NCBI RefSeq assembly: GCF_003148885.1
Contig: NZ_QGHD01000001.1
Coordinates: 1 to 64,000 of the forward strand
Direction: 5' to 3'
DNA: 64,000 nucleotides
DNA from: Hallerella porci
GTDB taxonomy: Bacteria > Fibrobacterota > Fibrobacteria > Fibrobacterales > Fibrobacteraceae
In this document: positions 1 through 64,000 of the stretch, piece after piece
Layout of the letters: each line of letters opens with the position of its first letter
Position numbering within the stretch: position 1 is the stretch's first letter
Program-made: the position numbers and the translations under genes
The notes under the pieces: model-generated
Database searches by the model: none
Seen by the model: only the letters and a program-made list of their open reading frames with translations
What the model was told of the DNA's origin: nothing

Positions 1-1
1 C

Positions 2-226
2 TATGGGGTGAGCGAGAACGCCATCAAGACCCAGATCTGGGTAACCCTCATCGCGAACCTTCTCCTGACCCTTGTGCAGCGCAGCCTTGAACGGCACTGG
101 AGCTTTTCCGGACTTGCGACAATGATGCGAATAATCCTGATGCTCTACATTGACATGTTTGACTTTTTTGAACATCCAACAAGGGACTGGGAACGCATGC
201 TGCAGCATCCACCTTGCCCATCGTAG
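2..226 (+). CDS. IS4-family transposase, C-terminal part (cut by window start)
   Basis: The frame is open from the first bases. The visible motif is SENAIKTQIW, which in IS4-type DDE transposases follows the catalytic Glu-Lys helix, then a hydrophobic segment (VTLIANLLLTLV) and a C-terminal helix ending before the stop at 226. Only about 74 residues are visible, so it cannot be judged whether the gene is intact. The same motif (GESENTIEMQIW) recurs in the mini-IS near 9.3 kb. Confidence 0.7.
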   Translation, partial: YGVSENAIKTQIWVTLIANLLLTLVQRSLERHWSFSGLATMMRIILMLYIDMFDFFEHPTRDWERMLQHPPCPS

Positions 227-269
227 CGTCCAAATTTCTAGGGAGGGGGCTTTCAACGGCAAAATCAAA

Positions 270-300
270 GTCTAGACCGCGTAAATTCTGGGGTCTAGAC
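270..300. repeat. 9-bp inverted repeat inside the IS 3' end
   Basis: GTCTAGACC at 270-278 pairs perfectly with GGTCTAGAC at 292-300 around a 13-base loop. It lies between the transposase stop and the terminal repeat. It is not followed by a T tract, so it may be a transposition-related or translation-blocking hairpin rather than a terminator. Confidence 0.5.
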
Positions 301-430
301 GTTCTGAAAATTTTCTCCGGACACTAATATAAAAAAATATTTATCTACATCACAATCACCTTCACACTGAAGCGAATATGCATTGGGAACAAGGCATAAA
401 ATGCAAATCAAAATTGCACTTGAAATCAAT

Positions 431-916
431 TTATTTATCATCATTTGGCCTATTTTCGATGCATTTGGTCGAGTCTTGTTTTATGGTTTCAAGATAATCG
501 TTGCTGTAGCCCTTGTCTTTATAATTTGTTTTCAGCAATGAATTCGCTCTGCGCTCATAACGAAATACACAGTCTGAATTTTTGTTCAAGTTAATATTGC
601 TATACTGTGTCATAAGTTTATTTATTGAATCCGTGCACCACGACGAGTTTCCATTTATTTTGTTGAAATAAGCCCATAAAAGTAATGCCTCTTCGAATGC
701 ATCGACCTCCTGGCGAATATCTTTATTTTGAACATATGGAACCCATTCTGGATTATTCCTGCGTTACCAAATATGTCTTGCTTCATGTAATGCTGTTAAC
801 TGCATATAGGGATCATCTAAGTTATATGGGGAAAAATTATCATGATTGAAGTTTAGAAAAATAGTAACACTATCATTGCGAAAAATCGGATAACCTATTT
901 CGTTTCCGCTTTGCTC
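431..916 (-). pseudogene. Decayed gene with an LHEARH zincin-like motif and an internal stop
   Basis: Read on the minus strand the frame is open from 916 to 431 except for one TAA at 764-766. Before the stop it encodes a segment with MQLTALHEARHIW. After the stop it continues with an acidic helical segment (EVDAFEEALLLWAYF) and a Lys/Asn-rich tail. The HEARH core resembles the HExxH zinc motif of small secreted metallopeptidase-like proteins, but the fourth residue is Arg, so catalysis is not implied. The 5' end is also missing, since a stop sits directly upstream at 917-919. The part after the stop could restart at the Met near 613. The family is not recognised. The decayed state, beside an IS end, is seen directly. 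Confidence 0.5.
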
Positions 917-922
917 TTATTC

Positions 923-953
923 GAGGATGAGCAAATCATCCTCTTTTCTTTTA
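923..953 (+). terminator. Rho-independent terminator-like hairpin
   Basis: GAGGATGA (923-930) pairs with TCATCCTC (936-943) around a 5-base loop and is followed by TTTTCTTTTAT. It points to the plus strand, but no intact plus-strand gene precedes it. It may be left over from a lost gene, or shield the next gene from read-through. Confidence 0.5.
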
Positions 954-969
954 TATCTAAATTTTAATT

Positions 970-2250
970 ATGCAAAAATTAAAATGGAATTTTCTTTGGG
1001 TTTGTGTCGCTATTATTTTTGCGGCATGTTCCGATTCGGAATCAAATCACATTACGAATAACTACAATAGCTCGGTGCTTTCAATTTATCATCTTGGAAC
1101 CTGTGATGAGAATAATGCAGGGAATATTGTTTTTGTTGAAAAAGATTCGGCGGACTATGTCTGCTTCAATAAAAAATGGGTTTTAATTCAAGACGATTCT
1201 CTTCATTCGGATACCTTGAAAATTCTAGATACATTGATTTTAACAAAGATGGATACGCTGAAAATTCGAGATACGTTAACTCTTTCCAAAACAGATACGT
1301 TGAAAATTCGAGATACGTTAACTCTTTCCAAAACAGATACGCTGACAGTCCGAGATACGTTGACTTTAACGAAAACAGATACACTAAAAATCCAAGATAC
1401 AATTATAGTGAATGTTCGGGATACGATTATCGCTTATGGAATTTCTCGCACAATTGATGATTTAGAAAAACTTGGCTCCTGCACTGCTTCAAATGAAAAT
1501 GAACTTGTCTTTAACGAAATGAATCAGGCATATTATCTGTGTCAAAATGGAAACTGGACTGTTTTAATTCTAGAACCGAAGCCGGATACAGTATCGACTG
1601 TGGAAGATTTGCCTTCATGCAATTCTTTGAGAACGGGTGATAGTGTTTATGTTGAGAATCAATCGGTAAAATATATTTGCACTGCCGGCCAATGGACGCT
1701 CGCGTTAGATACCTTGGTAGATTTGGGGCTGAGTGTAAAATGGGCTAGCGTCAATATTGGCGCCGCTCTCCCTGCAGATTATGGCAACTATTACTCGTGG
1801 GGAGAATCTGCACCTAAGGCAAAATATACCGCAGACAATAGCGAGATGAATAATGGAAATGGCGCTTTGAAAATTTCAGGCGCAAGAGATGCGGCTACCG
1901 CAAACTGGGGCGCCAAATATCGTATGCCGACAGGCGCTGAATTAAAAGAACTTGCTAACAATTGCTCCTTTACAGCGTCAACAAGGGTGAATAGTCAAGG
2001 AAAAAGTGTCCAAGGCTATAATGTAAAATGCAAAACAGATAATACGCTGTTTTTACCGCTTGCAGGTTATAAAGAATCTTCTTTAACAAAAAGCGTAGGT
2101 GAACTTGCATATTTTTGGGGATCAGATGCTATTTACAACGATGGCCTGCGACTTGTGTATGCGCTTTTTTTGTCCACGTCAAAACATTCAGCCGCAGCAA
2201 GTTACCTTTGCATAAACGGGTATTCGGTTCGTGCGGTTTCTGCGGATTAA
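970..2250 (+). CDS. FISUMP-domain lipoprotein with internal repeats
   Basis: This 426-residue surface lipoprotein has a signal peptide and lipobox (IFAAC, Cys20). Residues about 235-425 match the Fibrobacter major paralogous (FISUMP) domain: LSVKWASVNIGA, an NYYSWGES segment, KYRMPTGAELKEL and the C-terminal GYSVRAV. Upstream are three copies of a short module of the form C..N/G....V.....YlC..g.W, near residues 45-77, 158-190 and 203-235. Copies one and two are separated by a 14-residue Asp-Thr-Leu repeat. FISUMP proteins are abundant in this lineage and of unknown biochemical role; an adhesin or surface display role is an inference. No clear ribosome-binding site is seen before the ATG. It faces the GH5 gene convergently. 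Confidence 0.88.
   Translation: MQKLKWNFLWVCVAIIFAACSDSESNHITNNYNSSVLSIYHLGTCDENNAGNIVFVEKDSADYVCFNKKWVLIQDDSLHSDTLKILDTLILTKMDTLKIRDTLTLSKTDTLKIRDTLTLSKTDTLTVRDTLTLTKTDTLKIQDTIIVNVRDTIIAYGISRTIDDLEKLGSCTASNENELVFNEMNQAYYLCQNGNWTVLILEPKPDTVSTVEDLPSCNSLRTGDSVYVENQSVKYICTAGQWTLALDTLVDLGLSVKWASVNIGAALPADYGNYYSWGESAPKAKYTADNSEMNNGNGALKISGARDAATANWGAKYRMPTGAELKELANNCSFTASTRVNSQGKSVQGYNVKCKTDNTLFLPLAGYKESSLTKSVGELAYFWGSDAIYNDGLRLVYALFLSTSKHSAAASYLCINGYSVRAVSAD
1210..1401 (+). repeat. 42-bp tandem repeat coding for DTLKIRDTLTLSKT
   Basis: Four full units start at 1210, 1252, 1294 and 1336, with a partial fifth after 1378. Units two and three differ at a single base, while the first and last are more diverged. 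The array adds a Thr/Asp-rich extended spacer to the lipoprotein, probably a stalk between its modules. Confidence 0.85.
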
Positions 2251-2286
2251 AAAAGACCCGAGCAGAGCCCGAGTCTTTTGTTTTTG
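2248..2286. terminator. Bidirectional terminator between two convergent genes
   Basis: AAAAGAC.CG pairs with CG.GTCTTTT around a short loop with two mismatches, with an A tract before and T tract after. It sits between the FISUMP gene and the GH5 gene and could serve both. Confidence 0.65.
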
Positions 2287-2299
2287 CAAATTCAGTTTT

Positions 2300-4177
2300 T
2301 TACTTCAGCATGATTTTTTGTGAGAAGTCAATTCCTTGGCCTTTCACTTTGACGAAGTAAACGCCCTTGGCGGCTTGAATTTTGAATTCGTGAGTGCCTG
2401 CAGAAATCGGGCCGTTGTGAAGGGTAGAAACCTTGTGGCCGGTTGCATCAAAGAGAATTGCTTTGACATTTGTCGAACGGGTGAAAGACAAACTTAAAGC
2501 GTTTCCGTTGAGGTGCAAAGCTTTTGCATTCACTGCAGAGCGTTTGGAAATTCCGTTTGTATAATTTTCGTCGTAGACAATTTTGATTTCAGGAATTTCG
2601 ACTTCGGTCATGCCAAAGCCACGGCTAAAGGCATCGTATTTGTCTTCGTTAAAGTTGAAGAGCGTATCGGTTCCGGCAACGATATCGTCGAACAAAACGG
2701 TTCCCTTGTAATCCTTTGCGTAATTGGCGAGGACGATGGATACCGTTTTATTGCGGTTCGTCAAGGTCGAAATATCGTAGCTGCAAAGTTTCGATTCGCC
2801 TGCGGCCACTTTGCAACTGCCGTCGGTTTCGGTCCAAGTCCAGGCATCGGTAAGCTTAAAGATTAAATAAATATCCGCTTCGGTTTTGCCATTATTTTTG
2901 ACCTTCATCGTGAGGGTGTTAGCCTTTGACAAATCCAAACCGGCTTTATTTTGGTATTCGATTTGCGGATTGCCACCGCCAAAGGTCACTGCCATTTTGC
3001 CGTCGCCGCCAGCTTCTTCGATAACGACATCCTTGATTTTAATCGAAGCTTCTTCTGTGGCAGCTAAAGTTTTCATGGCCGCTAAAGCCGGGTCAATCGT
3101 GTAGCTGTAACCGCCAAATTTATCTTCGGTTTTGTCGCCGATGTACTGCCAAGCGAGTGCGCCTGCGTAGCCGCCGTCAAAAGCCTTGCGGTAGCATTCT
3201 TCGGTCGTGATTTCCGTTTTGGCTGCCATTGCCGCATTGTATGTATCGCCGGCCCAACCGCTTGCCGGGAATTCGCCGATAATCATCGGTTTCGAATCGT
3301 AACCGTAAGTGGTCGCCATTTGGGCTGCGGTATTTACAAACGGAGAAATTGCATCGGCCTGGTAATACGGGTAATAATGCGTTTGGAAAAAGTCCAAGGT
3401 GCCGTTTGCTTTTCCGCCTGCGGCAATGAGGGCGGCATCGTTCCAATTCTTTTGGAACTTAATATTGACGCTACCCGTAGAAACCAAAAGCGTGGGGTCA
3501 ACCGTGTGAATGGCCGAGGCGACTTCGTTCGTAAATTTCTGAATCTTCGCTAAAGCCATTTTTTGAGCCGTCCAGCCTTCGCATTCCGATGTCATGCCTT
3601 CGGGTTCATTAAAGACTTCCCAAGTCATAAGCGCTTTATGGTTTCCGATGGCTTTGACCACAGGAATCAAAACGTTATCGATGAAAGCTTTGGTGCCCGC
3701 TTCTTCAAAAAGAAGCTTATTCGCTTCGAAATCGACTTTGTCGCCGGTGTATAAACCCCACTGCTCAGGTTCCATCAAGTTGTGGCTGAATAAGCACATC
3801 GAAACCATCACGCCATATTCTTCGGCAATGTCCAATGCCTTTTTCATATTGGCGATTGTACTTGCCTTCGGGCCTGTGACCAAGTGCGTCGTTTCGTCGA
3901 TTGTCGGGCTTTGGCTCATATTGTTAAAAAGCCACCAGCGAATGGAGTTTCCGCCCGCTGCGCGTGTGCCTTCGACGGCTTTACGCCAAGCGTTTTCGTT
4001 GAGAGGCGATTCGCCGACGTCGGAATTATAATCGGACCAAGCGAGGTTTGTCCCGCTAAAGAAGATTTTTTTGCCGTTATACATTAAGTCTGTACCGGAA
4101 ACGGTAAGACCGGGGGCGGCGTAAGCAGCGGAACCTACGAGGGCAGCTGCTAAGAGAGTTTTAGACCACAATTTCAT
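2300..4177 (-). CDS. Secreted glycoside hydrolase family 5 enzyme, probably a mannanase
   Basis: This 625-residue exported glycanase has a signal peptide (cleavage after AYA, about residue 20) and a GH5 TIM barrel at about 25-370. The likely acid/base is Glu191 in WEVFNEPEG and the likely nucleophile Glu302 in MIIGEFPASGW. The segment GNSIRWWLF is common in bacterial GH5 mannanases, which is the reason for the substrate guess; a cellulase or other beta-mannan activity remains possible. Residues about 380-510 form a beta-sandwich, carbohydrate-binding-like region. The last 80 residues (GISKRSAVNAK to KIMLK) look like the C-terminal sorting domains of type IX-type secretion. A good AGGAG site precedes the ATG. 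Confidence 0.87.
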   Translation of the reverse strand: MKLWSKTLLAAALVGSAAYAAPGLTVSGTDLMYNGKKIFFSGTNLAWSDYNSDVGESPLNENAWRKAVEGTRAAGGNSIRWWLFNNMSQSPTIDETTHLVTGPKASTIANMKKALDIAEEYGVMVSMCLFSHNLMEPEQWGLYTGDKVDFEANKLLFEEAGTKAFIDNVLIPVVKAIGNHKALMTWEVFNEPEGMTSECEGWTAQKMALAKIQKFTNEVASAIHTVDPTLLVSTGSVNIKFQKNWNDAALIAAGGKANGTLDFFQTHYYPYYQADAISPFVNTAAQMATTYGYDSKPMIIGEFPASGWAGDTYNAAMAAKTEITTEECYRKAFDGGYAGALAWQYIGDKTEDKFGGYSYTIDPALAAMKTLAATEEASIKIKDVVIEEAGGDGKMAVTFGGGNPQIEYQNKAGLDLSKANTLTMKVKNNGKTEADIYLIFKLTDAWTWTETDGSCKVAAGESKLCSYDISTLTNRNKTVSIVLANYAKDYKGTVLFDDIVAGTDTLFNFNEDKYDAFSRGFGMTEVEIPEIKIVYDENYTNGISKRSAVNAKALHLNGNALSLSFTRSTNVKAILFDATGHKVSTLHNGPISAGTHEFKIQAAKGVYFVKVKGQGIDFSQKIMLK

Positions 4178-4220
4178 CTTTTTCTCCTAAAAAGTGTGAC
4201 TTTAAAATAATTTCTAAAAC

Positions 4221-4248
4221 AAAAAAAAGCGCAGCTTTGCTGCGCCTT
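4221..4248 (-). terminator. Terminator of ychF
   Basis: On the minus strand GCGCAGC-AAA-GCTGCGC is followed by eight T residues. It lies just downstream of the ychF stop and before the GH5 gene, so the two are separate transcripts. Confidence 0.85.
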
Positions 4249-4278
4249 TCTTCTGCTTTCTAACTTCTAAAATTTTCG

Positions 4279-5379
4279 TTAAACGTTAAACAGATAATAC
4301 ATAATATCGCCGTCTTGGACGACATAATCCTTGCCTTCGGTGCGGACGACTCCCGCTTCTTTGGCTGCGTTCCAAGAACCGTATTTTTGGAAGTCGGCAA
4401 AGCTCAAGGTTTCGGCGCGGATGAAGCCTTTTTCGAAATCGGAGTGGATGACGCCTGCGCATTGCGGCGCTTTGGAACCTTTTTCAAATGTCCAAGCGCG
4501 GCATTCTTTTTCGCCGGCGGTGAAGAAGGTTTGAAGCCCGAGAATGCGGTAGCCTTCGCGGACAACGGTATCCAAACCGGATTCGTCCATGCCGTAATCT
4601 TTCAAAAGTTCTGCCTTGTCGGCGGGTTCTAACTTCGAAAGTTCTTCTTCGATTTTACCGCTGATGACGACGACCGAAGCATTTTGCTTTTTCGCAAATT
4701 CTTTGAGTTTATCGACGTAAGCGTTGCCTTTATTTTCCAAATCTTCTTCGCGGATGTTTGCGCAGTAGAAAATCGGCTTGGCGGTGAGAAGTGCTAAATC
4801 TTGAATAATCAAATCGACAGCGTCGCTTGTTCCAATGTATTCGCGGGCGCTGTGACCGCTTTCCAAACCTTTCTTCAAGAGTTCGCAAGCGTCGGCGTTT
4901 TCTTTGGCTTTGGCGTTGCCGGTGCGAGCCATTTTATTTTCGGTGCTGAAACGCTTGTCAATCGATTCCAAATCCTTGAGGATGAGTTCGGTTTCGATGA
5001 TATCCACATCGCGGACGGGGTCCACGTTTCCGAGAACGTGGGTAATGTCTGCGTCGTCAAAGCAGCGGACGACTTCCATAATCGCATTGCATTCGCGGAT
5101 GTGCGTGAGGAATTTGTTGCCGAGTCCTTCGCCATTGCTTGCGCCTTTGACAAGACCTGCGATATCGACGAATTCGGTAACCGCTGGGACAATTGACTTC
5201 GGGTTATAAACTTTGACGAGTTCGTTTAAGCGTTCGTCGGGCACGCTGACCATGCCGACATTCGGTTCGATAGTGCAAAACGGATAGTTCGCCGCTTCGG
5301 CGCCAGCATTTGTAATGGCATTAAAAATTGTGCTTTTGCCGACATTGGGAAGACCGACGATACCGCATTTCAAACTCAT
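4279..5379 (-). CDS. ychF: Ribosome-associated YchF/OLA1-type ATPase
   Basis: This is a 366-residue P-loop protein of the OBG/YchF family. It shows G1 (GLPNVGKS, residues 8-15), G3 (DIAG, followed by LVKGAS), and the YchF-specific NxxE in place of NKxD (NIREED), which explains why this family prefers ATP to GTP. A coiled coil and C-terminal TGS domain complete the usual length. The family binds ribosomes and is linked to stress and translation control. AAGGAG precedes the ATG. It is a single-gene transcript. Confidence 0.96.
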   Translation of the reverse strand: MSLKCGIVGLPNVGKSTIFNAITNAGAEAANYPFCTIEPNVGMVSVPDERLNELVKVYNPKSIVPAVTEFVDIAGLVKGASNGEGLGNKFLTHIRECNAIMEVVRCFDDADITHVLGNVDPVRDVDIIETELILKDLESIDKRFSTENKMARTGNAKAKENADACELLKKGLESGHSAREYIGTSDAVDLIIQDLALLTAKPIFYCANIREEDLENKGNAYVDKLKEFAKKQNASVVVISGKIEEELSKLEPADKAELLKDYGMDESGLDTVVREGYRILGLQTFFTAGEKECRAWTFEKGSKAPQCAGVIHSDFEKGFIRAETLSFADFQKYGSWNAAKEAGVVRTEGKDYVVQDGDIMYYLFNV

Positions 5380-5435
5380 GATGAACTCCTTATTTTTTGC
5401 GCAGACAAAAATAGATAAAAAAGGAGGAATGAGAA

Positions 5436-5477
5436 GTTAGTGGTTAGTGGTCAGTGGTCAGTGATTAGTGGTTAGGG
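5436..5477 (+). repeat. Six-copy 7-bp tandem repeat (GTTAGTG-like)
   Basis: GTTAGTG, GTTAGTG, GTCAGTG, GTCAGTG, ATTAGTG and GTTAGGG run head to tail with exact 7-bp spacing. The array is intergenic, between ychF and the 42-bp array, and follows an AGGAGGAATGAGAA motif that recurs in other gaps of this window. Confidence 0.85.
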
Positions 5478-5505
5478 AATTTAACCGCAGAATTGCAAGG
5501 ATATA

Positions 5506-5715
5506 TTTGGCGGGTAAAATGCCACCTTTCAAAAGTGCAATGACGCATTTGGCGGGTAAAATGTCACCATTCAAAAGTGCAATGACGCATTTGGCGGGTA
5601 AAACGGCCCCTTTCAAAAGTGAATTGCCAGATTTGGTAGTAAAAACAGCTCCTTTCAAAAGTGCATGGACACATTTGGTGAGTAAAACGGCACCTTGCAA
5701 AAGTGCACGAGAGAA
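5506..5715 (+). repeat. Five-copy 42-bp tandem array upstream of a receiver gene
   Basis: Units start at 5506, 5548, 5590, 5632 and 5674 with exact 42-bp spacing and no spacers. Each begins TTTGG and carries a CTTTCAAAAGTG-like core. The first two are nearly identical and later ones progressively diverged. The array can be read through on both strands, but there is no sign of selection for a protein. It ends about 60 bp before the start of the receiver gene. Confidence 0.9.
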
Positions 5716-5776
5716 AATGCGAATTATTTTCACTCATTTTATATATTTGCTTAACATTATCAAAAACAAAAATCTC

Positions 5777-6190
5777 ATGAATGACCATTTGAATTTTTCG
5801 GGTTTAAAAATTTTACTCGTCGAAGATAACGAACTCAATTTGGAAATTGCTTCGACCATTTTAGAAGGCGTTGGCTTCGAAATTGAAACCGCCGAAAATG
5901 GAAAAATCGCCGTCGAAAAAGTTACGCAGGAAAATTGCCGTTACGATTTGATTTTGATGGACATTCAAATGCCCGTGATGGATGGTTACACGGCCACGCG
6001 AAAAATTCGCGCATTGAATTCGGCGTATTGTAAAACGGTTCCGATTATCGCGATGACTGCAAACGCTTTCGAAGAAGACAAAAAGAATGCCCTTGCCGCG
6101 GGCATGAACGATCACATCGCCAAACCGATTGATATTACCGCCTTCGGGAAAATTTTGAAAAGATGGCTAAAGACAAACAAAAATGTTTGA
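5777..6190 (+). CDS. Stand-alone response-regulator receiver protein
   Basis: This is a 137-residue single receiver domain with no output domain. It shows the acidic pair (VEDNE), the phospho-acceptor Asp in LILMDIQMPVMDGY, the conserved Thr (AMTANAF) and Lys (HIAKPID). The sequence type is that of receivers fused to hybrid histidine kinases. The frame stays open further upstream, but that part is the 42-bp repeat array, so the start is set at 5777, where the domain begins. No kinase gene is adjacent. It probably relays phosphate in a multistep system or acts by protein contact. Confidence 0.85.
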   Translation: MNDHLNFSGLKILLVEDNELNLEIASTILEGVGFEIETAENGKIAVEKVTQENCRYDLILMDIQMPVMDGYTATRKIRALNSAYCKTVPIIAMTANAFEEDKKNALAAGMNDHIAKPIDITAFGKILKRWLKTNKNV

Positions 6191-6318
6191 AAACGACTAA
6201 AAATGCGACAAATTTGAAGTAAATGAAATTTTACGCAAATTTTGGTTGATTTTTTGCTGATTAAAGCGTCTATATAGATGGGTCTCTCATTTTAACCATA
6301 ATTAGAAGGAGGTAAAAA

Positions 6319-7533
6319 ATGAGAGAACTCAATTTCAAGAAGATGTTGTTTACTTCTTTGACGGTGGCGGCTTGCCTGATGGGCTGTTCCCAAGGCGAAG
6401 GCCCCGAAGGCGCATCCACACTCAAAACTTCTGTTCATTTGGATGTGGCGTGCAAAACGGTTCCGCTGACCGATAGTTTGGTTTTGGATTTGTTGGGGCC
6501 GGACACATTTCATGTCGTCCTCGGAAAAGACGAATCCGCTTACGATAAATTGCTGAATGCGGGCGAGTGGACCTTTGCCGCGAAGCTTTATGCCAACGGC
6601 ATGTTGGTGCAGCAAGGGGAAACGGCGACGGAACTTTCTTCGGGCGGGGAAGTCGTGATTCCGATTGCGATGCACGCTGTCGCAGGATTTCTCTTTGTGC
6701 AAATTCCGCTCGGATTTGAAAATCAGCCCGGCGTGGCGAGCGGCATTTTGACGATTTCTGCGGGCGAAAAATCTACCGATTATGATTTCGTCATCGCGGA
6801 CGGTTTTGCAACGGCGACGACCGAAATGCTCGCCTTGGGCGAAACATATCGGGTGCAAATCAAATTGAAATCGAAAGCGGGAAGCGTCTTGTATGAGATG
6901 GATTCGCAAGTCATGATCGACGGCGAAAATTTTGCGCAGAGTTGGTCGCTCAAAACATTGCAAGTCGAAGTTTCTCTTTCGATTGTAAGCGACTCGCTGA
7001 AAACGTTAACGGCGACGGCGTTTATTCCTTCGAAACTTCGGAAAGTGCAAAGCGGTGATCTTCTCATCACGGAATTTCAGACCGAAACCAAAGCGGAATT
7101 TGTCGAATATTATAATGCGACAATCGATACGTTGGATCTTTCGGGATGTTCTCTGTATGCGACGAGCAGTTCTTCCGTTAAAGCTGTCACAGAACCGTTA
7201 GAATCCGTAAAAATTTTGCCGAATTCTTATTTGGTTTTTGGAACGGATTCCTTGGAAGGTCGCGATGTCTTGGCGACTTTGAATATGCCGGGGACGAAGG
7301 GTTCTATCGTTTTCCGCTGCGAAGGGGTGGCGGTGGATTCTTTTTACTATGTCAGCAGCAAAACGCAAGATTTGGATCCGGAACAGTATGGCGCTTACGA
7401 TCCGTTTGCGATTACATCCAATTCGAAGCAGAGTTTGCAGCTTCCGCTGAAGAATTACAAAAAGCGCTCCGCAGGAAGCGCTTGGTGCAAAGGGGAAATT
7501 TCGTTACACGAAAATGCTTCGTGTGAAGAATAA
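6319..7533 (+). CDS. Lipoprotein with C-terminal lamin-tail domain
   Basis: This 404-residue protein has a lipobox (LMGC, Cys23). The N-terminal half is beta-rich and unrecognised. Residues about 240-330 match the lamin-tail (LTD) fold: GDLLITEFQ, EFVEYYNAT, LDLSGCSLYA and LPNSYLVFG. LTD domains in bacteria occur on secreted surface proteins and nucleases, probably for binding. A strong AGAAGGAGG site precedes the ATG. Its stop abuts the stop of the convergent gene at 7534. Confidence 0.8.
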   Translation: MRELNFKKMLFTSLTVAACLMGCSQGEGPEGASTLKTSVHLDVACKTVPLTDSLVLDLLGPDTFHVVLGKDESAYDKLLNAGEWTFAAKLYANGMLVQQGETATELSSGGEVVIPIAMHAVAGFLFVQIPLGFENQPGVASGILTISAGEKSTDYDFVIADGFATATTEMLALGETYRVQIKLKSKAGSVLYEMDSQVMIDGENFAQSWSLKTLQVEVSLSIVSDSLKTLTATAFIPSKLRKVQSGDLLITEFQTETKAEFVEYYNATIDTLDLSGCSLYATSSSSVKAVTEPLESVKILPNSYLVFGTDSLEGRDVLATLNMPGTKGSIVFRCEGVAVDSFYYVSSKTQDLDPEQYGAYDPFAITSNSKQSLQLPLKNYKKRSAGSAWCKGEISLHENASCEE

Positions 7534-8208
7534 TTAACGCATGCGATAAGCAGAAATCGGTCTGCGAAAACGCGGATTTTCTAAAATGCTCGCCCAAATG
7601 AAGCCTTTGCGGGCTTCTTTGGGATTGAACGCTATTTTAGAATGAGAAACGTGCGCCGATTGCAAATCGGAATCCGAAATTTCGGCGGCAGTCGTTTCGT
7701 CTTGAATTTCAAAGTCCGATTCGCTTTCGAAATCCGTAGAATAATCGAAATTCTGCTTAGTGAAAGTCTCGGGCTCGGGCGCTTTGGCGGTGAAAACTTC
7801 TGCGGAAGAATTTTCCGGAGCAGAATTTGTTTCTGCTTTTGTCTCGGGCTTGTCGGCTTTTGTCGAATACGTTTTGGTGTAAGATTCCGTTTTCGTTTCG
7901 CCGTTTGAAGTGGTCGTTGTCGTCGAAGAAACTTGAATATCGATATCATTTCCTTCGCCGTCTAACTTCGCTTGCTCTGCGCGAAAACGCCGAATCAATT
8001 CTTGGAGCGATTCCGGTGTGTTAATTTCCACATCGGAATTTTCATCATCGTCGTCATCGGAATATTTTTCGGCTTCGAAATCCGGCGGCAAATCGCGCTC
8101 GTTTTCGTTTTCACGATGCGGCGTCGAATTGCGTTTACCGCGCTGCTTTAACCAAGCAGCACCGATTTGCAAAGCGATGATTCCGACTAAGATGAGAAGG
8201 CTTTCCAT
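7534..8208 (-). CDS. Membrane-anchored acidic protein of unknown function
   Basis: This 224-residue protein has one N-terminal membrane helix (residues about 3-19, LLILVGIIALQIGAAW), a basic stretch, a poly-Asp/Glu region (DDDDDEN) and a long Thr/Ser/Glu-rich, probably disordered tail with a TTTTTS run. The basic segment after the helix suggests a cytoplasmic tail. No family is recognised. It follows floA by 9 bp on the same strand and probably shares its transcript, which suggests a membrane-microdomain link. AAGGA precedes the start. Confidence 0.7.
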   Translation of the reverse strand: MESLLILVGIIALQIGAAWLKQRGKRNSTPHRENENERDLPPDFEAEKYSDDDDDENSDVEINTPESLQELIRRFRAEQAKLDGEGNDIDIQVSSTTTTTSNGETKTESYTKTYSTKADKPETKAETNSAPENSSAEVFTAKAPEPETFTKQNFDYSTDFESESDFEIQDETTAAEISDSDLQSAHVSHSKIAFNPKEARKGFIWASILENPRFRRPISAYRMR

Positions 8209-8217
8209 GGAAAATCC

Positions 8218-9207
8218 TTAGACGTTCGGTTGAGACGGTTGTTGTCCATCGCCGAGTCCGAGCTGCGTACGCATTTGCGTATCGGCTTGGATATTTTTCA
8301 TGTTGTAATAATCCATCACGCCGAGACGACCCGAACGGAGTGCGTCTGCCATTGCCATCGGCACTTGCGCTTCGCTTTCGACGAGTTTTGCGCGCATGTC
8401 CATCACTTTGGCTTTCATTTCTTGTTCGGCAGCGGCTGCCATGGCGCGGCGTTCTTCGGCTTTTGCTTGGGCGATTTTTTTGTCGGCTTCAGCGCGATCC
8501 GTTTCCAAGCGAGCGCCGATGTTTTGACCCACATCCACGTCAGCGATATCAATCGAAAGAATTTCAAATGCAGTGCCCGCATCCAAACCCGAAGCGAGAA
8601 CTTTCTGCGAAATCATATTCGGATTTTCGAGAACATCTTTGTGGCTCTTCGCACCACCGATAGAAGAAACGATGCCTTCGCCAACGCGCGCAACGACGGT
8701 TTCTTCGCCAGCACCGCCAACGAGTTTTTGAATACTTGCGCGCACGGTAATGCGGGTCACGGCGTGCAGCTGAATTCCGTCCAAAGCGACAGCGCTAACG
8801 CGCGGCGTTTCGATAACTTTCGGATTCACCGACATTTGCACTGCTTCGAGAACGTTTCGTCCCGCGAGATCAATGGCTGCGGCTTGCTTAAAATCGAGTT
8901 TGATGTTGGCTTTGTTCGCAGCGATTAACGCTTGCACGACGCGCAAAACGCTACCGCCCGACATGTAATGCGCTTCAAGTAAATTTGTATCGACAGGCAT
9001 TCCCGCTTTGCAGCTCAGAATGCGCGCATCCACAATGATTTTGGGAGGCACTTTCCGGAGTCGCATTCCGATAAGTTGGAACATGCTGACATTTGCCCGA
9101 GAAAATAAAGCTTGAAGCCAGAGGCTAAAGAATTTGGCGATAAAAGCCAAAAAGATAAGGGCGACGATTGCTGCTACGATAAAACCCAAAATGGCAATAG
9201 AGCTCAT
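8218..9207 (-). CDS. floA: Flotillin-like protein FloA
   Basis: This 329-residue SPFH/flotillin-like membrane scaffold has an N-terminal hairpin membrane region (residues about 3-35), then the FloA signature ([60 protein letters not shown]) and an Ala/Glu/Lys coiled coil near 235-270. Length matches the family. An ATG also occurs at 9219, but 9207 is preferred because TGAGGA lies just before it. FloA proteins organise membrane microdomains. No NfeD partner is adjacent; the next gene is the acidic anchored protein. Confidence 0.93.
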
Positions 9208-9280
9208 AAAAATCCTCATTTGATTGGTTTTAAGTAAATTATATAAAAATTAGCAGCTGAGAAATAGCAATTTGAAAATT

Positions 9281-9662
9281 ATTAGTGTCCGGTAAAACTT
9301 TTTAATCCCTGCACTTCTTTTACGGCGAAAGCGAGAACACGATCGAGATGCAAATCTGGGTCGTGATGATTGCAAACTTGTTGGTAAAACTGGTCAAGGC
9401 GCAAGTAAATCGCATGTGGAGCTTTTCGAATCTAGTCTCGCTACTCCGTCATGCGCTTGGATACTACTACGACCTTGTTCCGTTCCTCGAAAATCCAGAA
9501 CGGGTTGCTGCAAGCTCTTTTGTCGGGGGCCGTTCACCACCCGGCCAACTCCAGCTAAATCTTGTCTAGGGGACCCGCAAAACGCAAAGGCACCGCTTTC
9601 TGTCGAAATCGGCGCGTATTCAGCATATTGTGTTTATGTTGGAACTTTTACCGGACAGCAAT
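9281..9662 (+). mobile_element. 382-bp internally deleted mini-IS (IS4-type) with both ends
   Basis: The left end ATTAGTGTCCGGTAAAA (9281-9297) and right end TTTTACCGGACAGCAAT (9646-9662) are inverted repeats matching at 15 of 17 positions. The element is flanked by ATTTGAAAATT (9270-9280) and ATTTGAAAATA (9663-9673), a 10-of-11 target duplication, a length usual for IS4-type elements. Inside, only the last part of a transposase frame is left, joined almost directly to the left end. Such a non-autonomous derivative could move in trans if a full copy exists. Confidence 0.8.
9306..9569 (+). pseudogene. Transposase remnant inside the mini-IS
   Basis: The open frame from 9306 to the TAG at 9567-9569 encodes FFYGESENTIEMQIW, the hydrophobic IANLLVKLV segment and a C-terminal tail. 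This aligns with the IS4-type C-terminus at 2-226. The catalytic domain is deleted, and an in-frame TAA at 9303 precedes the remnant, so no functional protein is expected. Confidence 0.75.
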
Positions 9663-9722
9663 ATTTGAAAATAAACGGGAAAAGAGAATGTTCTCGGGGA
9701 AATTTTCTATTTTATCGTCGCT

Positions 9723-10595
9723 ATGAAAGATGAACATAAAGGCATTCTTTTTGGTGCTCTCGCCGCAATTTTTTACGGCACAAATCCGCTCGGCGCATTA
9801 AATTTAATCGAAGCAAAATTGATTCCGATAAGCATCATTTTTTACCGCATGATGTTTGCGACTTTATTTGTTTTAATCGCTCTTTTGGTTTCTAAAAAGT
9901 CTCTTAAATTTCCGAAAGAAAATTTACCCAAAACGATTTCGCTCGGCATTTTATTTGCCGCTTCGGCGTGCTTGCTTTATGAATCTTTCATTTATATGGA
10001 AGCGGGAATTGCATCGACGATGCTTTTCTTGTATCCCGTTTTCGTCGCCCTTTTAATGCTGATTTTGTATAAAGAAAAACTCACAAAACAAATTGTGATT
10101 TCAATTCTTGTCGCCCTCGTGGGAGTTGCATTCTTAACCAAAAGTGAAAATGGATTTTTAAGCGTCACAGGAATTATTCTCGTTATACTTTCATCGTTAA
10201 CTTATTCGTTTTATATGATTATTGCGGCGCGTTTATCGAAGCCTGTGGGATCTTTAAAACTCAATTTTTATGTGCTTCTATTTGGAACTTTAGGCATGTT
10301 CCTTTTCACTTCATTTGCTCCCGGACATGAACTTCAAAAATTGCCGAGTTTCACGGCTGCCTTATGGACGATGGAACTTGGCTTTGTCCCGACTCTTTTA
10401 TCGCTGATTTTTATGGTGAAAGCAATCAAAATTATCGGCTCCACCAAAACTGCAATTCTCGGAGCCTTAGAGCCTTTAACTGCGGTATGTGTCGGCGTTT
10501 TCATTTTCCACGAATCTTTTACTTGGCGCCTTTGCGTGGGAATTATTTTGATTTTATCATCCGTGATTATGATTGCAGTGAAAAAGAAAAATTAG
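9723..10595 (+). CDS. EamA/DMT-family transporter
   Basis: This 290-residue integral membrane protein shows about ten hydrophobic helices in two five-helix halves. Typical DMT features are the opening GALAAIFYGTNPLGALNLI, EAGIASTMLFLYPVFVALLM at the first repeat end, and the second-half equivalent ILGALEPLTAVCVGVFIFHE. The family exports or imports amino acids, nucleosides and other metabolites; the substrate cannot be read from sequence. Its start is 61 bp after the mini-IS and its right target duplication, so the insertion lies in its upstream region. Confidence 0.88.
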   Translation: MKDEHKGILFGALAAIFYGTNPLGALNLIEAKLIPISIIFYRMMFATLFVLIALLVSKKSLKFPKENLPKTISLGILFAASACLLYESFIYMEAGIASTMLFLYPVFVALLMLILYKEKLTKQIVISILVALVGVAFLTKSENGFLSVTGIILVILSSLTYSFYMIIAARLSKPVGSLKLNFYVLLFGTLGMFLFTSFAPGHELQKLPSFTAALWTMELGFVPTLLSLIFMVKAIKIIGSTKTAILGALEPLTAVCVGVFIFHESFTWRLCVGIILILSSVIMIAVKKKN

Positions 10596-10630
10596 GTCAC
10601 TTCTCATTCCTCATTTTTTACATTTATTCC

Positions 10631-11452
10631 ATGGAAAAAATTTTCTTGGCATTTTTCTTGTTTGCGGTTTTAGGTTGTGCGGGGAATCGGGCGGAGTCTT
10701 CGCCTTCGGGGGATTCGGGCTGCGATGATTGTGGGGAACAAGGAGAATTGGAACTTGAAATTCACGATGAAAAAGGTTATGTAGAAATCAATCCGGACGC
10801 GATGAAAATGTGGAATGCTTCGGCGGTGCTCGGGAGTTTCCCGTCGCAGAAAATTGTCGCAGAATGTCCGGAGGAAAATAAAATTTGCCACAGCTTTAGC
10901 GATGATGCTGTAGATTTTGATTTGGCGCATTTTGAAGATTCGTTAATCGAAACGCGTTTTTCAAAAATGCAACATGAAGAAATGTTAGAAGGTTTACGAA
11001 TTCCGGATGCGGATTCGCTCGAAATGCGAAAAAGAATGGCGGCAATTTTAGACGCTCATTTTGCCGATGGAAAAAGTTTGAAAGATTTATCGCCGTGGGA
11101 AGAACGCGCCGATTTTCCTATCGTCTATTCTGCTTTTAATCGCGAAGTTTCACCGCAACTCAAAAAAAAACTGCAGGAAATTTTCAAAAAATATCGCGTG
11201 CGTTATGTGAGCATTCCCGTTTATGTGCAAGTGAGCATTCGCCCGAAGCTCGGAAAAAAAGGCGGCTTCGTTTGGAAATCGCTTTGGACTCTTTGGGATG
11301 TTCGTTTAGGCGAACTTGTCTTTTTGAATTATCAAGAATTTATTGCGGAAACGACAAGCCGAATTCCGCCCGAGCGCGGTTGGGCAAAACCGTTTGCGGA
11401 GCGTTTAGGAAAAGCGCTTTCGCGTGATCCGAAGACGATTGAAAATCATTAA
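10631..11452 (+). CDS. Lipoprotein of unknown function
   Basis: This 273-residue protein has a short signal and lipobox (AVLGC, Cys16), a Ser/Gly/Cys-rich linker (SGCDDCGEQGE), and a mixed alpha/beta C-terminal part (residues about 150-270) with VRYVSIPVYVQVSI and LWTLWDVRLGELVF, which looks like one strand-rich folded domain. No family is recognised. The start is set at 10631 because the lipobox follows immediately. The stop overlaps the convergent GH8 stop by 4 bp. Confidence 0.72.
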   Translation: MEKIFLAFFLFAVLGCAGNRAESSPSGDSGCDDCGEQGELELEIHDEKGYVEINPDAMKMWNASAVLGSFPSQKIVAECPEENKICHSFSDDAVDFDLAHFEDSLIETRFSKMQHEEMLEGLRIPDADSLEMRKRMAAILDAHFADGKSLKDLSPWEERADFPIVYSAFNREVSPQLKKKLQEIFKKYRVRYVSIPVYVQVSIRPKLGKKGGFVWKSLWTLWDVRLGELVFLNYQEFIAETTSRIPPERGWAKPFAERLGKALSRDPKTIENH

Positions 11453-12591
11453 AATTTTGAAGTGAGAAGACAGTAGGCAAGTAAAAGAAGCATGCCGTCG
11501 TAATAGCGCCACGTTCCTGTCGGCGTTGGCGTTTCCCAAAGTTTCTGTAAAAAATAGCGGGCGAGTTCTGCATCGTCGGAATTGTTAATGTCGAGCGCGC
11601 AAGTGGCTGCGGCGTTCATCGCCATTAAACCGGTCGTGAGTTCGCGGGCATTGGGCGCAGGCGTTCCGTCGATTTGATAATCGGCGAAAACCGTTTTTTG
11701 CGAACGGAAAAATTGCAGATATTTTCGACAAATTTTTTGTTCAAAATCTTTGGCGTTTTGGCAGATATTTTCTGCGGGCTTTGAAATTTCCGACGAAAAA
11801 TCTAACGCTAAATTGAGAACGACGCGCCAAGAGTCGCCGCTAAAGTAATGACTCATCGGATTAAAATTTGTCGCTTTCGGTTCGCCATTAAATTCGGTGT
11901 AATCAGCGGCAAGTCCTGTTTCGGGATGCATCGCGTGTTTTAAAAAATGGATGCTTTCGGCGTAAACGGCTTCCCAGAATTTGTCACCGGTTTCTTCGGC
12001 GAAAAGACGATAAAAGAAAAGGGTGTGATAACTCGGATCGGTAAAATCGTTTCCGGTCATCGGCGAAAAACGAACAGCGGCGCGGGATTCATCGAACATC
12101 GCACGGACATTTCCGGCGGGAATTTTATGCGCCATCGCTTGCAATAATTCACACGCTTCTTTTTTATAAGCGGGCTTTTGAAATTTTTTCGCGGCGAGAA
12201 GAAGTGCTGCGGCAAAATATTCTTCGCCATCGGGAGCGGCTCCCGGATCCATTTTGTAAAAGTCGGAATGTTTAGAATTGGGAAGTCCCACTTGCCACGC
12301 AAAATACGGCGCATAATTCCCTGAAGAATTTTGCAGATAATTTTTTGAAAATTGCCAAAGCGATTCGAAGAGATTTTCTTCGCCGAGTTTTGCGGCAATA
12401 TACATGCCGTAACTCATTCCTTCGCTGCGGATATCTTGATGCCCGATGTCAACAATGTAGCGGAGAGAATTTGTAGAAAAGCAAACGCATTCTTTTTCGG
12501 CGTCACCGAAAAAAAGTTTTTGAAAATGAGAACGAAATTTTTCGAGGGCTTCGGCTTCGCTTTTTCCGATGAGCTGAAAAGGATTTTTCAT
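11449..12591 (-). CDS. GH8 reducing-end xylose-releasing exo-oligoxylanase
   Basis: This 380-residue protein has no signal peptide and is probably cytoplasmic. It carries GH8 marks of the Rex subgroup: DIRSEGMSYGM with the likely catalytic acid Glu57, GAAPDGEEYFAAALL, and a DPSYH motif near the second acidic site. Rex enzymes remove xylose from the reducing end of imported xylo-oligosaccharides, so this would finish xylan breakdown inside the cell. Enzymes of this group are about this long. It is the last gene of a packed minus-strand run and overlaps the HAD gene by 4 bp. Confidence 0.87.
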   Translation of the reverse strand: MKNPFQLIGKSEAEALEKFRSHFQKLFFGDAEKECVCFSTNSLRYIVDIGHQDIRSEGMSYGMYIAAKLGEENLFESLWQFSKNYLQNSSGNYAPYFAWQVGLPNSKHSDFYKMDPGAAPDGEEYFAAALLLAAKKFQKPAYKKEACELLQAMAHKIPAGNVRAMFDESRAAVRFSPMTGNDFTDPSYHTLFFYRLFAEETGDKFWEAVYAESIHFLKHAMHPETGLAADYTEFNGEPKATNFNPMSHYFSGDSWRVVLNLALDFSSEISKPAENICQNAKDFEQKICRKYLQFFRSQKTVFADYQIDGTPAPNARELTTGLMAMNAAATCALDINNSDDAELARYFLQKLWETPTPTGTWRYYDGMLLLLAYCLLTSKF

Positions 12592-13253
12592 TTTAAAAAT
12601 GTGCTTTGAAAAATTTCAAAGAGCGGGGAACCGTTTTTGAAAAGGTGAGTTTGCATGCCGACGGAAGCAGCGCCGCGAATATCGCGTTCGGGATCATCGC
12701 CGACGAAAAGGGTTTCGTTTGCTTGTGTGCCCAAACGGTCTAATGCGATTTGGAAAATTTCGGGGGCGGGTTTTTTCGTGTGCACTTCGCCCGAAATAAT
12801 GACGGCGTCGAGTAATTTCAAAAGGCCGTGTTGACGCAAAACTTTGCGGACATGTGGCGCGTGCTCAAAATTGGAAATAATACCGAGTTTGATTTTTTCG
12901 TCGTGTAATTTTTGAAGAAGCGGAATTGTCTGCGGATGAATGGGAACCATTTTTTGCCAACGATTCATCGAGTTGGCTGCGGTATGTTTGATCCAGTTGT
13001 AATCGGGATTTGCACCGAAACTTTCCGCTAAAATTTTTAACCGCAATTCGTAAATGGTAAATCCTTCTTGTTCGGAAATTTCTTCGGAGAAGAAATGCCG
13101 ACATTGCTTTGCCACTTGCGAAACCGGAACGGAAATGCCGAGATGATTCATCGCGTGCGATAAATCTTCGTGCCATAGCCCGAAAGCCTTCGACATGTTG
13201 CCGTAGGTAAAAAGTGTTCCGTAAAGGTCAAAAAGAACGCCGGCGATTTCCAT
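12588..13253 (-). CDS. HAD-superfamily phosphatase-like hydrolase
   Basis: This 221-residue protein has HAD motif I (FDLYGTL, nucleophile Asp8), motif II (IISNFE), motif III Lys (KKPAPEIF) and motif IV (VGDDPERD). The helical cap between motifs I and II makes it a class IA enzyme, the group of phosphoglycolate and nucleotide phosphatases such as YjjG. The exact substrate is unknown. It overlaps the GH8 start by 4 bp and lies 1 bp after the Dabb gene, so co-translation is likely. Confidence 0.85.
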   Translation of the reverse strand: MEIAGVLFDLYGTLFTYGNMSKAFGLWHEDLSHAMNHLGISVPVSQVAKQCRHFFSEEISEQEGFTIYELRLKILAESFGANPDYNWIKHTAANSMNRWQKMVPIHPQTIPLLQKLHDEKIKLGIISNFEHAPHVRKVLRQHGLLKLLDAVIISGEVHTKKPAPEIFQIALDRLGTQANETLFVGDDPERDIRGAASVGMQTHLFKNGSPLFEIFQSTFLK

Positions 13254-13254
13254 T

Positions 13255-13557
13255 TTAGATTTCGTAATCGAGGACGCAACGGTCTAGCGAAACTTTTCCG
13301 ATGAAATTTTTGATTTCGACGTGAGCGGGGAAAGTTTGGTAAAAATCTAAATCCGCTTTGCTGTTAAATGCGGTGACAAGGCCGACGTCCCAAGCGGCGG
13401 CGCTGCGATTAAAGTCAACTCCCGATTCGATATCGACGAGTCCGGGAACATTTCCTTTGAGGGTTTTAAATTTTTCGACGATGAGAGCGGCATTTTCCGA
13501 TGCGCTTTTTCCTTCGGCGTTTTCTTTTAATTTCCAGAGAACGATGTGCTTGATCAT
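13255..13557 (-). CDS. Dabb-family (stress-responsive A/B barrel) protein
   Basis: This 100-residue protein matches the dimeric alpha-beta barrel family: MIKHIVLWKLKENAEG at the start, LKGNVPGLVDIESGVDF, the WDVGLVTAFNSKADLDFYQ core and the HVEIKNF segment. Family members are small dimers in varied roles; no catalytic function can be assigned. It is 3 bp from the GT4 gene and 1 bp from the HAD gene. Confidence 0.88.
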   Translation of the reverse strand: MIKHIVLWKLKENAEGKSASENAALIVEKFKTLKGNVPGLVDIESGVDFNRSAAAWDVGLVTAFNSKADLDFYQTFPAHVEIKNFIGKVSLDRCVLDYEI

Positions 13558-13560
13558 AAG

Positions 13561-14748
13561 TTATCCTTGAACGAGTTTTTGGTAAAGTGAAAATTGTTTT
13601 TCAAAGCAATTTTTCCAACTGAATTTTGTGGCGTACGCTTCAGCGTTTTGCTTGAGCTCGGCTAAATTCATTTTGGAAATTTGAAGAATAGCATCGGCGA
13701 GAGCTTCGGGAGTGCGCGTTTGCAAAAGAACGCCCGCGCCCGATTTCGTCAAATGTTCTGCGGCAGCTCCTGTGTTGGCTGCGACGAGAGCGTTTCCGCA
13801 CGCTAAACTTTCGAGAATAGAAAGTCCAAAAGTTTCCCAGCCCGAAAGCGCAAGACCCAAATCGACGCTCGCATAATGGCGCGCCATTTCTGCTTCGCCG
13901 TGGATAAATCCTTCGTAGCGGATGTGCTTAAATTTTTGTGCAGCTTCTTGAACGCGCGGTAAATCGGGACCCGTTCCTGCGAAAAGAACTGCGGGCTCGC
14001 TTCCCAATTTTTCGACGAGAATGGGATACGCCTCTAAGAATAAACGCAGACCTTTTTCGTCACAAAAACGATGCGGAAAGAAAATGGTGAGGCGATTCGG
14101 ATCGCCGTCTTTTAATTCATCTACCAAATTTTCATCGCGGGCAGTTGGCGTAAACGTTTCTAAATCGACGCCGAGCGGAATCCAATCCAAGCGTTCTTTG
14201 GAAAATCCGAAACGATTCATGCGCTCTAAAACTTCGTCGCAACTCGCTTCGATTTTCGCGTAATTTTTGTATTCGAAACGCGCATAGGCAAAGGCTACGG
14301 ATTCGGTGATTTTTGCGATTCGCGGCATTTTCCATTTTTCAAAGAAGCGGCGCACATACGTCACCGGAAAATCGGCGTGCCAAAATCCGGTGAGAATCGG
14401 CGGCTTCGGCATGCCTTTGCACGCTTTGGAAACGGCCCTCGGAAGAATATACGGCGAACCGACTTCGACGATATCGGGATTGTATTTGGCGAGTGCGACT
14501 TTTAAATCGGCATTTTTCCACAAGAAGCGATATTCCCAATTTCCGGGGAAACGAAACGCTTTGGTGTGTTCAATAATGAGAGAATCCGAAATTTTTTCGG
14601 TAAAAGTTTTCCCGTCATTTTGCACAAAGACGAGAAGCGCATCGGCTTTATCTTTGTAAAATTTCATGCGTTCGAGATGATAACGGCGAACGCCGCCGCC
14701 CGAAGGACTCCAAAAATTATTGTAGTCTACGATGACTAAACGGCTCAT
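13561..14748 (-). CDS. GT4-family glycosyltransferase
   Basis: This 395-residue GT-B fold enzyme has an acceptor-side Gly loop (SPSGGGVRRYHLERM), the GT4 C-terminal signature with the donor-binding pair of Glu (ETFGLSILESLACG) and a FFPHRFCDEKGLRLF segment at the domain junction. It is predicted to use a nucleotide-sugar or related donor for an envelope glycan or glycolipid; specificity is unknown. It overlaps the DnaG-like gene by ATGA, so translation is probably coupled. Confidence 0.88.
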   Translation of the reverse strand: MSRLVIVDYNNFWSPSGGGVRRYHLERMKFYKDKADALLVFVQNDGKTFTEKISDSLIIEHTKAFRFPGNWEYRFLWKNADLKVALAKYNPDIVEVGSPYILPRAVSKACKGMPKPPILTGFWHADFPVTYVRRFFEKWKMPRIAKITESVAFAYARFEYKNYAKIEASCDEVLERMNRFGFSKERLDWIPLGVDLETFTPTARDENLVDELKDGDPNRLTIFFPHRFCDEKGLRLFLEAYPILVEKLGSEPAVLFAGTGPDLPRVQEAAQKFKHIRYEGFIHGEAEMARHYASVDLGLALSGWETFGLSILESLACGNALVAANTGAAAEHLTKSGAGVLLQTRTPEALADAILQISKMNLAELKQNAEAYATKFSWKNCFEKQFSLYQKLVQG

Positions 14749-16646
14749 GATTCTTTCTCTTTCATACGATACGATTTATCGGAGAAAAGTAAATTCGCTT
14801 CGTAGAGAATGGAACCGGAATTTTTGAGATTGACGGTGAGCCAAAGCGCGCCATCTTCTTTGCGTTCGAGCCAGAATGTCGCATCGGCGTCGCGCAAAAA
14901 TGGCCGCGGTCCAACGAGTTTATCGTCTTCTTTGAAAACGGAACCGCTGACAAAAACCGGAATGTCGAGCTCTTTGTAAAAGTCGAGAATCGCAGAAGAG
15001 CGACGCTCATTCAAATCGGGAATATCGCTCCGATCCGAAATGCGCAAATGGTCCACGCCATCGACGATTAAAATCAAATTTTGCTTTTCCGAAAGTTCGG
15101 TTTGCAATTCTTTGAGGAAAGCTTCGTATTGGAATGATTCAGTATCTTCCCAAATTTCTAAGCGATCGTTTTTGACGTAGCTGATAATTTTTTGTGTGGC
15201 GGTGAGAATTTGATGATTCACATCGTCGTCTTTATTTAACTTGTGCACATCGGTTTCCGAAACGCCCGAAAGCATTGAAATAAAGCGGTTGAGCGCTTCG
15301 CGCCGCGGACTATCTAATGCCGCATAAATGACTTTGACATCGGGATTTCCTTCGATTAAATCGAGTGCAAAAGACGAAAGCGCATGACTTTTGTAGCCGT
15401 AAGGTTCTGCCGAAAGGAAGTAATAGCCCGGTTGAATGCCGTCTAATGCGTGAGTTAACGCGGGGAAATTTTGTAAACGATAACCGACATCGGAATCGGG
15501 ATCGCGGCTGATCGCCGTGTTGAAATTTTCTTGAATGTCTTGGAGCAAAACCGTTTTGCGGTGCGTGCGCATCGTATCTTCTTCGGTATCGCGGATGCGT
15601 TCTAAGAAAGCCTCGGCGCCATCGGATTGGATTAACGTGTCAGCGGTTTCGCCCGCGGGAAGGATAATCGATTTGAATTTAATGCCTTCGGATTCGGCAA
15701 GTTCCAAGCATTTGCGAATGTGCAATTCTTGGTTGCGACGATTCGGTTCTTTGCGCAAAACGAGTGCGATGCTTTCTGCGCCGCAGGATTTGAGTTTGTA
15801 AAGATGGCTGCGGTTAAACGGTTGATACATCGTCGAAACGACGCCCGGAATTCCCGCTAAGTCTGCGGTCAAAACATCGAAGACGCCTTCGACGACAATC
15901 GGAGACTCAATATCTTGTTGAATGTTGAACGGAATGTCGAGAGGTCCTGACGCATACGAAATGTAAACGTCTTCAAGGGAATTCGCTGGCGTTGTCACAT
16001 CTAAAAGGCGCCCGTAAACGGAATGCAAAACGCCTTTGGAATTGCGCGCGGGAATCGTTAAACGCGGTTCGTGTGAAAGATCGAGATTGTCCAAATAAAA
16101 ACTGATTTCGTGGCGCTTTAAACCGCAGAGAAGTCCGTAACTATAAAAGGGTTCGGGGTCGCCGCTATAATAACCGATTCCGTAGAGGCGAGATTGTTCC
16201 AAAGTCCAACCGCGGGCTTTTAAAAATTCTGCGGTGGATTCGCTTTTGGTCGCGGCCCAGTTGCAGTAACGCACGAAGCTTTCTAAAACGCGGGATTTCG
16301 TGCCGCCGATTTCTTTGGCATGCGGAAAATTTTCATCGTCTTGAGATTTGATTTCGTCTTCGGATGCGCCCCAAAAATCCAAAGCTTCTTTGCGGGCTGC
16401 GTTTTCGTCTAAACCGTTAAAGCGGCTGCGCATAATGAATTCGACGAGGTCGCCGCTTGCTCCACAGCTCATGCAATGATAACGCCAATAGCCCAGGGAA
16501 TCGTAAAAGAATAATGTCGATTCTTCGGGAGCGTGGAAAGGACACTGCGAAAGCAGATTGCGTCCCCAACGGCTGAGCGAAACGCCGAGACGACGTGGGT
16601 GCGTTTTCACGCGGGAAAGTCCGATTTTGTCTTCTTCGATAAGCAT
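14745..16646 (-). CDS. DnaG-like zinc-finger/TOPRIM protein fused to a RecA/DnaB-like domain, motifs degenerate
   Basis: This 633-residue protein has a CHC2-type zinc finger (Cys35, His38, Cys58, Cys61) and a DnaG core-like region. The TOPRIM segment keeps Glu253 (VVEGVFDV) but reads LRKEPNRRN where DnaG has the metal-binding DxD. From about residue 390 follows a DnaB/RadA-type ATPase domain with a changed P-loop (AEPYGYKS, Gly before Lys replaced by Tyr, Lys419) and a Walker B-like LILIVDGVD. The order resembles T7 gp4 or Twinkle primase-helicases. With both active sites altered, it may be a structural or regulatory replication factor. The start is set at the ATG with AGGTGG ahead. It heads a five-gene run. 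Confidence 0.8.
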   Translation of the reverse strand: MLIEEDKIGLSRVKTHPRRLGVSLSRWGRNLLSQCPFHAPEESTLFFYDSLGYWRYHCMSCGASGDLVEFIMRSRFNGLDENAARKEALDFWGASEDEIKSQDDENFPHAKEIGGTKSRVLESFVRYCNWAATKSESTAEFLKARGWTLEQSRLYGIGYYSGDPEPFYSYGLLCGLKRHEISFYLDNLDLSHEPRLTIPARNSKGVLHSVYGRLLDVTTPANSLEDVYISYASGPLDIPFNIQQDIESPIVVEGVFDVLTADLAGIPGVVSTMYQPFNRSHLYKLKSCGAESIALVLRKEPNRRNQELHIRKCLELAESEGIKFKSIILPAGETADTLIQSDGAEAFLERIRDTEEDTMRTHRKTVLLQDIQENFNTAISRDPDSDVGYRLQNFPALTHALDGIQPGYYFLSAEPYGYKSHALSSFALDLIEGNPDVKVIYAALDSPRREALNRFISMLSGVSETDVHKLNKDDDVNHQILTATQKIISYVKNDRLEIWEDTESFQYEAFLKELQTELSEKQNLILIVDGVDHLRISDRSDIPDLNERRSSAILDFYKELDIPVFVSGSVFKEDDKLVGPRPFLRDADATFWLERKEDGALWLTVNLKNSGSILYEANLLFSDKSYRMKEKES

Positions 16647-16765
16647 AGACCACCTCAAAACTCAACTTAGAAATTTCCGGAATGCGGCACTTTTTGCGGG
16701 CGGGAAATCGCTGCGTTTTTTCGCGGAAAATTTTTAGGAAACGCGTGAAATGTTACATTTTTCGC

Positions 16766-17335
16766 ATGATTATTCTCGGTGTGGATCCGGGCTCATATAC
16801 ATCCGGTTATGCGTTCCTCGAAAAAAAAGACAGCGGAGAAATTCGCGTTTTGGAATATGGAACGATTTCTGCAAAAGCGCGGGATTCTTTTGAAGATCGC
16901 TTGGTAAAAATCGTCACGGATTTAGAAAAATTAGTCGACGCTTACAAGCCGACAGTCTTCAGCATGGAAAGTGCATTCTTTGCAAAAAATGTGCACAGCG
17001 CAATGATTCTCGGACATGTCCGCGGCGCAATTCTCGTCATGTGTCGTCGCCGGGGAATGGAATTTTTTGAATATAGTCCGCGTTCGGTGAAGCAAAGTGT
17101 AACGGGTGACGGCGCTGCTTCCAAAGAAAAAGTAGCGCTCTTGGTAACGTCGCGTCTCGGCATTTCCCGCACCGATGTAAAGCTCGATGCGACCGATGCT
17201 CTTGCGGTTGCGTGCGCACATCTCTTTCCACAAAGTGAATTTATTTGTAAAAAATCCACAAGCAAAACGCGGACGAAAAAGAGTCAACAACTGCGCGAAC
17301 TCATTTTGAAAATGGGAGGAAAACTGCCCGAATGA
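16766..17335 (+). CDS. ruvC: Crossover junction endodeoxyribonuclease RuvC
   Basis: This 189-residue Holliday-junction resolvase has the four acidic metal ligands of the family: Asp7 (GVDPGS), Glu68 (SMESAF), and Asp141 and Asp144 (LDATDALAVA). It cuts junctions with RuvAB; ruvA and ruvB are not in this window. The start is at the conserved MIILGVDPG; upstream in-frame codons lack family similarity. The C-terminus ends in a basic Lys/Arg/Ser tail. It overlaps the next gene by 4 bp. Confidence 0.95.
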   Translation: MIILGVDPGSYTSGYAFLEKKDSGEIRVLEYGTISAKARDSFEDRLVKIVTDLEKLVDAYKPTVFSMESAFFAKNVHSAMILGHVRGAILVMCRRRGMEFFEYSPRSVKQSVTGDGAASKEKVALLVTSRLGISRTDVKLDATDALAVACAHLFPQSEFICKKSTSKTRTKKSQQLRELILKMGGKLPE

Positions 17336-18009
17336 CGACACTTTCTGCATTTGGCTTAGATGAAAACGGCCTCGTCTCCATTCCCGAAACCGAATATCGC
17401 GTTTGCCAAAGTGTGCTCGAACCGCTTGAAAAGTTAACGGCTGTGGCAAAGTCGGCGGGATTTTCGTTGCGCATTGAAAGCGCTTACCGTTCTTTCGAAA
17501 GGCAACTTTCCATTTGGAATCGCAAAGCGACGGGGAAGCTCACCCTCCGCGATGCGCAAGGAGTGCCATTTCCCGAACTTCCGCAAGACGAAGAAATTTT
17601 AATGCGTGCGATTCTTTTTTGGTCAGCGCTTCCCGGAACATCGCGGCATCACTTCGGAACGGATTTGGATGTCGTCGATGGTAATAGCGTCCCCGCGGGC
17701 TACGAAGTAGAACTGACCGAAGAAGAATGCGACGGCATGTTTGCGCCATTTCATCGCTGGCTTTCTTCGCAAATTGACGAAAAAAAATCTTTTGGATTTA
17801 CCCGCGTTTTTGTCCCCGGCTGCGGAAAAATTCAGCCGGAGCGTTGGCATATTTCGCATCGACCGTCAGCGAGAGAATTAGAAAAATGCTTTGACGAAAA
17901 AGCGTTGCGGGCGGTTTATGAAAAAGCGGACATTTGCCTCAAAAGCGCAATTCTCGATAACTTTGATGAACTCATGCGGGATTATGTTTACCCGTATTTT
18001 GAAAAATGA
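17332..18009 (+). CDS. VanY-like D-alanyl-D-alanine carboxypeptidase (M15B)
   Basis: This 225-residue zinc peptidase has the M15 metal site: SRHHFGTDLD (His106, Asp113) and ERWHIS (His173), plus the SAYRSFERQ substrate loop. It trims D-Ala from peptidoglycan stems. No signal peptide is evident, which is odd for an enzyme of the periplasm; it may act on recycled muropeptides in the cytoplasm. That fits the downstream M14 enzyme, with which it overlaps by ATGA. Confidence 0.87.
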   Translation: MTTLSAFGLDENGLVSIPETEYRVCQSVLEPLEKLTAVAKSAGFSLRIESAYRSFERQLSIWNRKATGKLTLRDAQGVPFPELPQDEEILMRAILFWSALPGTSRHHFGTDLDVVDGNSVPAGYEVELTEEECDGMFAPFHRWLSSQIDEKKSFGFTRVFVPGCGKIQPERWHISHRPSARELEKCFDEKALRAVYEKADICLKSAILDNFDELMRDYVYPYFEK

Positions 18010-18704
18010 TGATTCCTTTTCGAAGTCCCGCCGAACAAGGCATTTTCCCGTTTGAACTTTTGGAATACGGGCGTTCTGTCGAAGGAATTCCGCTGCGTTA
18101 TCTGCCCGCCGAAAAAGAAACGCAACTTTTGATTTTTGCGACGATTCACGGCGAAGAATCCGAAACGACTTTTTTGCTTTCGCGGGCGCTTCGCATGCTT
18201 TCTTCGCCTCCGCCTCATGTCGCTTGTATTTTGTGCGCAAATCCCGATGGCATGTTGCGCGGGACGCGGGCAAATTCCCGCGGCGTGGATTTGAACCGAA
18301 ATTTTCCGACGGCAAATTGGAAAAAAGAAAAAACGCTTTCGCGCTTGGTTTTAGAAGCTCCTCGGATTACGGAACTTTCGACGGGAGAATTTGCAGAAAG
18401 CGAGTCCGAAACGCAGGCGCTTGTGCAGTTGATTCAGAAACTTCACGTGAAAAAAGCGGTCGCTCTTCATGCGCCGTTTGGGCTAATCGATTCGGATTCG
18501 AAAACGGAACTTGCTTGTGAAATGGAACGCGTCTTTTCGCTTCCGTGGCAAGCGGGAGTGGGCTATCCGACTCCCGGGAGCTTTGGAACATTTGCGCGAG
18601 AAAATCAAATCGATTGCGTAACGGTAGAACTGCCGCGCGAAGCTTCGGAAATTTTGATTACGCAGTATGCAGAAAAATTCGCGGATTTTTTACGCCGGTT
18701 TTAA
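18006..18704 (+). CDS. M14-family murein peptide amidase (MpaA-like)
   Basis: This 232-residue zinc carboxypeptidase-like protein has HGEE (His48, Glu51), NPDG followed by RGVDLNRNFP, a later metal His (VALHAPFG) and a likely catalytic Glu (TVELPRE). MpaA cleaves the gamma-D-Glu to diaminopimelate bond of recycled murein peptides in the cytoplasm, and this protein also has no signal peptide. Overlap with the M15 gene suggests a small murein-recycling operon behind ruvC. Confidence 0.82.
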   Translation: MMIPFRSPAEQGIFPFELLEYGRSVEGIPLRYLPAEKETQLLIFATIHGEESETTFLLSRALRMLSSPPPHVACILCANPDGMLRGTRANSRGVDLNRNFPTANWKKEKTLSRLVLEAPRITELSTGEFAESESETQALVQLIQKLHVKKAVALHAPFGLIDSDSKTELACEMERVFSLPWQAGVGYPTPGSFGTFARENQIDCVTVELPREASEILITQYAEKFADFLRRF

Positions 18705-18708
18705 AATC

Positions 18709-18736
18709 AAAAAAGCGTGCTCGTTGCACGCTTCTT
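18709..18736. terminator. Bidirectional terminator
   Basis: AAGCGTGC (18713-18720) pairs with GCACGCTT (18726-18733) around a 5-base loop, with an A tract on the left. It lies between the convergent M14 and pssA genes. Confidence 0.7.
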
Positions 18737-18767
18737 GAAATTTCGTAGAATTGAAATGGGGTTAAAA

Positions 18768-19565
18768 TTATTTTCCGGCGGCTTCTAAAATTTTTGTGCG
18801 GTTAATGAATCCGATAGCAAATCCGATGACAATGTAACCGCTGCAAAGAAGCATCAAATACGAAAGAATCAAATTCTGAATCGATGTATCCGAAGTGATA
18901 AAGAAGAATCCGCAGAGATAAGTGATGACGACGAGGATGATTTGAATTCCCGCGAGAATTTTATTCTTGTGCGGATGCAACTTCGGCAAAAAGCACGGGC
19001 TCACCATCATCAAGCCCGAGACGAGCATCACGACGACCGGAATAATCAGAAGGCTCTTGTTAGCGGGATCAAACAGACCGTGAAGAGTCATGTAGCTGAG
19101 CAAGATGACGTTAATCGCACCCGCAAATGTGCTCGGAAGTCCCGAGAAATAATTCTTGTACGAGTCGCAGTCCATCGCATTGTATTTTGCAAGGCGCATT
19201 GCTGCGCAGAGCACATAAATTGCGAAGACTATAATCACGAGAACCAAGTTTTCACCAAGCCATTCCGAAGCGTTTGCTTTGTAGCTGAAAAAGAGGCAGA
19301 ACGCGGGCGCAAGACCGAAGCCGACGAGATCGCCTAAACTATCAAATTGCGCACCAAATTCGGAACTCGCATTCACTAAACGCGCAGCAAAACCGTCGAG
19401 CTTATCGCAGAGAACCGAAAGCAAAACAAAGTAAGCCGCCATGCGGAAAGGATCTAAAGTCGAATACCCGGAGAACATTCCCGCCGACCAACAAATGGAA
19501 AAAACACCGAGCAAAAAGTTCATGCTGGTGAAAGCGTTCGGCAGAATAAAACGAGCTTTTGTCAT
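18768..19565 (-). CDS. pssA: CDP-diacylglycerol-serine O-phosphatidyltransferase
   Basis: This 265-residue membrane enzyme makes phosphatidylserine, the precursor of phosphatidylethanolamine. The CDP-alcohol phosphotransferase motif is complete: DGFAARLVNASSEFGAQFDS followed by LGD, with about eight membrane helices. It has the length of the type II (Bacillus-like) PssA enzymes. No decarboxylase gene (psd) is adjacent. GGAG precedes the ATG. Confidence 0.92.
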   Translation of the reverse strand: MTKARFILPNAFTSMNFLLGVFSICWSAGMFSGYSTLDPFRMAAYFVLLSVLCDKLDGFAARLVNASSEFGAQFDSLGDLVGFGLAPAFCLFFSYKANASEWLGENLVLVIIVFAIYVLCAAMRLAKYNAMDCDSYKNYFSGLPSTFAGAINVILLSYMTLHGLFDPANKSLLIIPVVVMLVSGLMMVSPCFLPKLHPHKNKILAGIQIILVVITYLCGFFFITSDTSIQNLILSYLMLLCSGYIVIGFAIGFINRTKILEAAGK

Positions 19566-19599
19566 GGTAAAGTCTCCAAAAACGTGGATACAATCTAAT

Positions 19600-19630
19600 A
19601 AAAAAAGCCCGCAAACGAACGGGCTTTTTC
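19600..19630 (-). terminator. Terminator of the substrate-binding protein gene
   Basis: AAAAAGCCCG (19602-19611) pairs with CGGGCTTTTT (19620-19629). On the minus strand it is followed by a T tract. It separates the envelope-sensing gene run from pssA. Confidence 0.85.
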
Positions 19631-19645
19631 AGTTAATTTTCAAGT

Positions 19646-21424
19646 TTATTGAATCGGCTTGATTTCCCAGAGCGCTTTAATGCTTGCACCGATGACGAGT
19701 GCCTGCGGTGGCGCGTACGGATTTTCTTCGGTGGGGAAATTCGTCCAATGCTTTGTTGAGAACTGATAGAACTGCGAAGGACGGTACATCAGCGGAAGCA
19801 CAGGAATCTTTTCCATAAAGATGCGGTTTAATGCCCGATAGGCGGTTTGTAGGGCTGCGGTATCGGTAAGCGAAGGAATCAAATTGAGAAGGCTATCGGC
19901 GCTCGGATCGCTAAAGCGTCCTTGGTTTGAATAAGCTTCTTCGCCGACTGGCTTTGCATCTTTTCCGCTCATCACTTGGTTGAAACGTGTCCACGGAGTC
20001 GCGGCAGAAAGGTCGGCGGTCTGCGTTTTCATCAACAAGTCAAATTTCCCGAATCGCAAATCTTTGTCCCATTCGCCGTAATCGACGAAGCGTTGATTTG
20101 TCTCGATGCCGAGTTCTTTGAAAGATTCTGCAACGATTTTAATGACATCTTCCCAGTCGGTCCAACCTTGCGGACATTCCAAGTCGAGAGTGCGCAAAAG
20201 CTTGCCGTCGGGGCTTTGGAGTTTTCCGTCTTTATCCCACGAATAGCCGGCGTAGCTTAAAATTTTGCGGGCTTTTTCAATGTCATAAGAATAGCCAAAT
20301 TTTTCCGCATCTTCTTCGTTAAAGTAGCGCGCTTCTTGGTTAAACGGTAAAATGAATCCGGGGCGAACCGCATCCGTGTAATTGGAAACGGCGATGGATT
20401 TAATCTTTTCAAAGTTAATTGCGTGAGCGAGAGCGCGTCGGAAAGCGACATCGTTAAAGGGGGCAGTTGTCGTCGCAATGAACAGAGTCGGAATGGAGCC
20501 CGGATAATGATACGGTTCTTTCAAACTCCACGCACGAATATCGTCGCGTTTCTTTTCCCAAATGCGCGGCATAAAGATGGACGAAACATCCAAATTGCCT
20601 TTTGTCATCGCATTGTTAAAGAGATTGTTGCTCGTATAAAGCGAATGAATCACATAAAGCGGAGCGGGAGCGCGTCCTTCGTGTTTTACATTTCCCCAGT
20701 AATTTTCAACGCGTTTGAGGACGATTTTATCGGGGTAGAATGAATCCAAATTATACGGACCCGAAACGACCGGAAGCGAATCATTTTTAAAGGTCAAAAC
20801 TTTCGCATAGTCGTAAGAGTTGCCTTTTTTTGCCGCTTCGGCTAAAGGTTCAAAAACACTCTTCGGGAGAATGGAAGTTTCGGAAATTAAACTTAAAAGA
20901 ACCAGCGGATTCTTTTCGGCTTTGTTCATCACAAATTCGATGCGGTTTCCGTTTGCCGAAATGCGGTTGATGTATTGCCATCCGCCGTGACGCGGAGTGG
21001 GGAAAATGGAATCCAAATGGAATGTATATAAAACATCGTCGGCGGTGACTTTGTCGCCGTTGCTCCAACGCGCCCGATCGTCTAATTCCACCGTAATTGA
21101 AGAATCGGTTTGAGTGAAACTTTTGGCGAGCATCGGTTCTGTTGAACCGTCTAAATTATTATAAGTCAAAAGCGATTCGTACATCAAACGGATATTGCCG
21201 TCGATGGGAAAGTTCGGATCGCCGTCTAGCGGGTTAAATGTTGTAGGAGGCGCCCAGTCAAAACCGCCGATATAAAGAGTTTTATTCCGCGGATAGAGAG
21301 ATTCTTCTGCGGATTTGGATGCGTTTTTGGCATCTTCTTGACAAGCGCTGAAAACTGTACACGCAACAACCCCTAAAACGAGCAGGCTTGCGAAACGATA
21401 TCTCTGCCGACTTTTTTGTAACAC
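19646..21424 (-). CDS. Family 5 extracellular solute-binding lipoprotein (peptide/oligosaccharide type)
   Basis: This 592-residue SBP_bac_5 protein is set to start at GTG 21424 because AAAGGTGG lies just before it; a TTG at 21451 is also in frame. It has a lipobox (FSAC), then PTTFNPLDGD, a LMYESLLTYN segment, the ARWSNGDKVTADDVLYTF motif and FRRALAHAIN. Such proteins deliver di/oligopeptides, nickel or oligosaccharides to ABC permeases, but no permease or ATPase gene is nearby. It may partner with a distant system, or signal to the kinase system transcribed ahead of it. Confidence 0.88.
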   Translation of the reverse strand: MLQKSRQRYRFASLLVLGVVACTVFSACQEDAKNASKSAEESLYPRNKTLYIGGFDWAPPTTFNPLDGDPNFPIDGNIRLMYESLLTYNNLDGSTEPMLAKSFTQTDSSITVELDDRARWSNGDKVTADDVLYTFHLDSIFPTPRHGGWQYINRISANGNRIEFVMNKAEKNPLVLLSLISETSILPKSVFEPLAEAAKKGNSYDYAKVLTFKNDSLPVVSGPYNLDSFYPDKIVLKRVENYWGNVKHEGRAPAPLYVIHSLYTSNNLFNNAMTKGNLDVSSIFMPRIWEKKRDDIRAWSLKEPYHYPGSIPTLFIATTTAPFNDVAFRRALAHAINFEKIKSIAVSNYTDAVRPGFILPFNQEARYFNEEDAEKFGYSYDIEKARKILSYAGYSWDKDGKLQSPDGKLLRTLDLECPQGWTDWEDVIKIVAESFKELGIETNQRFVDYGEWDKDLRFGKFDLLMKTQTADLSAATPWTRFNQVMSGKDAKPVGEEAYSNQGRFSDPSADSLLNLIPSLTDTAALQTAYRALNRIFMEKIPVLPLMYRPSQFYQFSTKHWTNFPTEENPYAPPQALVIGASIKALWEIKPIQ

Positions 21425-21538
21425 GAATCCACCTTTGTATGTACAATACAATCTCTTTTAAATTTATAGAATGTTTTGATGATTGAATCGAAAATTTTTG
21501 TAAAAAAAAGTTACAACTTCGGAAGAGAATGCTGATTT

Positions 21539-24073
21539 TTAAAGGGGAAATGCGTAAAGTAAGCGTTTCGGCGAAGTGCAGAAAAGGATATTGTCCAAGA
21601 TGAAAGGCGTGCCTGCGCCGCCGGGAGTCGCGAAGCGTTTTTCGAGAATTCCGCGGGAAAGGGAAATTTTTGCGATATACGATTTTTGGTCGATGTAAAG
21701 GCTGTTGCCGTTGACAACGGGATTTGAATAAACGGAACCTTGTCCGGTAAATGTCCAAAGCGGAGAATCGGCGGTGAGTCCGAATAATTGAATTTTTTGA
21801 TCCGCAGTGCTCACGAGCAGATATTTGATGGTACCAATCGTTACCCAATGTAAAGAAAGGATTGCGGCGTTCGTTTGAATCGTGCGCATTGGATTGGTAT
21901 TGTTTGCGCTGTAGACGAAAATTTCATTTTTATCGGTGGCGGCTGCGGAGAGAGTGTCCGAAAGGGTTAAGACGGAAACATTTGCTCCAATTTCGCGCAG
22001 AGCTTCGGCGTTTTGTCCGGTGGCAGAATTTACAAAACCGATGGAACCTTCTAAGCTAGAAACGGCAATTGTCGAATTGGATAAATCAAAGAGGAATGGC
22101 ATGTTGAATAATTTTCTTGCCCACGCGATGCTGTAAGTGGGTGCAAGTAATTTTACAAAGTAACCATTCCAAGTGGAAACGTAAATGGCATTGCCCGAAA
22201 ATTTGATTTGGAAAGGTTTCCCCGGAAGATCGCTGTAGCGCGTTTTTCCGTTGGGCGAAAGATCTTGAATTTGTAAGCGGAATCCGTTTGCGATGGCTAA
22301 ATGCGAGGCATCGTTTGCAAGGACGGGGCTCGTTTCTAAATTTCCCAAATTTTTCTGCCAGCGAATTTCTCCGGAGGCGGGATCCAGTGCGAAGAGTTGC
22401 TGCGCTGCAGGATCGACTGTATATAAATTATGTCCCGCGCTAAAGAGATTGGGGTAGAGAGTCCGCGGAGAAAGCGGAAGAAAATGCACATAATGGGCAC
22501 CGATAATTTTTGCAAAATGCGAAAGAATCGCTGCGGATGCTTTTGCGTTTCCGAAGGAATAGCGGACGGTATTTGCCCACGCATTCGCGCGTTTCGTTTC
22601 ATCGGCTTCGGTCTGTTCGAGATGCACCGCTTGCAAATAATTTGCCGTCGGATTTCCGGGTTCAAGGGCAATTGCCGAATCGATGAGCGGCTTTGCCATT
22701 TCCCAATTTCGATTGGACATTTCAGCGAAAGCTTGGGAAGCAAATTTCTGCGAAAGAATCGGCTTTTTGCCATAATGCAGCGCAGAAATTGTCATGATTT
22801 CGCTGTTTTCAAATGGCAAATAAATGCGGCCTTGACTTTTGAGCGGTTTTGTGGAAAGCGGTTTTCCAAAATGGTAATACCAAAGCGGATGCAATTTTTC
22901 ATCGACGACGGTGAGAGCTCCTTCTTGCGAAAAAATGCCGAGGGCACCTTTCGCCATTTCAAATAAAATTTCGCCGTCAACCGTTGTGCTCTGCAATTCG
23001 TGCCCGGTATTCGGATCTAAAAGTTTAAGCTTTCCGCCGCTTTCTAAAATCGCTAAGCGATTGCCGAAAAAGATAGCGCTTTCAATCGGGCTCGTTTTGC
23101 TTTCCCATTGGTAAGCGGGACTAGACTGCGGACGGTATAAGCGAATCGCATTTGTCGAAGCGATGAAAATTCCATCGTCGGCGAGAATCGTATGCTGAAT
23201 CGGATCGATTAACGAAAGAGTCTGCGTCTCGGTTCCGGTTTCGGCGTCGAGCAAATGGAGCGCATTATCTTGGCAATTTAAAACGAGTTCATTCCGCGGC
23301 GTGTACATCCCGACAGGGGTGCAACCCCGATAACGATTTTCAATTGTAAAGCGAAATCCTTCGTTGACCGCAAAAGAAAAATTGCGTTCCGTCATGACCA
23401 TAGCACCTTGGCCTGGAATGGGGATGACCTCTAAAATGCGGGAATCAAATCGGTAAGAATGAATCGCTTGTTTGGCATCTTTCGGTTGAAATTGCAGCGT
23501 ATTTTCTTGAGCGGGAGAGAACCAAATTCCTTGCGGAAGAACGGCAAAAATTTTGGCGTCTTCGGGAATGAGATTCGGAATCGAAACAAATTTTTCGCCG
23601 AGGAGACTGTAAATTTGATTGTTCGATAAAAGAATGGCGGGAGTGTTTCCGGGGAAAGTTTTGCGGATGGGAATATTAAAACGCATCCGATTTAAAACGA
23701 TGCGTTCGGGAGTCGAATCGAGAACGGCAATTCTTTCGGCGAGAAAATACGCTTCTTCGTTTGTCTTCGGATTGATGAGCGCTTGACGATAATAAAATGC
23801 AGCCGTTTGGGGATTCTCGGAAACTTCTTGCATTTTCCCGAGTAAGAAAAATGCTTTGCTTTTATCTTCGTCATCGCCTTCAAGAGAAACGCGAGAAAGC
23901 TGATCTTGCGCATCGGCGAAGTTTCCTTTTAATTCGAATTGATAAATTGCTTCGTAAATTTCGCGCGCCATCCGAGAAGCAAAAATTGTCTGCGAAAAAA
24001 CGAGAAGCCAAAGCGTTGTGCAGAATAGCAAACGCGTTTTGAAAATCGAATGATTGAAATTTTTGAATTTCAA
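21539..24073 (-). CDS. Exported TPR plus beta-propeller (PQQ/WD-like) protein
   Basis: This 844-residue protein starts at a TTG with AGAAGG ahead. A signal or anchor helix (residues about 13-32) is followed by TPR-like helices (about 35-115), then repeated beta-propeller blades. Visible blade motifs include LYTVDPAAQQLFALDPASGE with IRWQKNLG, and VYSNPVVNGNSLYID. A second TPR-like stretch near 440-500 divides two propellers. No enzymatic motif is seen. It follows the response-regulator gene by 22 bp, so it is probably the periplasmic partner of that two-component system, or a BamB-like scaffold. Confidence 0.75.
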   Translation of the reverse strand: MKFKNFNHSIFKTRLLFCTTLWLLVFSQTIFASRMAREIYEAIYQFELKGNFADAQDQLSRVSLEGDDEDKSKAFFLLGKMQEVSENPQTAAFYYRQALINPKTNEEAYFLAERIAVLDSTPERIVLNRMRFNIPIRKTFPGNTPAILLSNNQIYSLLGEKFVSIPNLIPEDAKIFAVLPQGIWFSPAQENTLQFQPKDAKQAIHSYRFDSRILEVIPIPGQGAMVMTERNFSFAVNEGFRFTIENRYRGCTPVGMYTPRNELVLNCQDNALHLLDAETGTETQTLSLIDPIQHTILADDGIFIASTNAIRLYRPQSSPAYQWESKTSPIESAIFFGNRLAILESGGKLKLLDPNTGHELQSTTVDGEILFEMAKGALGIFSQEGALTVVDEKLHPLWYYHFGKPLSTKPLKSQGRIYLPFENSEIMTISALHYGKKPILSQKFASQAFAEMSNRNWEMAKPLIDSAIALEPGNPTANYLQAVHLEQTEADETKRANAWANTVRYSFGNAKASAAILSHFAKIIGAHYVHFLPLSPRTLYPNLFSAGHNLYTVDPAAQQLFALDPASGEIRWQKNLGNLETSPVLANDASHLAIANGFRLQIQDLSPNGKTRYSDLPGKPFQIKFSGNAIYVSTWNGYFVKLLAPTYSIAWARKLFNMPFLFDLSNSTIAVSSLEGSIGFVNSATGQNAEALREIGANVSVLTLSDTLSAAATDKNEIFVYSANNTNPMRTIQTNAAILSLHWVTIGTIKYLLVSTADQKIQLFGLTADSPLWTFTGQGSVYSNPVVNGNSLYIDQKSYIAKISLSRGILEKRFATPGGAGTPFILDNILFCTSPKRLLYAFPL

Positions 24074-24095
24074 AATTTGCCTTCTCGTTTCGGGC

Positions 24096-24815
24096 TTAAA
24101 CGTCGAATTTGTAACCGGCTCCGCGGATGGATAAAATGATTTTTGGATTTGTCGGATCGTCTTCGATTTTTTTCCGCAAATTCACAATGTGATTGTCGAT
24201 CGTCCGCGTGGACGGCATATTCTCGGGAGTGTATCCCCAAATGTCTTGCAGCAAATCTTCGCGGAGAATGACTTCTTTGCGCTTTCCCCAAAAATATTTG
24301 AGAATTTGAAATTCGCGCGCAGACATTTCGAGAGGAATTCCGTTTTTGCTCGCTTCGTATTTTTTAAAATCCAAATGGATTCCGTTAAAGTCCACCGCAT
24401 CTTGAGTCGGCGTTTCGGGCTGGGCTGCGGGAGCAGAACCGGTGCGCGGACCGCGGCGCAAAAATGCTTTGACGCGGGCGAGAAGTTCTAACAAGGAAAA
24501 CGGTTTGGTGACGTAATCGTCGGCGCCCATTTCGAGGCCCATCACTTTGGACGCTTCTTCGATTTTTGCCGTGAGCATAATGATGAAAGTATCGGGATGC
24601 TTTTTTCGAATGTAGCGGCAAACTTCAAATCCACTTTTCTTCGGAATCATCAAATCGAGCAAAACTAAATCCGGCGAAAACGAATCGGCTTTTTCAATCG
24701 CTTCGTCGCCATCGCCTGCAGTTTCGACGATGTAATTTTCAAGCTCAAAATTGTCCTTGAGTCCGAGACGAATGAGTTCTTCGTCTTCGACAATGAGAAT
24801 TCGATTGCTTTCCAT
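24096..24815 (-). CDS. OmpR/PhoB-family response regulator
   Basis: This 239-residue protein has a receiver domain (VEDEE acidic pair, phospho-acceptor Asp54 in LLDLMIPKKSGF, Thr in MLTAK, Lys in VTKPFS), a Pro/Ala/Thr linker and a winged-helix DNA-binding domain (LEMSAREFQILKYF, TRTIDNHIVNLRKKIED, IRGAGYKF). It lies 2 bp after the histidine kinase gene, its evident partner. Target genes are unknown; autoregulation of this cluster is likely by family habit. Confidence 0.93.
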   Translation of the reverse strand: MESNRILIVEDEELIRLGLKDNFELENYIVETAGDGDEAIEKADSFSPDLVLLDLMIPKKSGFEVCRYIRKKHPDTFIIMLTAKIEEASKVMGLEMGADDYVTKPFSLLELLARVKAFLRRGPRTGSAPAAQPETPTQDAVDFNGIHLDFKKYEASKNGIPLEMSAREFQILKYFWGKRKEVILREDLLQDIWGYTPENMPSTRTIDNHIVNLRKKIEDDPTNPKIILSIRGAGYKFDV

Positions 24816-24817
24816 TT

Positions 24818-26866
24818 TTATTCCGCCTTTTTGAGCCGCACGATAAAAGTCGAACCTTTGCCAGGATGACTTTGCACCGAGATGCTCGCTTTGTGTGCTT
24901 CTGCGACGCGTTTGACGATGGCGAGTCCGAGCCCCGAACCTTTGGTGCTGCGGGTCATTTCATCGCCGACGCGATAGAAGTCATTAAAGATATTTTTTTG
25001 CTCCGAAGAAGCGATGCCGATTCCGGTATCTGCTACAGAAAATACGATTTTTCCGTTTTCTTCGGCAACTTTCACATGCACTTTTCCCGGAGGATTTGTG
25101 TATTTGATTGCATTTTCAATCAAACTTTGCACTAAACTGTAGAGAGCGGTGAAGTCTCCCATAATAAATGCGCCGGCATTCAATTCTTTTGTCATCGTGA
25201 TGCCGCGATTGTCCGCTTGATCCAAAATGGATTCGTAAACTTTAGCGACGCATTCCGAAAGATCCATTTTTTCCCAATGGAAAACTTGCTTCCCCGATTC
25301 CATTCGCGTGTAGTTGAGAATCGCTGCGATTAAATTTTCTAAGCGCGAAGATTCTTTCACGATGAGCTTTGTGTATTCTTGACATTTTTCAATTTTTTGT
25401 ACGCGTCCATTGGAAATCATTTCGGCAAACATTTTGATGGAAGTGAGCGGCGTCTTTAATTCGTGCGAAACCGATGACAAAAAATTCGTTTTCATCATAA
25501 TCAATTTACGCTCTTGCGAAATCGATTTGAGAATAAAGAATGATCCGAGAAGAACGGTCAAAAGGGAGAACGCGACAAGCCCCGAAAGCAAGAACATTTT
25601 GTGACGCGCTTCGCTGTAAATTTCTTGCGAGTTGCGTTTGTAAAGGGTGAGCGACCAACCGAGCCCTTCGCCGAGATCGATTTGACGAGAAATTTCGGCA
25701 TCGCTCTTTGGGACTTTTCCAGAAATCGTGGAATCGCGATTGTCGGTAATGGTAAAAATTAAATGTTTCCATTCGCGGGAAACTTCGGCGAGGCGTTTGC
25801 AAATGCGGTCGCGGTAAGCGTCGGCGTCGATCATGCCGATGACGACTTGGTCGCCCGAAAGCCACGGATACGCCATGCGGAAAAATAAAGTCTGCGCATC
25901 GCGCTTGTAAAAAATGCCGTCTTTCGAAGAATATTGATCTTGCGCAAAGCGTTCTAAAAATTCGCGGTGCTGCGTAAAAATTTCGGCGTGTTCTAGCTGA
26001 CGATTTAAATTCTCGCGGAGATTCCAAAAGGCGTCGCGTTTTTCTTGCGAAAGATCTTCGAAGGAAAGTATTTGGCTGAGCGCATTGTCAAAGAAAAATT
26101 TGGCTTTGCCGATATCTTGTAACGAGCGGCCTTCTAAAAAATCAGAAAAAAGTGCTAAGCAATAATTTTCGGCTTTTTCGTGTTTCTTCTCTTCGACGAA
26201 AATTTCAAATTTCAAAAAATGCAGCGATTCGATTAAATCGTTTTGCAAGTAACCGTGAAATTCGGGATGCTGTTCTAAAAAGTCGATGATTTGCAGCACT
26301 TCGTTGTAGGCTTTTTTCTTGTAATGCAAACGCAAAAGGCCGAGCACATTCAAAATATTATCTTGCTTGGAAATAAAGGGCGAACGCATCAAAACAGCAG
26401 AGCGAGCGTATTCAATTTTCTCGGGTCCGCGTCCCGAAATTTCTCCGCGGAGCAATTCTTTTTCGATGCGACCGGGAACGGTAATCGGCGCACTCGATTG
26501 CGTCGCGTCATCGGTAATGGAAACGCTCGGAAAAACGAGATGGTTCTCGTTAAAAAGAAAAATGGCGCTAACGCCGGGGACTTTTTTGAAAGAAGCTGCG
26601 TTGCCAAATTCCAATAATTTCTGCGGCTGTTCGTATAAAAATTGCGATGCGTTTTTCGATTCTTTTAAAACTTCGCGCTGTTCATTTTGAATCGTTTGCA
26701 CCGTTTGTTTTAAAAAAGCGGTTTGCGAATCTTCAAAATTTTTTTCCGTGAGCAAAAGTTCATTTTGCACATTGCGAAAACTGAGAATGGCAAGAATCGC
26801 TGTCGGAATGATGATTCCGCAGAAAAAGAGCGCAATGAAAATGCGATTGTTCTTTGGAAGTTTCAA
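24818..26866 (-). CDS. Sensor histidine kinase with large periplasmic domain
   Basis: This 682-residue membrane kinase starts at TTG with AGGT ahead. TM1 lies at about 9-28 and TM2 at about 425-447. The roughly 390-residue extracytoplasmic part is helical, with TPR-like segments near 180-260. Then come the H-box (SVSHELKTPLTSI), N-box (LIENAIKYTN), G1 (VADTGIGIA) and G2 (GSGLGLAIVKR). All catalytic boxes are intact. The sensor is unusually large and helical, unlike PAS or Cache sensors, suggesting that it senses a protein partner, perhaps the propeller, LysM or binding protein of the same gene run. Confidence 0.92.
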   Translation of the reverse strand: MKLPKNNRIFIALFFCGIIIPTAILAILSFRNVQNELLLTEKNFEDSQTAFLKQTVQTIQNEQREVLKESKNASQFLYEQPQKLLEFGNAASFKKVPGVSAIFLFNENHLVFPSVSITDDATQSSAPITVPGRIEKELLRGEISGRGPEKIEYARSAVLMRSPFISKQDNILNVLGLLRLHYKKKAYNEVLQIIDFLEQHPEFHGYLQNDLIESLHFLKFEIFVEEKKHEKAENYCLALFSDFLEGRSLQDIGKAKFFFDNALSQILSFEDLSQEKRDAFWNLRENLNRQLEHAEIFTQHREFLERFAQDQYSSKDGIFYKRDAQTLFFRMAYPWLSGDQVVIGMIDADAYRDRICKRLAEVSREWKHLIFTITDNRDSTISGKVPKSDAEISRQIDLGEGLGWSLTLYKRNSQEIYSEARHKMFLLSGLVAFSLLTVLLGSFFILKSISQERKLIMMKTNFLSSVSHELKTPLTSIKMFAEMISNGRVQKIEKCQEYTKLIVKESSRLENLIAAILNYTRMESGKQVFHWEKMDLSECVAKVYESILDQADNRGITMTKELNAGAFIMGDFTALYSLVQSLIENAIKYTNPPGKVHVKVAEENGKIVFSVADTGIGIASSEQKNIFNDFYRVGDEMTRSTKGSGLGLAIVKRVAEAHKASISVQSHPGKGSTFIVRLKKAE

Positions 26867-26879
26867 TTCTTACCTAAAG

Positions 26880-27044
26880 TCAGTAAAGGATGCGAACCAT
26901 TTGCGAAAGTTTTGTGGGACCGAGAATATTGGCGACGGAGTCGGCGGTCGAAGGGCTCACGGTAAAAAGAACCGTGAGCGAAAGCAAAAGCGCGATGAGA
27001 ATCACGAATGCCCAAACCGCATAAATCGCTAAGCGAAATTTCAT
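26880..27044 (-). CDS. 54-residue single-pass membrane protein
   Basis: This is a small gene wedged between the LysM gene (ATGA overlap at its start) and the kinase gene (13 bp after its stop). The protein has one strong membrane helix (about 5-29, LAIYAVWAFVILIALLLSLT) and a short outside tail, SPSTADSVANILG onward. Overlap on one side and close packing on the other support a real gene. It could be a small regulator of the kinase. Confidence 0.68.
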   Translation of the reverse strand: MKFRLAIYAVWAFVILIALLLSLTVLFTVSPSTADSVANILGPTKLSQMVRILY

Positions 27045-28210
27045 TTTACGACGTTCGCTTTGTGCGTAATCGATGCGAGATTTCCAAAATCGATGCGGCG
27101 GTCGCCGTAGTAGGATTCGCGGATAAGAATAATCGCTATATCGGGATTGACGCTTGTCACGAGCCCGCGGGCGAGAAGGCGCGGCGGAATGAGAGAATCC
27201 GAACGGTCGCGTTCCCAAATGGCAACGCCATCGCCGACGGCATAACCGTGATCCGTGCCTTGGTCGATCATCACATAACCGTAAGGACCGACGACTAAAT
27301 TCTTTTCTAACGAATAGCGGACAATCGCCATTTCTTTAATCGCAGTCGATTTGACATTTTCATAACCGCTGACATTGATCGGCGTAAACGGTTTTTGCAA
27401 ACGCGCTTTCGCATGATCCATTCTGATTTCGCTCATCGTCTGCAGAATAACTGCGCGCGAAAGAGTATCGCCGACATCGGTAATGCGGGCGAGTCCTGTG
27501 TAGCGGAGAATTGCGCCTTGTTCTTCTTTGCGGATTTTTGTCTGCGGCAAATTGACGCGGCGTGCGTCCCAAATTTCAACCATGTCGCCGACGTGCGCTT
27601 TCTGCGGCGTGTTCATGCCGATGCCGAGGACGATTTCTTTTTCGGTCGTATGGACAAGCGGTTCGTGCTTTTCGCCGGATTTAATTTCGAACCAAGAAGA
27701 ATCGGCTTTTAATTCCTTGGGCGAAGTAACGATGGGCGCAAGAACTTGGTAGTAACCATTAAAGGTTTTGGGCGCCGGACGCTGCGAATAGTAGAACGAA
27801 GTTCCTGTTTTCGGAGGCGTCTTTTTCTTCGCGTGGGCGGTATCGTTTGCGAGTGCGCCGAGCATTTTGTCGAAATTGCTGTTTTCGTTGCCCGCACATC
27901 CGCTGGGAACCGAAACTCCTTTCGGAAGAGTGGAATCGGGGCTTGCGGTTGCGCACGGTGCCGTGGGCTTTTTCGGTTCGGGCTTTGCCGAATCAGCGGT
28001 AGCTTCGCCGAGATAAATGGAATCGCCCGGGTAAATCCAATGCGGGTCTTTAATGTGTTGGTTATTTTCCCAAAGATCTGGCCACGCGAACGGATTGTTC
28101 AAATATTCGTCGGAAATATCCCAAAGGGTATCGCCTTCTTTGACAAAGTAAGCGCTCGCAGCAAGAGCTGCAAGACCAAGAGCCATCGTAATGCTTTTTA
28201 AGTGCCTCAT
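27041..28210 (-). CDS. LysM-domain exported protein
   Basis: This 389-residue protein has a signal peptide (about 1-20) and one LysM domain (about 21-70): FVKEGDTLWDISDEYLNNP, WPDLWENNQHIKDP and IYPGDSIYLGE. A Pro/Lys/Ser linker follows, then a long C-terminal part of beta-rich segments with SLEKNLVVGPYGYVMIDQG, resembling FlgT/LysM outer proteins of unknown function. LysM binds peptidoglycan glycan strands. The start is set at 28210, where the signal peptide begins. It probably opens the envelope-sensing run (LysM, small TM, kinase, regulator, propeller). Confidence 0.85.
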   Translation of the reverse strand: MRHLKSITMALGLAALAASAYFVKEGDTLWDISDEYLNNPFAWPDLWENNQHIKDPHWIYPGDSIYLGEATADSAKPEPKKPTAPCATASPDSTLPKGVSVPSGCAGNENSNFDKMLGALANDTAHAKKKTPPKTGTSFYYSQRPAPKTFNGYYQVLAPIVTSPKELKADSSWFEIKSGEKHEPLVHTTEKEIVLGIGMNTPQKAHVGDMVEIWDARRVNLPQTKIRKEEQGAILRYTGLARITDVGDTLSRAVILQTMSEIRMDHAKARLQKPFTPINVSGYENVKSTAIKEMAIVRYSLEKNLVVGPYGYVMIDQGTDHGYAVGDGVAIWERDRSDSLIPPRLLARGLVTSVNPDIAIILIRESYYGDRRIDFGNLASITHKANVVK

Positions 28211-28247
28211 ATTTATCAATTTAACCTTTTTTGAGAAGACGAGATTT

Positions 28248-29504
28248 TTACGGACGACGCTTTTGGGTAAAATGCACCGTTTCTTTGGCGCTAGATTCGC
28301 GGAAAGGCGAATTTTCGCGGTGCTTAATGACTTTACCGGTGTGCGTTTCGTGTCGGCCGAGAAGACCTGCGCGATCGGGGACAAAGAGGAAAAGAGTTTG
28401 GAAGGTCGCATTTCCCGGTTCCAAATCGAGCGGGATAATTTTCCGGAGCATAAATCCTTCGCGGCGGAAACGTTTAATTTCCATCGTGGCGACGCTTAAG
28501 TTGGAAGAATTTAAAAGAATGCGTTCTGGACAACTGGCGACGATTTCCGAGATGACATTTGCGGGAAGCGCTTTGCCGTCGGGCGGATCCAAGTAGATTG
28601 TCCATTTGCCGTCTTTGCCTTTGCCGTTAAAAAATTTCGGGAAAAAGTCTTTGTCAATTTCTGCGCGGATGAATTTGACATTCGGCGTTTTGCGGGAAAT
28701 GTTGCGCTTGTCCACAGCATAGGCTTCGGCAAAGGATGACGAAAGCGATTCGGCGATGTATCCTGTGCCTGCATAACATTCCAAAAATTTGTCGTTTTTT
28801 GTCGGGTGAATTGCGTCGCAAATGCGCTTTGGCAGAGCAATCCACGGTTCTTTTGCCGGTGGCGTCCAATCGACGATGTTGTAAAATTTTCCGGTATCCG
28901 CAATCGGGAGAAATTCGCTGCCCATACCTTTACGCAAATCGATTTGCGCTTCCGTCGGATGAGCGGGATCAAAAGCTTGCACCGGGCGAATTTGAATTTG
29001 ATAACACGAAAGAATTTCGTCAGCGTGTTCGTGCTCCAAGTAATTCAAAAACGTTTTGAATTCGCGGGTCGCTTCGGAAGAATGCAAAATGTTTTGAATG
29101 GCAAGACCGTAGCGTCCGTCGCCGGTTGCGCGGAACCAAATTTGCAAAATGGATTTGCGGAATTTGGCGAGGTGCGGCTTCCGAATTTGGGCATCGATAT
29201 CGAGGACGATTTTCGGCGGCTTTGCGCCTTTGAACGGGCCTTCTATCGAAAGAATGCGGCTCGTTTTATTGAGAGGCTGCGAACGGATGCGCCAATCGCA
29301 ATTTTCAAATTTCGTCGGAATGGAAAACCAACTTTGAATTTTTCCGGGGATTTTATTTTCTTTTGCCCAATTTTCTAAGTAGGCTTTTTTCCCCGCTAAA
29401 TCCGAAGGCACGGGTCCGAGAATTTTCTTTTCGGGTTCTTCTTTTTTGGTCGTGGGTTTGCGGCCCCAAGTGCCGCGGTTTTCCAATTTTTTTCTTTGCA
29501 TCAT
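28248..29504 (-). CDS. TrmA/RlmD-like SAM methyltransferase-fold protein lacking catalytic Cys and Glu
   Basis: This 418-residue protein has a basic N-terminus and a class I SAM fold with motif I LECYAGTGYIA (241-251) and the family's DPP turn (LDPPDG, 306-310). Where m5U methyltransferases have the SCNP nucleophile it reads NSSN (Ser334), and where they have the HVE base Glu it reads FQT (Gln369). The C-terminal tail is basic. The general fold is clear, but the usual 5-methyluridine chemistry should not work. It could methylate another atom or only bind RNA. It follows the PrimPol-like gene by 36 bp. Confidence 0.78.
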   Translation of the reverse strand: MMQRKKLENRGTWGRKPTTKKEEPEKKILGPVPSDLAGKKAYLENWAKENKIPGKIQSWFSIPTKFENCDWRIRSQPLNKTSRILSIEGPFKGAKPPKIVLDIDAQIRKPHLAKFRKSILQIWFRATGDGRYGLAIQNILHSSEATREFKTFLNYLEHEHADEILSCYQIQIRPVQAFDPAHPTEAQIDLRKGMGSEFLPIADTGKFYNIVDWTPPAKEPWIALPKRICDAIHPTKNDKFLECYAGTGYIAESLSSSFAEAYAVDKRNISRKTPNVKFIRAEIDKDFFPKFFNGKGKDGKWTIYLDPPDGKALPANVISEIVASCPERILLNSSNLSVATMEIKRFRREGFMLRKIIPLDLEPGNATFQTLFLFVPDRAGLLGRHETHTGKVIKHRENSPFRESSAKETVHFTQKRRP

Positions 29505-29540
29505 ATCGCGTGAAGGAATCGATTTTTGAAAGGTGAAGAA

Positions 29541-31289
29541 TTAAAAAATAAATCGCGGATAACGCCAGTTGCAATCGGCAGCGGGAAGCGCTGGGAAATT
29601 GCGGAATGAGCCGCGGAGGTGGAACATATTCGGGCGACTGTCAATCGGCAAAAGGGAAATGACCGAATCGGCGTGACTTTCGAATTCCGGAAATTCTTTG
29701 GAGTTCGCTGAAACGACGACCGCAGAACCGGTGAGCGCAATTAACGTATCGGTCAAAAGCAAAAGCGATTGCTCGGACGGAATATTATTTCGAATCGCTT
29801 TCGGGTTGTGCAAAATTGCAGAAATCGAATCGATGATAATGACTCCGTAATCGTGATCTTCGAGTTGCTTTGCTCCTTTGATACGCTTTGCGATATACTG
29901 CGCCATTTCAAGTGGCGAAAGCGCGAGTCCGCGCAAATTCAAAACGCCGATTTCGGGAACGGCTGCGGAAAGTCCGCGGGAATTGGCGACGGCGAATAAG
30001 CGATTTAAAAGGGCGGAACGCGAACTGTCAAAGTTCACAAAAAGCACATCGGTTTTATGCGTTGTTTGCCCGAGCCAATCTTCGCCATGCGAAAGTGAAA
30101 GCGCTAAATCCATTAACGCAAAAGATTTGCCGGTTTTTGCGGGCGCCGTGAAAAGCATCAGTTCACCCGCTTGCAGCACATTGTCGATGAATAAGCGGTC
30201 TTTTTTCGGAGCGTCATCGTTATCGCTTGCAAGTTCGATAAGAGGCTTTCCGTCAAGGCAGAATTCTACCCAAGTTTTCCAATCTTCAAAAGATTTTGCG
30301 CCTTGTTCTAAGCCGATAAGATATTGCTGTTTTCCGTTGCGGAGAACGCCCGGAAGCCGAACCATCTGCGAAGGATTGGGTCCGTTAGATTCAACATCAA
30401 ATCCTTGATCGGCGAGAGTTTTGAAAAGATATTCGACGCGTTCGTCGTATTCTTCGCGGGTTTGCGCGTTGATTTTAATCCACGCTTGCACCGAGTTTGC
30501 GCCTGTGCTTACGAGAGCTGCGCAAGGAAGATTTAACGCTTTGTAATAAGCGAGTTGTTTCGCTAAGCTGATTTTCGGATTATCGACGACAGCATAACGG
30601 AAACGATAAGATTCATTTTCGCCTTCGGGACCATTTACCGCATTGATGGAAACAAGTGCGCCGTCGGGACCGTCCAAAGACTTCATCGTTTTTTTGATGC
30701 TATCGGCTCGCGCTAAAATGCCCGCGACTTGTTCCGTCGTCGCATCCGGCGTATTCGACATTTTGTATTCGATAAATTCTTCGGGCTTGAACAACGCTTT
30801 GAGCAGTTTCAAAAAGTCCGAACGCCAATCGGGAGTGGGCCACGGAATGTTGAGCGCTTCGGGATCGATGCGGTGATTTTGTAAAAGTTCAAGCGCTTTT
30901 GCGTCAAGTCCCATCGCGAGAACTTGTTCTAAGGCGAGTGCTCCCGTGATAATCGGTTGCCCGGCGATACTTTGTGCGGGCATCGCAGGAATTGCGGGCA
31001 TGGCCTGCGTTGCGGGTTGCTGTGCTGCGGGTGCTTCTTCGGCGATTGCGGCGGTTTCCCGTTCGCGTGTCCGTTTATCGGCTGCGTAAGCGCGGCGAAT
31101 AATCGCATCGGATTCGTCTTCGGATAAGCCTTCTTCTTTGGCGTGATCGCCGAGTTGGAAGGTCGCTTCCATGTAAGTCATTCCAATTTTTTCGGCCGCC
31201 TCGGCAGCGCGGAAAAGTCCGCCTTTGAGTTCTTCGGGCGAATGCTTCTTGGAGAGGAATAGATTGATTATCTGACGCGGTGATTCCAT
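29541..31289 (-). CDS. PrimPol-like/AAA_25 (RepA-type) ATPase with degenerate primase motifs
   Basis: This 582-residue protein has an N-terminal helical region, an Ala/Pro linker (about 82-112), a PrimPol-like region (about 225-345) and a RecA-like AAA_25 ATPase (about 365-560). The ATPase keeps Walker A (APAKTGKS, Lys388) and Walker B (IIIDS, Asp487). The primase part has the family frame (YRFRYAVVDN, ALVSTGANSVQAWIKI, NPSQMVRLPGVLRNGKQQYL), but the expected SGGKSLHA His is Gln268 and the first acidic motif is VVDN. Relatives in plasmids and phages start replication. No other mobile-element gene is adjacent, so this looks like a domesticated form. Confidence 0.8.
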   Translation of the reverse strand: MESPRQIINLFLSKKHSPEELKGGLFRAAEAAEKIGMTYMEATFQLGDHAKEEGLSEDESDAIIRRAYAADKRTRERETAAIAEEAPAAQQPATQAMPAIPAMPAQSIAGQPIITGALALEQVLAMGLDAKALELLQNHRIDPEALNIPWPTPDWRSDFLKLLKALFKPEEFIEYKMSNTPDATTEQVAGILARADSIKKTMKSLDGPDGALVSINAVNGPEGENESYRFRYAVVDNPKISLAKQLAYYKALNLPCAALVSTGANSVQAWIKINAQTREEYDERVEYLFKTLADQGFDVESNGPNPSQMVRLPGVLRNGKQQYLIGLEQGAKSFEDWKTWVEFCLDGKPLIELASDNDDAPKKDRLFIDNVLQAGELMLFTAPAKTGKSFALMDLALSLSHGEDWLGQTTHKTDVLFVNFDSSRSALLNRLFAVANSRGLSAAVPEIGVLNLRGLALSPLEMAQYIAKRIKGAKQLEDHDYGVIIIDSISAILHNPKAIRNNIPSEQSLLLLTDTLIALTGSAVVVSANSKEFPEFESHADSVISLLPIDSRPNMFHLRGSFRNFPALPAADCNWRYPRFIF

Positions 31290-31415
31290 AAAAAAGAAAA
31301 TAGAATTTTATAAAGCATTTTGTTTGAAGAAGAAAAATACAAGCCCGCTATCGGCGTGCAAGTCGCGCTTAATTTTTTATTAAAAGCCTCACAAGTGGTG
31401 AAAAAATTTCTAAAT

Positions 31416-33179
31416 ATGGCGCCTATGAATCCTGAAGGCGCAATTATTGTTCAAAGCAACTTGGAAATCCTTGTTGAAGTTCACAATCCTCATTACATTG
31501 AAGCGCGCGATGCAATCGCTCCGTTCACAGAACTTGTCAAAAGTCCAGAACATTTACACACATATCGCATTTCGCATTTGTCGCTTTGGAATGCTGCTTC
31601 TACAGGGCTTTCGGCCGATGATGTTATTCAGCGCTTAGAAAATCAAAGCAAGTATCCGTTGCCCGAATCGGTCGTGACCGAAATTCAAGAATACATGAGC
31701 CGCTACGGAATGCTTCGGCTCGTGAAAAGAGAAAAAGGACTTTGCTTAGAAGCGACGGATGTTGCACTTTTCAAAGAAGTTTGCAAACTGCCGAATGTCG
31801 GCGATTGCTTAATCGAATTCGAAGGCGAAGATAAAGTTTACGTCGATCCGAATAAACGTGGCATTTTGAAAATGTCGCTCACGTTGAACGGTTTCCCCGT
31901 CGAAGATATTGCGGGCTATGTTTCTGGCGATCCGCTGCAAATTGAATTGCGCAAAGAAACGCTCAGCGGAAAAGAACTCAAGCTCCGCGATTATCAGCGG
32001 GAAGCGGCGGAAATTTTCTACGCATCGGGCTCGGAAAAAGGCGGCTCGGGCGTTATCGTTTTGCCTTGCGGTTCGGGAAAAACGGTGATTGGAATGGCGA
32101 CGATGGCGCTCATGAAAACGCGCACTCTCATTTTAACGCCGAACATTTCGTCTGCGCGTCAATGGATTCGTGAAATCCTCGACAAGACGACTTTGACAGC
32201 AGACCAAGTCCGCGAATATTCGGGCGATGTCAAAGAAATCGGTCCGGTGACCGTTGCGACTTATCAAATTTTAACGCAGCGGAAACGCACCAAAAAATCC
32301 GAAGAAGAATCGGAAACTTCGGAAGAAACCGAAGAAAAGAAATCCGAAGATAAAGCGCTCGTCAACTTCCCGCTTTTCAGCGAGCACAAATGGGGCTTAA
32401 TGATTTACGACGAAGTGCATTTGCTCCCTGCGCCCGTGTTCCGCTTTAGCGCCGAAATGCAAGCGACTCGTCGTCTCGGCCTTACAGCAACTCTCGTCCG
32501 CGAAGACGGCAAAGAAACCGAAGTTTTCTCGCTCATCGGTCCGAAAAAATTTGACTTGCCTTGGAAGGTTTTGGAATCGCAAGGTTGGATTGCAACCGCT
32601 GACTGCGCAGAAATTCGCGTGGCGATGAATCCCGAATTGAAAATGAAATATGCGTTAGCGCCGACCCGCGAAAAAATTAACATCGCAAGTATGAATCCGC
32701 AGAAAGACGATGTGGTAGAAAGTCTCATCGCCAAATACAATGAACCCGAAGATCGCATTCTCATCATCGGGCAATACATTGAACAGCTGAATACGCTTTC
32801 GGAAAAACTCGGCATTCCTCTCATCACCGGAAAAACGCCGAACAAAGAACGCGATAAACTTTACGCCGCTTTCCGCAACGGCAGCTTGCGCAATCTCATG
32901 GTTTCGAAAGTGGGAAACTTCGCCATCGACTTGCCGGATGCGAGCATTCTCATTCAGATTTCGGGAACATTTGGCAGCCGCCAAGAAGAAGCGCAGCGTC
33001 TTGGACGCGTTCTTCGCCCGAAAGAAGACGGACGCCCGGCGCATTTCTTTTCGTTAGTGACGAAGGATTCGAAGGAACAAGAATTTTCGATGAATCGTCA
33101 ACTCTTTTTAACCGAGCAAGGCTACGCTTACAAAATCATGAATTATGTGGGCGGTGAAATTGTCGCTGCGGGCAAGTAA
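31416..33179 (+). CDS. Bacterial XPB-type DEAD/DEAH helicase
   Basis: This 587-residue superfamily 2 helicase is close to bacterial XPB/ERCC3. The N-terminal domain has the family's IIVQSN, SPEHLHTYRI and LSLWNAAS segments. Walker A is PCGSGKT (217-223), the box is DEVH (332-335) and the XPB-specific RED motif is present (TLVREDG, 362-364). A highly acidic insert (Glu/Lys/Ser, about 289-313) is unusual. It probably unwinds damaged DNA; its common partner Bax1 is not adjacent. The start is set at the ATG before the conserved region; a TTG at 31320 is also in frame. It is divergent from the PrimPol-like gene. Confidence 0.9.
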   Translation: MAPMNPEGAIIVQSNLEILVEVHNPHYIEARDAIAPFTELVKSPEHLHTYRISHLSLWNAASTGLSADDVIQRLENQSKYPLPESVVTEIQEYMSRYGMLRLVKREKGLCLEATDVALFKEVCKLPNVGDCLIEFEGEDKVYVDPNKRGILKMSLTLNGFPVEDIAGYVSGDPLQIELRKETLSGKELKLRDYQREAAEIFYASGSEKGGSGVIVLPCGSGKTVIGMATMALMKTRTLILTPNISSARQWIREILDKTTLTADQVREYSGDVKEIGPVTVATYQILTQRKRTKKSEEESETSEETEEKKSEDKALVNFPLFSEHKWGLMIYDEVHLLPAPVFRFSAEMQATRRLGLTATLVREDGKETEVFSLIGPKKFDLPWKVLESQGWIATADCAEIRVAMNPELKMKYALAPTREKINIASMNPQKDDVVESLIAKYNEPEDRILIIGQYIEQLNTLSEKLGIPLITGKTPNKERDKLYAAFRNGSLRNLMVSKVGNFAIDLPDASILIQISGTFGSRQEEAQRLGRVLRPKEDGRPAHFFSLVTKDSKEQEFSMNRQLFLTEQGYAYKIMNYVGGEIVAAGK

Positions 33180-33195
33180 ATTCTGACGAAATAAT

Positions 33196-33250
33196 GGCGG
33201 CTTAGCCGCGAGGTGAAAACTTGCGCGCCTTCGGCGCGCACACCTTTCTA
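33196..33250 (+). terminator. Two stacked GC-rich hairpins after the XPB gene
   Basis: GCGGC-TTA-GCCGC (33197-33209) is followed by the perfect 8-bp stem TGCGCGCC-TTC-GGCGCGCA (33222-33240). The T tract after them is weak (CACCTTTCT). They lie between XPB and the MATE gene and probably reduce read-through. Confidence 0.5.
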
Positions 33251-33264
33251 AAAATGCTTTTTGA

Positions 33265-34638
33265 ATGACGAAAATCCTTTCCAAATTTATTCTTGAACGC
33301 CATTTCTTTTTAGTGCTTGTTGGGCTTGCGCTTCCGATTGCGTTGCAGGATTTGGTCAAATTTTCGCTTTCGCTTGCCGATAATATTATGGTCGGGCAAA
33401 TTTCAGAAGCAGCATTGGGAGCAGTAACTTTAGCGTCTCAGCCTTTCTTTATTTTTTCGATGCTTTCGTTTGGAATCGCAAGCGGTGGCGGCGTTTTAGT
33501 CGCGCAGTATTACGGAAAACACGATGCAAAAGCGATACAAAAAATCGTCTCAATTACATTATCGATTGGAATTTTATTTTCTTTTTTGGTGGGATTTATC
33601 ACGACTGTTTTTCCTGAACAGGTGATGAAAATTTTTACGAATGACGCAGAACTCATAAGCATTGGCGTGGATTATTTGCGTATTCAAGGAATCACGTATT
33701 ATTTTTACGGATTCAGCAACACGATGATTATGCTTATGCGCAGTACGCGCGAAGTAAAAGCGGGATTAATCATCAATGTGATTGCGTTTTTCTTAAATGT
33801 ATTTTTAAACTGGGTCTTGATTTTTGGGCATTTAGGTTTCCCTGCGATGGGCGTAAAAGGAGCGGCCCTCGGAACTGTAATTGCTCGCGCAGTCGAATGC
33901 ATTATCATGCTGATATACGTGCGTTTTTACGAGCGTCATTTGAATTTTAGATTCAAAAAATTATTCCATTTTGATCGCGTTTTATTTGCGGATTTTTTGC
34001 ATTATAGCATTCCTGTTGTAATCAATGAATCGGGTTGGGCAGTGGGAGTTTCGGCGCAGTCGGTGATTCTTGGCCATTTAAATTCGACGATTATCGCAGC
34101 GGCAAGTATTGTCGGCACTTTACAGCAAATGGCGCTCATTTTTATTTTCGGAGTGGCAGGCGCTTCGGCTCCGATTATCGGAAATATTTTGGGCGGTGGC
34201 AAAGATTTTTCGAAGGTGAAAAAGTATGCCAATACGCTTTTAGCTTCGGGCGTTTTGGTGGGAATTTTAACCGCGTCGTGTCTATTTATTTTCAAAGATG
34301 CGATTCTTACTTTGTATGCAATTCCCGCGGAAACAATTCAACTGGCGAAAACTTTCATCGGCATTCAATGCATTATGGTTGTTTTACAATCGTATTCAAC
34401 GCCTTCGATTGTGGGCATTTTGCGCGCAGGCGGCGATACGACTTTTACATCGATTATCGACATCGGAAGTTTGTGGGTATTTTCCATTCCGCTTGGCTAT
34501 TTGGCGGGATTTGTTTGGGAAGCGTCTTATCCGATTATTTTCTTAATGCTTCGAACCGATGAACTTGCAAAATTTCCGATTATCATTTGGCGAATTCAGC
34601 AGAAAAAATGGATTCGAAATGTGACGCGGACAGTTTGA
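33265..34638 (+). CDS. MATE-family multidrug efflux transporter
   Basis: This 457-residue protein has about twelve helices. MATE features include ALPIALQDLVKFSLSLADNIMVGQ at the N-terminus (a segment that usually precedes the first transport helix), IASGGGVLVAQYYGKHD, and the second-half equivalent ALIFIFGVAGASAPIIGNILG. These pumps use Na+ or H+ gradients to export cationic drugs or metabolites. The substrate is unknown. It ends 41 bp before the next lipoprotein gene. Confidence 0.93.
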   Translation: MTKILSKFILERHFFLVLVGLALPIALQDLVKFSLSLADNIMVGQISEAALGAVTLASQPFFIFSMLSFGIASGGGVLVAQYYGKHDAKAIQKIVSITLSIGILFSFLVGFITTVFPEQVMKIFTNDAELISIGVDYLRIQGITYYFYGFSNTMIMLMRSTREVKAGLIINVIAFFLNVFLNWVLIFGHLGFPAMGVKGAALGTVIARAVECIIMLIYVRFYERHLNFRFKKLFHFDRVLFADFLHYSIPVVINESGWAVGVSAQSVILGHLNSTIIAAASIVGTLQQMALIFIFGVAGASAPIIGNILGGGKDFSKVKKYANTLLASGVLVGILTASCLFIFKDAILTLYAIPAETIQLAKTFIGIQCIMVVLQSYSTPSIVGILRAGGDTTFTSIIDIGSLWVFSIPLGYLAGFVWEASYPIIFLMLRTDELAKFPIIIWRIQQKKWIRNVTRTV

Positions 34639-34679
34639 AAAAATTTTCATTTCTAAATTTTGGGTATCTCGGAGGATTT

Positions 34680-35126
34680 ATGAGAACGAAGATTTTACTC
34701 GGTGGACTTTTCTTGCTCGCTGTCGGTTGCGCAAGCAACAAAGAAATGTTAAACACATCCATTGCCGAAGCCGAAGGTATGCAGAACGCAGCGGCTGTTG
34801 AAAAAATTAAATCGCCCGCAACGGTGCAAGGTGAAAAATCTCTTTTGCAGGCGAAGCAATTTGCCGAAGAAGGAAAAATCGATGTGGCGATGGACGCCGC
34901 AGAAAAAAGTCGGTTGCAATACCGCGTTGCCTTTGCCGAAAAAGAAGCGAAAGATGCTGCATTAGCCGATGAAACCGCAGCGCGTGAATTACTCGGCGAC
35001 GAAGAACAGCAGAAACTTTACCAAAGCATTCTCGAAAACGAAACGAAGGGAAAAGAATCGGCAGCGAAATTGAGTGAAACCGCAGAAAGTGCAAACGCCG
35101 AAAATCAAACGGAGGAAGCAAAATGA
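34680..35126 (+). CDS. Small helical lipoprotein paired with an OmpA-like protein
   Basis: This 148-residue lipoprotein has a lipobox (AVGC, Cys17) and an Ala/Glu/Lys-rich, coiled-coil body, similar in character to DUF4398-type envelope lipoproteins. GGAGG precedes the ATG. It overlaps the OmpA-family gene by ATGA, so the two are probably made together and act together in outer membrane to peptidoglycan attachment. No enzymatic motif. Confidence 0.78.
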   Translation: MRTKILLGGLFLLAVGCASNKEMLNTSIAEAEGMQNAAAVEKIKSPATVQGEKSLLQAKQFAEEGKIDVAMDAAEKSRLQYRVAFAEKEAKDAALADETAARELLGDEEQQKLYQSILENETKGKESAAKLSETAESANAENQTEEAK

Positions 35127-36103
35127 AAATTTTCAAAATTTTATCCGCTTGTGTCCTAGCACTTTCGGCTGAAGTTTTTGCCGACTCCAATTCTTGTGCG
35201 TTGCAGTTAGATTCTTTAGAAAAATCATTGCCTGCGGGCTCTGCGCAAATTCGCCTTTCGATTGCCGAAGCGAAAGCGTTTGCGCAGTCTTTGGAAACGA
35301 TGAAAAAGAATGATCCGCAGAACGCACGCATTCAAACAAAAGAAGAAAGTTGCGCATTGTATGTGCAGATGATTTCGTCGCAAATCGCTGCGCAAAATTC
35401 TCGTAACGCTGCGTTAGAAAAGCGGAAAAAGCAATTACAAGTCCGCGACAGCATTCGCCGAGTGCAAGAAAAAATCGCCGAAGCTCGCAGCGGTCGCGCT
35501 TCGACATTAGAAGAAGATTTGCAAGCAGAACGCGCCAAGTTAGCAAAGACAAATTCGGCAATGGATTCCGTCGTCGATGCGGCTGCTGCCCGCGAAGCGC
35601 TCCGCGCCGAAGAAGCTCGTGCCCGAGAAGATTCGCTCAATAAACTTCTCCAAGAAGAACGGGCGAAAGCCGAAGCGCGTCAAAACGAAGCGAAGAATAA
35701 ATTGAACGAATTGCAGTCTCGCTTGATTCAGGTGACGGAAGATGCTCGCGGCATTATCCTTTCGATGTCGGACATTCTTTTTGATGTGGACAAAGCGACT
35801 CTCAAAGCGGACTTAAAAACAAGCCTCGCCCGCGTCGCCGGCATTTTAAGCGTTTATCAAGAATTAAATGTTTCTGTCGAAGGGCACACCGATAATACCG
35901 GTTCTGCAGAACACAATCGCAAACTTTCGGAACAGCGGGCAAAGAATGTCCTCGAATTTTTAGTCGCACAAGGAATTGATGCGTCGCGCCTCACGGCAAA
36001 GGGCTACGGCATGACGATGCCTGTCGCTGATAATGCAACGAAAGAAGGACGTCAAAAAAATCGCCGCGTCGATCTCGTCATCAAAGACAAGGTTCTCGAA
36101 TAA
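35123..36103 (+). CDS. OmpA-family peptidoglycan-binding protein with coiled coil
   Basis: This 326-residue protein has a signal peptide (about 1-20), a long coiled coil rich in Glu, Ala and Arg (about 85-205), then an OmpA_C domain (about 210-326): ILFDVDKATL, VSVEGHTDNTGSAEHN, LSEQRAKNVLEFL and KEGRQKNRRVDLVI. The Asp and Arg that bind diaminopimelate are present. There is no beta-barrel; the coiled coil takes its place, perhaps bridging to the partner lipoprotein. The stop overlaps the Phd start by one base. Confidence 0.9.
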   Translation: MKIFKILSACVLALSAEVFADSNSCALQLDSLEKSLPAGSAQIRLSIAEAKAFAQSLETMKKNDPQNARIQTKEESCALYVQMISSQIAAQNSRNAALEKRKKQLQVRDSIRRVQEKIAEARSGRASTLEEDLQAERAKLAKTNSAMDSVVDAAAAREALRAEEARAREDSLNKLLQEERAKAEARQNEAKNKLNELQSRLIQVTEDARGIILSMSDILFDVDKATLKADLKTSLARVAGILSVYQELNVSVEGHTDNTGSAEHNRKLSEQRAKNVLEFLVAQGIDASRLTAKGYGMTMPVADNATKEGRQKNRRVDLVIKDKVLE

Positions 36104-36297
36104 TGGCGAAAATTGTGTCGGCGATGGAAGCTCGCAAAGGCTTCGGGGATTTGCTCAACCAAGTGGCTTTAAAAGGCGAAGATATCGTCATCGAACGCGC
36201 CGGAAAGCCGCTGGCCAAGCTTTCTCCGGTTTCGTCAAACGGTTCGCAGAAACTCGATTTTCGTGATATTTCGCGACTTCCCGCCGATATTTGGTAA
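36103..36297 (+). CDS. Orphan Phd/YefM-family antitoxin
   Basis: This 64-residue protein has the Phd N-terminal fold: VSAMEARKGFGDLLNQVALK, DIVIERAGKPLAKLSPV. These proteins bind DNA and neutralise Doc, RelE or VapC-type toxins. No toxin gene follows; the next gene is a surface protein 150 bp away. It starts at the stop of the OmpA gene (TAATG), so it is read from that transcript. It may act as a solitary regulator or be left over from a lost pair. Confidence 0.85.
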   Translation: MAKIVSAMEARKGFGDLLNQVALKGEDIVIERAGKPLAKLSPVSSNGSQKLDFRDISRLPADIW

Positions 36298-36451
36298 AAT
36301 TTTCCGATAAATTGGGGAAAATGCAGCGGAAAATGCTTCAAAAGGGGAAATTTCGTAAGTTTCGCAGAAAAATGAAAACTTTTTCCTAATTAAACTTGCA
36401 AAAAATTTACTGTTTTTTATCTTTATGCAAAGGTATTGAATGGAGATGATT

Positions 36452-39070
36452 ATGAAAATGAAAAAAATGATTTTTGGTTTCGCTTTCGCGATGCTCGCTT
36501 CGGCGGCTTCGGCAGCAACGGATATCGTGTGGAATGCCGAAGGCGATGGTCCCAAAATGGCGCCGAATATTTGGTATGATTATACAAATCCCGGTGATCG
36601 TTCATTGAGTTCCGTCGTGAAAGATACCGATGGCAAAGTAAAGTCTGCGATTTTGACGGTGACGAAGGGGTCAAAATCCAACAGCGCAGGCTTTGGCTTT
36701 AACTGGCAAGAAAACGAAGCGGTGACATCGCTTGCCGCATATAAAGGCGCCTGCATGACTTATAAGGCGACGGCTCCTTTCCGCGTGGATTTTAAGCAAT
36801 CGACAATCAGCGATTACAATTATTTGGGCGCAGAAATTCCCGCAGCATTGAATTCGAAGAAAACATTCATCGCTTTTGCGGATCTTCAAAAAGGTTGGAA
36901 GTCGAGCAGCGCGGATTGGAATGTCAAAGTGCAAACCGGCGTGCAATTTGCATTCAAAGAATCTCACGCTAACGCAGCAAAAGTCGAAGAAAACACAGTA
37001 GAATTATTTGAATTCATTTTGTCGGATTCGTGCGAAACGCATGCGCCGACCCTTTCCGAAGAATATGCAAAGCATCCGAGTCCGGATTCGGCAGTCGTTT
37101 ACGAAGGCGATACGCTGAAGCTCACTTTGGGTGATATTTTCACCGACGAAGATGGTGATGAATTGAATGTCACCGCGAAAATTTTGCCGTCGGACGCTCC
37201 GATTGCAATCATCGGCAAGACTTTTACATCGAACGATGTGATGAAACTTTTGCCGAAGGTCAATACCGATGGCGAAGCGATTATTGTTCTCACCGCAAGC
37301 GATGAAAAGTCTTCGGTGGAATATCAATTATATGTGAAAATTGTCGATCGGGATAATCCGCCGACCGCAGTGAATGATTCTTACAATACGACCGAAGGTA
37401 AAAAGCTCGAAGTCTCGGGCAAAAACGGCGTCTTGTTAAACGACTTTAGCATCGATGGAGCCACCTTTGACATGGCGCTCAAGGATTCAACCGCTCACGG
37501 TATTCTCGATCTTGATGCGACGACGGGCGGCTTTACTTACACGCCGAACGCGAAGTATTGCGGCACGGATTCGTGGACTTATACATTAACGGATTCGCGC
37601 AAGTTGGAAAGCGCACCGGCGAAAGTCACGATTCAAATCGCTTGCGTCAACGATCCTCCGACGGTTACCGTTTCGGATTCTTCGGTGATTCAAAATATTG
37701 AACTCGATGAAGACTTTGGCTCGAAAGACATTACGATTAAGAGTACGCAAATTCTTTTTGAAGATGAAGACGGCGATGCGCTAACTTATGGCGCATACGG
37801 CGATTCTTTGATCAAGGCTTCGGTCACGGTTATCGGTGGCTCAACCTTCTACATTACATTGCAATCGGTGAAAGATGCAAACGGCAACGCTGTCGTCACG
37901 TTCTTTGCCAAGGATAAAACGGATTCGGCAAAAGTTTTAATTCCGGTGAAAATCAATCCGGTTGCCGAAGCTCCGGTTGCGGTGAACGATACGATTGAAG
38001 GATTTAGCGATACGACATTGGTCGTTTCTGCAAAGAACGGCGTTCTTAAAAACGATTACAATCCCGATGGCAAGACGACTCTTTCGGCGATTCTCAAAAC
38101 CGACGCGGAATTTGGCTCGGTGAAATTGAAAGAAGATGGTTCGTTCATTTACACGCCGAAAGCGGGCTGGGTCGCTGATGCATTTACTTATTACATCACA
38201 AATGCGGAAGGCGATACTTCGGAAGTCGCAACGGTTTACTTGAACCAAAATGCGCCGAAAACTCTCGTCGCACAAATTGATACGACCGCAACAGAAGACT
38301 TTACGAAGTCGTTCATCTTTACGAAGGCAACGGTGAAAACTTGGTTTGATTCCAAGAATCCGCTGACTTATAGCGTGAAGAGCGATGATGGAAAATTGAA
38401 TCCGTCGTTCTATGAAAATGGAAATCTCGTCATTCGCGCTGTGCAAGATTCTTGCGGTGACGCTTATGTAACCGTCTCGGCAACGGATAAAAAATCGGGA
38501 ATTGCCGAAATGAAAATTCATTTCGAATTGGAACCGGTGAACGATAGACCGCGCACAAAACGCAATACGATTTTTGTGAAGGATACAATCAATTTTGTCG
38601 CAGAAATTGATTTGGATTCGATTTTCTTCGATCCGGAAGGTGATTTGCTTTCTTATGAAATCGTCTCTCTCGGCAGCGTGCTTTTACAAGGTGAAATTAG
38701 CGGTCACATTCTCACGATTGTGCCGGAATCCGATACGATAGCATTCCATCCGGGAAATTATCTGATTCAGTTAAAGGCTTGGGAAACGAACGGCGATACG
38801 ACTGCAGTCAAGGGTTATGCAACTTTGAACATCGGCGGTTACGACGGAATTGTTCCGCAAAAAGCGATGCCGAAACTCACTTGGCAACAAGCGATTTCTG
38901 CAAATCGCGGCGTCGCAAAACTCTTTGATGTGAACGGCAATTTGCTTTGGCAAGGACGCCTTCCAGCTTCGGAATCCGCAGTGCGGAATGCAGCAACTCG
39001 CAGTGCTGGTCGGACGATTCTCCGCGTGAACAACTCGCAATGGTTGCTTTCTTCGGAAGCGCTCCGCTAA
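36452..39070 (+). CDS. Large cadherin-like/VCBS repeat surface protein
   Basis: This 872-residue secreted protein is set to start at 36452 because GGAG lies at the right distance, although an ATG 12 bases earlier is in frame. After a signal peptide (cleavage near SAA) comes a CBM-like beta domain (about 25-190, ending LFEFILSD), then several Ig/cadherin-like domains (about 200-800). Two carry the NDPPTV and AVNDS.. type linkers of bacterial cadherin-like repeats. DEDGDEL and DEDGDAL loops suggest Ca2+ binding. The end is a short beta domain with ANRGVAKLFDVNGNLLWQG. Adhesion or carbohydrate binding is inferred. Confidence 0.82.
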   Translation: MKMKKMIFGFAFAMLASAASAATDIVWNAEGDGPKMAPNIWYDYTNPGDRSLSSVVKDTDGKVKSAILTVTKGSKSNSAGFGFNWQENEAVTSLAAYKGACMTYKATAPFRVDFKQSTISDYNYLGAEIPAALNSKKTFIAFADLQKGWKSSSADWNVKVQTGVQFAFKESHANAAKVEENTVELFEFILSDSCETHAPTLSEEYAKHPSPDSAVVYEGDTLKLTLGDIFTDEDGDELNVTAKILPSDAPIAIIGKTFTSNDVMKLLPKVNTDGEAIIVLTASDEKSSVEYQLYVKIVDRDNPPTAVNDSYNTTEGKKLEVSGKNGVLLNDFSIDGATFDMALKDSTAHGILDLDATTGGFTYTPNAKYCGTDSWTYTLTDSRKLESAPAKVTIQIACVNDPPTVTVSDSSVIQNIELDEDFGSKDITIKSTQILFEDEDGDALTYGAYGDSLIKASVTVIGGSTFYITLQSVKDANGNAVVTFFAKDKTDSAKVLIPVKINPVAEAPVAVNDTIEGFSDTTLVVSAKNGVLKNDYNPDGKTTLSAILKTDAEFGSVKLKEDGSFIYTPKAGWVADAFTYYITNAEGDTSEVATVYLNQNAPKTLVAQIDTTATEDFTKSFIFTKATVKTWFDSKNPLTYSVKSDDGKLNPSFYENGNLVIRAVQDSCGDAYVTVSATDKKSGIAEMKIHFELEPVNDRPRTKRNTIFVKDTINFVAEIDLDSIFFDPEGDLLSYEIVSLGSVLLQGEISGHILTIVPESDTIAFHPGNYLIQLKAWETNGDTTAVKGYATLNIGGYDGIVPQKAMPKLTWQQAISANRGVAKLFDVNGNLLWQGRLPASESAVRNAATRSAGRTILRVNNSQWLLSSEALR

Positions 39071-39093
39071 CGCAAAACGAAATGGTCAAATAA

Positions 39094-39125
39094 AAAAGAG
39101 AAGTCGAAAAGGCTTCTCTTTTTTG
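39094..39125 (+). terminator. Terminator of the cadherin-like gene
   Basis: AAAAGAGAAG (39094-39103) pairs with CTTCTCTTTT (39113-39122) followed by further T residues. Confidence 0.85.
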
Positions 39126-39141
39126 TTGCCGGAAATGGGTG

Positions 39142-39177
39142 CAAAAAAAATCCGGAAACGGGGGAGCCGTTTCCGGA
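39142..39177 (-). terminator. Terminator of pfp
   Basis: On the minus strand CCGGAAACGG-CTCCC-CCGTTTCCGG is followed by eight T residues. This is a strong perfect stem just after the pfp stop. Confidence 0.9.
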
Positions 39178-39199
39178 AAATTTCAAGCGAAAAATCCGA

Positions 39200-40861
39200 T
39201 TACTTGATCTTTGCGCCGCGTTCCAGACGGATTGTATAAGTCATCTGGTCTGCCACTTCGCTCGGACCCCAGTACTGAATCGGACCCGGATAAGAGTAGG
39301 ATTCGGTCTTCGCCCATTCTTCGCGATTCTTCGCGAGATACTTGAATGGAGCTGCGTCGAGTTCGACGAGAGCCTTTTGAATCACCGGCTTGTCTTCGCC
39401 GTGACGACGTTCCATGTTCATCATCATCGTGATAGGAATGCCACCAGCAACCCACTTGTCTGCACCCTTTGTCAAGTCGCGGACAGAGCTCATGTAGCCG
39501 TTCATCTTGTTGTTTGCGAGAACTGCTGCGGTGTAACCGAGGCTGTAGCAGTAGTCAGCGTCGAAGTTCGACGGAGCAGCGCAACGGCCTTCGTAACCGA
39601 AGAAGTGGTTGAGGGCGCTGAACTTGCCCTTGAAATTCTTGCGGCTCTTGAGATCTTTCTTCACCATTTCGATGATGAGCTTTTCGGTTTCGATGAGAGA
39701 AACCTGCACGTTTCCGTGGCTGTCGCGTTCGAGCATCAACTGAGCTTGGACGAATGCCGGGAGGCTCACGAGCACTTCTGCAGAAGACTTCGAAACCCAC
39801 TGGCTGAGCTTTTCGACTTTCGCAGCGGTGTCAAGACCTTCCACTTCGGCTTCGTGATGAGCGAGAGCTTCGGAAAGTTCCGAAATAAGAACGCCCACAT
39901 CCGGGATGAATTCGAGAAGTCCTTCCGGAATGAGGCAAACGCCGAAGTTCTTGCCGGCAGCAGCACGAGCAGCGACGATGTCTGCAACGTACTTGATGAC
40001 TTGTTTGAGCTTCATCTTCTTCGCCTTCACTTCTTCGGAAATGAGGGTGATGTTCGGATGAGTTTGGAGAGAAGCTTCGAGGGCGATGTGCGAAGCAGAA
40101 CGACCCATGAGCTTGATGAAGTGCCAATACTTCTGAGCCGAGTTGGCATCGCGCATAATGTTGCCGATGAGTTCGGAGTAAGTCTTGACAGCGGTATCAA
40201 AACCGAAAGAAGTTTCGATGTATTCGTTCTTCAAGTCGCCATCGATTGTCTTCGGGCAACCGCAGACAACGCACTTGGCCTTTTGCGATTGGAAGTATTC
40301 GCCGAGAACGGCTGCGTTCGTGTTCGAGTCGTCACCGCCGATAATCACGATGGCGTCGAGTTTCTGGTCGTTGGCAACCTTCAAGCACTTCTGCCATTGT
40401 TCTTCGGTTTCGAGCTTGGTTCTGCCGGATTGAATAATGTCAAATCCGCCAGCGTTGCGGTAAGCGTCCATTTTCTTTGCATCGATCACGATGAACTTAC
40501 CATTTTCAAGACCCGAAGGACCGCCGAGGAATCCGAGGAGTTTGCTGTTCTTGTGAATGCTCTTGATACCGTCGAAGATACCAGCGATCACATTGTGACC
40601 ACCCGGAGCCTGACCGCCGGAAAGAACAACGCCCACATTGATAGGCTTTGCTGCGCCAGCTGCTTTTCCAGCCTTGAACGATACATACGGAGCACCGTAA
40701 GTGTTCGGGAAAAGAGCTTTGATTTTCTTCTGGTCGCGAACGGATTCGGTGGGCTTGCCCTTGTTGAGCTTCACATTGAGCGCACCTTCGCGGAGAGCGA
40801 CTGGAAGTTTCGGCTGGTAAGCCTTGCGAGCTTTGCCGAGAACAGACAGATTGTCGGACAT
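39200..40861 (-). CDS. pfp: Pyrophosphate-dependent 6-phosphofructokinase (long type)
   Basis: This 553-residue enzyme phosphorylates fructose 6-phosphate with PPi, reversibly. The donor site reads GGDDSN, with Asp after GGD instead of the Gly of ATP enzymes, which marks PPi use. PKTIDGDLKN carries the catalytic Asp, and MGRSASH is the fructose-6-phosphate loop. The length fits the long plant/spirochaete-like group. PPi glycolysis saves ATP, which suits a fermenter. AGAGGT precedes the ATG. It is a single-gene transcript. Confidence 0.96.
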   Translation of the reverse strand: MSDNLSVLGKARKAYQPKLPVALREGALNVKLNKGKPTESVRDQKKIKALFPNTYGAPYVSFKAGKAAGAAKPINVGVVLSGGQAPGGHNVIAGIFDGIKSIHKNSKLLGFLGGPSGLENGKFIVIDAKKMDAYRNAGGFDIIQSGRTKLETEEQWQKCLKVANDQKLDAIVIIGGDDSNTNAAVLGEYFQSQKAKCVVCGCPKTIDGDLKNEYIETSFGFDTAVKTYSELIGNIMRDANSAQKYWHFIKLMGRSASHIALEASLQTHPNITLISEEVKAKKMKLKQVIKYVADIVAARAAAGKNFGVCLIPEGLLEFIPDVGVLISELSEALAHHEAEVEGLDTAAKVEKLSQWVSKSSAEVLVSLPAFVQAQLMLERDSHGNVQVSLIETEKLIIEMVKKDLKSRKNFKGKFSALNHFFGYEGRCAAPSNFDADYCYSLGYTAAVLANNKMNGYMSSVRDLTKGADKWVAGGIPITMMMNMERRHGEDKPVIQKALVELDAAPFKYLAKNREEWAKTESYSYPGPIQYWGPSEVADQMTYTIRLERGAKIK

Positions 40862-40997
40862 AATGTACCTCTAGGTTGATAACAAAAATCGCCCCAAAAA
40901 TAGAATAATCAGCGGATAAATTTTTGAAAACGAAAATGAAAATCTGCAAAAAAATGGATGCAGAATGCGGAGAAAATTTTTTTAGAAAAATGGAAAA

Positions 40998-41026
40998 TAA
41001 AAAAGCACCGCGTTTGCAGTGCTTTG
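40998..41026 (-). terminator. Terminator of the aconitase gene
   Basis: AAAGCAC (41002-41008) pairs with GTGCTTT (41019-41025) with some further pairing in the loop. The minus-strand product ends in a T tract. Confidence 0.7.
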
Positions 41027-41044
41027 AATTTTATGGTTGCGGCG

Positions 41045-43303
41045 TTATTCTCCGGCGCGAATTTTATTGAGAGCGCTTCCGGCTTTGAACCATTCCCATT
41101 GTTGATGATTATAGGTTTGACTCAAATCGGCTGATTCTTCGGAACCATCTGCGTGATGAATCACCAAAGTGAAATGAGAGCCCGGTGCGAAATTCGTGAG
41201 ACCGTTAATGTCGAAGTAATCGCCTTCGCGAACCTTATCGTAATCCGCGGGATTTGTAAAGGTGAGCGCAAGCATTCCTTGCTTCTTCAAATTGGTTTCA
41301 TGAATACGCGCGAAGCTTTTTACGATGACCGCTTTCACGCCGAGGAATCTCGGTTCCATTGCGGCGTGTTCACGGCTTGAACCTTCGCCGTAGTTTTCAT
41401 CGCCGATGACGATTGAGCCAATTCCTGCGTCGCGGTATTTGCGGGCGAGCGCCGGGACTTCGTAATAGCCACCGTCATTGCCTTTGACTTGATTCGTTTG
41501 GCCGTTAAAGGCGTTGACCGCTCCGATGAGCATATTGTTGGAAATATTTTCCAAGTGCCCGCGGAATTTGAGCCAAGGTCCCGCCATCGAAATATGGTCC
41601 GTGGTGCATTTGCCTTTGGCTTTGATCAAAAGCGGAGCGCCCGAAATATTTTTGCCGTCCCACGCTTTGAATGGCGCAAGGAGCTGCAAACGTTTCGAAT
41701 TCGGATCGATGGAAATTTGAATTTTGCTACCGTCGGCTGCAGGCGCAACATAGCCAGCATCTTCAACGACAAAACCTTTCTTCGGAAGTTCATCTTTCAA
41801 AGGCGGCGTGAGTTTTACTTGTTCGCCATTTTCGTTTGTCAAGAAATCTTTTTCGGGATCGAAAAGAAGAGAACCCGAAAGGGCTGCAACCACTGCCATG
41901 AGCGGGCTTGCAACGAATGCGTGCGTATTCGGATTGCCGTCTGCGCGCTTTGCAAAGTTGCGGTTAAAGCTGTGCACGATAGAATTCTTTTCTTTCTTTT
42001 CGGCGCCGAGACGAGCCCACATTCCAATGCAAGGACCGCAAGCATTTGTCATAATCGTCGCACCGAATTTTTTGAAGAGGTCGATGAAGCCGTCGCGTTC
42101 TGCGGTATAGCGGACTTGTTCCGAACCCGGATTGATGATGAGCGGAGCTTTCGGACGGAGACCTTTTTCGAGGGCTTGTTGAATCAAAGAAGCCACTTGC
42201 GAAAGATCTTCGTAGCTTGAGTTGGTGCAGCTGCCGATAAGCGCTGCGCTCACTTTATCCGTCGAACCAAATTCCTTGAGCGATTCCTGCATTTCGGAAA
42301 TAGGATATCCGCGGTCAGGGCTGAACGGACCGTTATAATACGGCTTCAAAGTTGAAAGGTCGAGTTCGATGACTTTGTCAAAGAATTTTTCGGGATTTGC
42401 TTCGACTTCGGGATCGGCAGCGAGATAATTCCGAATTTTATTGGCTTCGTCAGCGACCGCTTCGCGGCCGGTTGCGCGCAGATAACGTTCCATCGAGTCG
42501 TCGTAGCTGAATGTGCTGCAAGTTGCACCGACTTCTGCGCCCATATTTGCGATGCTCGCTTTACCCGTTGCCGAAAGAGCGCGTGCGCCTTCGCCAAAGT
42601 ATTCGATAATCGCATTCGTGCCACCTTTGACCGTGAGCAAACGCGCGACTTTTAAGATGACATCTTTCGGGCTTGCAAATCCGGTGAGCTTTCCCTTCAA
42701 ATGAATGCCGATAAGCTTCGGGTATTTGAGTTCCCAAGGAAGTCCGACCATCGCATCGACAGCGTCTGCGCCGCCCACGCCGATAGCGAGCATGCCGAGA
42801 CCGCCCGCGTTGACCGTGTGCGAGTCCGTTCCAATCATCATGCCGCCGGGGAATGCGTAATTTTCGAGCACGACTTGGTGAATAATTCCTGCGCCCGGTT
42901 TCCAAAAGTCAATGCCATATTTGGCTGCGACCGAAGAGAGGAAACCGTAAACTTCTTTATTTTCTTCAAGAGCTTTCGGCAAATCTTCTTCTTTGCCGTT
43001 GCGCGCTGTAATCAAATGATCGCAGTGCACCGAAGAGGGAAGTGCTACTTTGGATTTTCCTGCTGTTGTAAACTGGAGCAGAGCCATTTGTGCGGTTGCA
43101 TCTTGCATGGCAACGCGATCGGGATGAAATTCGGCAAACGAATTTCCGCGCTCGTAAACTTGCTTCTCGGCTCCATCGATTAAATGCGAGTAGAGAATTT
43201 TTTCTGCAAGAGTGAGCGGGCGACCGAGAAGCTTTCGGGCTGCGTCCACGCGAGCAGGAATTTTAGAGTAACGATCCTTGATCATGTCCAGGTTGAAAAG
43301 CAT
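41045..43303 (-). CDS. acn: Aconitate hydratase (mitochondrial type)
   Basis: This 752-residue enzyme isomerises citrate and isocitrate. The [4Fe-4S] Cys ligands are in [11 protein letters not shown] and [10 protein letters not shown], and the substrate/swivel domain has [15 protein letters not shown]. The length and [16 protein letters not shown] start fit the mitochondrial-type aconitases of Bacteroidota and relatives, distinct from proteobacterial AcnB. No neighbouring citrate synthase or isocitrate dehydrogenase gene. TGAGGT precedes the ATG. Confidence 0.95.
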
Positions 43304-43391
43304 AGAATTACCTCATAGACGTGTGTAAAAAAATTTAGAAAATTAGGAATGATGGGCAAGACAAATAAAGCGAAAACAAATTTATTTGATT

Positions 43392-43532
43392 TCATTTCTG
43401 CATCGCCGCTAATTTATAATTAACAATTATGTGCAAGACGAGCGTTGCAAAAACAAGCCAGCTTATTTTTATTACCGAGTCATATCCATAAAAATGTAAA
43501 ATCGCATTTTGCGCAGAACGGTGCGCACTATC
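43392..43532 (-). pseudogene. Open hydrophobic remnant directly after the HXXEE stop
   Basis: The minus-strand frame continues past the TAA of the HXXEE gene for 46 codons to a TGA at 43392-43394. The peptide has a membrane-like segment, KISWLVFATLVLHIIVNYKL. No start codon is seen. It could be the tail of a lost membrane protein, or an old extension of the HXXEE protein after a new stop. Low certainty. Confidence 0.3.
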
Positions 43533-44033
43533 TTAATTTTTCATTGTTGCTCGATGCATTATTTTCAAATTCAAAATCATCAAAGCCGTTCCAATTGTGG
43601 CGATGAAAAACGTTTTCAATTGAAATTCTTTCACGATGAGTTGCGTTGAAAAATAGCCGTATGGCAAAAGCAAAAGACTTGATACAAGTCCAGGCACATA
43701 ACCTTTGACAAGAATTGCTTGCAATAAATGAATGATTAAATGAATCCCAAAGGCGAAAAGCAAAGCAGTTTCAATGTATTGCCAAAAAGAAATTTTAGCA
43801 AGCATTAAAATGGTTCCGAATAGAATTATGCAAAATTCTTCAAAGGCAATAACTGCAAATTTTTTTGTATCGAGTTTTGCTAAATGTTCCAAGATATTTT
43901 TTGCGAAAGGAAATTTTTTCACAATGCGATTCTGATTTTTCAAAACCCACGAATGCTGAAATAAAATTTCTTCGAAATCGTGAAGGCTAAATGCTACAGG
44001 CAAAAGCAGATAAAGTAAAACGAGAGAATCCAT
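43533..44033 (-). CDS. HXXEE-domain membrane protein
   Basis: This 166-residue protein of about five helices has the family's HDFEE at residues 18-22, later AFEEF, and HLIIHLLQAI. The HXXEE family is of unknown function; conserved His and Glu within helices suggest a membrane metal-dependent enzyme. The gene lies in an AT-rich stretch flanked on both sides by unexplained open remnants. The nearest known gene in the same direction is the Ala-rich outer-membrane protein gene, behind its own terminator. Confidence 0.82.
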   Translation of the reverse strand: MDSLVLLYLLLPVAFSLHDFEEILFQHSWVLKNQNRIVKKFPFAKNILEHLAKLDTKKFAVIAFEEFCIILFGTILMLAKISFWQYIETALLFAFGIHLIIHLLQAILVKGYVPGLVSSLLLLPYGYFSTQLIVKEFQLKTFFIATIGTALMILNLKIMHRATMKN

Positions 44034-44055
44034 AACGATAAGGAAAAAATAGAAA

Positions 44056-44283
44056 TTACATCAAAAGAACTCCGATTAGACATTCTAATGGTGCTTTGGT
44101 CGCATATTGTAGATAAATCCAATGGCTCGAATATTTGGAATGAATTTTTTGAATGCGAATTGAATCACGATTTTCAAAAATGAGCTTTTGAATTTTTGCG
44201 GAATCCAAATTATAATCGCGAATATAAAGATTTTTTCTATAGCATCTTGTTATGATTATTGTAGAGGTTTTTCGGTAACGAAG
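44056..44283 (-). pseudogene. Gene remnant upstream of the HXXEE gene
   Basis: A minus-strand frame of 76 codons without a start ends at TAA 44056-44058. It reads like real protein: RKNLYIRDYNLDSAKIQKLI, then SIRIQKIHSKYSSHWIYLQY and APLECLIGVLLM. In-frame TGA at 44284-44286 blocks it, and the DNA just upstream is open in another frame, consistent with a frameshift. Family not recognised. The remaining DNA to 44361 shows nothing more. Confidence 0.35.
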
Positions 44284-44361
44284 TCAAATGTTATTGCAAA
44301 AAATTGGATCTACTATCTTATGAGAAATTTCATCATCTCAATTTTTCTTTTCAAACATCAT

Positions 44362-44392
44362 TAAAAAAGCCCCGCGATGCGGGGCTTTCTTT
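44362..44392 (-). terminator. Terminator of the Ala-rich outer-membrane gene
   Basis: AAAGCCCCGC-GAT-GCGGGGCTTT is a perfect 10-bp stem with an A/T tract on each side. Confidence 0.88.
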
Positions 44393-44404
44393 CAAATTTT
44401 TGGG

Positions 44405-45949
44405 TTAGTTGATTTTTCCAACTAAGTTGCCGGTGAAACCGTAATCGCGAGAAGTGCCGTAGCTGTGAGCGCCGAAAGAAAGGGTGAAGCGCTTGGTGAG
44501 CGGCTTTTCGATGTAGAAGGCGCCGAGGACGTCTTTCACATGCTTCTTATCGGTGTCTGCGTAATCGGTATTTTGACGATCGTGAATGTATTCGGCTTCG
44601 AGAATGATGCGGTAATCACGCGGGGTGAAAAGGATACCGCCGGTAATCGGAGCGACGAGATCTTTCGTGCGGGTGCGTTCCTTGCCGAAGCGATCGATAT
44701 AAGTTTCTTCGGCGTCGATGCCCATAAGAGCGCCTTCGAGGAAGAAGTAAGCGAGATCGCTAACAATCGGAGTCTTGCCTTGGAGAGAAATCGTGTGCTT
44801 CACATCGGTATCGTCATCGTGAACGAGGTCGAAGACGTTTGTGCGGTAGCCCAAATCCAAGTTCAAGAATTCAATTCCCGAAAGATCGTGGAAGTGGAAC
44901 ATTAAGCGGAGATCGCCTGTGTTCAAATTCGGCGTGGTGCTGATGAATGCAACATCCATCGTCATCGTTTCGGTCGGCGTGAGCGTAAATTGGAGAGCGT
45001 TTTCGCTATTTGCACCGCTCTTAAAGCCGTTGTAGTAACCATCGACGTAGTTACCGAAGTAGTCACCGTTCTTTTGAGTGAATTCCCAACGACCGAGCTT
45101 GATTGCGGCATAACGCGTATGTTGTTCTGCCCAAGCTTCGTGAATTTCAAAGAGATCGCGGTATTCGTAAGTATCAGCGGTGTCGCCGTTTGCGGTGTGA
45201 TGCGTATGATATTGATTATCTTGCAAATCACCCGGATACATCCAAATTAAAATCTTGCCGTTAAAGTCATTGGAATGCGTTTCAAGACCGAGGTTTGCGC
45301 GTCCCCACCATTCTTCGAGGTTATCGCTGTTTTCGTCATCTTCGCTTGTCCAAAGAACTTTGCCCGCTTGAATTTCGAAGCTTGCGTTAATGTCAAATTC
45401 GTATTGGCCTGCTTTGAAAAGCGGTTCTTTTTTCTTTTTCTTCTTTACCGGTTCCGAGCCTGCGGCAGCCATCGACATATCGACAGCCGGTTCAACCTTC
45501 TTGGCTTCGGGAGCTTTTTCTTGGACGGGTTCTGCTTTTGCGGTATCCACTGCTGCGACGGTTTCTTGCGGGGCAGCTTGAACGCTATCTGCAGTTGCGA
45601 CTGGAGCTGCGGCCGGTTCAGCCTTTGCAGAATCAGCCGGGGCAGCGGCGACAGGTGCGGCTTCGGCAGGGGCAGCTTGAACGCTATCTGCAGTTGCGAC
45701 TGGAGCTGCAGCGGGTTCAGCCTTTGCAGAATCCGCCGGGGCAGCGGCAACGGGTGCGGCTTCAGCAGGGACAGCTTTTGCTGTGTCTGCTGTGGCTTCG
45801 GCCGGAGCGGCTTCGGCAACCTTTGCGGTGTCAGCGGCGACTGCGGCTTCTGCCGGTTGGGCAGTCTTTGCGGAATCTGCAGCCGGCTGAGCTGTTTGTG
45901 CAAACAGTGCGGTTGCCATTGCGAAAGAAGCAATGAGAACTTTGTTCAT
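44405..45949 (-). CDS. Ala/Pro-rich exported protein with a C-terminal beta-barrel
   Basis: This 514-residue protein has a signal peptide (about 1-17, cleavage after LFA). Residues 18-160 are a low-complexity Ala/Pro/Asp/Lys linker with two exact-phase 33-residue repeats, then a poly-Lys stretch (KKKKKK). From about 180 to the end alternating beta strands with aromatic girdles (FEIQAGKVLW, HEAWAEQHTRYAAIKLGRWE, FTLSFGAHSYGTS) look like an outer-membrane barrel of alginate-export or porin type. The linker may span the periplasm or bind peptidoglycan. AAGGAG precedes the ATG. A porin role is an inference. Confidence 0.78.
   Translation of the reverse strand: MNKVLIASFAMATALFAQTAQPAADSAKTAQPAEAAVAADTAKVAEAAPAEATADTAKAVPAEAAPVAAAPADSAKAEPAAAPVATADSVQAAPAEAAPVAAAPADSAKAEPAAAPVATADSVQAAPQETVAAVDTAKAEPVQEKAPEAKKVEPAVDMSMAAAGSEPVKKKKKKEPLFKAGQYEFDINASFEIQAGKVLWTSEDDENSDNLEEWWGRANLGLETHSNDFNGKILIWMYPGDLQDNQYHTHHTANGDTADTYEYRDLFEIHEAWAEQHTRYAAIKLGRWEFTQKNGDYFGNYVDGYYNGFKSGANSENALQFTLTPTETMTMDVAFISTTPNLNTGDLRLMFHFHDLSGIEFLNLDLGYRTNVFDLVHDDDTDVKHTISLQGKTPIVSDLAYFFLEGALMGIDAEETYIDRFGKERTRTKDLVAPITGGILFTPRDYRIILEAEYIHDRQNTDYADTDKKHVKDVLGAFYIEKPLTKRFTLSFGAHSYGTSRDYGFTGNLVGKIN
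45571..45768 (-). repeat. 99-bp direct repeat, two copies in the Ala-rich linker
   Basis: Copies start at 45571 and 45670 with exact 99-bp phase and few differences. Each codes for 33 residues containing AAPADSAKAEPAAAPVATAD. A third, partial and more diverged copy follows toward 45860. Confidence 0.85.
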
Positions 45950-46021
45950 GATATCTCCTTATCCAGATGTATTACAGCTTTAATTATAACAAATAAAAAT
46001 AAGAAATGTTAAATTTTATTT

Positions 46022-46462
46022 ATGAAACGCATCGAAAATTCTCGAATCCTCTTCCTCGACGAAATGCCGATTCGCCGATTATTGGAATTTCGATCGGATT
46101 ATTATCCGATTATGTTACAGATTTTAGATGTAGTTTATGAACGCAAAATTCAAATGGTCGCGTCTCCGGTGACTCTCGTCGATTTAGCGGGGCGCGCTTA
46201 CGAAAAAAATTTAGCCGTTCTCGCTCGCGAACTCAAAGAATTTTTTACGAACAGTGCGCAGTTTCGTCTGCGTGAACTCGATGCGGAAATCGCGATTCTC
46301 GCCGCGGAATATCGCGTGAAATACAAATTCACTTTGGAAGAATCGGTGCAATTTGCAACGGCTTATGTCGCAGGCGCAGACCTTGTGCTCAGCGAAAACG
46401 AAAAAGCAAAAGAAATCGACGGGCTGAATGTTCTTTTATTAAGCGAAATTCAGAACGATTAA
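46022..46462 (+). CDS. Stand-alone PIN-like protein, active site altered
   Basis: This 146-residue protein resembles VapC-type PIN ribonucleases: an early Asp13 (FLDEMPIRRL), and the C-terminal TLEESVQFATAYVAGADLVL followed by IDGLNVLLL. Where PIN nucleases have Asp in the DA..ATA motif it has Glu (LEES), and where they have TND it has SEN. No antitoxin gene is adjacent. It may be a solitary regulator or a toxin that has lost activity. The only antitoxin in the window is the Phd gene at 36103, far away. Confidence 0.7.
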   Translation: MKRIENSRILFLDEMPIRRLLEFRSDYYPIMLQILDVVYERKIQMVASPVTLVDLAGRAYEKNLAVLARELKEFFTNSAQFRLRELDAEIAILAAEYRVKYKFTLEESVQFATAYVAGADLVLSENEKAKEIDGLNVLLLSEIQND

Positions 46463-46577
46463 AGCGCTTGGCGCCATTTAAAACCGTTATTTTTTTTGGG
46501 GCAATTTCCGCGGGAATTTTTACAAAATTTCTGCAATTAGCTAAATTTTTTTCCGAATTAAGTTTTTGGAGTTTTCT

Positions 46578-48032
46578 ATGTCCAAGTATTATCCTGTGAT
46601 TGGTCTTGAAATTCACTGCCAACTGGCAACGAAAACGAAAATGTTTTGCGGTTGCGAAGTGGAAGTCAACACGAGCCCGAATAAGCATGTTTGCCCGGTT
46701 TGCTTAGGCTTCCCGGGAGCGATGCCTGTCCCGAACAAACAGGCGGTGGAATATGCGATTCGTCTTGGACTCGCTTTGCATTGCAATATCGATTTGAATG
46801 CGATGTGGACCCGCAAGAATTACTTCTACCCGGATTTGCCGAAGGGTTACCAGATTACGCAGACCGGTGGACTTCCGATTTACGACCATCCGATTTGCAG
46901 CAAAGGCTGGCTCGAAATTAAACGCGCCGACGGCGTTGTGCGCCGCATTGGAATTACCCGCATTCACATGGAAGAAGATGCGGGAAAACTCATCCACGAT
47001 ATGAGTCCGACCGGAAGCCATTTCGATGCGAACCGCTGCGGAACTCCGCTTTGCGAAATCGTGACCGAACCGGATATTCGTAGCCCCGAAGAAGCCGTTC
47101 TCACTTTCAAAAAAATCAAACAGATTTTGGAATACACCGGCGTTTCTCATGCGAATATGGAAAATGGAAATATCCGCTGCGACGGTAACATTTCGATTCG
47201 CCCGAGCGAAGACGCTCCGTTTGGAACGCGCGCCGAAATTAAAAACTTGAACAGTTTCACGAACTTGGAAAAAGCGCTCACCGCCGAAATGCTTTTGCAA
47301 ACGGTGACTCTTGACGCGGGCAAAGAAGTGCAGCAATGCACCAAGCGTTACGACCCGAACGCCGACAAGACTTCGGTCATCCGCTCGAAAGAAGATGCGC
47401 CGGACTACAAATATTTCCCCGAACCGGATATGGTGCGCTTGGTAACGGATCCCGCTGTCGTCGAAGAAATTCGTCGGACTCTTCCGGAACTTCCGGATGC
47501 GCGCTATGAACGCTTCCTCAAAGATTACAAGCTGACCGATTACGATGCACAAGTTCTCACGGACGAAATCAAAATCAGCAACTGGTTTGACTCTGCCGCA
47601 AAGACTTGCAAAAATCCGAAAATTTTGGCGAACTGGGTCATCACCGAACTTCTCCGCGAAGTGAAAGAACTCGAAGGCGGTTTTGATGCGGTGAAAGTTT
47701 TGCCGGAACAACTTTCTCGTTTGGTCAATTTAATCGAAGACGGAACGATTAACGGTAAAATTGCAAAACAAGTTTTTGCCGATATGTTCGCAACCGGAAA
47801 AGACCCCGACACGATTGTGAAGGAAAAAGGTCTTGTGCAAATCACGGATACGGGCGCAATCGAAAAGACCGTCCGCGAAGTCGTCGAAAAGAACGCGAGC
47901 CAGTTCGCGGAATTTAAAGCGGGCAAGGTCGCGCTCAAGGGATTCTTCGTCGGTCAAGTGATGAAGAGTTCTGGCGGCAAAGCGAATCCGAAAATTGTGA
48001 ACCAAATTTTGGACAAGCTCGCTCAGGAATAA
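46578..48032 (+). CDS. gatB: Asp-tRNA(Asn)/Glu-tRNA(Gln) amidotransferase subunit B
   Basis: This 484-residue GatB has the N-terminal VIGLEIHCQLATKTKMFCGC motif, CPVCLGFPGAMPVPN, the transamidation site HMEEDAGKL, the YFPEPD signature and the C-terminal Yqey-type tail (KSSGGKANPKIVNQIL). It converts misacylated Glu-tRNA(Gln) or Asp-tRNA(Asn), so the organism uses indirect aminoacylation. Partner genes gatA and gatC are not in this window. GGAG precedes ATG 46578; the TTG 12 bases earlier is not preferred. Confidence 0.97.
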   Translation: MSKYYPVIGLEIHCQLATKTKMFCGCEVEVNTSPNKHVCPVCLGFPGAMPVPNKQAVEYAIRLGLALHCNIDLNAMWTRKNYFYPDLPKGYQITQTGGLPIYDHPICSKGWLEIKRADGVVRRIGITRIHMEEDAGKLIHDMSPTGSHFDANRCGTPLCEIVTEPDIRSPEEAVLTFKKIKQILEYTGVSHANMENGNIRCDGNISIRPSEDAPFGTRAEIKNLNSFTNLEKALTAEMLLQTVTLDAGKEVQQCTKRYDPNADKTSVIRSKEDAPDYKYFPEPDMVRLVTDPAVVEEIRRTLPELPDARYERFLKDYKLTDYDAQVLTDEIKISNWFDSAAKTCKNPKILANWVITELLREVKELEGGFDAVKVLPEQLSRLVNLIEDGTINGKIAKQVFADMFATGKDPDTIVKEKGLVQITDTGAIEKTVREVVEKNASQFAEFKAGKVALKGFFVGQVMKSSGGKANPKIVNQILDKLAQE

Positions 48033-48036
48033 TTTC

Positions 48037-48348
48037 TTGATTCATCGAGTGTTTCTGCTTCTTTTATTTCTGCTCGCTGCGGCGGTTTCGTCGCAGGCAG
48101 CAGATGCGTATGATTCAACCTATATCAATACGTTAAATATGACCGATGCAGAAATCGCCGAAGTTTACGGCATCGATTCAACAAAAATTCAAGTGAAACC
48201 GACGCGGCAAGAATTGCAAGAAGATAAAGAACCCGAATACGTCATGCGCGAATACAATCATCGGGAGCAAGTTATCGTCGGGGTTTCTGTGATGCTTTGT
48301 GTCGCCCTCGCGATGGTGATGATGAATAATTACAATCCGATGCGATAA
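48037..48348 (+). CDS. Small exported protein with C-terminal membrane helix
   Basis: This 103-residue protein has an N-terminal signal (about 1-22, cleavage near QAA) and a C-terminal helix (about 79-95, VIVGVSVMLCVALAMVM). The middle is acidic and polar with MTDAEIAEVYGID. The start is TTG with AGGA about 7 bases ahead; a GTG at 48049 is also in frame but further from it. It lies 4 bp after gatB and is probably cotranscribed. Function unknown. Confidence 0.65.
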   Translation: MIHRVFLLLLFLLAAAVSSQAADAYDSTYINTLNMTDAEIAEVYGIDSTKIQVKPTRQELQEDKEPEYVMREYNHREQVIVGVSVMLCVALAMVMMNNYNPMR

Positions 48349-48390
48349 AAATCGCGGTCGCATTGAAAAAATCTCTCATTTTTGATTGCT

Positions 48391-49500
48391 TTAACCATTT
48401 TGCTTTGCAGAATGGTTTTTCATTTCTAACTGAATCAGCGTTTGCTTTAATCTTTCCATGCCGATGTTTTCTTTGGCGCTGACGAGAAGTGCTTCGGGGT
48501 AATGGGTGCGCAATTCTTCTAAGCGTTCGGGAGTCGCGGTTTCGGCTTTGTTGAAGACGAGAATTCGCGGAATTTCGGGAGCGATTAAATCTTCAAGAAT
48601 TTTGTGCGTAATTTCTAAATGTTCGAGGTAATCGGGAGCGGTCGCATCGACGACATTTAAAATGCAATCGGCGTTACTCGCAGCGCCGAGTGTGCTTTTG
48701 AATGTATCCAAAAGATGCGGCGGAAGTTTGCGGATAAATCCGACGGTATCCGAAAGCAAAATGAATTTTCCGTCGCCGATGTAAAGCTTGCGAATGGTGC
48801 TGTCGAGAGTCGCGAATAATTGATCTTTCACATAAACATTGCTGTTTGTGAGACGATTGGTGAGAGTGCTTTTGCCTGCATTAGTGTAGCCGACGATTCC
48901 CACTTGAAAAATTCCTTGGCGGCGTTCTGCTTGGCGTTCGCGGGCGCCTTCAATTTTTTCCAATTTCGCTTTGAGCTCTTGAATTTTTCGACGGATAATG
49001 CGACGGTCGGTTTCGAGCTGCGTTTCACCGGGTCCGTTCATGCCGATGCCTTTTCCGCCTGCTTGTCTCGAAAGGTGCGTCCACGCGTGCGAAAGTCGCG
49101 GAACAAGATATTGCAGTTGCGCTACTTCGACCATTAAACGGCTTTCGGCGGTGACAGCGTGCTTGGCAAAAATCGCCAAAATAATGCCTGTGCGATCGAG
49201 CACTTTAATTCCGGGAAGGCGTTCTTCCAAATTGCGCACTTGCGAACCCGAAAGATCGTCGTCAAAAATCACAAGCCCTGCGCTATCTTCGGCAAGAGCC
49301 GCTTTGATTTCGTGGACTTTGCCTTCGCCGATAAGAGTCGCGGGATTAAAAGCTTGGACGCGTTGCAAAAAAGAACGAGTGACAAGGGCGCCCGCAGTTT
49401 CGGCGAGGCGTTTGAGTTCTGCGAGATGTTCTTCGACCGTAGATTTTCGCATCCGCGGCGTCACGATTCCAACTAAAATGGCTTTTTCTAATTCAGGCAT
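48391..49500 (-). CDS. hflX: Ribosome-splitting GTPase HflX
   Basis: This 369-residue protein has the HflX N-terminal domain (GIVTPRMRKSTVEEHLAELK, FNPATLIGEGKVHEI), the helical linker (GGKGIGMNGPGETQLETDRR) and a GTPase domain with G1 GYTNAGKST and G3 DTVGF. G4 reads NKAE instead of NKxD, which could change guanine selectivity. HflX rescues stalled ribosomes under heat and antibiotic stress. No clear ribosome-binding site. Confidence 0.95.
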   Translation of the reverse strand: MPELEKAILVGIVTPRMRKSTVEEHLAELKRLAETAGALVTRSFLQRVQAFNPATLIGEGKVHEIKAALAEDSAGLVIFDDDLSGSQVRNLEERLPGIKVLDRTGIILAIFAKHAVTAESRLMVEVAQLQYLVPRLSHAWTHLSRQAGGKGIGMNGPGETQLETDRRIIRRKIQELKAKLEKIEGARERQAERRQGIFQVGIVGYTNAGKSTLTNRLTNSNVYVKDQLFATLDSTIRKLYIGDGKFILLSDTVGFIRKLPPHLLDTFKSTLGAASNADCILNVVDATAPDYLEHLEITHKILEDLIAPEIPRILVFNKAETATPERLEELRTHYPEALLVSAKENIGMERLKQTLIQLEMKNHSAKQNG

Positions 49501-49520
49501 ATTTTTTCGCTTTGGAATAT

Positions 49521-49547
49521 ATAAAATCCCCGCGCGGAGCGCGGGGA
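49521..49547 (-). terminator. Hairpin after the dxs-like gene
   Basis: TCCCCGCGC-GGA-GCGCGGGGA is a perfect 9-bp stem followed on the minus strand by ATTTTAT. It lies between the dxs-like gene and hflX. Confidence 0.72.
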
Positions 49548-49575
49548 GAATTGAATTCCCGAAGATGATTTCGCA

Positions 49576-51336
49576 TTAAATTTTCGAACAAAGTTCTAAA
49601 ATATTTTCTGCGGTAATTCCTTGATCTTTCAAAAATTCATCGGGATTATACCTATCAAAAAATTTCTTTTCAAATCCTAAAACTTTGACTTTCAAATCCG
49701 AATCCGAAAGATAGTTGGCGACTTTAACGCCAAAGCCACCTTCGACGATTCCATCTTCTAAAGTAATCACGAGCTTGTGATTTTCTTTTAATTTATCCAA
49801 AGTTTCGGTGTCGATATCCGAAGCAAATCTTGGGTTGATTAACGTTGGCGTAAATCCCAATTTTTTCTGAATTTCTTGGACAAAATTTTCGCCGAGTTGA
49901 TAAAAATCGCCCAAAGCGATTAACGCGACTTTTTCGCCTGCAATTTCTGTTTTGAATTTCACTTCGGAATAATTTTTATCCGCCATTCTTCCGTCGTCAA
50001 TGACGCCGTTTCCTGGCATCAAAACAATTGTCGGATGATCGTTTTGATCGATTGCATACGAAATCATCGCTAAATATTCCGCTTTATTTGTCGGCGCGAG
50101 CACGCGCACATTGGGAATATTGGAATAAATCGAATTGATGAAAATTCCCAAATGCGTGACATCTCTTAAAATTTGAAAGCCCGAATAATTTAAAATCACT
50201 GCGATTGCGTTATTGTTAATCGCGGTATCTTGCGCCATTTGATCGTAGGAGCGTTGTAAAAAAGTCGCATTTGTCACGACGACCGGTTTTGCGCCATATT
50301 TTGCAGCGCCCGATGCCATCGCTATAGCTTGTTCTTCGGCGATTCCGACATCGGTATATTGACTCCCTAAAGATTTTCTCGCTTCGGGGTAAAGTCCAAC
50401 GGACGCGGGCATCGCAGGCGTAATCACTAAAAGTTTCGGGTCTTGTTTTGCTTTTTCGAGTAAATAATTTGTCGTCAACGATTCGTAACTTTCGCCGTTT
50501 CCCCAATCGACGGTGGATTTTCCCGTTTCTCTATCAAAGGGTGCGCACCAATGCCACGCTTCTTTATCGGTTTCGGCGGGCTTGTAGCCTTTGCCTTTTA
50601 ATGTGTGAATGTGCACGACGACGGGATGATTTACATCTTTGACTCGGCTAAAAATTTTGATTAAAGAGGCGATATCGTTTCCGTTTTCTTCGTAGTAATA
50701 ATCAAATCCTAAAGCCTTAAAGAAATTCTTTTCGCATTTTCCGCGGGAATCGCGAAGTTCTTTTAAGTTTTTATAAATTCCGCCGTGATTTTCGGCGATG
50801 CACATTTCGTTATCGTTGACAATGATGATAAAATTCGAATTGAGTTCGGAACCCGCATAATTGAGCGCTTCTAACGCTTCGCCGCCCGAAAGAGAGCCGT
50901 CGCCGATAAAGGCGATTACATTTTCTTTTTTATGCGCTAAGTCGCGCGCTTTGGCAAGTCCTGTGGCGAGTGAAATCGATGTGGATGTGTGTCCGACATT
51001 AAATAAATCGTGCTCGGATTCTTCGGGATTTGTGTAGCCCGAATCTTCTTGAAATTTGGAATCGTCGATGTATCCTAATTTCCGTCCGGTAATCATTTTG
51101 TGCGCATAACTTTGATGCGAAACGTCAAAGACGAATTTATCTTGGGGCGAATTAAAAACAAAATGCAAGGCAATTTCGGCTTCGACAGATCCAAAGTTTG
51201 GTCCGCAATGCCCGCCGATTTTTGTTAGGCGATTAAACAAAGCTTCGCGAATGTCAACCGCTAATAAATTGAGTTCATCGATGGCTAATTTTTTAATGTC
51301 GGCGGGGGAATCGACTTTTTGTAAAATCGGATACAT
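49576..51336 (-). CDS. dxs: 1-deoxy-D-xylulose-5-phosphate synthase-like enzyme (short type)
   Basis: This 586-residue thiamine-diphosphate enzyme lacks some of the usual 620-640 residues. It has GGHCGPNFGSVEAEIALH, DVSHQSYAHKMITGR, NVGHTSTSISLATGLAKARD, the ThDP motif GDGSLSGGEALEALN to N, and the pyrimidine-domain GIAEEQAIAMASG. GHTSTSIS is typical of DXS. The SGYTNPEESEHD loop marks the short form found in some Gram-positives and gut bacteria. It probably makes deoxyxylulose phosphate for isoprenoids or thiamine; the short form could have another donor. CGAGGT precedes the ATG. Confidence 0.85.
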   Translation of the reverse strand: MYPILQKVDSPADIKKLAIDELNLLAVDIREALFNRLTKIGGHCGPNFGSVEAEIALHFVFNSPQDKFVFDVSHQSYAHKMITGRKLGYIDDSKFQEDSGYTNPEESEHDLFNVGHTSTSISLATGLAKARDLAHKKENVIAFIGDGSLSGGEALEALNYAGSELNSNFIIIVNDNEMCIAENHGGIYKNLKELRDSRGKCEKNFFKALGFDYYYEENGNDIASLIKIFSRVKDVNHPVVVHIHTLKGKGYKPAETDKEAWHWCAPFDRETGKSTVDWGNGESYESLTTNYLLEKAKQDPKLLVITPAMPASVGLYPEARKSLGSQYTDVGIAEEQAIAMASGAAKYGAKPVVVTNATFLQRSYDQMAQDTAINNNAIAVILNYSGFQILRDVTHLGIFINSIYSNIPNVRVLAPTNKAEYLAMISYAIDQNDHPTIVLMPGNGVIDDGRMADKNYSEVKFKTEIAGEKVALIALGDFYQLGENFVQEIQKKLGFTPTLINPRFASDIDTETLDKLKENHKLVITLEDGIVEGGFGVKVANYLSDSDLKVKVLGFEKKFFDRYNPDEFLKDQGITAENILELCSKI

Positions 51337-51370
51337 GGTTACCTCGGAAAGTTAAAAGCAATATAAAAAA

Positions 51371-51410
51371 TTAGGAATGAGTTTCCCTTCGCGCGCCTTA
51401 ACATTCCTAA
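51371..51410. repeat. 9-bp inverted repeat in the dxs-tolB gap
   Basis: TTAGGAATG (51371-51379) and CATTCCTAA (51402-51410) can pair around a 22-base loop. The TTAGGAATG motif also occurs in other intergenic gaps of this window. It lies in the divergent promoter region of the dxs-like gene and tolB. Confidence 0.55.
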
Positions 51411-51451
51411 TTCCTACTTAATTCACTCTATTTTTTCTATTTTATTATTCG

Positions 51452-52750
51452 ATGAAGCAGTTGCGAAATTTCGTTTTTCTTATTCTTTTGGCCGCGGTGA
51501 GTTCGTTTGCGGTAATCGATACGATTTCTGTCGATGTGGGAATTTCGGTAGAAAATACGATGCCGATTGGACTTGTTCTGTTTGAAGAAAATGGCGTATT
51601 TGAAGCGCTCCCTGCGAAGCCCGCAGAAATTCTCAAAAATGATTTGAATCTTTCGGGGCGATTTGCGGTGGTCGAAAGTGAAAAATTTAAAATGGTGACT
51701 TTTGTCAAAGCGGGCGCGAAATTTTATGCGACCGGAAAAATTGAAAAAGTCGATGGTTCCAAAGTGCGGCTTTCTTGCTACTTGTATGCGACGCAGACGA
51801 AGGATTTGATTTTGGGCGAAGCTTACACGGTGCCGCAGAAACAAGTCCGCGATGCGATTCACGATTTTACAGATAAAGTGGTCAAGCAACTTTGGGGCGA
51901 ATACGGCGTGGCTTCGACGGAACTCGCTTGGGTTTCGAAAATTGACGGGGTGAAGCAAATCGTCGTCGCCGATTACGATGGCTATAACCGTCGCCAACTC
52001 ACTCACGATTCGACGATTAGTATGATGCCTGCGTGGACAAAAGACAATAATGCGATTATTTATGTGAGCTTCCGCAACGGCAAAGCGCAACTCTTTGAAC
52101 GTCAAATTTATTCGAATGCAGAACGTCGTCTTTTTGCGGATAAATCGCAGACATTTAGCCCAGCGGTCAATCCGAAAACGGGAGAATTGCTTTTCTCTTC
52201 GATCGGCGGCAATTTGACGAGCCTTTATCTCGGCGATCCCGCAACCGGAAAAAGTCGGAAACTTCTTTACGGCAGATTCTCGCAAGTCAGCCCCGCTTGG
52301 AGTCCGTTCGGAACGGAAATTTTATACACGAGCGACCGCGGCGGAAATCCGCAAATCTTTGCGATGGGAAAAGATGGAAGCGATGTGCGCCGTGTGACTT
52401 TTATGGGAAATTATAATGAACGCGCTTCGTGGAGTCCGGCGGGAGACCGCATCGTTTACACGTCGATGGACGGCGGAAAAATGAATATTTACACCTGCGC
52501 AATTGACGGCTCGGATATTATTCAGCTCACGAGCAACGCGGGCAATAATGAACACCCGACTTGGTCGCCCGACGGCATGTTAATCGCATTCTCAAGCGAT
52601 CGTTCGGGTTCTCATCAGATTTATATCATGCGAAAAGACGGGACAAATGTAACACGCATTACCAATGGCGGCGATAATACCGCTCCGATTTGGTCGTGGT
52701 ACGCTCCCGAAAAACAGAAACAAATTTCTCAACAAAACGAAGGATGGTAG
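51452..52750 (+). CDS. tolB: Tol-Pal system beta-propeller TolB
   Basis: This 432-residue periplasmic protein has a signal peptide (about 1-20), an N-terminal alpha/beta domain (about 25-150) and a six-bladed propeller with repeats such as ASWSPAGDRIVYTS, PTWSPDGMLIAFSSDRSG and HQIYIMRKDG. TolB links Pal to the TolQRA motor in outer-membrane constriction. It is followed by pal and cpoB; tolQRA are elsewhere. The start has a weak SD only. Confidence 0.95.
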   Translation: MKQLRNFVFLILLAAVSSFAVIDTISVDVGISVENTMPIGLVLFEENGVFEALPAKPAEILKNDLNLSGRFAVVESEKFKMVTFVKAGAKFYATGKIEKVDGSKVRLSCYLYATQTKDLILGEAYTVPQKQVRDAIHDFTDKVVKQLWGEYGVASTELAWVSKIDGVKQIVVADYDGYNRRQLTHDSTISMMPAWTKDNNAIIYVSFRNGKAQLFERQIYSNAERRLFADKSQTFSPAVNPKTGELLFSSIGGNLTSLYLGDPATGKSRKLLYGRFSQVSPAWSPFGTEILYTSDRGGNPQIFAMGKDGSDVRRVTFMGNYNERASWSPAGDRIVYTSMDGGKMNIYTCAIDGSDIIQLTSNAGNNEHPTWSPDGMLIAFSSDRSGSHQIYIMRKDGTNVTRITNGGDNTAPIWSWYAPEKQKQISQQNEGW

Positions 52751-52754
52751 ATCA

Positions 52755-53330
52755 ATGAAAAAACTTTTTTTGCTCACGGTTTCTTGCGCCGCAGCATTCA
52801 CCCTGTTTGCTTGCGCAAAAAATAAGCCGCCCGTTAATCCGGTGGTAAAAGAAGAACCCGCAGCAAAGGCCGAAGCACCGGTCGATACCGCAGCCCTCGC
52901 CAAAGCAAAAGCCGACTCCATCGAAAAAGCGCGCTTAGAAGCAGAACGCTTAGAAAAAGAACGCGCTCGCGTGGAAAAACTTTTTAACGAACTCATGTCC
53001 GAAGATGTTTACTTCGACTTTGACAAATCGGAACTCACGGAAAAGGCAAAAGAAATTTTGACGCAAGTGGGCGATATTCTTTTGAAAGAACCGCGCTTCG
53101 TCATCGTCGTCGAAGGCCATACCGATGCCCGCGGCACCGAAGATTATAATATGACTCTCGGCAGCAAGCGTGCGATGAAAGTTAAAGAATTTTTGAACGC
53201 TTACGGTGTGGGCGATGACCGCATGGAAACGGTGAGCTACGGCAAAGAAAAGCCGAAGGTTGCTGGCGAATCCGAAGAAGCTTACGCACAAAATCGTCGC
53301 GCAAACTTTAAGGTAAACATCCGGAAGTAA
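52755..53330 (+). CDS. pal: Peptidoglycan-associated lipoprotein Pal
   Basis: This 191-residue lipoprotein has a lipobox (LFAC, Cys20), a helical Ala/Lys/Glu linker and an OmpA_C domain: VYFDFDKSELTEKAKEIL, IVVEGHTDARGTEDYN, LGSKRAMKVKEFL and AQNRRANFKV, with the diaminopimelate-binding Asp and Arg. It anchors the outer membrane to peptidoglycan and binds TolB. It starts 4 bp after tolB. Confidence 0.95.
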   Translation: MKKLFLLTVSCAAAFTLFACAKNKPPVNPVVKEEPAAKAEAPVDTAALAKAKADSIEKARLEAERLEKERARVEKLFNELMSEDVYFDFDKSELTEKAKEILTQVGDILLKEPRFVIVVEGHTDARGTEDYNMTLGSKRAMKVKEFLNAYGVGDDRMETVSYGKEKPKVAGESEEAYAQNRRANFKVNIRK

Positions 53331-53360
53331 TCCAAGCCGCAAGGCGAAATCGAGGATGCA

Positions 53361-54407
53361 ATGAAACGTCTGATTTTTGGAACGGTGATGGCAGCTTTTG
53401 CGCTGAGCGCGTGCTCAAGCGTGACACTTCTCCGCACAAAAGAAATGCAAGCGGTCGGCGATGATGTCAAAAAAGATGTCACGCAAGAGATGAAGCAAGA
53501 AATGGCGACGATGGCTGCGGCAAATAAAGCCCGCATGGATTCGCTCGAAACGGTCATCGATTCGCTTTTGCTTGTGCAGAAACGCATGAAAGTTGAACTC
53601 GCAATGCTTTCGTCTAAAGTCGCCGATATGAGCGACCGAAGCGATAGTCATCACGAAGAATTGCTTTATCGTTTGGATCTTTTAATCGGCAAGTCCGATA
53701 AAATCCTTTCGAAAAAAGTCGTCGTCAACGGTCAAGCGATTTCGCAGGTAGATAGCGCCGCTATCTCGGCCGAAAAAATGCAAACCCTCGATTCGCTTTT
53801 CAATACGGCCCGCGCCGATTATCACAAAGGCGAAATCAAGTTAGCGTATTCGGGATTTAAGCAAATCTACGAAGAAACGAAAACGGGAAATATCGCAAGC
53901 GAAGCGCTCTTCTGGATGGGCGTTTGCCTTTCGGATGCTGGCCAAGCGGATAAAGCAAAAGTGGTTTTTGCCCGCGAAGTGAAGCAATTCCCCGATGCAT
54001 CGAAAACATGCGCCGCTCTTCTTAAACTTGCCAATATCGCTGCTCTCGAAGGTGATACGAAATTGCAAAAGCAATATCTGCAAAAAATTCTCGCGACAAA
54101 GAGTTGCTCGGATTCGAACGAATTCTTGCAGGCTGCAGAAATGCTCGAAGCGATTCTCGATGGCACGGTGACGGAACCGCATCCGGTTTCGGATTCAACA
54201 GCGAAGCCGGTGGAAACTTCGGCAGATTCAACGCAGTCCGAAGTAAAAGCTCCGCAAAATGCAGAAGCAAAAGTTGCTGAAATCAAAGAAGCGAAAGTCG
54301 ATTCGACAGCGCAGCTTCCGAAGGATTCTCTTGCGGTAAAAATTCCCGCGGATTCTTCGGCAATCGCTCAGCCGGATTCCGCAAAAACAATTTCCGAAAA
54401 GAAATAA
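53361..54407 (+). CDS. cpoB: Tol-Pal-associated CpoB/YbgF-like lipoprotein
   Basis: This 348-residue protein has a lipobox (LSAC), a coiled coil (about 25-110) and TPR-like helices (about 145-265) with TARADYHKGEIKLAYSGFKQ and ALFWMGVCLSDAGQADKAK. It ends in a low-complexity Lys/Ser/Asp/Ala tail. The order tolB-pal-cpoB fits YbgF. Unlike the proteobacterial protein it is a lipoprotein and has an extended C-terminal tail. GAGGA precedes the ATG. Confidence 0.85.
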   Translation: MKRLIFGTVMAAFALSACSSVTLLRTKEMQAVGDDVKKDVTQEMKQEMATMAAANKARMDSLETVIDSLLLVQKRMKVELAMLSSKVADMSDRSDSHHEELLYRLDLLIGKSDKILSKKVVVNGQAISQVDSAAISAEKMQTLDSLFNTARADYHKGEIKLAYSGFKQIYEETKTGNIASEALFWMGVCLSDAGQADKAKVVFAREVKQFPDASKTCAALLKLANIAALEGDTKLQKQYLQKILATKSCSDSNEFLQAAEMLEAILDGTVTEPHPVSDSTAKPVETSADSTQSEVKAPQNAEAKVAEIKEAKVDSTAQLPKDSLAVKIPADSSAIAQPDSAKTISEKK

Positions 54408-54546
54408 ATTTGGCTGCAAGCGTTCGCCGAATTTAATGAAAATTTCAGCGAATCGCTGCGGTGGAAACTCTTCAAAATGAAATTGCTTTCAACGCGATTT
54501 CATTTTTCTATATTATTCACATCAAAAATTTTAACCTAGGGTGCTT

Positions 54547-55560
54547 ATGCGCTTTTTGAATCTTGTAAAAAAATCAATTCTTCCTGTGATGGTTGGTGCA
54601 ACATTTGCTTCGGCTCAGTTGATGAGCGGCAATAATTTTGATGCGATTCGCGTCGGCAAAACGGGAATTTCGAAGGCTCATATCGATAGTTTAACCGAAG
54701 CTTTAGCCAAGTCGCAAGCTCGCGGTCGTCAAGTTCCTCCCGAAGCGATGAAGCAAGTGCGTTGGGCTGTCATCGATAATCTCGTCGGACAAGAATTGGT
54801 GAAACTCGAAGCGAAAGCGCTTAAAATCAAAGTGCCGAAGAACCGCATTGATAGCGTTGCAAAACTTTTCAAAGCGCAGTATCCGAATATCGAAATGTTC
54901 AACAAAGAATTAAAGAAAAACAACATTTCCGAAGCGCAATTTAACGAACGGATTGAACAACAGCTGCAGAGCGACATCATCTTGGAACAGAAAGTGCCGT
55001 ATCCGCAGGATCCGACCGAAAAGCAAATTGCCGCTTACTGGGAACTCAACAAATCCAAAGTTCCTCTGAACGATACCATTAGCGGTGCACGCATTCTTAT
55101 CAAGAGCAAAAAGGGCGAATCGAAAGAAGCCGTTGCCGATAAGAAAGAATTGTTAAAAGGTTTAGCGGCTCAAGTTCGCTTGGGAAAAGCAAGCTTTGCG
55201 ACTCTCGCTGCGCAATATAGCGACGACGAAAATGCGCGTAAAACCGGCGGTGTGATGAATAAATTCGTTGCCAAAACGAAGGGCGCTGATTTTGCGAAGG
55301 CGATTAGCTCTCTCAAAGTCGGCGATATTTCGGAAGTTTTCTCGACGAGCGAAGGTCTTCAAATTTTCATGCTCACCGAAAAGAATGACGGTAAATTTGA
55401 AAACTACAAAGTGCAAATCGATTACATTCTGCGCGTTCAAGCCGAACAAGAACGTCAGCTGAAAATCAAAGCTTACTTAGACGAACTTGCTGCAAAATAT
55501 AAAGTGCAATACTTGAACAAAGAATACACTCCGGAAAATGCCATCGGAGGCGCAAAGTAA
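54547..55560 (+). CDS. Periplasmic parvulin-type peptidyl-prolyl isomerase (SurA/PpiC-like)
   Basis: This 337-residue chaperone has a signal peptide, a SurA-like helical N-terminal domain (about 35-170) and one parvulin domain (about 175-290) with ARILIKSKK, FATLAAQYSDDENARKTGGV, AISSLKVGDISEVF and LQIFMLTE. It should help outer-membrane proteins fold. The start is set at ATG 54547; GTG 54541 is also in frame. The stop overlaps the prfB start (TAATG). Confidence 0.88.
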   Translation: MRFLNLVKKSILPVMVGATFASAQLMSGNNFDAIRVGKTGISKAHIDSLTEALAKSQARGRQVPPEAMKQVRWAVIDNLVGQELVKLEAKALKIKVPKNRIDSVAKLFKAQYPNIEMFNKELKKNNISEAQFNERIEQQLQSDIILEQKVPYPQDPTEKQIAAYWELNKSKVPLNDTISGARILIKSKKGESKEAVADKKELLKGLAAQVRLGKASFATLAAQYSDDENARKTGGVMNKFVAKTKGADFAKAISSLKVGDISEVFSTSEGLQIFMLTEKNDGKFENYKVQIDYILRVQAEQERQLKIKAYLDELAAKYKVQYLNKEYTPENAIGGAK

Positions 55561-56673
55561 TGGCAGTGACTTCGCACACTGGGCTTACCGAACTCCGCAC
55601 GCGGATCGATAAGCTCCGGGGGTATCTTTGACCTCGAGTCTAAAGAGGTTGAACTTTCCGTATTAGAAAAAGAATCTGGCAATCCAGAACTTTGGAATAA
55701 TCAAGATAAAGCGCAAGCGCTTCTCAAAAAAATTACTTCGCTCAAAAAAGTCCTCGCCGACTGGAATGAAGTTTCGACGAATTGTAATGATCTTTCGGAA
55801 CTTTACGAAATGGCAAAGTCCGAACCGGATTCGCAAGAACTTTTTGATAACGTCGAAGAAGAATATAAAGCACTTCTCGCTCGCGTTGATGAAATGGAAT
55901 TTCGTCGGATGCTTTCGGGACCCGATGATGCTTGTGCCGCTGTTCTCACGATTCATCCGGGAGCAGGCGGAACCGAAGCACACGATTGGGCAGAGATGCT
56001 TCTCCGTATGTATAAGCGTTTCTTAGAACGCGAAGGCATGGATTTTAAAGTCATCGATGTGCAAGAAGGCGAAGAAGCGGGCATTAACAGTGCAACGATT
56101 GAAGTCAAAGATGAATATGCTTACGGACTTCTCCGTTCGGAAATCGGCGTGCACCGTTTAGTGCGCATTAGCCCGTTTGATGCGAACGCTCGCCGTCACA
56201 CAAGTTTCTGCGCTGTCTATCTTTATCCCGAACACGATGAAGTGGAATTTGAAATCAATCCCGCAGATATTCGCGTCGATGTTTATCGTTCTTCGGGCGC
56301 GGGCGGTCAGTATATTAACAAGACGGATTCCGCTGTTCGTATGACTCACATTCCGACAGGAATTGTCGCAAGTTGTCAAACGGAACGTTCGCAAATTCAG
56401 AACCGCGCAACGGCTCTCAAAATGCTTACGACGATGGTCGCCGAACATTACCGCCAAGAAGAAGAAGCGAAGCGCGATGCGCGTTTAGCCGAAAAGAAAA
56501 AGGTGGAATGGGGCTCGCAAATCCGCAGTTATGTGCTTCAGCCGTATCAGCTCGTGAAAGATTTGCGCACAAACGAAGAAACTTCGGATACGACAGGCGT
56601 TCTCGATGGAAAAATCAAGCCGTTCGTCAACGCTTACCTTTTGCATTCTGCGCAAAAAGAAGCAGAATCGTAA
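55560..56673 (+). CDS. prfB: Peptide chain release factor 2, programmed +1 frameshift
   Basis: This is a 370-residue product in two frames. The first 23 codons run from ATG 55560 to TGA 55629-55631; after a +1 shift the frame continues from GAC 55630 to the stop at 56673. The body has the peptidyl-hydrolysis GGQ motif (RSSGAGGQYINKTDSAVRMT) and the UGA/UAA recognition SPF tripeptide (ISPFD). RF2 terminates at UAA and UGA, so low RF2 raises frameshifting and its own synthesis. Overlap with the isomerase gene suggests one transcript. Confidence 0.96.
55614..55632 (+). promoter_or_regulatory. prfB: prfB autoregulatory frameshift site
   Basis: The site has the GGGGG Shine-Dalgarno-like stretch, then TAT CTT TGA C, the canonical slip sequence of prfB. 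The ribosome shifts +1 at CTT when RF2 is scarce. Confidence 0.95.
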
Positions 56674-56689
56674 CCGATTTTTGAATACA

Positions 56690-56720
56690 AGAAAGCCCGC
56701 AAAAACTGCGGGCTTTTTTC
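56690..56720. terminator. Bidirectional terminator between prfB and rfbD
   Basis: AAAGCCCGC (56692-56700) pairs with GCGGGCTTT (56708-56716) with a T run after it. Confidence 0.88.
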
Positions 56721-56721
56721 G

Positions 56722-57633
56722 TTATTCGATTTCTTTTAAGTATCGCGCAAGAGCGTCTTGCCAAGTGGGGAGCGGCTTAAAACCGTTTTCAAGCAACTTG
56801 GATTTGTCTAAGCGACTGTTGAAAGGACGCGCTGCTTTGGAAAGTCCATATTCCGCGGTGGAAACGGGAATGACCTGCGTTTTGAGTCCTGCTTGGCGAT
56901 AAATTTCTTTTGTAAAATCGTACCAACTAATGTAACCGCCTTCATTTGTCGCATGATAATAGCCGTATTTTTCGGTTTCAATCATATCAACGAGAAGCCT
57001 TGAAAGGTCATAGGTATAAGTCGGCGTTCCGATTTGATCGTTGACCACGCGGACTGTGTCGTGAGTCTTTGCTACATTGAGCATCGTTTTGATGAAATTT
57101 TTTCCGTTTTTTCCAAAGACCCAAGCGATGCGAACGATGAAATATTTGGAAAGATTTTGGGAAACAGCAAGTTCGCCTTCGAGTTTTGTTTGGCCGTAAA
57201 CATTAAGCGGTTGATAATCTTTGCAGTCCGGTTTCCAGGGAATTTCCCCTTGACCATTAAAAACGTAATCGGTGCTAATGTAAACCATTTTGCAGTTTAA
57301 TTTTTTGCAAGCGAGCGCTATGTTTTCGGTTCCTGTCGCGTTGATTGCGCGGACTTTTTCTTGCTTGTCCGCATCTTCAGCGAGATCGACTGCGGTCCAT
57401 GCGGCGCAGTGCACAACGACATCGGGTTTTACTTTTTCGAGAACAGAATTGACCGCATTTTTATCGGTAATATCCAGCGGAATATATTCTGCTGTTGTCA
57501 CATAACTTGCATCTTGAACACCGCTATAAGTCGGCGCAATATCGCTCCCGATTCCAGTATAATTTCTTTTCGCAAGCTCGTTCATCACATCGTGGCCGAG
57601 CTGACCTGCCACACCGGTAACAAAAATTTTCAT
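56722..57633 (-). CDS. rfbD: dTDP-4-dehydrorhamnose reductase
   Basis: This 303-residue short-chain dehydrogenase-like enzyme has the NADPH loop GVAGQLGHDV, DVVVHCAAWTAVDLAE, the TDYVF with the active-site YGQTKLEGE (Tyr/Lys) and the PTYTYDLSRLL segment. It makes dTDP-L-rhamnose for envelope glycans. No rfbA, B or C genes are adjacent. Confidence 0.95.
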   Translation of the reverse strand: MKIFVTGVAGQLGHDVMNELAKRNYTGIGSDIAPTYSGVQDASYVTTAEYIPLDITDKNAVNSVLEKVKPDVVVHCAAWTAVDLAEDADKQEKVRAINATGTENIALACKKLNCKMVYISTDYVFNGQGEIPWKPDCKDYQPLNVYGQTKLEGELAVSQNLSKYFIVRIAWVFGKNGKNFIKTMLNVAKTHDTVRVVNDQIGTPTYTYDLSRLLVDMIETEKYGYYHATNEGGYISWYDFTKEIYRQAGLKTQVIPVSTAEYGLSKAARPFNSRLDKSKLLENGFKPLPTWQDALARYLKEIE

Positions 57634-57645
57634 AACACAAATTTA

Positions 57646-57676
57646 AATTAGGAAGGAGGAGTTAGGAATGAGAAAT
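57646..57676. repeat. Doubled TTAGGAATGAG-like motif
   Basis: AATTAGGAAGGAGGAG is followed directly by TTAGGAATGAGAAATT. The second copy overlaps the end of the anchored-protein gene at 57662. Related copies occur near 5424, 10600, 43340 and 51371. Confidence 0.5.
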
Positions 57677-58279
57677 TGGGAATTTTTTTAGCCAGTTTTC
57701 TTTTGCTTGGGACAATTTTTCTAAAGAGGCTTCGTCGGCGGGGCTTTCGTCGCGGAGTTTTTTTAACTGGCGATAGCCGTCAAGGATTTCTTGGGCGGGG
57801 GGATAGTCGGGGAGGAGCGCTTCTAAAGAAGTTTCGATTTTTTCGTCGGAGTAGTAGCGGCGAACTCCTTGCAAATAGGTTTGAATGTAAGCTTCTTTTT
57901 CGCCGGCGGCTTTGTGGGCTTTGGCAATTTCAAATTCAAACGGCTGAATTTGATCCATCCAGATAGCTTCGCGGGCGTAGAGCTCGTTGTCGAGAGCGAT
58001 GGCGTTTTCTTGTCTCGAAATGCGGAGTTGCTCCGCAAAAAGAGGACGATATGATTCCATATCGACGGAAATTCCTTCGCTTTCTAAAAAAATGCCGAGA
58101 TTGCGCAACGCTTTTTCCGAAGGCGTTTCGAGAACGCGTTCTTTGAGAATGGCGAGTTTGATTTCGCGGGGGAGATTTACAAAATCGCGATTATCGAGGT
58201 CGGTTGCGCGCAGATGCAGCACAAAAGCGCGGAATAAAATCAACGCAATCGCTAAAGTAAAGAGAATGGCAACGGTCAT
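57662..58279 (-). CDS. Single-pass membrane protein of unknown function
   Basis: This 205-residue protein has an N-terminal membrane helix (about 2-20, VAILFTLAIALILFRAFVL) and a helical, Glu/Leu-rich soluble part with TPR-like character (AKAHKAAGEKEAYIQTYLQ). The start is set at the Met before the helix; the frame is open further upstream. No family is recognised. It lies divergent to the fibro-slime gene. Confidence 0.68.
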   Translation of the reverse strand: MTVAILFTLAIALILFRAFVLHLRATDLDNRDFVNLPREIKLAILKERVLETPSEKALRNLGIFLESEGISVDMESYRPLFAEQLRISRQENAIALDNELYAREAIWMDQIQPFEFEIAKAHKAAGEKEAYIQTYLQGVRRYYSDEKIETSLEALLPDYPPAQEILDGYRQLKKLRDESPADEASLEKLSQAKENWLKKFPISHS

Positions 58280-58459
58280 AGTGGGGATAATTTTAGAAAA
58301 GCAGTCGAAATTTTGATGCCTTTGGTCACAATATTTTGCGAAAAGGAAAACTTTTTGAAAAATTTCGTAAAAAAAGAATTGCATAAGAATAGGGGAGATG
58401 GAAAAAAGGTATATTTGGGGGGAATATTCCTACACCCTATTTTGGTGGAGATAGTGTAC

Positions 58460-60994
58460 ATGATGAAAAAAGTGTTGATGTTGGCTTCGGCGTTTACAGC
58501 GGGTGCGTTTGCCGCAAACTCGCTTCAGGTTTCTTTGGACGTTGTCGTCCGCGATTTTCAGCCGAGCCATCCGGACTTTGAAAACTTTTCCGAAGAATCT
58601 GTAAAGCATTCCAATGAATTTATGCTTTGGGCAAAGCCGGGCTATGATACAGATTGGCTTAGTCGCGCCGCTTATCACAATACTTGCGGCAACAAGGTAT
58701 CGAAACAAGGTGTTGCATTAGGAAAAGATGGGCTTCCTTGGGTTGTGAACCCACTCCTTCCGGCTTATTTGCAGACGCAGACAACACTGCCAGGTTCTTA
58801 TTTAACCTATGGTCAATGCAAACAGTCTTCTATTCCTGGTGTTGAAAATCAGCGCGGTTTTGGGGCTAACTCAGCGGCTCAATTTACGGGTGTGCAAAAG
58901 AATACTTGCTCGGGGGGCATGTTTTGGGAAAACGAAGTGTATTATACCCCGGGAATGGTTCAGCCATACTTGGAATTCGACCGCGATTCCGTCGGCGATC
59001 CGGTGGACTATTTGCGCAATGTGCACATCAAAAAAGGTAATGACGCGTGCGATAACTTTTATTTTGCCCAATGGTTTGAAGACATTAAAGATGTGAACAA
59101 ACGCACCGAAACCACGATGGATATTCCGGCAGCTGCGGATAATCCGAAGTATAAGGAATTAAATTACAACTACAATAATGGTGGCTATTTCCCACTCGAT
59201 ATTATTGATTCGGCTTCGCAACAGAGAATTGGGCCGGCTCCGGGCGATCAATGGGGACCGCAGAGTTTTTCTATTTTCTGCCCGCCGTATAATTATGAAT
59301 ATGCAGACGATCAAACCGACTTTTTGAACCAAAATACAGCAGCCCTTTGCGTTGCTTGGAATCAGAATGGTGGCGCAAAGGCGCTCTCTCCGGATGCTGC
59401 ATCAAATATTGCTGTGCAATATGGAACGCTCGGTCTTCAGCATTTGCGCAATTACAACTTTACGATGATGGGTTACGCAAACTTCAAGTATTATAAAGAA
59501 AATAACACGGGTTTGCCGGATGCTTTGGGCAATATCACGCAAGAAATCTTTGAATTCGCTGGTGACGATGATATGTGGATTTTCGTCGATGGCGTGCTTG
59601 CGGTGGACTTGGGCGGAACGCACTTGGCAACTCCGGGCATCGTGAATATTCGCACTTTGGCAGAAAACAATCACGGTTGCCATCCGGGCGAACCGTTAGC
59701 GACCACTCTACAGAAGAAAGGCGCTTGCGGTGCTGATGGCAAGTGGGCAGATGGTCAATGGCACCATTTGCACTTCTTCTACGCAGACCGTCAGTCCGAT
59801 GGTTCGAACCTTTATATTCGTGCAAACCTTGCCGAAGTCGCTGCTTCTCAATTCGGTCAGCCGCGTATTTTGGAAGCTGAACTCTTGAAGAACGAGCAAG
59901 GTAACTTCGAAACTTATTTCTATTCAAGTTCTGAATTGAATGACGCAAGTGTTCAATTTATGAATGCGGCGAATGGTCAATACTTCCCGATTGTTGTGAA
60001 GCGCGGCAAAACATATTTGGCCTATCAAATTACAAGCTTAGCTTATAACCAAAGAACTTCGAAGGGTTATCAGTATAAGCTCACCGGTAAGCTTTGCACC
60101 GATCCGAGCTGTGCTGTTACCGTGAACCCGGCATTTGGCGACTCGTTGACTTATAACTATGTGGAATCTTCGGATCATCCGGATGCTGCAGAATGCGTCT
60201 TTAAGAATACGTTTAATGTGACTTCGAAAAACGGTAAGGAAGTGGATACTTATAACTTAGGTCCTGTGACAACGGTGACAATGTCGCAGACGACTACTGT
60301 TATCCCGGCTGATAATACCATTGACCGTCCGCCGTTTGACGATAAGAAACTGCCGAGCGGTGAACTTTCGGATAAGGAAACCGGTGAAATTGTTATCTCG
60401 GTGCTCCCGGAGGAATATTCGAATTCCGATGACCAAGGTGCTTGGATTGCAGAAAATATCAAAAAGATTACTGCAGCTCCGGGTGGTTCGGATCCGAGCA
60501 GCGCAGCCAATTCGCAAATCATCAATTCGAATACGAAAAATTCGGCAACGGGTGCAGGTTCTGCAGACAATGCGCGTTGCGCAACCGTTGGTGATGTGGA
60601 AAACTGCGTGAGCTTCTCGTTTGTGACGGACCAAGCTTTCCGCGTGAACGTGCGCGTCTTTGACCATCTCGGTCACTTTGTGAACCAGTATAACCAAGCG
60701 GTTTCGCAAGAACAGTTTAATGCGATTACCGGTTCTTATGCGCCATCGGGCGAATGCAGTGCTTTGGATCCGGCTACTGTTTCGGGCTCGATTGCTGCAA
60801 GCGTCAAGATGTATCCGGTTTCGAAAGATGGGCGTAAGCTCGGTACAGGTGCTTACATCTATCAAGTTTCGCTCGTGGAATTCCCGCAGCCGCACTGCGT
60901 GAAGACCGGTGCAGAATTGCAATACATTCCGGGAACTTACCGCAGAACGGAATACAAGCAAACTCGCGGCTTCCGTCGCATTACCGGAAAGTAA
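58460..60994 (+). CDS. Fibro-slime domain surface protein
   Basis: This 844-residue exported protein has a signal peptide (cleavage after FAA). The fibro-slime domain is near 335-480: YNFTMMGYANFKYY, EFAGDDDMWIFVDGVLAVDL, the WHHLHFFYADRQSDGSN segment and LYIRANL. This PA14-related domain is characteristic of Fibrobacter surface proteins, some of which bind cellulose. The N-terminal and C-terminal parts are rich in Cys pairs and Asn, and the last 100 residues hold a FRVNVRVFDHLGHFV beta domain. The start is set at the first of two ATGs. A role in cellulose adhesion is inferred. Confidence 0.9.
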   Translation: MMKKVLMLASAFTAGAFAANSLQVSLDVVVRDFQPSHPDFENFSEESVKHSNEFMLWAKPGYDTDWLSRAAYHNTCGNKVSKQGVALGKDGLPWVVNPLLPAYLQTQTTLPGSYLTYGQCKQSSIPGVENQRGFGANSAAQFTGVQKNTCSGGMFWENEVYYTPGMVQPYLEFDRDSVGDPVDYLRNVHIKKGNDACDNFYFAQWFEDIKDVNKRTETTMDIPAAADNPKYKELNYNYNNGGYFPLDIIDSASQQRIGPAPGDQWGPQSFSIFCPPYNYEYADDQTDFLNQNTAALCVAWNQNGGAKALSPDAASNIAVQYGTLGLQHLRNYNFTMMGYANFKYYKENNTGLPDALGNITQEIFEFAGDDDMWIFVDGVLAVDLGGTHLATPGIVNIRTLAENNHGCHPGEPLATTLQKKGACGADGKWADGQWHHLHFFYADRQSDGSNLYIRANLAEVAASQFGQPRILEAELLKNEQGNFETYFYSSSELNDASVQFMNAANGQYFPIVVKRGKTYLAYQITSLAYNQRTSKGYQYKLTGKLCTDPSCAVTVNPAFGDSLTYNYVESSDHPDAAECVFKNTFNVTSKNGKEVDTYNLGPVTTVTMSQTTTVIPADNTIDRPPFDDKKLPSGELSDKETGEIVISVLPEEYSNSDDQGAWIAENIKKITAAPGGSDPSSAANSQIINSNTKNSATGAGSADNARCATVGDVENCVSFSFVTDQAFRVNVRVFDHLGHFVNQYNQAVSQEQFNAITGSYAPSGECSALDPATVSGSIAASVKMYPVSKDGRKLGTGAYIYQVSLVEFPQPHCVKTGAELQYIPGTYRRTEYKQTRGFRRITGK

Positions 60995-61010
60995 TTTTCC
61001 AAAGAATTGA

Positions 61011-61041
61011 AAAATCCCGAGCAAAGCTCGGGATTTTTTTT
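61011..61041 (+). terminator. Terminator of the fibro-slime gene
   Basis: AAATCCCGAGC-AAA-GCTCGGGATTT is a perfect 11-bp stem followed by a T run. Confidence 0.92.
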
Positions 61042-61059
61042 CGCAAAAATTCATCTTAT

Positions 61060-61090
61060 CAAGCGTCAAGCTTTTGCTTGACGCTTTTAT
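61060..61090 (+). terminator. Second hairpin after the fibro-slime gene
   Basis: AGCGTCAAGC-TTTT-GCTTGACGCT is a perfect 10-bp stem followed by TTTAT. It is a backup terminator or an insulator ahead of the phosphate transporter promoter. Confidence 0.8.
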
Positions 61091-61116
61091 ATTGACTTTT
61101 CCTGCTTGATTTCCTT

Positions 61117-61160
61117 TGTAAAATCCATGTAAAATCGGTGTAAATCTTCTCTAAAATCAA
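61117..61160 (+). promoter_or_regulatory. Four 11-bp direct repeats, Pho-box-like
   Basis: TGTAAAATCCA, TGTAAAATCGG, TGTAAATCTTC and TCTAAAATCAA follow head to tail at 61117, 61128, 61139 and 61150 with exact 11-bp phase. PhoB binds direct repeats with 11-bp spacing on one face of DNA. The array lies 47-90 bp before the Pit phosphate transporter, and a PhoB-like gene follows that transporter. Regulation by that protein is an inference. Confidence 0.6.
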
Positions 61161-61206
61161 CGATTTCGCCCTTTTTCTGCTGTAAATTTTTGCGTAATTT
61201 TAAGGC

Positions 61207-63447
61207 ATGGATATTTACGTCATTATCATCGGAATGCTTTTTACTCTCGCCGTTTTTGATTTGGTCAACGGCGTTTCCAACGATGCGTCGAACTTTTTGA
61301 ATTCGGCGGTCGGCTCTCGAGCTTTTGGTTTTAAATTCTTAATCGCCATCGCAGCGGCGGGAATTTTAATCGGCGCATCTTGTTCAAGCGGGATGATGGA
61401 CGTGGCGCGTCACGGTATTTTCCAACCGGAGCATTTTACCTTTGCCGAAATCATTTCAATTTGCGCGGGCGCGATGCTCACCGATGTGGTGCTTCTCGAT
61501 ATTTTTAATTTGCTCGGGCTCCCGACTTCGACGACGGTTTCGATGGTCTTTGAACTTTTGGGCGGAACATTTTCGCTTTCGTTAATCAAATTAAATCGCG
61601 GAGCGGCGGGGCTGCACCTCGGCGATTTAGTGAATACCGAAAAAGCGCTTTCGGTGATTATTGCGATTTTTACTTCGGTCGCGATTGCTTTCGTTTTTGG
61701 TTGGCTTGTGCAATGGATTTCGCGTGCGCTTTTCACATTTCGTTACAAATCGCGGGAACGTTACTTCATCGCTATTTTCGGCGGGCTTTCGTTAGCGGCA
61801 ATTTTTTATTTCGTTCTTTTTCAAGGGCTCAAAGGTTCTGCGCTTTCGATTCCGGCGGTGCTTACGCAAAATAAACTCATGACATTCTGCGGAAGTTTTG
61901 TGTTTTTCGCATTGCTTTCGGAATTACTTTTTTTGCTAAAACGAAACGTGCTCAAATTGATTGTCGCTGCGGGAACATTTTCGCTTGCGCTTTCGTTTGC
62001 CGGGAATGACTTGGTGAATTTTATCGGCGTTCCGCTTGCGGGGCTTTCGGCGTTTATCTCGTATTCGAATAGCGGACTTCCGGCGGATCAAGTTTTGATG
62101 ACAGCGCTTTGCGGTTCGGAAAAAAGTTTGTGGTGGATTCTTTCGCTTGCGGGAGTGATTATGGCGATTTCGCTTGCGACTTCGAAGAAAGCGCGCGGCG
62201 TTATTCAGACTTCGGTTTCGCTTTCGAGTCAAAGTTCGTCAGAAGAATTATTTGGCACAAGTCCGATTGCGCGGGCGGTTGTGCGTTATGCGGATTCGGT
62301 TTCGTCCATTGTCACAGGCATTGTGCCGGCGCGGATGCGGCGTTTTTTGCGGAATCGTTTTGATGTGCGCAATTTGCATTTGGAAGAAAGCGATGCGGCT
62401 TTTGATTTGTTACGTGCTTCGGTCAATTTAATGCTCGCAAGTATTTTAATTTCTCTCGGCACATTTTTGAAGCTTCCGCTTTCGACAACATACGTCACTT
62501 TTATGGTGGCGATGGGAACGTCTCTCGCCGATAAAGCGTGGGGAAGAGAAACCGCAGTTTATCGCATTACCGGAGTGCTTTCGGTAATTGGCGGTTGGTT
62601 CTTTACCGCATTCGCTGCGTTTGTCTGCGCATTTATCGTCAGCGGAATCGTCTTCCTCGGCGGCATTTCCGTTGCGCTTTTACTCTTTGCACTTGTCGTT
62701 TGTTTTATCATCCGTTCTTCCATTCGTTACCGCAAAAAATCCGCGGAGAAAAATTCGAGCGCCGAAGAATTTCACGCCATCATCGAAGAAAAAGACCCGA
62801 CGAAAGTTCTCCCGCTTGTGCGCAAACATTACGCCGAAGGCTGGGGTTGGTATTTGGTTTTTGTAGAAGACTCGGTGCACGATACGCTTCAAGCGCTTGC
62901 GCACGATGATTTGGATACGCTGCGTTACGTGCGACAAAAAATGAAAGAGGAATATAAAACGCTGCATCGTCTGCGGAAAGAAGGATTTGCTTGTTCGCAA
63001 AAAATGACAGTCGATGATTCTCTCGCCAAAAAATTTTTCTTGTATCAAGCAAACGATTTTGCGATGTCGCTTTACTTTAGTTTGGAGCGCGCATTTAAAC
63101 CGTGCTTGAATCATGTGGACAATCACTTGACGCCGCTTTCTCTCAAGCAAAAAAATATCATCTTAGAAATTGCTTCGGAGATGCGCGATGTCATCGAAGA
63201 TTCGGCGCGGATGGTTTTGGAAAGCGATTACACGGAATTTGAAAATTTGAAAAATCGCATTCGTTCTGCGGGCGCAAAAATTGTGAGCATTCGCAAAGAA
63301 ACGATGCAAAAAAATATCGCCGAAAATCAAAATGTGGCGAGCGTCAATTTGCTTTTCTTAACCGTTCTCTATGAATGTCGCGCCATTCTCGATGCGACGA
63401 TTTATCTCACAAAATCTTCGAAGAAAATGATGACGGATTTCATCTAA
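61207..63447 (+). CDS. PiT-family inorganic phosphate transporter with cytoplasmic C-terminal domain
   Basis: This 746-residue protein has the PiT GxNDxxN-like signature (NGVSNDASNFLNSAVGSR) and the equivalent second-half motif SLPSTT-like (FLKLPLSTTYVTFMVAMG), with about ten to twelve helices to residue 515. The rest, about 230 residues, is helical and charged like a PhoU domain, which is normally a separate protein (Pit accessory). It takes up phosphate with H+ or Na+. A fusion of Pit and PhoU-like parts would couple transport to signalling. Confidence 0.9.
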   Translation: MDIYVIIIGMLFTLAVFDLVNGVSNDASNFLNSAVGSRAFGFKFLIAIAAAGILIGASCSSGMMDVARHGIFQPEHFTFAEIISICAGAMLTDVVLLDIFNLLGLPTSTTVSMVFELLGGTFSLSLIKLNRGAAGLHLGDLVNTEKALSVIIAIFTSVAIAFVFGWLVQWISRALFTFRYKSRERYFIAIFGGLSLAAIFYFVLFQGLKGSALSIPAVLTQNKLMTFCGSFVFFALLSELLFLLKRNVLKLIVAAGTFSLALSFAGNDLVNFIGVPLAGLSAFISYSNSGLPADQVLMTALCGSEKSLWWILSLAGVIMAISLATSKKARGVIQTSVSLSSQSSSEELFGTSPIARAVVRYADSVSSIVTGIVPARMRRFLRNRFDVRNLHLEESDAAFDLLRASVNLMLASILISLGTFLKLPLSTTYVTFMVAMGTSLADKAWGRETAVYRITGVLSVIGGWFFTAFAAFVCAFIVSGIVFLGGISVALLLFALVVCFIIRSSIRYRKKSAEKNSSAEEFHAIIEEKDPTKVLPLVRKHYAEGWGWYLVFVEDSVHDTLQALAHDDLDTLRYVRQKMKEEYKTLHRLRKEGFACSQKMTVDDSLAKKFFLYQANDFAMSLYFSLERAFKPCLNHVDNHLTPLSLKQKNIILEIASEMRDVIEDSARMVLESDYTEFENLKNRIRSAGAKIVSIRKETMQKNIAENQNVASVNLLFLTVLYECRAILDATIYLTKSSKKMMTDFI

Positions 63448-63513
63448 ATTTTACAAAACGAAAACGCCGAATTTACTTTTGAGTTTTACTTTATAGGAAA
63501 AAGGAAAGACGAA

Positions 63514-64000
63514 ATGATTTGCGTAGTTGAAGACGATAGCGATATTCGCGAAATGGAAGTTTACGCGCTGAAAAGTGCGGGTTATAAAGTGCTCGCTGCA
63601 GCATCTTCCGAAGAATTTTTTCGAGAACTCGGACTTGAAATTCCTGCGCTTGTCATTTTGGATGTGATGCTTCCGGGACGCGACGGCTTTTCAATTCTGA
63701 GCGAATTGCGGCATCGGGCGACGACATCCAAAGTTCCTGTGATGATGGTAACGGCGAAGACGACGGAAATGGATAAAATCAAAGGACTCGATTCAGGCGC
63801 CGATGATTATCTCACCAAGCCGTTTGGCATTATGGAATTTTTGGCGCGCGTGCGCGCCCTTTTGCGGCGGGCAGAAATGAAAGGTGAAGTCGTCGCAGCA
63901 AAGCCCGCAGAATTGCATCTCGGAAAAATTGAAATCGACGATGAACGTCATCAGGTCAAAGTCGATGGAAATTTAGTCGAATTTACTTTTAAAGAATATG
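63514..64000 (+). CDS. OmpR/PhoB-family response regulator, cut by window end
   Basis: The first 162 codons are visible from ATG 63514, with AAGGAAAG ahead. The receiver has VEDDS, the phospho-acceptor Asp in LDVMLPGRDGF, the Thr/Lys (MVTAK, LTKPFG) and then the start of a winged-helix domain (EIDDERHQVKVDGNLVEFTF). It follows the phosphate transporter by 66 bp and probably is the PhoB of this organism; a PhoR kinase may lie beyond the window. Confidence 0.88.
   Translation, partial: MICVVEDDSDIREMEVYALKSAGYKVLAAASSEEFFRELGLEIPALVILDVMLPGRDGFSILSELRHRATTSKVPVMMVTAKTTEMDKIKGLDSGADDYLTKPFGIMEFLARVRALLRRAEMKGEVVAAKPAELHLGKIEIDDERHQVKVDGNLVEFTFKEY

Follow-up and report, generated by a model that had tools for sequence, protein, structure and literature searches.

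The window analysed here is a stretch of 64,000 nucleotides of Hallerella porci (contig NZ_QGHD01000001.1), in which an open reading frame on the minus strand at 14745-16646 encodes a protein of 633 amino acids that we refer to as the pseudo-primase-helicase. Its ATG lies at 16646 and its stop codon at 14745-14747; an alternative TTG start upstream, at 16658, is less likely, given that the alignment of the orthologs begins with the ATG. The initial annotation had described a DnaG/DnaB-like fusion with CHC2, TOPRIM, and RecA domains, and its coordinates were right, with profiles and an AlphaFold2 model agreeing on the domains. The gene, its parts, and its two constant neighbors are as follows:

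13561-14748, minus strand: GT4 glycosyltransferase gene (Pfam, synteny), overlapping the pseudo-primase-helicase gene by 4 bases
14745-16646, minus strand: pseudo-primase-helicase gene, 633 amino acids (open reading frame, family orthologs, dN/dS)
16422-16583, minus strand: CHC2 zinc ribbon, residues 22-75 (Pfam PF01807, whole-genome match at 16422-16583, conservation)
15582-16304, minus strand: DnaG-type RNA polymerase/TOPRIM core, residues ~115-355 (hhalign, PDB profile match, VIA-align)
15507-15563, minus strand: linker helix, residues 362-380 (AlphaFold2 helix 362-380, dN/dS of the region)
14748-15491, minus strand: DnaB/T7 gp4-type RecA domain, residues 386-633 (hhalign to own DnaB 376-613, PDB profile matches, fold Z)
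16769-17335, plus strand: divergent ruvC (Pfam RuvC, 3.7e-39), start codon inferred, the listed open reading frame beginning at 16682

Several independent comparisons define the primase half. Pfam finds the CHC2 zinc finger at residues 22-75 above cut-off (E=8e-9), and the DnaG core is matched over residues 22-360 by NCBIfam TIGR01391 (E=1.1e-21), at a score that falls short of the dnaG equivalog cut-off (77.3 bits vs 283.6 required). In a profile-profile alignment (hhalign), the genome's own DnaG aligns with residues 22-353 end to end (E=5e-20). For the remainder of the protein, the window's sequence alone gives weak Pfam matches to DnaB_C (E=0.0028) and to TOPRIM, and 43 of 46 family members match DnaB_C, the best at 6e-9. 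A profile of 24 orthologs searched against the PDB returned DnaG 2au3 (1e-10, profile positions 23-351) and DnaB (1.3e-5, profile positions 388-578). An AlphaFold2 model built from 46 family sequences is of moderate quality (mean pLDDT 76.7, pTM 0.56), with the zinc ribbon modeled poorly; it matches DnaB RecA domains with Z ~26 over 240-265 residues and the zinc-plus-polymerase fragment of Aquifex DnaG, 2au3, with Z 20.5 (VIA-align). T7 gp4 and Twinkle match the model in fold along the whole chain, and the domain order of these proteins, which the initial annotation had recognized, is indeed present in one chain according to Pfam, the PDB profiles, and the fold comparison. No usable match was obtained by hhalign to single T7 gp4 or RadA sequences, although the T7 gp4 fold matches.

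Had the pseudo-primase-helicase been the only DnaG of its genome, the initial annotation would have been refuted, but this is not the case. An intact dnaG (VEGYFD, DGDEAGRKA, and a DnaB_bind domain) and an intact dnaB (P-loop GRPGMGKS) coexist with it, as do an intact radA and the loader DciA. We reject a role as a substitute helicase loader as needless, because nearly every member of the family has DciA, whether or not it has the pseudo-primase-helicase gene. The genome also encodes a second, smaller DnaG paralogue of ~350-416 amino acids (L216:5150-6235, equivalent to G000:C3:40149-41234, minus strand) with a zinc ribbon and TOPRIM domain, the H. porci copy having an intact DQD. Of 10 Fibrobacteraceae genomes checked for this paralogue, 9, genus g6 included, contained it and G010 did not; its surroundings are chromosomal where read, and the stem of its clade is very long.

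Motif conservation was counted in 87 distinct Fibrobacteraceae family sequences. The zinc ligands C35, H38, C58, and C61 are invariant (87/87), and the basic groove residues R145 and R213 are kept. In the TOPRIM domain, profile-profile alignment places DGDEAGRK of the genome's own DnaG onto R298-K299-E300-PNRR, which bears out the earlier observation that LRKEPNRR occupies the DxD position and does not shift the acidic pair to another place in the domain. The first Asp has become Arg and the second, conservatively, Glu, such that the family reads R-[RK]-E here: Arg at 298 in 84/87, Arg or Lys at 299 in all 87, and an acid at 300 in 82/87 (Glu 76, Asp 6). Arg303 (86/87, with one gap) and Gln306 (87/87) are still invariant when redundancy is down-weighted, and columns 298-300 are then of about average conservation. 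Asp257 is present in 87/87 and Glu253 in 75/87, including the window's protein; it is missing in 12 (Gln in 10, Ser, Pro). Thus, the CHC2 zinc ligands of a DnaG are in place and its combination of TOPRIM Glu and DxD is not.

Because one DxD acid is conservatively replaced by Glu and Asp257 is invariant, the TOPRIM metal site, as judged from the alignment, is altered by Arg rather than wiped out. Primase activity is likely lost, and the mostly kept E253 and the acid at 300 may leave a residual metal site. The two deepest members of the family (L028 and L029) have neither E253 nor an acid at 300 and still retain the gene; therefore, selection in these members must be acting on something other than primase chemistry.

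In the RecA half, AGRPGMGKS of the genome's own DnaB aligns (hhalign) onto SAEPYGYKS, in which all three P-loop glycines are changed and Pro, Lys, and Ser are kept, confirming the reported absence of a normal P-loop. The family has a P-loop pattern of its own, [SA]xPFGLK[ST], in which P415-F-G-L-K is conserved in its own right (Pro415, Lys419, and Thr/Ser420 each in 86/87). The Walker B Asp529 (VDG) is present in 87/87, and the position of the catalytic Glu, 445, holds Glu in 79 and Asp in 7 of 87. The DNA-binding loop is ~16 residues shorter than that of the genome's own DnaB, as seen in a 16-residue alignment gap. Judged as an SF4 helicase, the protein has the Walker B Asp and a DnaB-type RecA fold and does not have the Walker A motif GxxxxGK[ST]. 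Loss of ATP binding is uncertain. Lys and Thr/Ser of the P-loop remain, as do the Walker B Asp and, in most members, the catalytic Glu, and this domain may therefore still bind NTP or hydrolyze it slowly. The earlier proposal that catalysis had been lost therefore stands for the primase motifs, which should not work, and is too strong for the partly kept TOPRIM acids and for ATP binding.

In the genome survey, full-length orthologs occur in 97 of the 111 Fibrobacteraceae genomes searched; the 14 without one comprise genus g6 in its entirety (12 genomes) and two others with a completeness of only 71-73%. Among the 167 genomes searched across the phylum, none outside Fibrobacteraceae had a full-length ortholog, the other matches being partial and canonical-DnaG-like. 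A scan of GTDB contigs returned only Fibrobacterota records, mostly labeled Fibrobacter, and a scan of viral contigs returned no relative. Phages and plasmids yielded no full-length relative, with matches restricted to the primase half at ~22-27% identity. Together with the constant chromosomal neighbors described below, these results uphold the view of a chromosomal, non-phage gene. Selection on it is strong: the median dN/dS is 0.045 over 206 ortholog pairs, and no internal stops were found in the listed orthologs. By region, the medians are 0.033 for the zinc ribbon, 0.036 for the polymerase domain, 0.007 for the linker (residues 356-385, the lowest of the protein), and 0.059 for the RecA domain, the loosest of the four. 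Purifying selection thus acts on a gene that coexists with intact dnaG and dnaB, a point that the initial annotation had proposed to check.

In a tree of the primase half, the family is monophyletic (100/100) and falls outside Fibrobacterota DnaG on a stem of ~4 changes per site, long branches that make the deep joins unsafe. A recent duplication of Fibrobacterota DnaG is not supported by this separate, long-stemmed clade. Within the family, L028 and L029 split off first, matching the early branching of DnaG from the same genomes. The DnaG of genus g6 branches inside Fibrobacteraceae after that split, and the pseudo-primase-helicase gene was therefore most simply lost in g6. In the GT4 tree, g6 lies beside the L028/L029 lineages, which also possess the pseudo-primase-helicase.

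The gene neighborhood is conserved in part. In 72/72 loci a GT4 gene comes directly downstream, either overlapping the pseudo-primase-helicase gene or separated from it by up to 26 bases (estimated from alignments), and this arrangement supports a putative co-transcription of the two. The other constant neighbor, ruvC, is divergent in 70/72 loci; in the two deepest (L106 and L107) the ruvC link is absent and the GT4 link retained. No sigma-70-like site was detected when the intergenic region next to ruvC was scanned for promoters. The initial annotation had placed the gene in a transcript with glycan and phosphatase genes rather than replication genes. Of these, GT4 alone is a constant partner; the Dabb, HAD, and GH8 neighbors are local (36, 8, and 4 loci, some loci ending early), and ruvC is a recombination gene. 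The best NCBIfam match of the GT4 protein is NF053787, N-acetylglucosaminyl phosphatidylglycerol synthase (E=9e-47, below cut-off), and the protein is possibly a phospholipid glycosyltransferase conserved across Fibrobacteraceae. The GH8 protein at 11449-12591 is weakly similar to BcsZ endoglucanase and lies beside the locus only in four loci near the window's genus. In genus g6, the GT4 gene persists without the pseudo-primase-helicase. By eye, an RNase HI-like gene lies just upstream of GT4 there, in the vacant slot, in the two loci with listed open reading frames (L160:2656-3252 and L158:3746-4657), with a long tail of lysine-rich repeats in one of the copies.

The altered motifs are not a matter of chance, as the same alterations recur in 87 distinct orthologs, and since strong selection keeps this motif-altered protein intact, its job is probably a non-catalytic one. 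On balance, we lean toward a domesticated pseudo-primase-helicase, that is, a vertically inherited, Fibrobacteraceae-specific pseudoenzyme that would serve as a non-catalytic, oligomeric nucleic-acid-binding factor in replication or repair, a structural or regulatory role that we infer from homology. On this reading, a protein with the T7 gp4/Twinkle layout would no longer synthesize primers and very probably would no longer translocate as a helicase. By the same homology, the linker helix and RecA domain would still mediate its oligomerization, and single-stranded or primed nucleic acid would still be bound by the zinc ribbon together with the retained basic groove (R145, R201, and R213), which the arginine cluster R298-R304, at the former DxD metal site, would join. 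At replication or repair structures, the protein would then be a scaffold or a competitor with no catalysis of its own, with ATP possibly serving as a binding switch only. It is tempting to go further and to speculate that, throughout the family, the arginine cluster has taken the place of the TOPRIM metal site and allows this factor to grip, independently of metal, either nucleic acid or a phosphorylated signal, a proposal that we advance tentatively and rate at somewhat short of an even chance.

Other explanations deserve consideration, and the RecA domain suggests the foremost of them. Perhaps only the primase half is dead, and the RecA domain binds and perhaps slowly hydrolyzes NTP, its nucleotide state controlling the binding of DNA or partners. 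The near-invariance of K419, T/S420, and D529, the acid at position 445 in nearly every sequence, and the conserved P415-F-G-L-K pattern would all suit such a switch. We nevertheless consider it rather unlikely, as the alignment with the genome's own DnaB shows all three P-loop glycines replaced and the DNA-binding loop shortened, and the RecA domain is the region under the loosest constraint. Alternatively, D257, E253, and E300 might hold metal in a functional but unusual primase that synthesizes primers under particular circumstances, for example during restart. The high conservation of these acids and the kept groove residues R145 and R213 are in keeping with this idea; the Arg that replaces the first DxD Asp in 84/87, the retention of the gene in L028 and L029 without E253 and an acid at 300, and the intact DGD or DQD sites of other H. 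porci proteins make it improbable.

The genomic context invites a different thought, namely that the nucleic-acid folds have been reused in an envelope or lipid-linked role, with the protein serving as a regulator or anchor of the GT4 enzyme encoded beside it. Its position directly upstream of GT4 in every locus and the resemblance of GT4 to a phosphatidylglycerol GlcNAc transferase fit this suggestion, which appears decidedly improbable when set against the invariant or nearly invariant zinc ligands and groove residues; in addition, GT4 persists in genus g6 without the pseudo-primase-helicase and therefore does not need it. As for a prophage remnant or a decaying gene, the domain order is that of phage primase-helicases, and phage proteins match by fold. 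Decay is refuted by the dN/dS of 0.045, and the intact reading frames of the listed orthologs, the constant chromosomal neighbors, and the lack of a relative among viral contigs render this explanation exceedingly improbable. In the distant past, the gene may have come from a phage or from a cellular source.

Few proteins of replication are as conserved as primase and the replicative helicase, and the Fibrobacter family comprises bacteria central to cellulose digestion. A fused, motif-altered copy under strong selection suggests a non-catalytic step in replication, in repair, or in their link to the envelope. If the more speculative proposal of an arginine cluster in place of the metal site is true, the pseudo-primase-helicase would represent a cellular pseudoenzyme of the replisome, spread across the family alongside intact DnaG and DnaB. 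Genus g6, having apparently lost it, is a natural control. We found no description of a motif-altered primase-helicase fusion in the open-access literature. Its parts are of known kinds; a family-wide, motif-altered cellular fusion beside intact dnaG and dnaB appears to be new.

Among known systems, T7 gp4 and Twinkle share with the pseudo-primase-helicase the one-chain order of zinc ribbon, TOPRIM core, linker helix, and RecA domain, as well as the whole-chain fold. Unlike them, it has altered TOPRIM and P-loop motifs in place of intact helicase motifs, is chromosomal, single-copy, and Fibrobacteraceae-specific, and has no useful sequence match to T7 gp4. Bacterial DnaG resembles it in the CHC2 ribbon and RNA polymerase domain, which align end to end over residues 22-353, but the pseudo-primase-helicase has R-[RK]-E in place of DxD, and a RecA domain replaces the helicase-binding C-terminal domain. 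With the C-terminal domain of DnaB it has in common the RecA fold (Z ~26), the Walker B Asp, and a mostly kept SLE-type Glu, whereas it differs from DnaB in having no DnaB N-terminal domain, no P-loop glycines, and a shortened DNA-binding loop.

Follow-up and report, generated by a model that had tools for sequence, protein, structure and literature searches.

Our analysis shows that a 582-aa protein encoded in a 64,000-nucleotide stretch of Hallerella porci DNA (hereafter the window) descends from a prophage InversePrim-type replication protein. Its gene has been domesticated: it is chromosomal, single-copy, syntenic and vertically inherited. The AEP domain was most likely repurposed rather than left to decay. 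We propose, at a probability of about one in two, that the domesticated InversePrim now serves as a noncatalytic accessory factor that binds nucleotide or ssDNA and is switched by ATP. The gene, its domains and the neighboring genes discussed below are listed in Table 1; we found no literature on a Fibrobacter homologue of the protein.

Table 1. Gene, domains, motifs and neighboring genes, with positions in the window
Feature	Residues	Positions	Strand	Remarks
Whole gene, degenerate InversePrim-derived protein		29541-31289	(-)	582 aa, ATG start
Helical N-domain	1-82	31044-31289	(-)	Four-helix prediction; sits where phages have PriCT_2
AEP (PrimPol) domain	140-346	30252-30872	(-)	AlphaFold, Foldseek
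Motif I (D-N-P)	236-238	30576-30584	(-)	68-row alignment
Motif II (GANSVQAW), Gln268 and Trp270	263-270	30480-30503	(-)	68-row alignment
Motif-III acid position, Glu in window	300	30390-30392	(-)	68-row alignment
RecA-like ATPase domain	366-582	29544-30194	(-)	Pfam AAA_25 and predicted structure
Walker A (APAKTGKS), Lys388/Ser389	382-389	30123-30146	(-)	68-row alignment
Motif-1a catalytic Glu position, Asp in window	421	30027-30029	(-)	Alignment; role from PMC8965321
Walker B (VIIID), Asp487	483-487	29829-29843	(-)	68-row alignment
Motif-3 His position, Asn in window	529	29703-29705	(-)	Alignment; role from PMC8965321
DnaG-like/DnaB-like primase-ATPase fusion		14745-16658	(-)	12.9 kb from the 582-aa gene, same conserved block
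Degenerate RlmD/TrmA-like methyltransferase		28248-29504	(-)	36 bp downstream; rumA E = 2.3e-5, far below cut-off
Cellular-type XPB repair helicase		31320-33179	(+)	NCBIfam NF045503, 806 bits, above cut-off

The open reading frame, the start and length of which are kept among orthologs, was confirmed, as were two sequence features singled out in the initial annotation: Gln268 within TGANSVQAW, and VVDN, which occupies residues 234-237. A helical N-domain is followed by the AEP and then by a RepA/AAA_25 RecA-like ATPase. AAA_25 was the only Pfam match to the protein (E = 5.6e-17) and was present in 25/25 family members checked. PHROG 2597 (phrog_2597, "DNA primase") matched residues 158-493 at E = 2.5e-67, thus spanning both the AEP and the ATPase. 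Searching the PDB by sequence gave no relatives. AlphaFold modeled the AEP region, residues 138-362, with a pLDDT of 86.8 and a pTM of 0.84, and Foldseek aligned it with S-2L PrimPol and RepB' (E about 1e-6) and more weakly with CAPP (8.5e-3); none of the three was matched by the protein at the sequence level. A PriCT identity for the N-domain is unsupported, since no PriCT was detected among 25 family members and hhalign against the phage PriCT_2 N-domains gave a probability of 0.9%, no detectable relation. A promoter and terminator scan stayed at chance level. An anti-phage defense role is likewise unsupported, as no known defense family in PADLOC-DB was matched beyond a weak P-loop similarity (mad8, E = 0.0035).

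The phage ancestry is evident from several comparisons. When the AEP and ATPase bodies of the Fibrobacterales family were aligned with those of the phage members by hhalign, the probability was 100% (E = 1.5e-63). By tblastn, 49 phage records were matched at less than 60% identity; of these, the 30 listed lie at 28.6-36.8%, come mostly from Streptococcus, Faecalibacterium, Paenibacillus and Bacillus phages and, where annotated, are mainly called primase or replicative helicase. These relatives have a PriCT_2-AEP-AAA_25 architecture. The PriCT-AEP-RepA-type arrangement was named InversePrim, within the PrimPol-PV1 supergroup, by Kazlauskas et al. 2018 (PMC5862659); all of the InversePrim loci analyzed there were in prophages, and the bacterial AEPs of the supergroup were described as almost confined to mobile elements. 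From the matching architecture, the His motif and the Firmicutes-phage hosts, we infer that PHROG 2597 corresponds to InversePrim. In our tree, the Fibrobacterales family is monophyletic relative to the phage and mobile copies (support 100/99). Scans of viral contigs and tblastn searches of phages and plasmids recovered copies that, among those inspected (residues were read for these and not for every match), all have intact motifs, so that no phage relative with the residues of the family was seen in this set. One Fibrobacter metagenome-assembled genome contains an intact 746-aa phage-type InversePrim with SGGKSLHA and ESD (locus L150, G107:C64, positions 1482-3713). The contig is 5 kb long and carries an SSL2 helicase gene upstream of this copy and a RusA-like gene downstream of it, and contamination of the assembly is 8%; for these reasons we rejected the copy as an evolutionary intermediate and take it to be probably phage.

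Domestication is supported by the distribution and setting of the gene. One copy occurs in almost all Fibrobacteraceae genomes (about 95) and in the sister family f2. Among 168 genomes searched across the phylum, an ATPase-only match was all that appeared outside these two families, and when 84,980 species genomes were scanned by pattern, Fibrobacterales alone were recovered, including Fibrobacter intestinalis ATCC 43854 (contig NZ_FUWU01000036.1) from the window's genus. The order SBP-PQQ-RR-HK-LysM-MTase-582-aa gene (RR, response regulator; HK, histidine kinase) is conserved across genera, and base composition and GC3 resemble those of the neighbors. Omega over the whole gene is about 0.03-0.08, indicating purifying selection. 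The view that the present copy is a prophage or plasmid gene was rejected on the basis of the conserved synteny, the lack of any tRNA in the 64-kb window and the neighbor-like GC3. Thus the domestication suggested initially holds, as does the statement that no phage or plasmid genes are adjacent: the neighbors are housekeeping genes in conserved order, with no prophage boundary found around the gene. Genera g6 and g9 do not have the gene. A DnaG tree groups the two, with support, as a clade nested inside Fibrobacteraceae, for which a single loss of the gene is the simplest explanation. Two ATPase-only relatives, open frames of 361-374 aa in genera g11 and g7 (L029, G015:C49; L028, G011:C24), lack an AEP but retain both the motif-1a Glu and a loop resembling ARDADSL.

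The initial annotation held that ATPase function had been kept while the primase part decayed. The pattern of constraint does not support this. Across 15 genus-spread Fibrobacteraceae sequences, mean pairwise identity is 74.0% in the AEP core vs. 56.3% in the ATPase, whereas among the phage or mobile relatives, a small set of 7 sequences, the order is reversed (67.2% vs. 75.2%). Column entropy is likewise lower in the AEP core than in the ATPase (0.62 vs. 0.82 bits, p = 2e-4). Fifteen sites are invariant within each group and differ between the family and the phages, and 4 of these 15 cluster around motif II: E253N, K265N, H268Q and I270W. For close pairs from genus g2, constraint on the ATPase equals or exceeds that on the AEP (omega 0.006-0.044); relaxation of the ATPase is therefore a between-genus pattern. 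Because the AEP core is the better conserved across genera, it is not a decaying remnant and has likely been repurposed.

The ATPase domain itself is only partly intact. The RepA-type catalytic set comprises the Walker A Lys, the motif-1a Glu, the Walker B Asp, the motif-3 His and an Arg finger (PMC8965321). In the 68-row family alignment from which all of our residue counts are taken, Lys388/Ser389 and Asp487 are invariant (68/68), which bears out the initial annotation as far as the Walker motifs are concerned. Beyond them, its description of an intact ATPase does not stand. The motif-1a position is Glu in 61 rows, Asp in 6 (including Asp421 of the window) and Asn in 1, that of F. intestinalis. 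The motif-3 His is replaced in every member, by Asn in 64/68 including Asn529 of the window. The phage loop that follows it, HHHSKGxQGGKxSMDRASGSGVFARDPDA, has shrunk to some 10 residues, and the family also lacks the long insertion and C-terminal tail found in the phage proteins. Arg563, a putative Arg finger, is largely kept. ATP binding is thus likely and ATP hydrolysis uncertain, to judge from these residues. With no motif-3 His, DNA-proximal loop or C-terminal tail, the protein has probably lost its helicase character too.

These data bear on the model favored by the earlier reader, a protein like human Twinkle in which the ATPase or helicase works and the primase domain is decayed or a structural leftover. 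The invariant Walker residues, the motif-1a Glu in most rows, the retention of Arg563 and the very low ATPase omega inside g2 are in its favor, and metazoan Twinkle provides a precedent, having lost its primase and kept its helicase (PMC6299598). Against it stand the AEP core, which from genus to genus is better conserved than the ATPase and has a signature that is fixed rather than drifting, the universal loss of the motif-3 His and loop, and the loss of the motif-1a Glu in the window species and in F. intestinalis. We consider it unlikely.

The initial annotation also drew attention to a second degenerate primase-ATPase fusion in the window, and the two fusions indeed prove to be a family-wide feature. 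In the DnaG-like protein the CHC2 zinc ligands are kept and Walker A is degenerate, and the Toprim DxD is missing from every family member aligned; a true DnaG is encoded elsewhere (G000:C7). Its gene occurs in 97 Fibrobacteraceae genomes, is absent from g6, g9 and family f2, and in most genera lies 12.7-13.0 kb from the 582-aa gene. The two proteins could act together on ssDNA as a paired, noncatalytic primosome-like complex. Consistent with this, the same Fibrobacteraceae genomes carry one copy of each gene, at near-constant spacing in most genera, and the nested g6+g9 clade has neither. But family f2 has the 582-aa gene without its would-be partner, the joint loss may have been a single event, and the two genes do not share an operon, all of which makes such a complex quite unlikely. 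We give nearly the same low probability to its broader form, a "pseudo-primosome" in which dead AEP-type and DnaG-type fusions of independent origin would work together as scaffolds that sense ssDNA or nucleotides while the chromosome is replicated or repaired.

Two closer neighbors deserve mention. The adjacency of the methyltransferase gene to the 582-aa gene is conserved, and the two are probably cotranscribed. No methyltransferase family member aligned has a catalytic Cys at the SCNP-like position, and outside the window's genus erosion has also reached the DPP and SAM-loop motifs. The methyltransferase is therefore a third pseudoenzyme of the block, one that is retained even where the 582-aa gene was lost. 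On the other side, both the window and F. intestinalis have the divergent XPB gene directly beside the 582-aa gene; elsewhere in the window's genus it lies one gene (MATE) further off, in the opposite orientation. Phage copies of the primase gene adjoin an SSL2 helicase. Capture of XPB and the 582-aa gene as one phage module was nevertheless rejected, because XPB is of cellular type and only weakly similar to phage SSL2, and because the adjacency is confined to genus g1.

At the AEP active site, mobile-element relatives read ESD at motif I and SG(G/K)KS(L/V/I)HA at motif II. At motif I, the phage E-S/C-D corresponds mostly to D-N/S-P in the family. The proposal that VVDN replaces the first acidic motif was correct in that the motif is altered, but the first acid is kept, the phage Glu having become Asp236 (rarely Glu). 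It is the second acid, the phage Asp, that is absent, in 68/68 rows, with Pro238 in 65 of them. Gln268, Ala269 and Trp270 are invariant (68/68), and the phage and mobile relatives examined all have His at 268. The motif-III acid position is Asp in 58 rows, Glu in 4, Asn in 4 and other residues in 2, and is Asn or Ser in several genera. The motif-IV Arg, aligned at R311, is kept in Fibrobacteraceae, as is R317, and is lost in family f2.

How much weight these substitutions carry differs among them. PolpTN2, an active primase-polymerase, has Gln in motif II, as do the RepB'-like and PrimQH families (PMC5862659). Since motif-II Gln occurs in active AEPs, the His-to-Gln change is no proof by itself that priming was lost, and on this point the initial annotation is not supported. 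Its broader statement that priming was lost is very probably right, on the stronger evidence of motif I, where the second acid is missing, and of motif III, where the acid varies. With the metal triad broken and PriCT gone, priming and polymerizing activity has likely disappeared; the remaining first motif-I acid and, in most members, motif-III acid may still bind metal. An active but altered AEP would instead prime or polymerize with Gln268 as in PolpTN2 and RepB', its two remaining acids binding metal. Such an enzyme would fit the strong constraint on the core and the retention of Asp236, mostly of Asp300 and, in Fibrobacteraceae, of Arg311, the motif-IV Arg that is essential in PolpTN2. Yet the second motif-I acid is never present, several genera have Asn or Ser at motif III, PriCT is absent and f2 also does without Arg311; moreover, doubly mutating motif I inactivates PolpTN2 (PMC5862659). 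An active enzyme is thus very unlikely. The same low standing applies to a RecA-paralog-like mediator, in which a RecA fold with an incomplete active site would assist RecA or cap filaments: Foldseek matched the full model best to RAD51-family proteins, RAD51 paralogs among them, and XPB adjoins in some g1 genomes, but RAD51-type matches are generic for the RecA fold (hundreds were found), XPB does not keep this position in other genera and the conserved AEP core would go unexplained.

We therefore favor the noncatalytic accessory factor. The origin, distribution, residue losses and constraint pattern behind it were computed, and from these we infer the loss of catalysis, the ligand, the oligomerization and the site of action. 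A phage protein would have been captured before the Fibrobacterales radiation and inherited vertically since. It would have kept a nucleotide-pocket-like AEP core with the fixed signature N253, N265, Q268 and W270, together with a RecA-like domain still able to bind ATP, binding of which would control the protein. The factor, probably oligomeric, may hold a nucleotide or an ssDNA end in the former primase pocket at replication or repair intermediates, acting without priming and without unwinding. That the g6+g9 clade lives without the gene counts against this model. Furthermore, DciA is present, and there is thus no obvious replication gap for the 582-aa gene to fill. The presence of DciA, with only partial IstB/DnaC family matches, also weakens replacement of the helicase loader as a possible role.

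These findings have several implications. First, an order-wide, chromosomally inherited and apparently primase-dead InversePrim member is an exception to the mobile-element confinement described for its supergroup (PMC5862659), and it offers an example of a phage replication protein turned into a host core gene. Second, the inverted constraint predicts a new ligand for the former nucleotide pocket. Finally, motif-II Gln should not count as proof of lost priming in other AEPs.

It is useful to contrast the family with systems that resemble it. InversePrim proteins (PHROG 2597, e.g., of Faecalibacterium phage FP_Lugh and the Streptococcus Javan phages) likewise consist of a helical domain, an AEP and a RepA-type RecA-like domain. 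Unlike them, the Fibrobacterales gene is chromosomal and free of a prophage, and its product differs by lacking PriCT and the second motif-I acid, by the His-to-Gln change and variable motif III, and by the absence of the motif-3 His with its loop, the long insertion and the C-terminal tail. The fold of residues 138-362 is common to RSF1010 RepB', cyanophage S-2L PrimPol and CAPP, which are active enzymes with their acids intact; RepB'-like enzymes also share the motif-II Gln of the family. With the RSF1010 RepA and phage F13 GP46 helicases the protein has the Walker A Lys, the Walker B Asp and the putative Arg finger in common, but not the motif-1a Glu (Asp in the window species), the motif-3 His (Asn) or the DNA-proximal loop (deleted). 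Metazoan Twinkle is likewise a domesticated, phage-derived primase-helicase fusion that has lost its primase. Its primase was of the Toprim type rather than an AEP, however, and Twinkle keeps helicase activity, whereas in Fibrobacterales it is the dead primase domain that is the better conserved part.

Follow-up and report, generated by a model that had tools for sequence, protein, structure and literature searches.

The PiT-phoB-phoR locus

The window analysed here comprises the whole stretch C1:1-64000 (64,000 nucleotides) of the Hallerella porci genome, which holds 2,847,960 bases in 78 contigs (G000). Near its end lies a gene for a PiT-family phosphate transporter of 746 aa (61207..63447, + strand; PF01384, 78.3 bits; cut-off, 33.7), the first gene of PiT-phoB-phoR. 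Its orthologue in the relative G005 was 80% identical. The following gene on the same strand (63514..64000, continuing to contig position 64227) encodes a phoB-like response regulator of 237 aa with a receiver (PF00072) and a winged-helix C-terminal domain (PF00486), both over cut-off. The best NCBIfam model for this regulator was PhoB TIGR02154 (218 bits, under the equivalog cut-off of 296), and its score against NF053854 was 203.5 bits (cut-off 270). The next gene, just past the window (contig 64205-65869), encodes a phoR-like histidine kinase in which HisKA, HATPase_c, and PAS_8 exceeded their cut-offs and PAS_9 fell just under (26.8 versus 27); it also scored under the cut-offs of its best models (PnpS, 309 versus 400; PhoR (phoR_proteo), 274 versus 334). 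A reading made from the letters alone (the sequence-only reading) had placed a PiT transporter and then a response regulator after a repeat array, and these surroundings were as claimed. The gene before the array carries a fibro-slime domain, and a terminator-like hairpin (61061..61086, + strand) was predicted between the two, on the weak basis of a pattern scan that returned 12 sites versus 5.7 in shuffles.

Further phosphate genes were located outside the window. A PiT paralogue (PiT2) was found at C1:281811-284048, and the pst locus on C2, where pstS is divergent from a porin-like gene that is followed by pstC, pstA (assigned from its position and PstC similarity), pstB, phoU, an exopolyphosphatase gene, and ppk1. 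The porin-like product, whose gene opens the pst operon (L070:10834-11841, G000:C2), is secreted, was judged porin-like by eye, and had no Pfam or NCBIfam match; its relative in G012 has an array of its own. As a separate observation, PstS (L070:12061-12927, G000:C2; likewise in L150, L146, and L152) appears circularly permuted: the N-terminal half of PBP_like_2 aligns with residues 177-287, and the C-terminal end of SBP_bac_11 with the earlier residues 82-165. The permuted order was seen in four of five proteins scanned (own genome, G014, G005, and G009) and the ordinary order in G022; a literature search for this permutation returned nothing relevant.

An 11-bp-phased array upstream of PiT

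The array (61117..61160, + strand) consists of four units, in order TGTAAAATCCA, TGTAAAATCGG, TGTAAATCTTC, and TCTAAAATCAA, which start exactly 11 bp apart. Based on its sequence, the shuffles, and the relatives, we propose that it serves the PiT promoter as a set of PhoB binding sites. A repeat search found 20-mer copies at 61117, 61128, and 61139 (spacing 11 and 11). The units at 61117 and 61128 are exact copies of TGTAAAATC and are strong, whereas the units at 61139 (TGTAAATCT, three mismatches to TGTAAAATC) and 61150 (TCTAAAATC, one mismatch) are weak. The sequence-only reading had seen four TGTAAAATCnn repeats; the positions and the exact 11-bp pitch held up, but given the mismatches in units 3 and 4 the array is therefore better described as two exact and two imperfect units.

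The array is real and far above chance. A pattern of two units, allowing at most 3 mismatches, occurred twice in the window, whereas 100 shuffles averaged 0.19 and never reached 2; a three-unit GTAAA pattern occurred twice versus 0.00 in shuffles. With 40 units taken from relatives, excluding the own genome, we also built a weight matrix; the array scored 36.1 bits and the best non-overlapping place in the window -12.2, with a matrix that is sharper than an unbiased one because its units were chosen as strong. Among these 40 units, positions 2-6 were invariant, in part through that selection, and positions 8-11 were weak. The pitch in relatives is likewise 11 bp, with one 10-bp step in several of them. 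The core of TGTAAAATC proposed from the window did not survive this comparison: relatives have A or G at position 7 and variable bases beyond, which rules out strict TGTAAAATC, and sequence comparison gives TGTAAAR (R being A or G) as the conserved core, followed by four variable bases. The array thus displays two features of a Pho box, direct repeats with an 11-bp pitch and units of about 7 conserved and 4 variable bases.

The motif at phosphate genes in the own genome and in relatives

The exact pair TGTAAARN4TGTAAAR occurred twice in the own 2.85-Mb genome, upstream of both PiT paralogues, and a reversed-pattern control gave 0. Over the six genomes of the own genus, all 8 exact matches were upstream of PiT (reversed-pattern control, 3). 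The other 32 genomes held 15 exact pairs, only 3 of them at phosphate genes, namely PiT in G017 and both pstS and the porin-like gene in G012. The G017 PiT gene (L068, G017:C118) is split into two reading frames of 491 and 247 aa; its array is present and phoB was not detected. When one mismatch was allowed, the pair was not enriched (40 matches versus 104 in the reversed control for a looser form; 22 versus 18 in a further search). The one-mismatch matches include the pst intergenic region (C2:99920-99937, +; 99957-99974, -), and this search was dropped as a regulon finder since it performed no better than the reversed control. Other loci of the own genome, on C4, C8, C13, and C48, were examined for open reading frames only.

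Two models trained on relatives, with the own genome excluded from both, were then compared: R2 from seven PiT arrays and R1 from seven pst promoters. In each genome the best 138-150 first-pass candidates were scored, and E-values are rough. With R2, the window array ranked first in the own genome (E 2.7e-5), and the pst region and PiT2 third and fourth of 7 (E 0.12 and 0.13). With R1, pstS ranked first of 11 (E 5.4e-5), followed by the window array on the other strand (E 0.0055) and the pst operon (E 0.0137). The models also detected sites that belonged to neither training set, at pst of G022 and G023 and ahead of phoB in G016. A genome scan for the motif at phosphate genes, suggested by the sequence-only reading, thereby marked the two PiT paralogues, pstS, and the pst operon, and the motif is enriched at phosphate genes, as a Pho box is.

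Across the family, a phoB orthologue (E <= 1e-50) was present in 27 of 61 genomes, in three operon layouts. Where phoB follows PiT (13 genomes), the array precedes PiT in 13/13. Where phoB has no preceding PiT (8 genomes), the array stands directly before phoB in 8/8; the upstream DNA of 6 of these 8 shows phoB preceded by a gene with a shared opening sequence (one residue differs in two), which was a Na/Pi cotransporter in the one case scanned. In the 6 genomes with phoB inside the pst locus, boxes were present in all 4 assembled pstS upstream regions, the weakest being that of G022. The strict element GTAAARN5ATAAAACCTTTG was found exactly in 20 of 61 family genomes, 19 of them phoB-positive. 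Within genus g2 it occurred in 15/15 phoB-positive versus 1/15 phoB-negative genomes (Fisher 2e-7, with ancestry ignored), the single phoB-negative genome carrying it at a PiT gene truncated by the end of a contig. The strict element was not found in the own genome or G005, and its one-mismatch matches in G011 and G023 look like chance. The site was present and phoB was not found in both G017 and G023. A second full element of the PiT/phoB type was noted in G069 (L286, G069:C4:447408-447430, minus strand) before a gene for a secreted Ig-like-domain protein (He_PIG), a possible extra member of the Pho regulon.

Two promoter layouts

We collected 24 PiT/phoB promoters, of which 16 remained after dropping those 85% or more identical, and used as anchor the downstream-most strong unit, picked by eye before counting. 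In this layout TGTAAAR faces the gene, and 44 bp (four units) further on TTG-N20/21-TAnnTT follows in 14 of the 16 non-redundant promoters. The form with TTG or TTT and exactly N20 was found in 13/16 versus 0.0175 expected from shuffles, and the N20 spacers average 35% identity. The window conforms to this register: a proposed PiT promoter, TTT-N20-TAATTT (61172..61200, + strand; TTT at 61172-61174, TAATTT at 61195-61200), begins 44 bp after the start of unit 2, an offset shared with relatives, although its -33 part is degenerate, with TTT where most relatives have TTG. The own PiT2 promoter has the full TTG-N20-TAACTT. In one promoter, that of phoB in G066, TTG stands at 22 bp; here an extra array (L257:2976) lies between PiT and phoB, and TTG follows two units downstream instead of at 44 bp. 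In G031 and G035 we considered a terminator or attenuator between the array and PiT, and rejected it, as the hairpin coincides with the spacer of the TTG...TAGTTT promoter.

Upstream of 63 own genes, TTG-N19/21-TAnnTT was not enriched (7 sense, 9 antisense, 7.5 shuffled), so these regions lend no support to a general housekeeping role for TTG-N20-TAnnTT. Because the motif is not enriched upstream of genes generally, its promoter role rests on conservation. TAnnTTTG occurred upstream of 16 of the same 63 genes in sense and of 9 in antisense, with a shuffled mean of 7.6, and resembles the Bacteroidetes -7 element.

The pst promoters are built differently. All 11 pst promoters examined carry TTTACN-N9-TAnnTT, along with further boxes 22-23 bp and, in most cases, 33-34 bp upstream, and TTG 20 bp before TAnnTT was present in 0/11. 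Relative to the PiT arrays, these boxes point the other way, and they occupy the place that a -33 element would take, whereas the array at PiT is set 44 bp upstream of that position and does not adjoin the -10. Directly before phoB in the window we predict a second Pho promoter of this pst type, TTTACA-N16-TTTACT-N9-TACTTT (63450..63492, + strand; expected 0.01 in the window for a stricter form with one mismatch allowed), which the sequence-only reading had overlooked. The pattern TTTACN-N16/17-TTTACN-N9-TAnnTT, drawn in part from the own pst promoters, was found at three places only in the own genome, pstS, the pst operon, and 63450-63492, with 1 in the reversed control. Boxes that adjoin the -10 in place of a -35 are thus seen at pst promoters and probably at 63450-63492. 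The matching PiT-phoB interval of G005 lacks a pst-type site and so gives no sign that 63450-63492 is conserved. The array had been proposed to control both PiT and phoB; such control is likely, but it is unlikely to act through the array alone because the pst-type site adjoins phoB.

Discussion

The array is conserved, stands in a fixed register with a promoter motif, and is linked to phoB and pst operons. On this sequence evidence it is very probably a Pho box of its lineage (probably Fibrobacteraceae), made of tandem 11-bp sites of TGTAAAR plus four bases for the PhoB-like regulator encoded two genes on. The original proposal of a Pho box for this regulator is therein retained, with the motif at phosphate genes and phoB operons in its favor; its core becomes TGTAAAR and its strong units number two.

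Comparison with known systems places the array among response regulator sites of the same build. The E. coli Pho box, bound by PhoB, is like the array a set of tandem 11-bp direct repeats with 7 conserved and 4 variable bases, and, like the PiT array, it has its TGT...A core directed toward the gene. The E. coli box differs in lying over the -33 position, whereas the PiT array is 44 bp upstream of that position, and the pst boxes here face the other way. The excerpt of PMC2648988 gives it as two 11-bp repeats with the consensus CTGTCAT. An E. coli-type core is not found at the array, which has TGTAAAR, and other lineages also differ. In Bacillus subtilis the PhoP box consists of TTHACA repeats, which TTTACA, the reverse complement of TGTAAA, fits, and PhoP boxes adjoin the -10, a position they share with the pst boxes described above. 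The claim of a lineage-specific core therefore holds only in part. B. subtilis belongs to a different phylum, with a sigma contact motif other than TAnnTT. A literature search on the orientation of PhoP repeats returned nothing relevant. The PHO box of Streptomyces has the core GTTCACC, which differs from TGTAAAR, and pitH2 is not known to be linked to phoP-phoR, unlike PiT here. The PHO box before this Pit gene in S. coelicolor and S. avermitilis is nevertheless similar to the array, with 11-nt direct repeats in two good and two weaker units, and its control is PhoP-dependent, with activation by PhoP, according to the excerpt of PMC7866108. For Riemerella anatipestifer (Bacteroidota), the portion of PMC9603813 available gives TTTAACA as the most conserved bases of the PhoP motif and binding of PhoP at -156 to -121, upstream of its own phoPR operon. 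TTTAACA is close to TTTACA here, with a core one base longer, but that portion describes no 11-bp array or pst link, unlike the situation here.

We favor activation as the effect of PhoB on PiT-phoB-phoR, and infer from sequence the binding of PhoB, the response to phosphate, and the sign. When phosphate is scarce, PhoB in its phosphorylated form would occupy the two strong units head-to-tail, spread across the weaker units toward the promoter, and change transcription from TTN-N20-TAnnTT ahead of PiT. The second, pst-type site before phoB would allow PhoB to increase expression of its own operon, as would the sites at pstS and the pst operon for those genes. Under phosphate limitation, phosphorylated PhoB would most likely drive pst, phoBR, and PiT alike. 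It is possible, though less likely than not, that one PhoB reads the 11-bp unit in two opposite orientations and geometries, in reverse with boxes ending 9 bp before TAnnTT (pstS, pst operon, and phoB) and forward at 44 bp in arrays before TTG-N20-TAnnTT (PiT and phoBR).

The same Pho box may instead act with the opposite sign, with PhoB repressing PiT from the forward-facing upstream array and activating pst and phoB from the reverse-facing boxes next to TAnnTT. The systematic difference in orientation and position between PiT arrays and pst boxes would suit such a division, as would the -33-like TTG, which is kept in PiT promoters and absent at that spacing from pst promoters. Precedents for pit genes point in both directions: Sinorhizobium controls its low-affinity Pit system reciprocally to Pst (excerpt of PMC8829014), whereas Streptomyces pitH2 is activated by PhoP (excerpt of PMC7866108). 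Repression sits poorly with the PiT-type layout being the sole site seen before phoB-phoR in 8 genomes, where autorepression of the regulator would be unusual, and we regard the opposite sign as possible but unlikely.

It is distinctly improbable that the array is the site of a different OmpR-family regulator whose action on phosphate genes is incidental. The encoded regulator does score under the PhoB cut-off, the genomes hold other response regulators (many first-pass candidates), and arrays were found in G017 and G023, in which phoB was not detected; against this, the site tracks phoB over its three operon arrangements, and 14 of the 15 g2 genomes that lack phoB are without it. Least probable of all, and very much so, is that the repeat is an A+T-rich coincidence or the leftover of a tandem duplication with no regulatory role. 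The pattern is short and A-rich, and its one-mismatch forms are common by chance, yet the exact pair and the two-box pattern are specific genome-wide, the units are conserved, and the 44-bp register is fixed despite spacers that average 35% identity. By sequence comparison, this conservation already contradicts the chance reading.

A search of open-access papers found no description of a Pho box or of phosphate control in Fibrobacter. The array would belong to a well-known kind of genetic switch, within which the pair of promoter layouts could prove new. The analysis thus offers a concrete, predicted Pho box and two promoter layouts for a lineage for which no description was found in that literature. 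The 44-bp register over diverged promoters predicts that a PhoB-family protein would act from upstream with promoters of the TAnnTT type, and the TGTAAAR motif may be used to annotate Pho regulons in the family.
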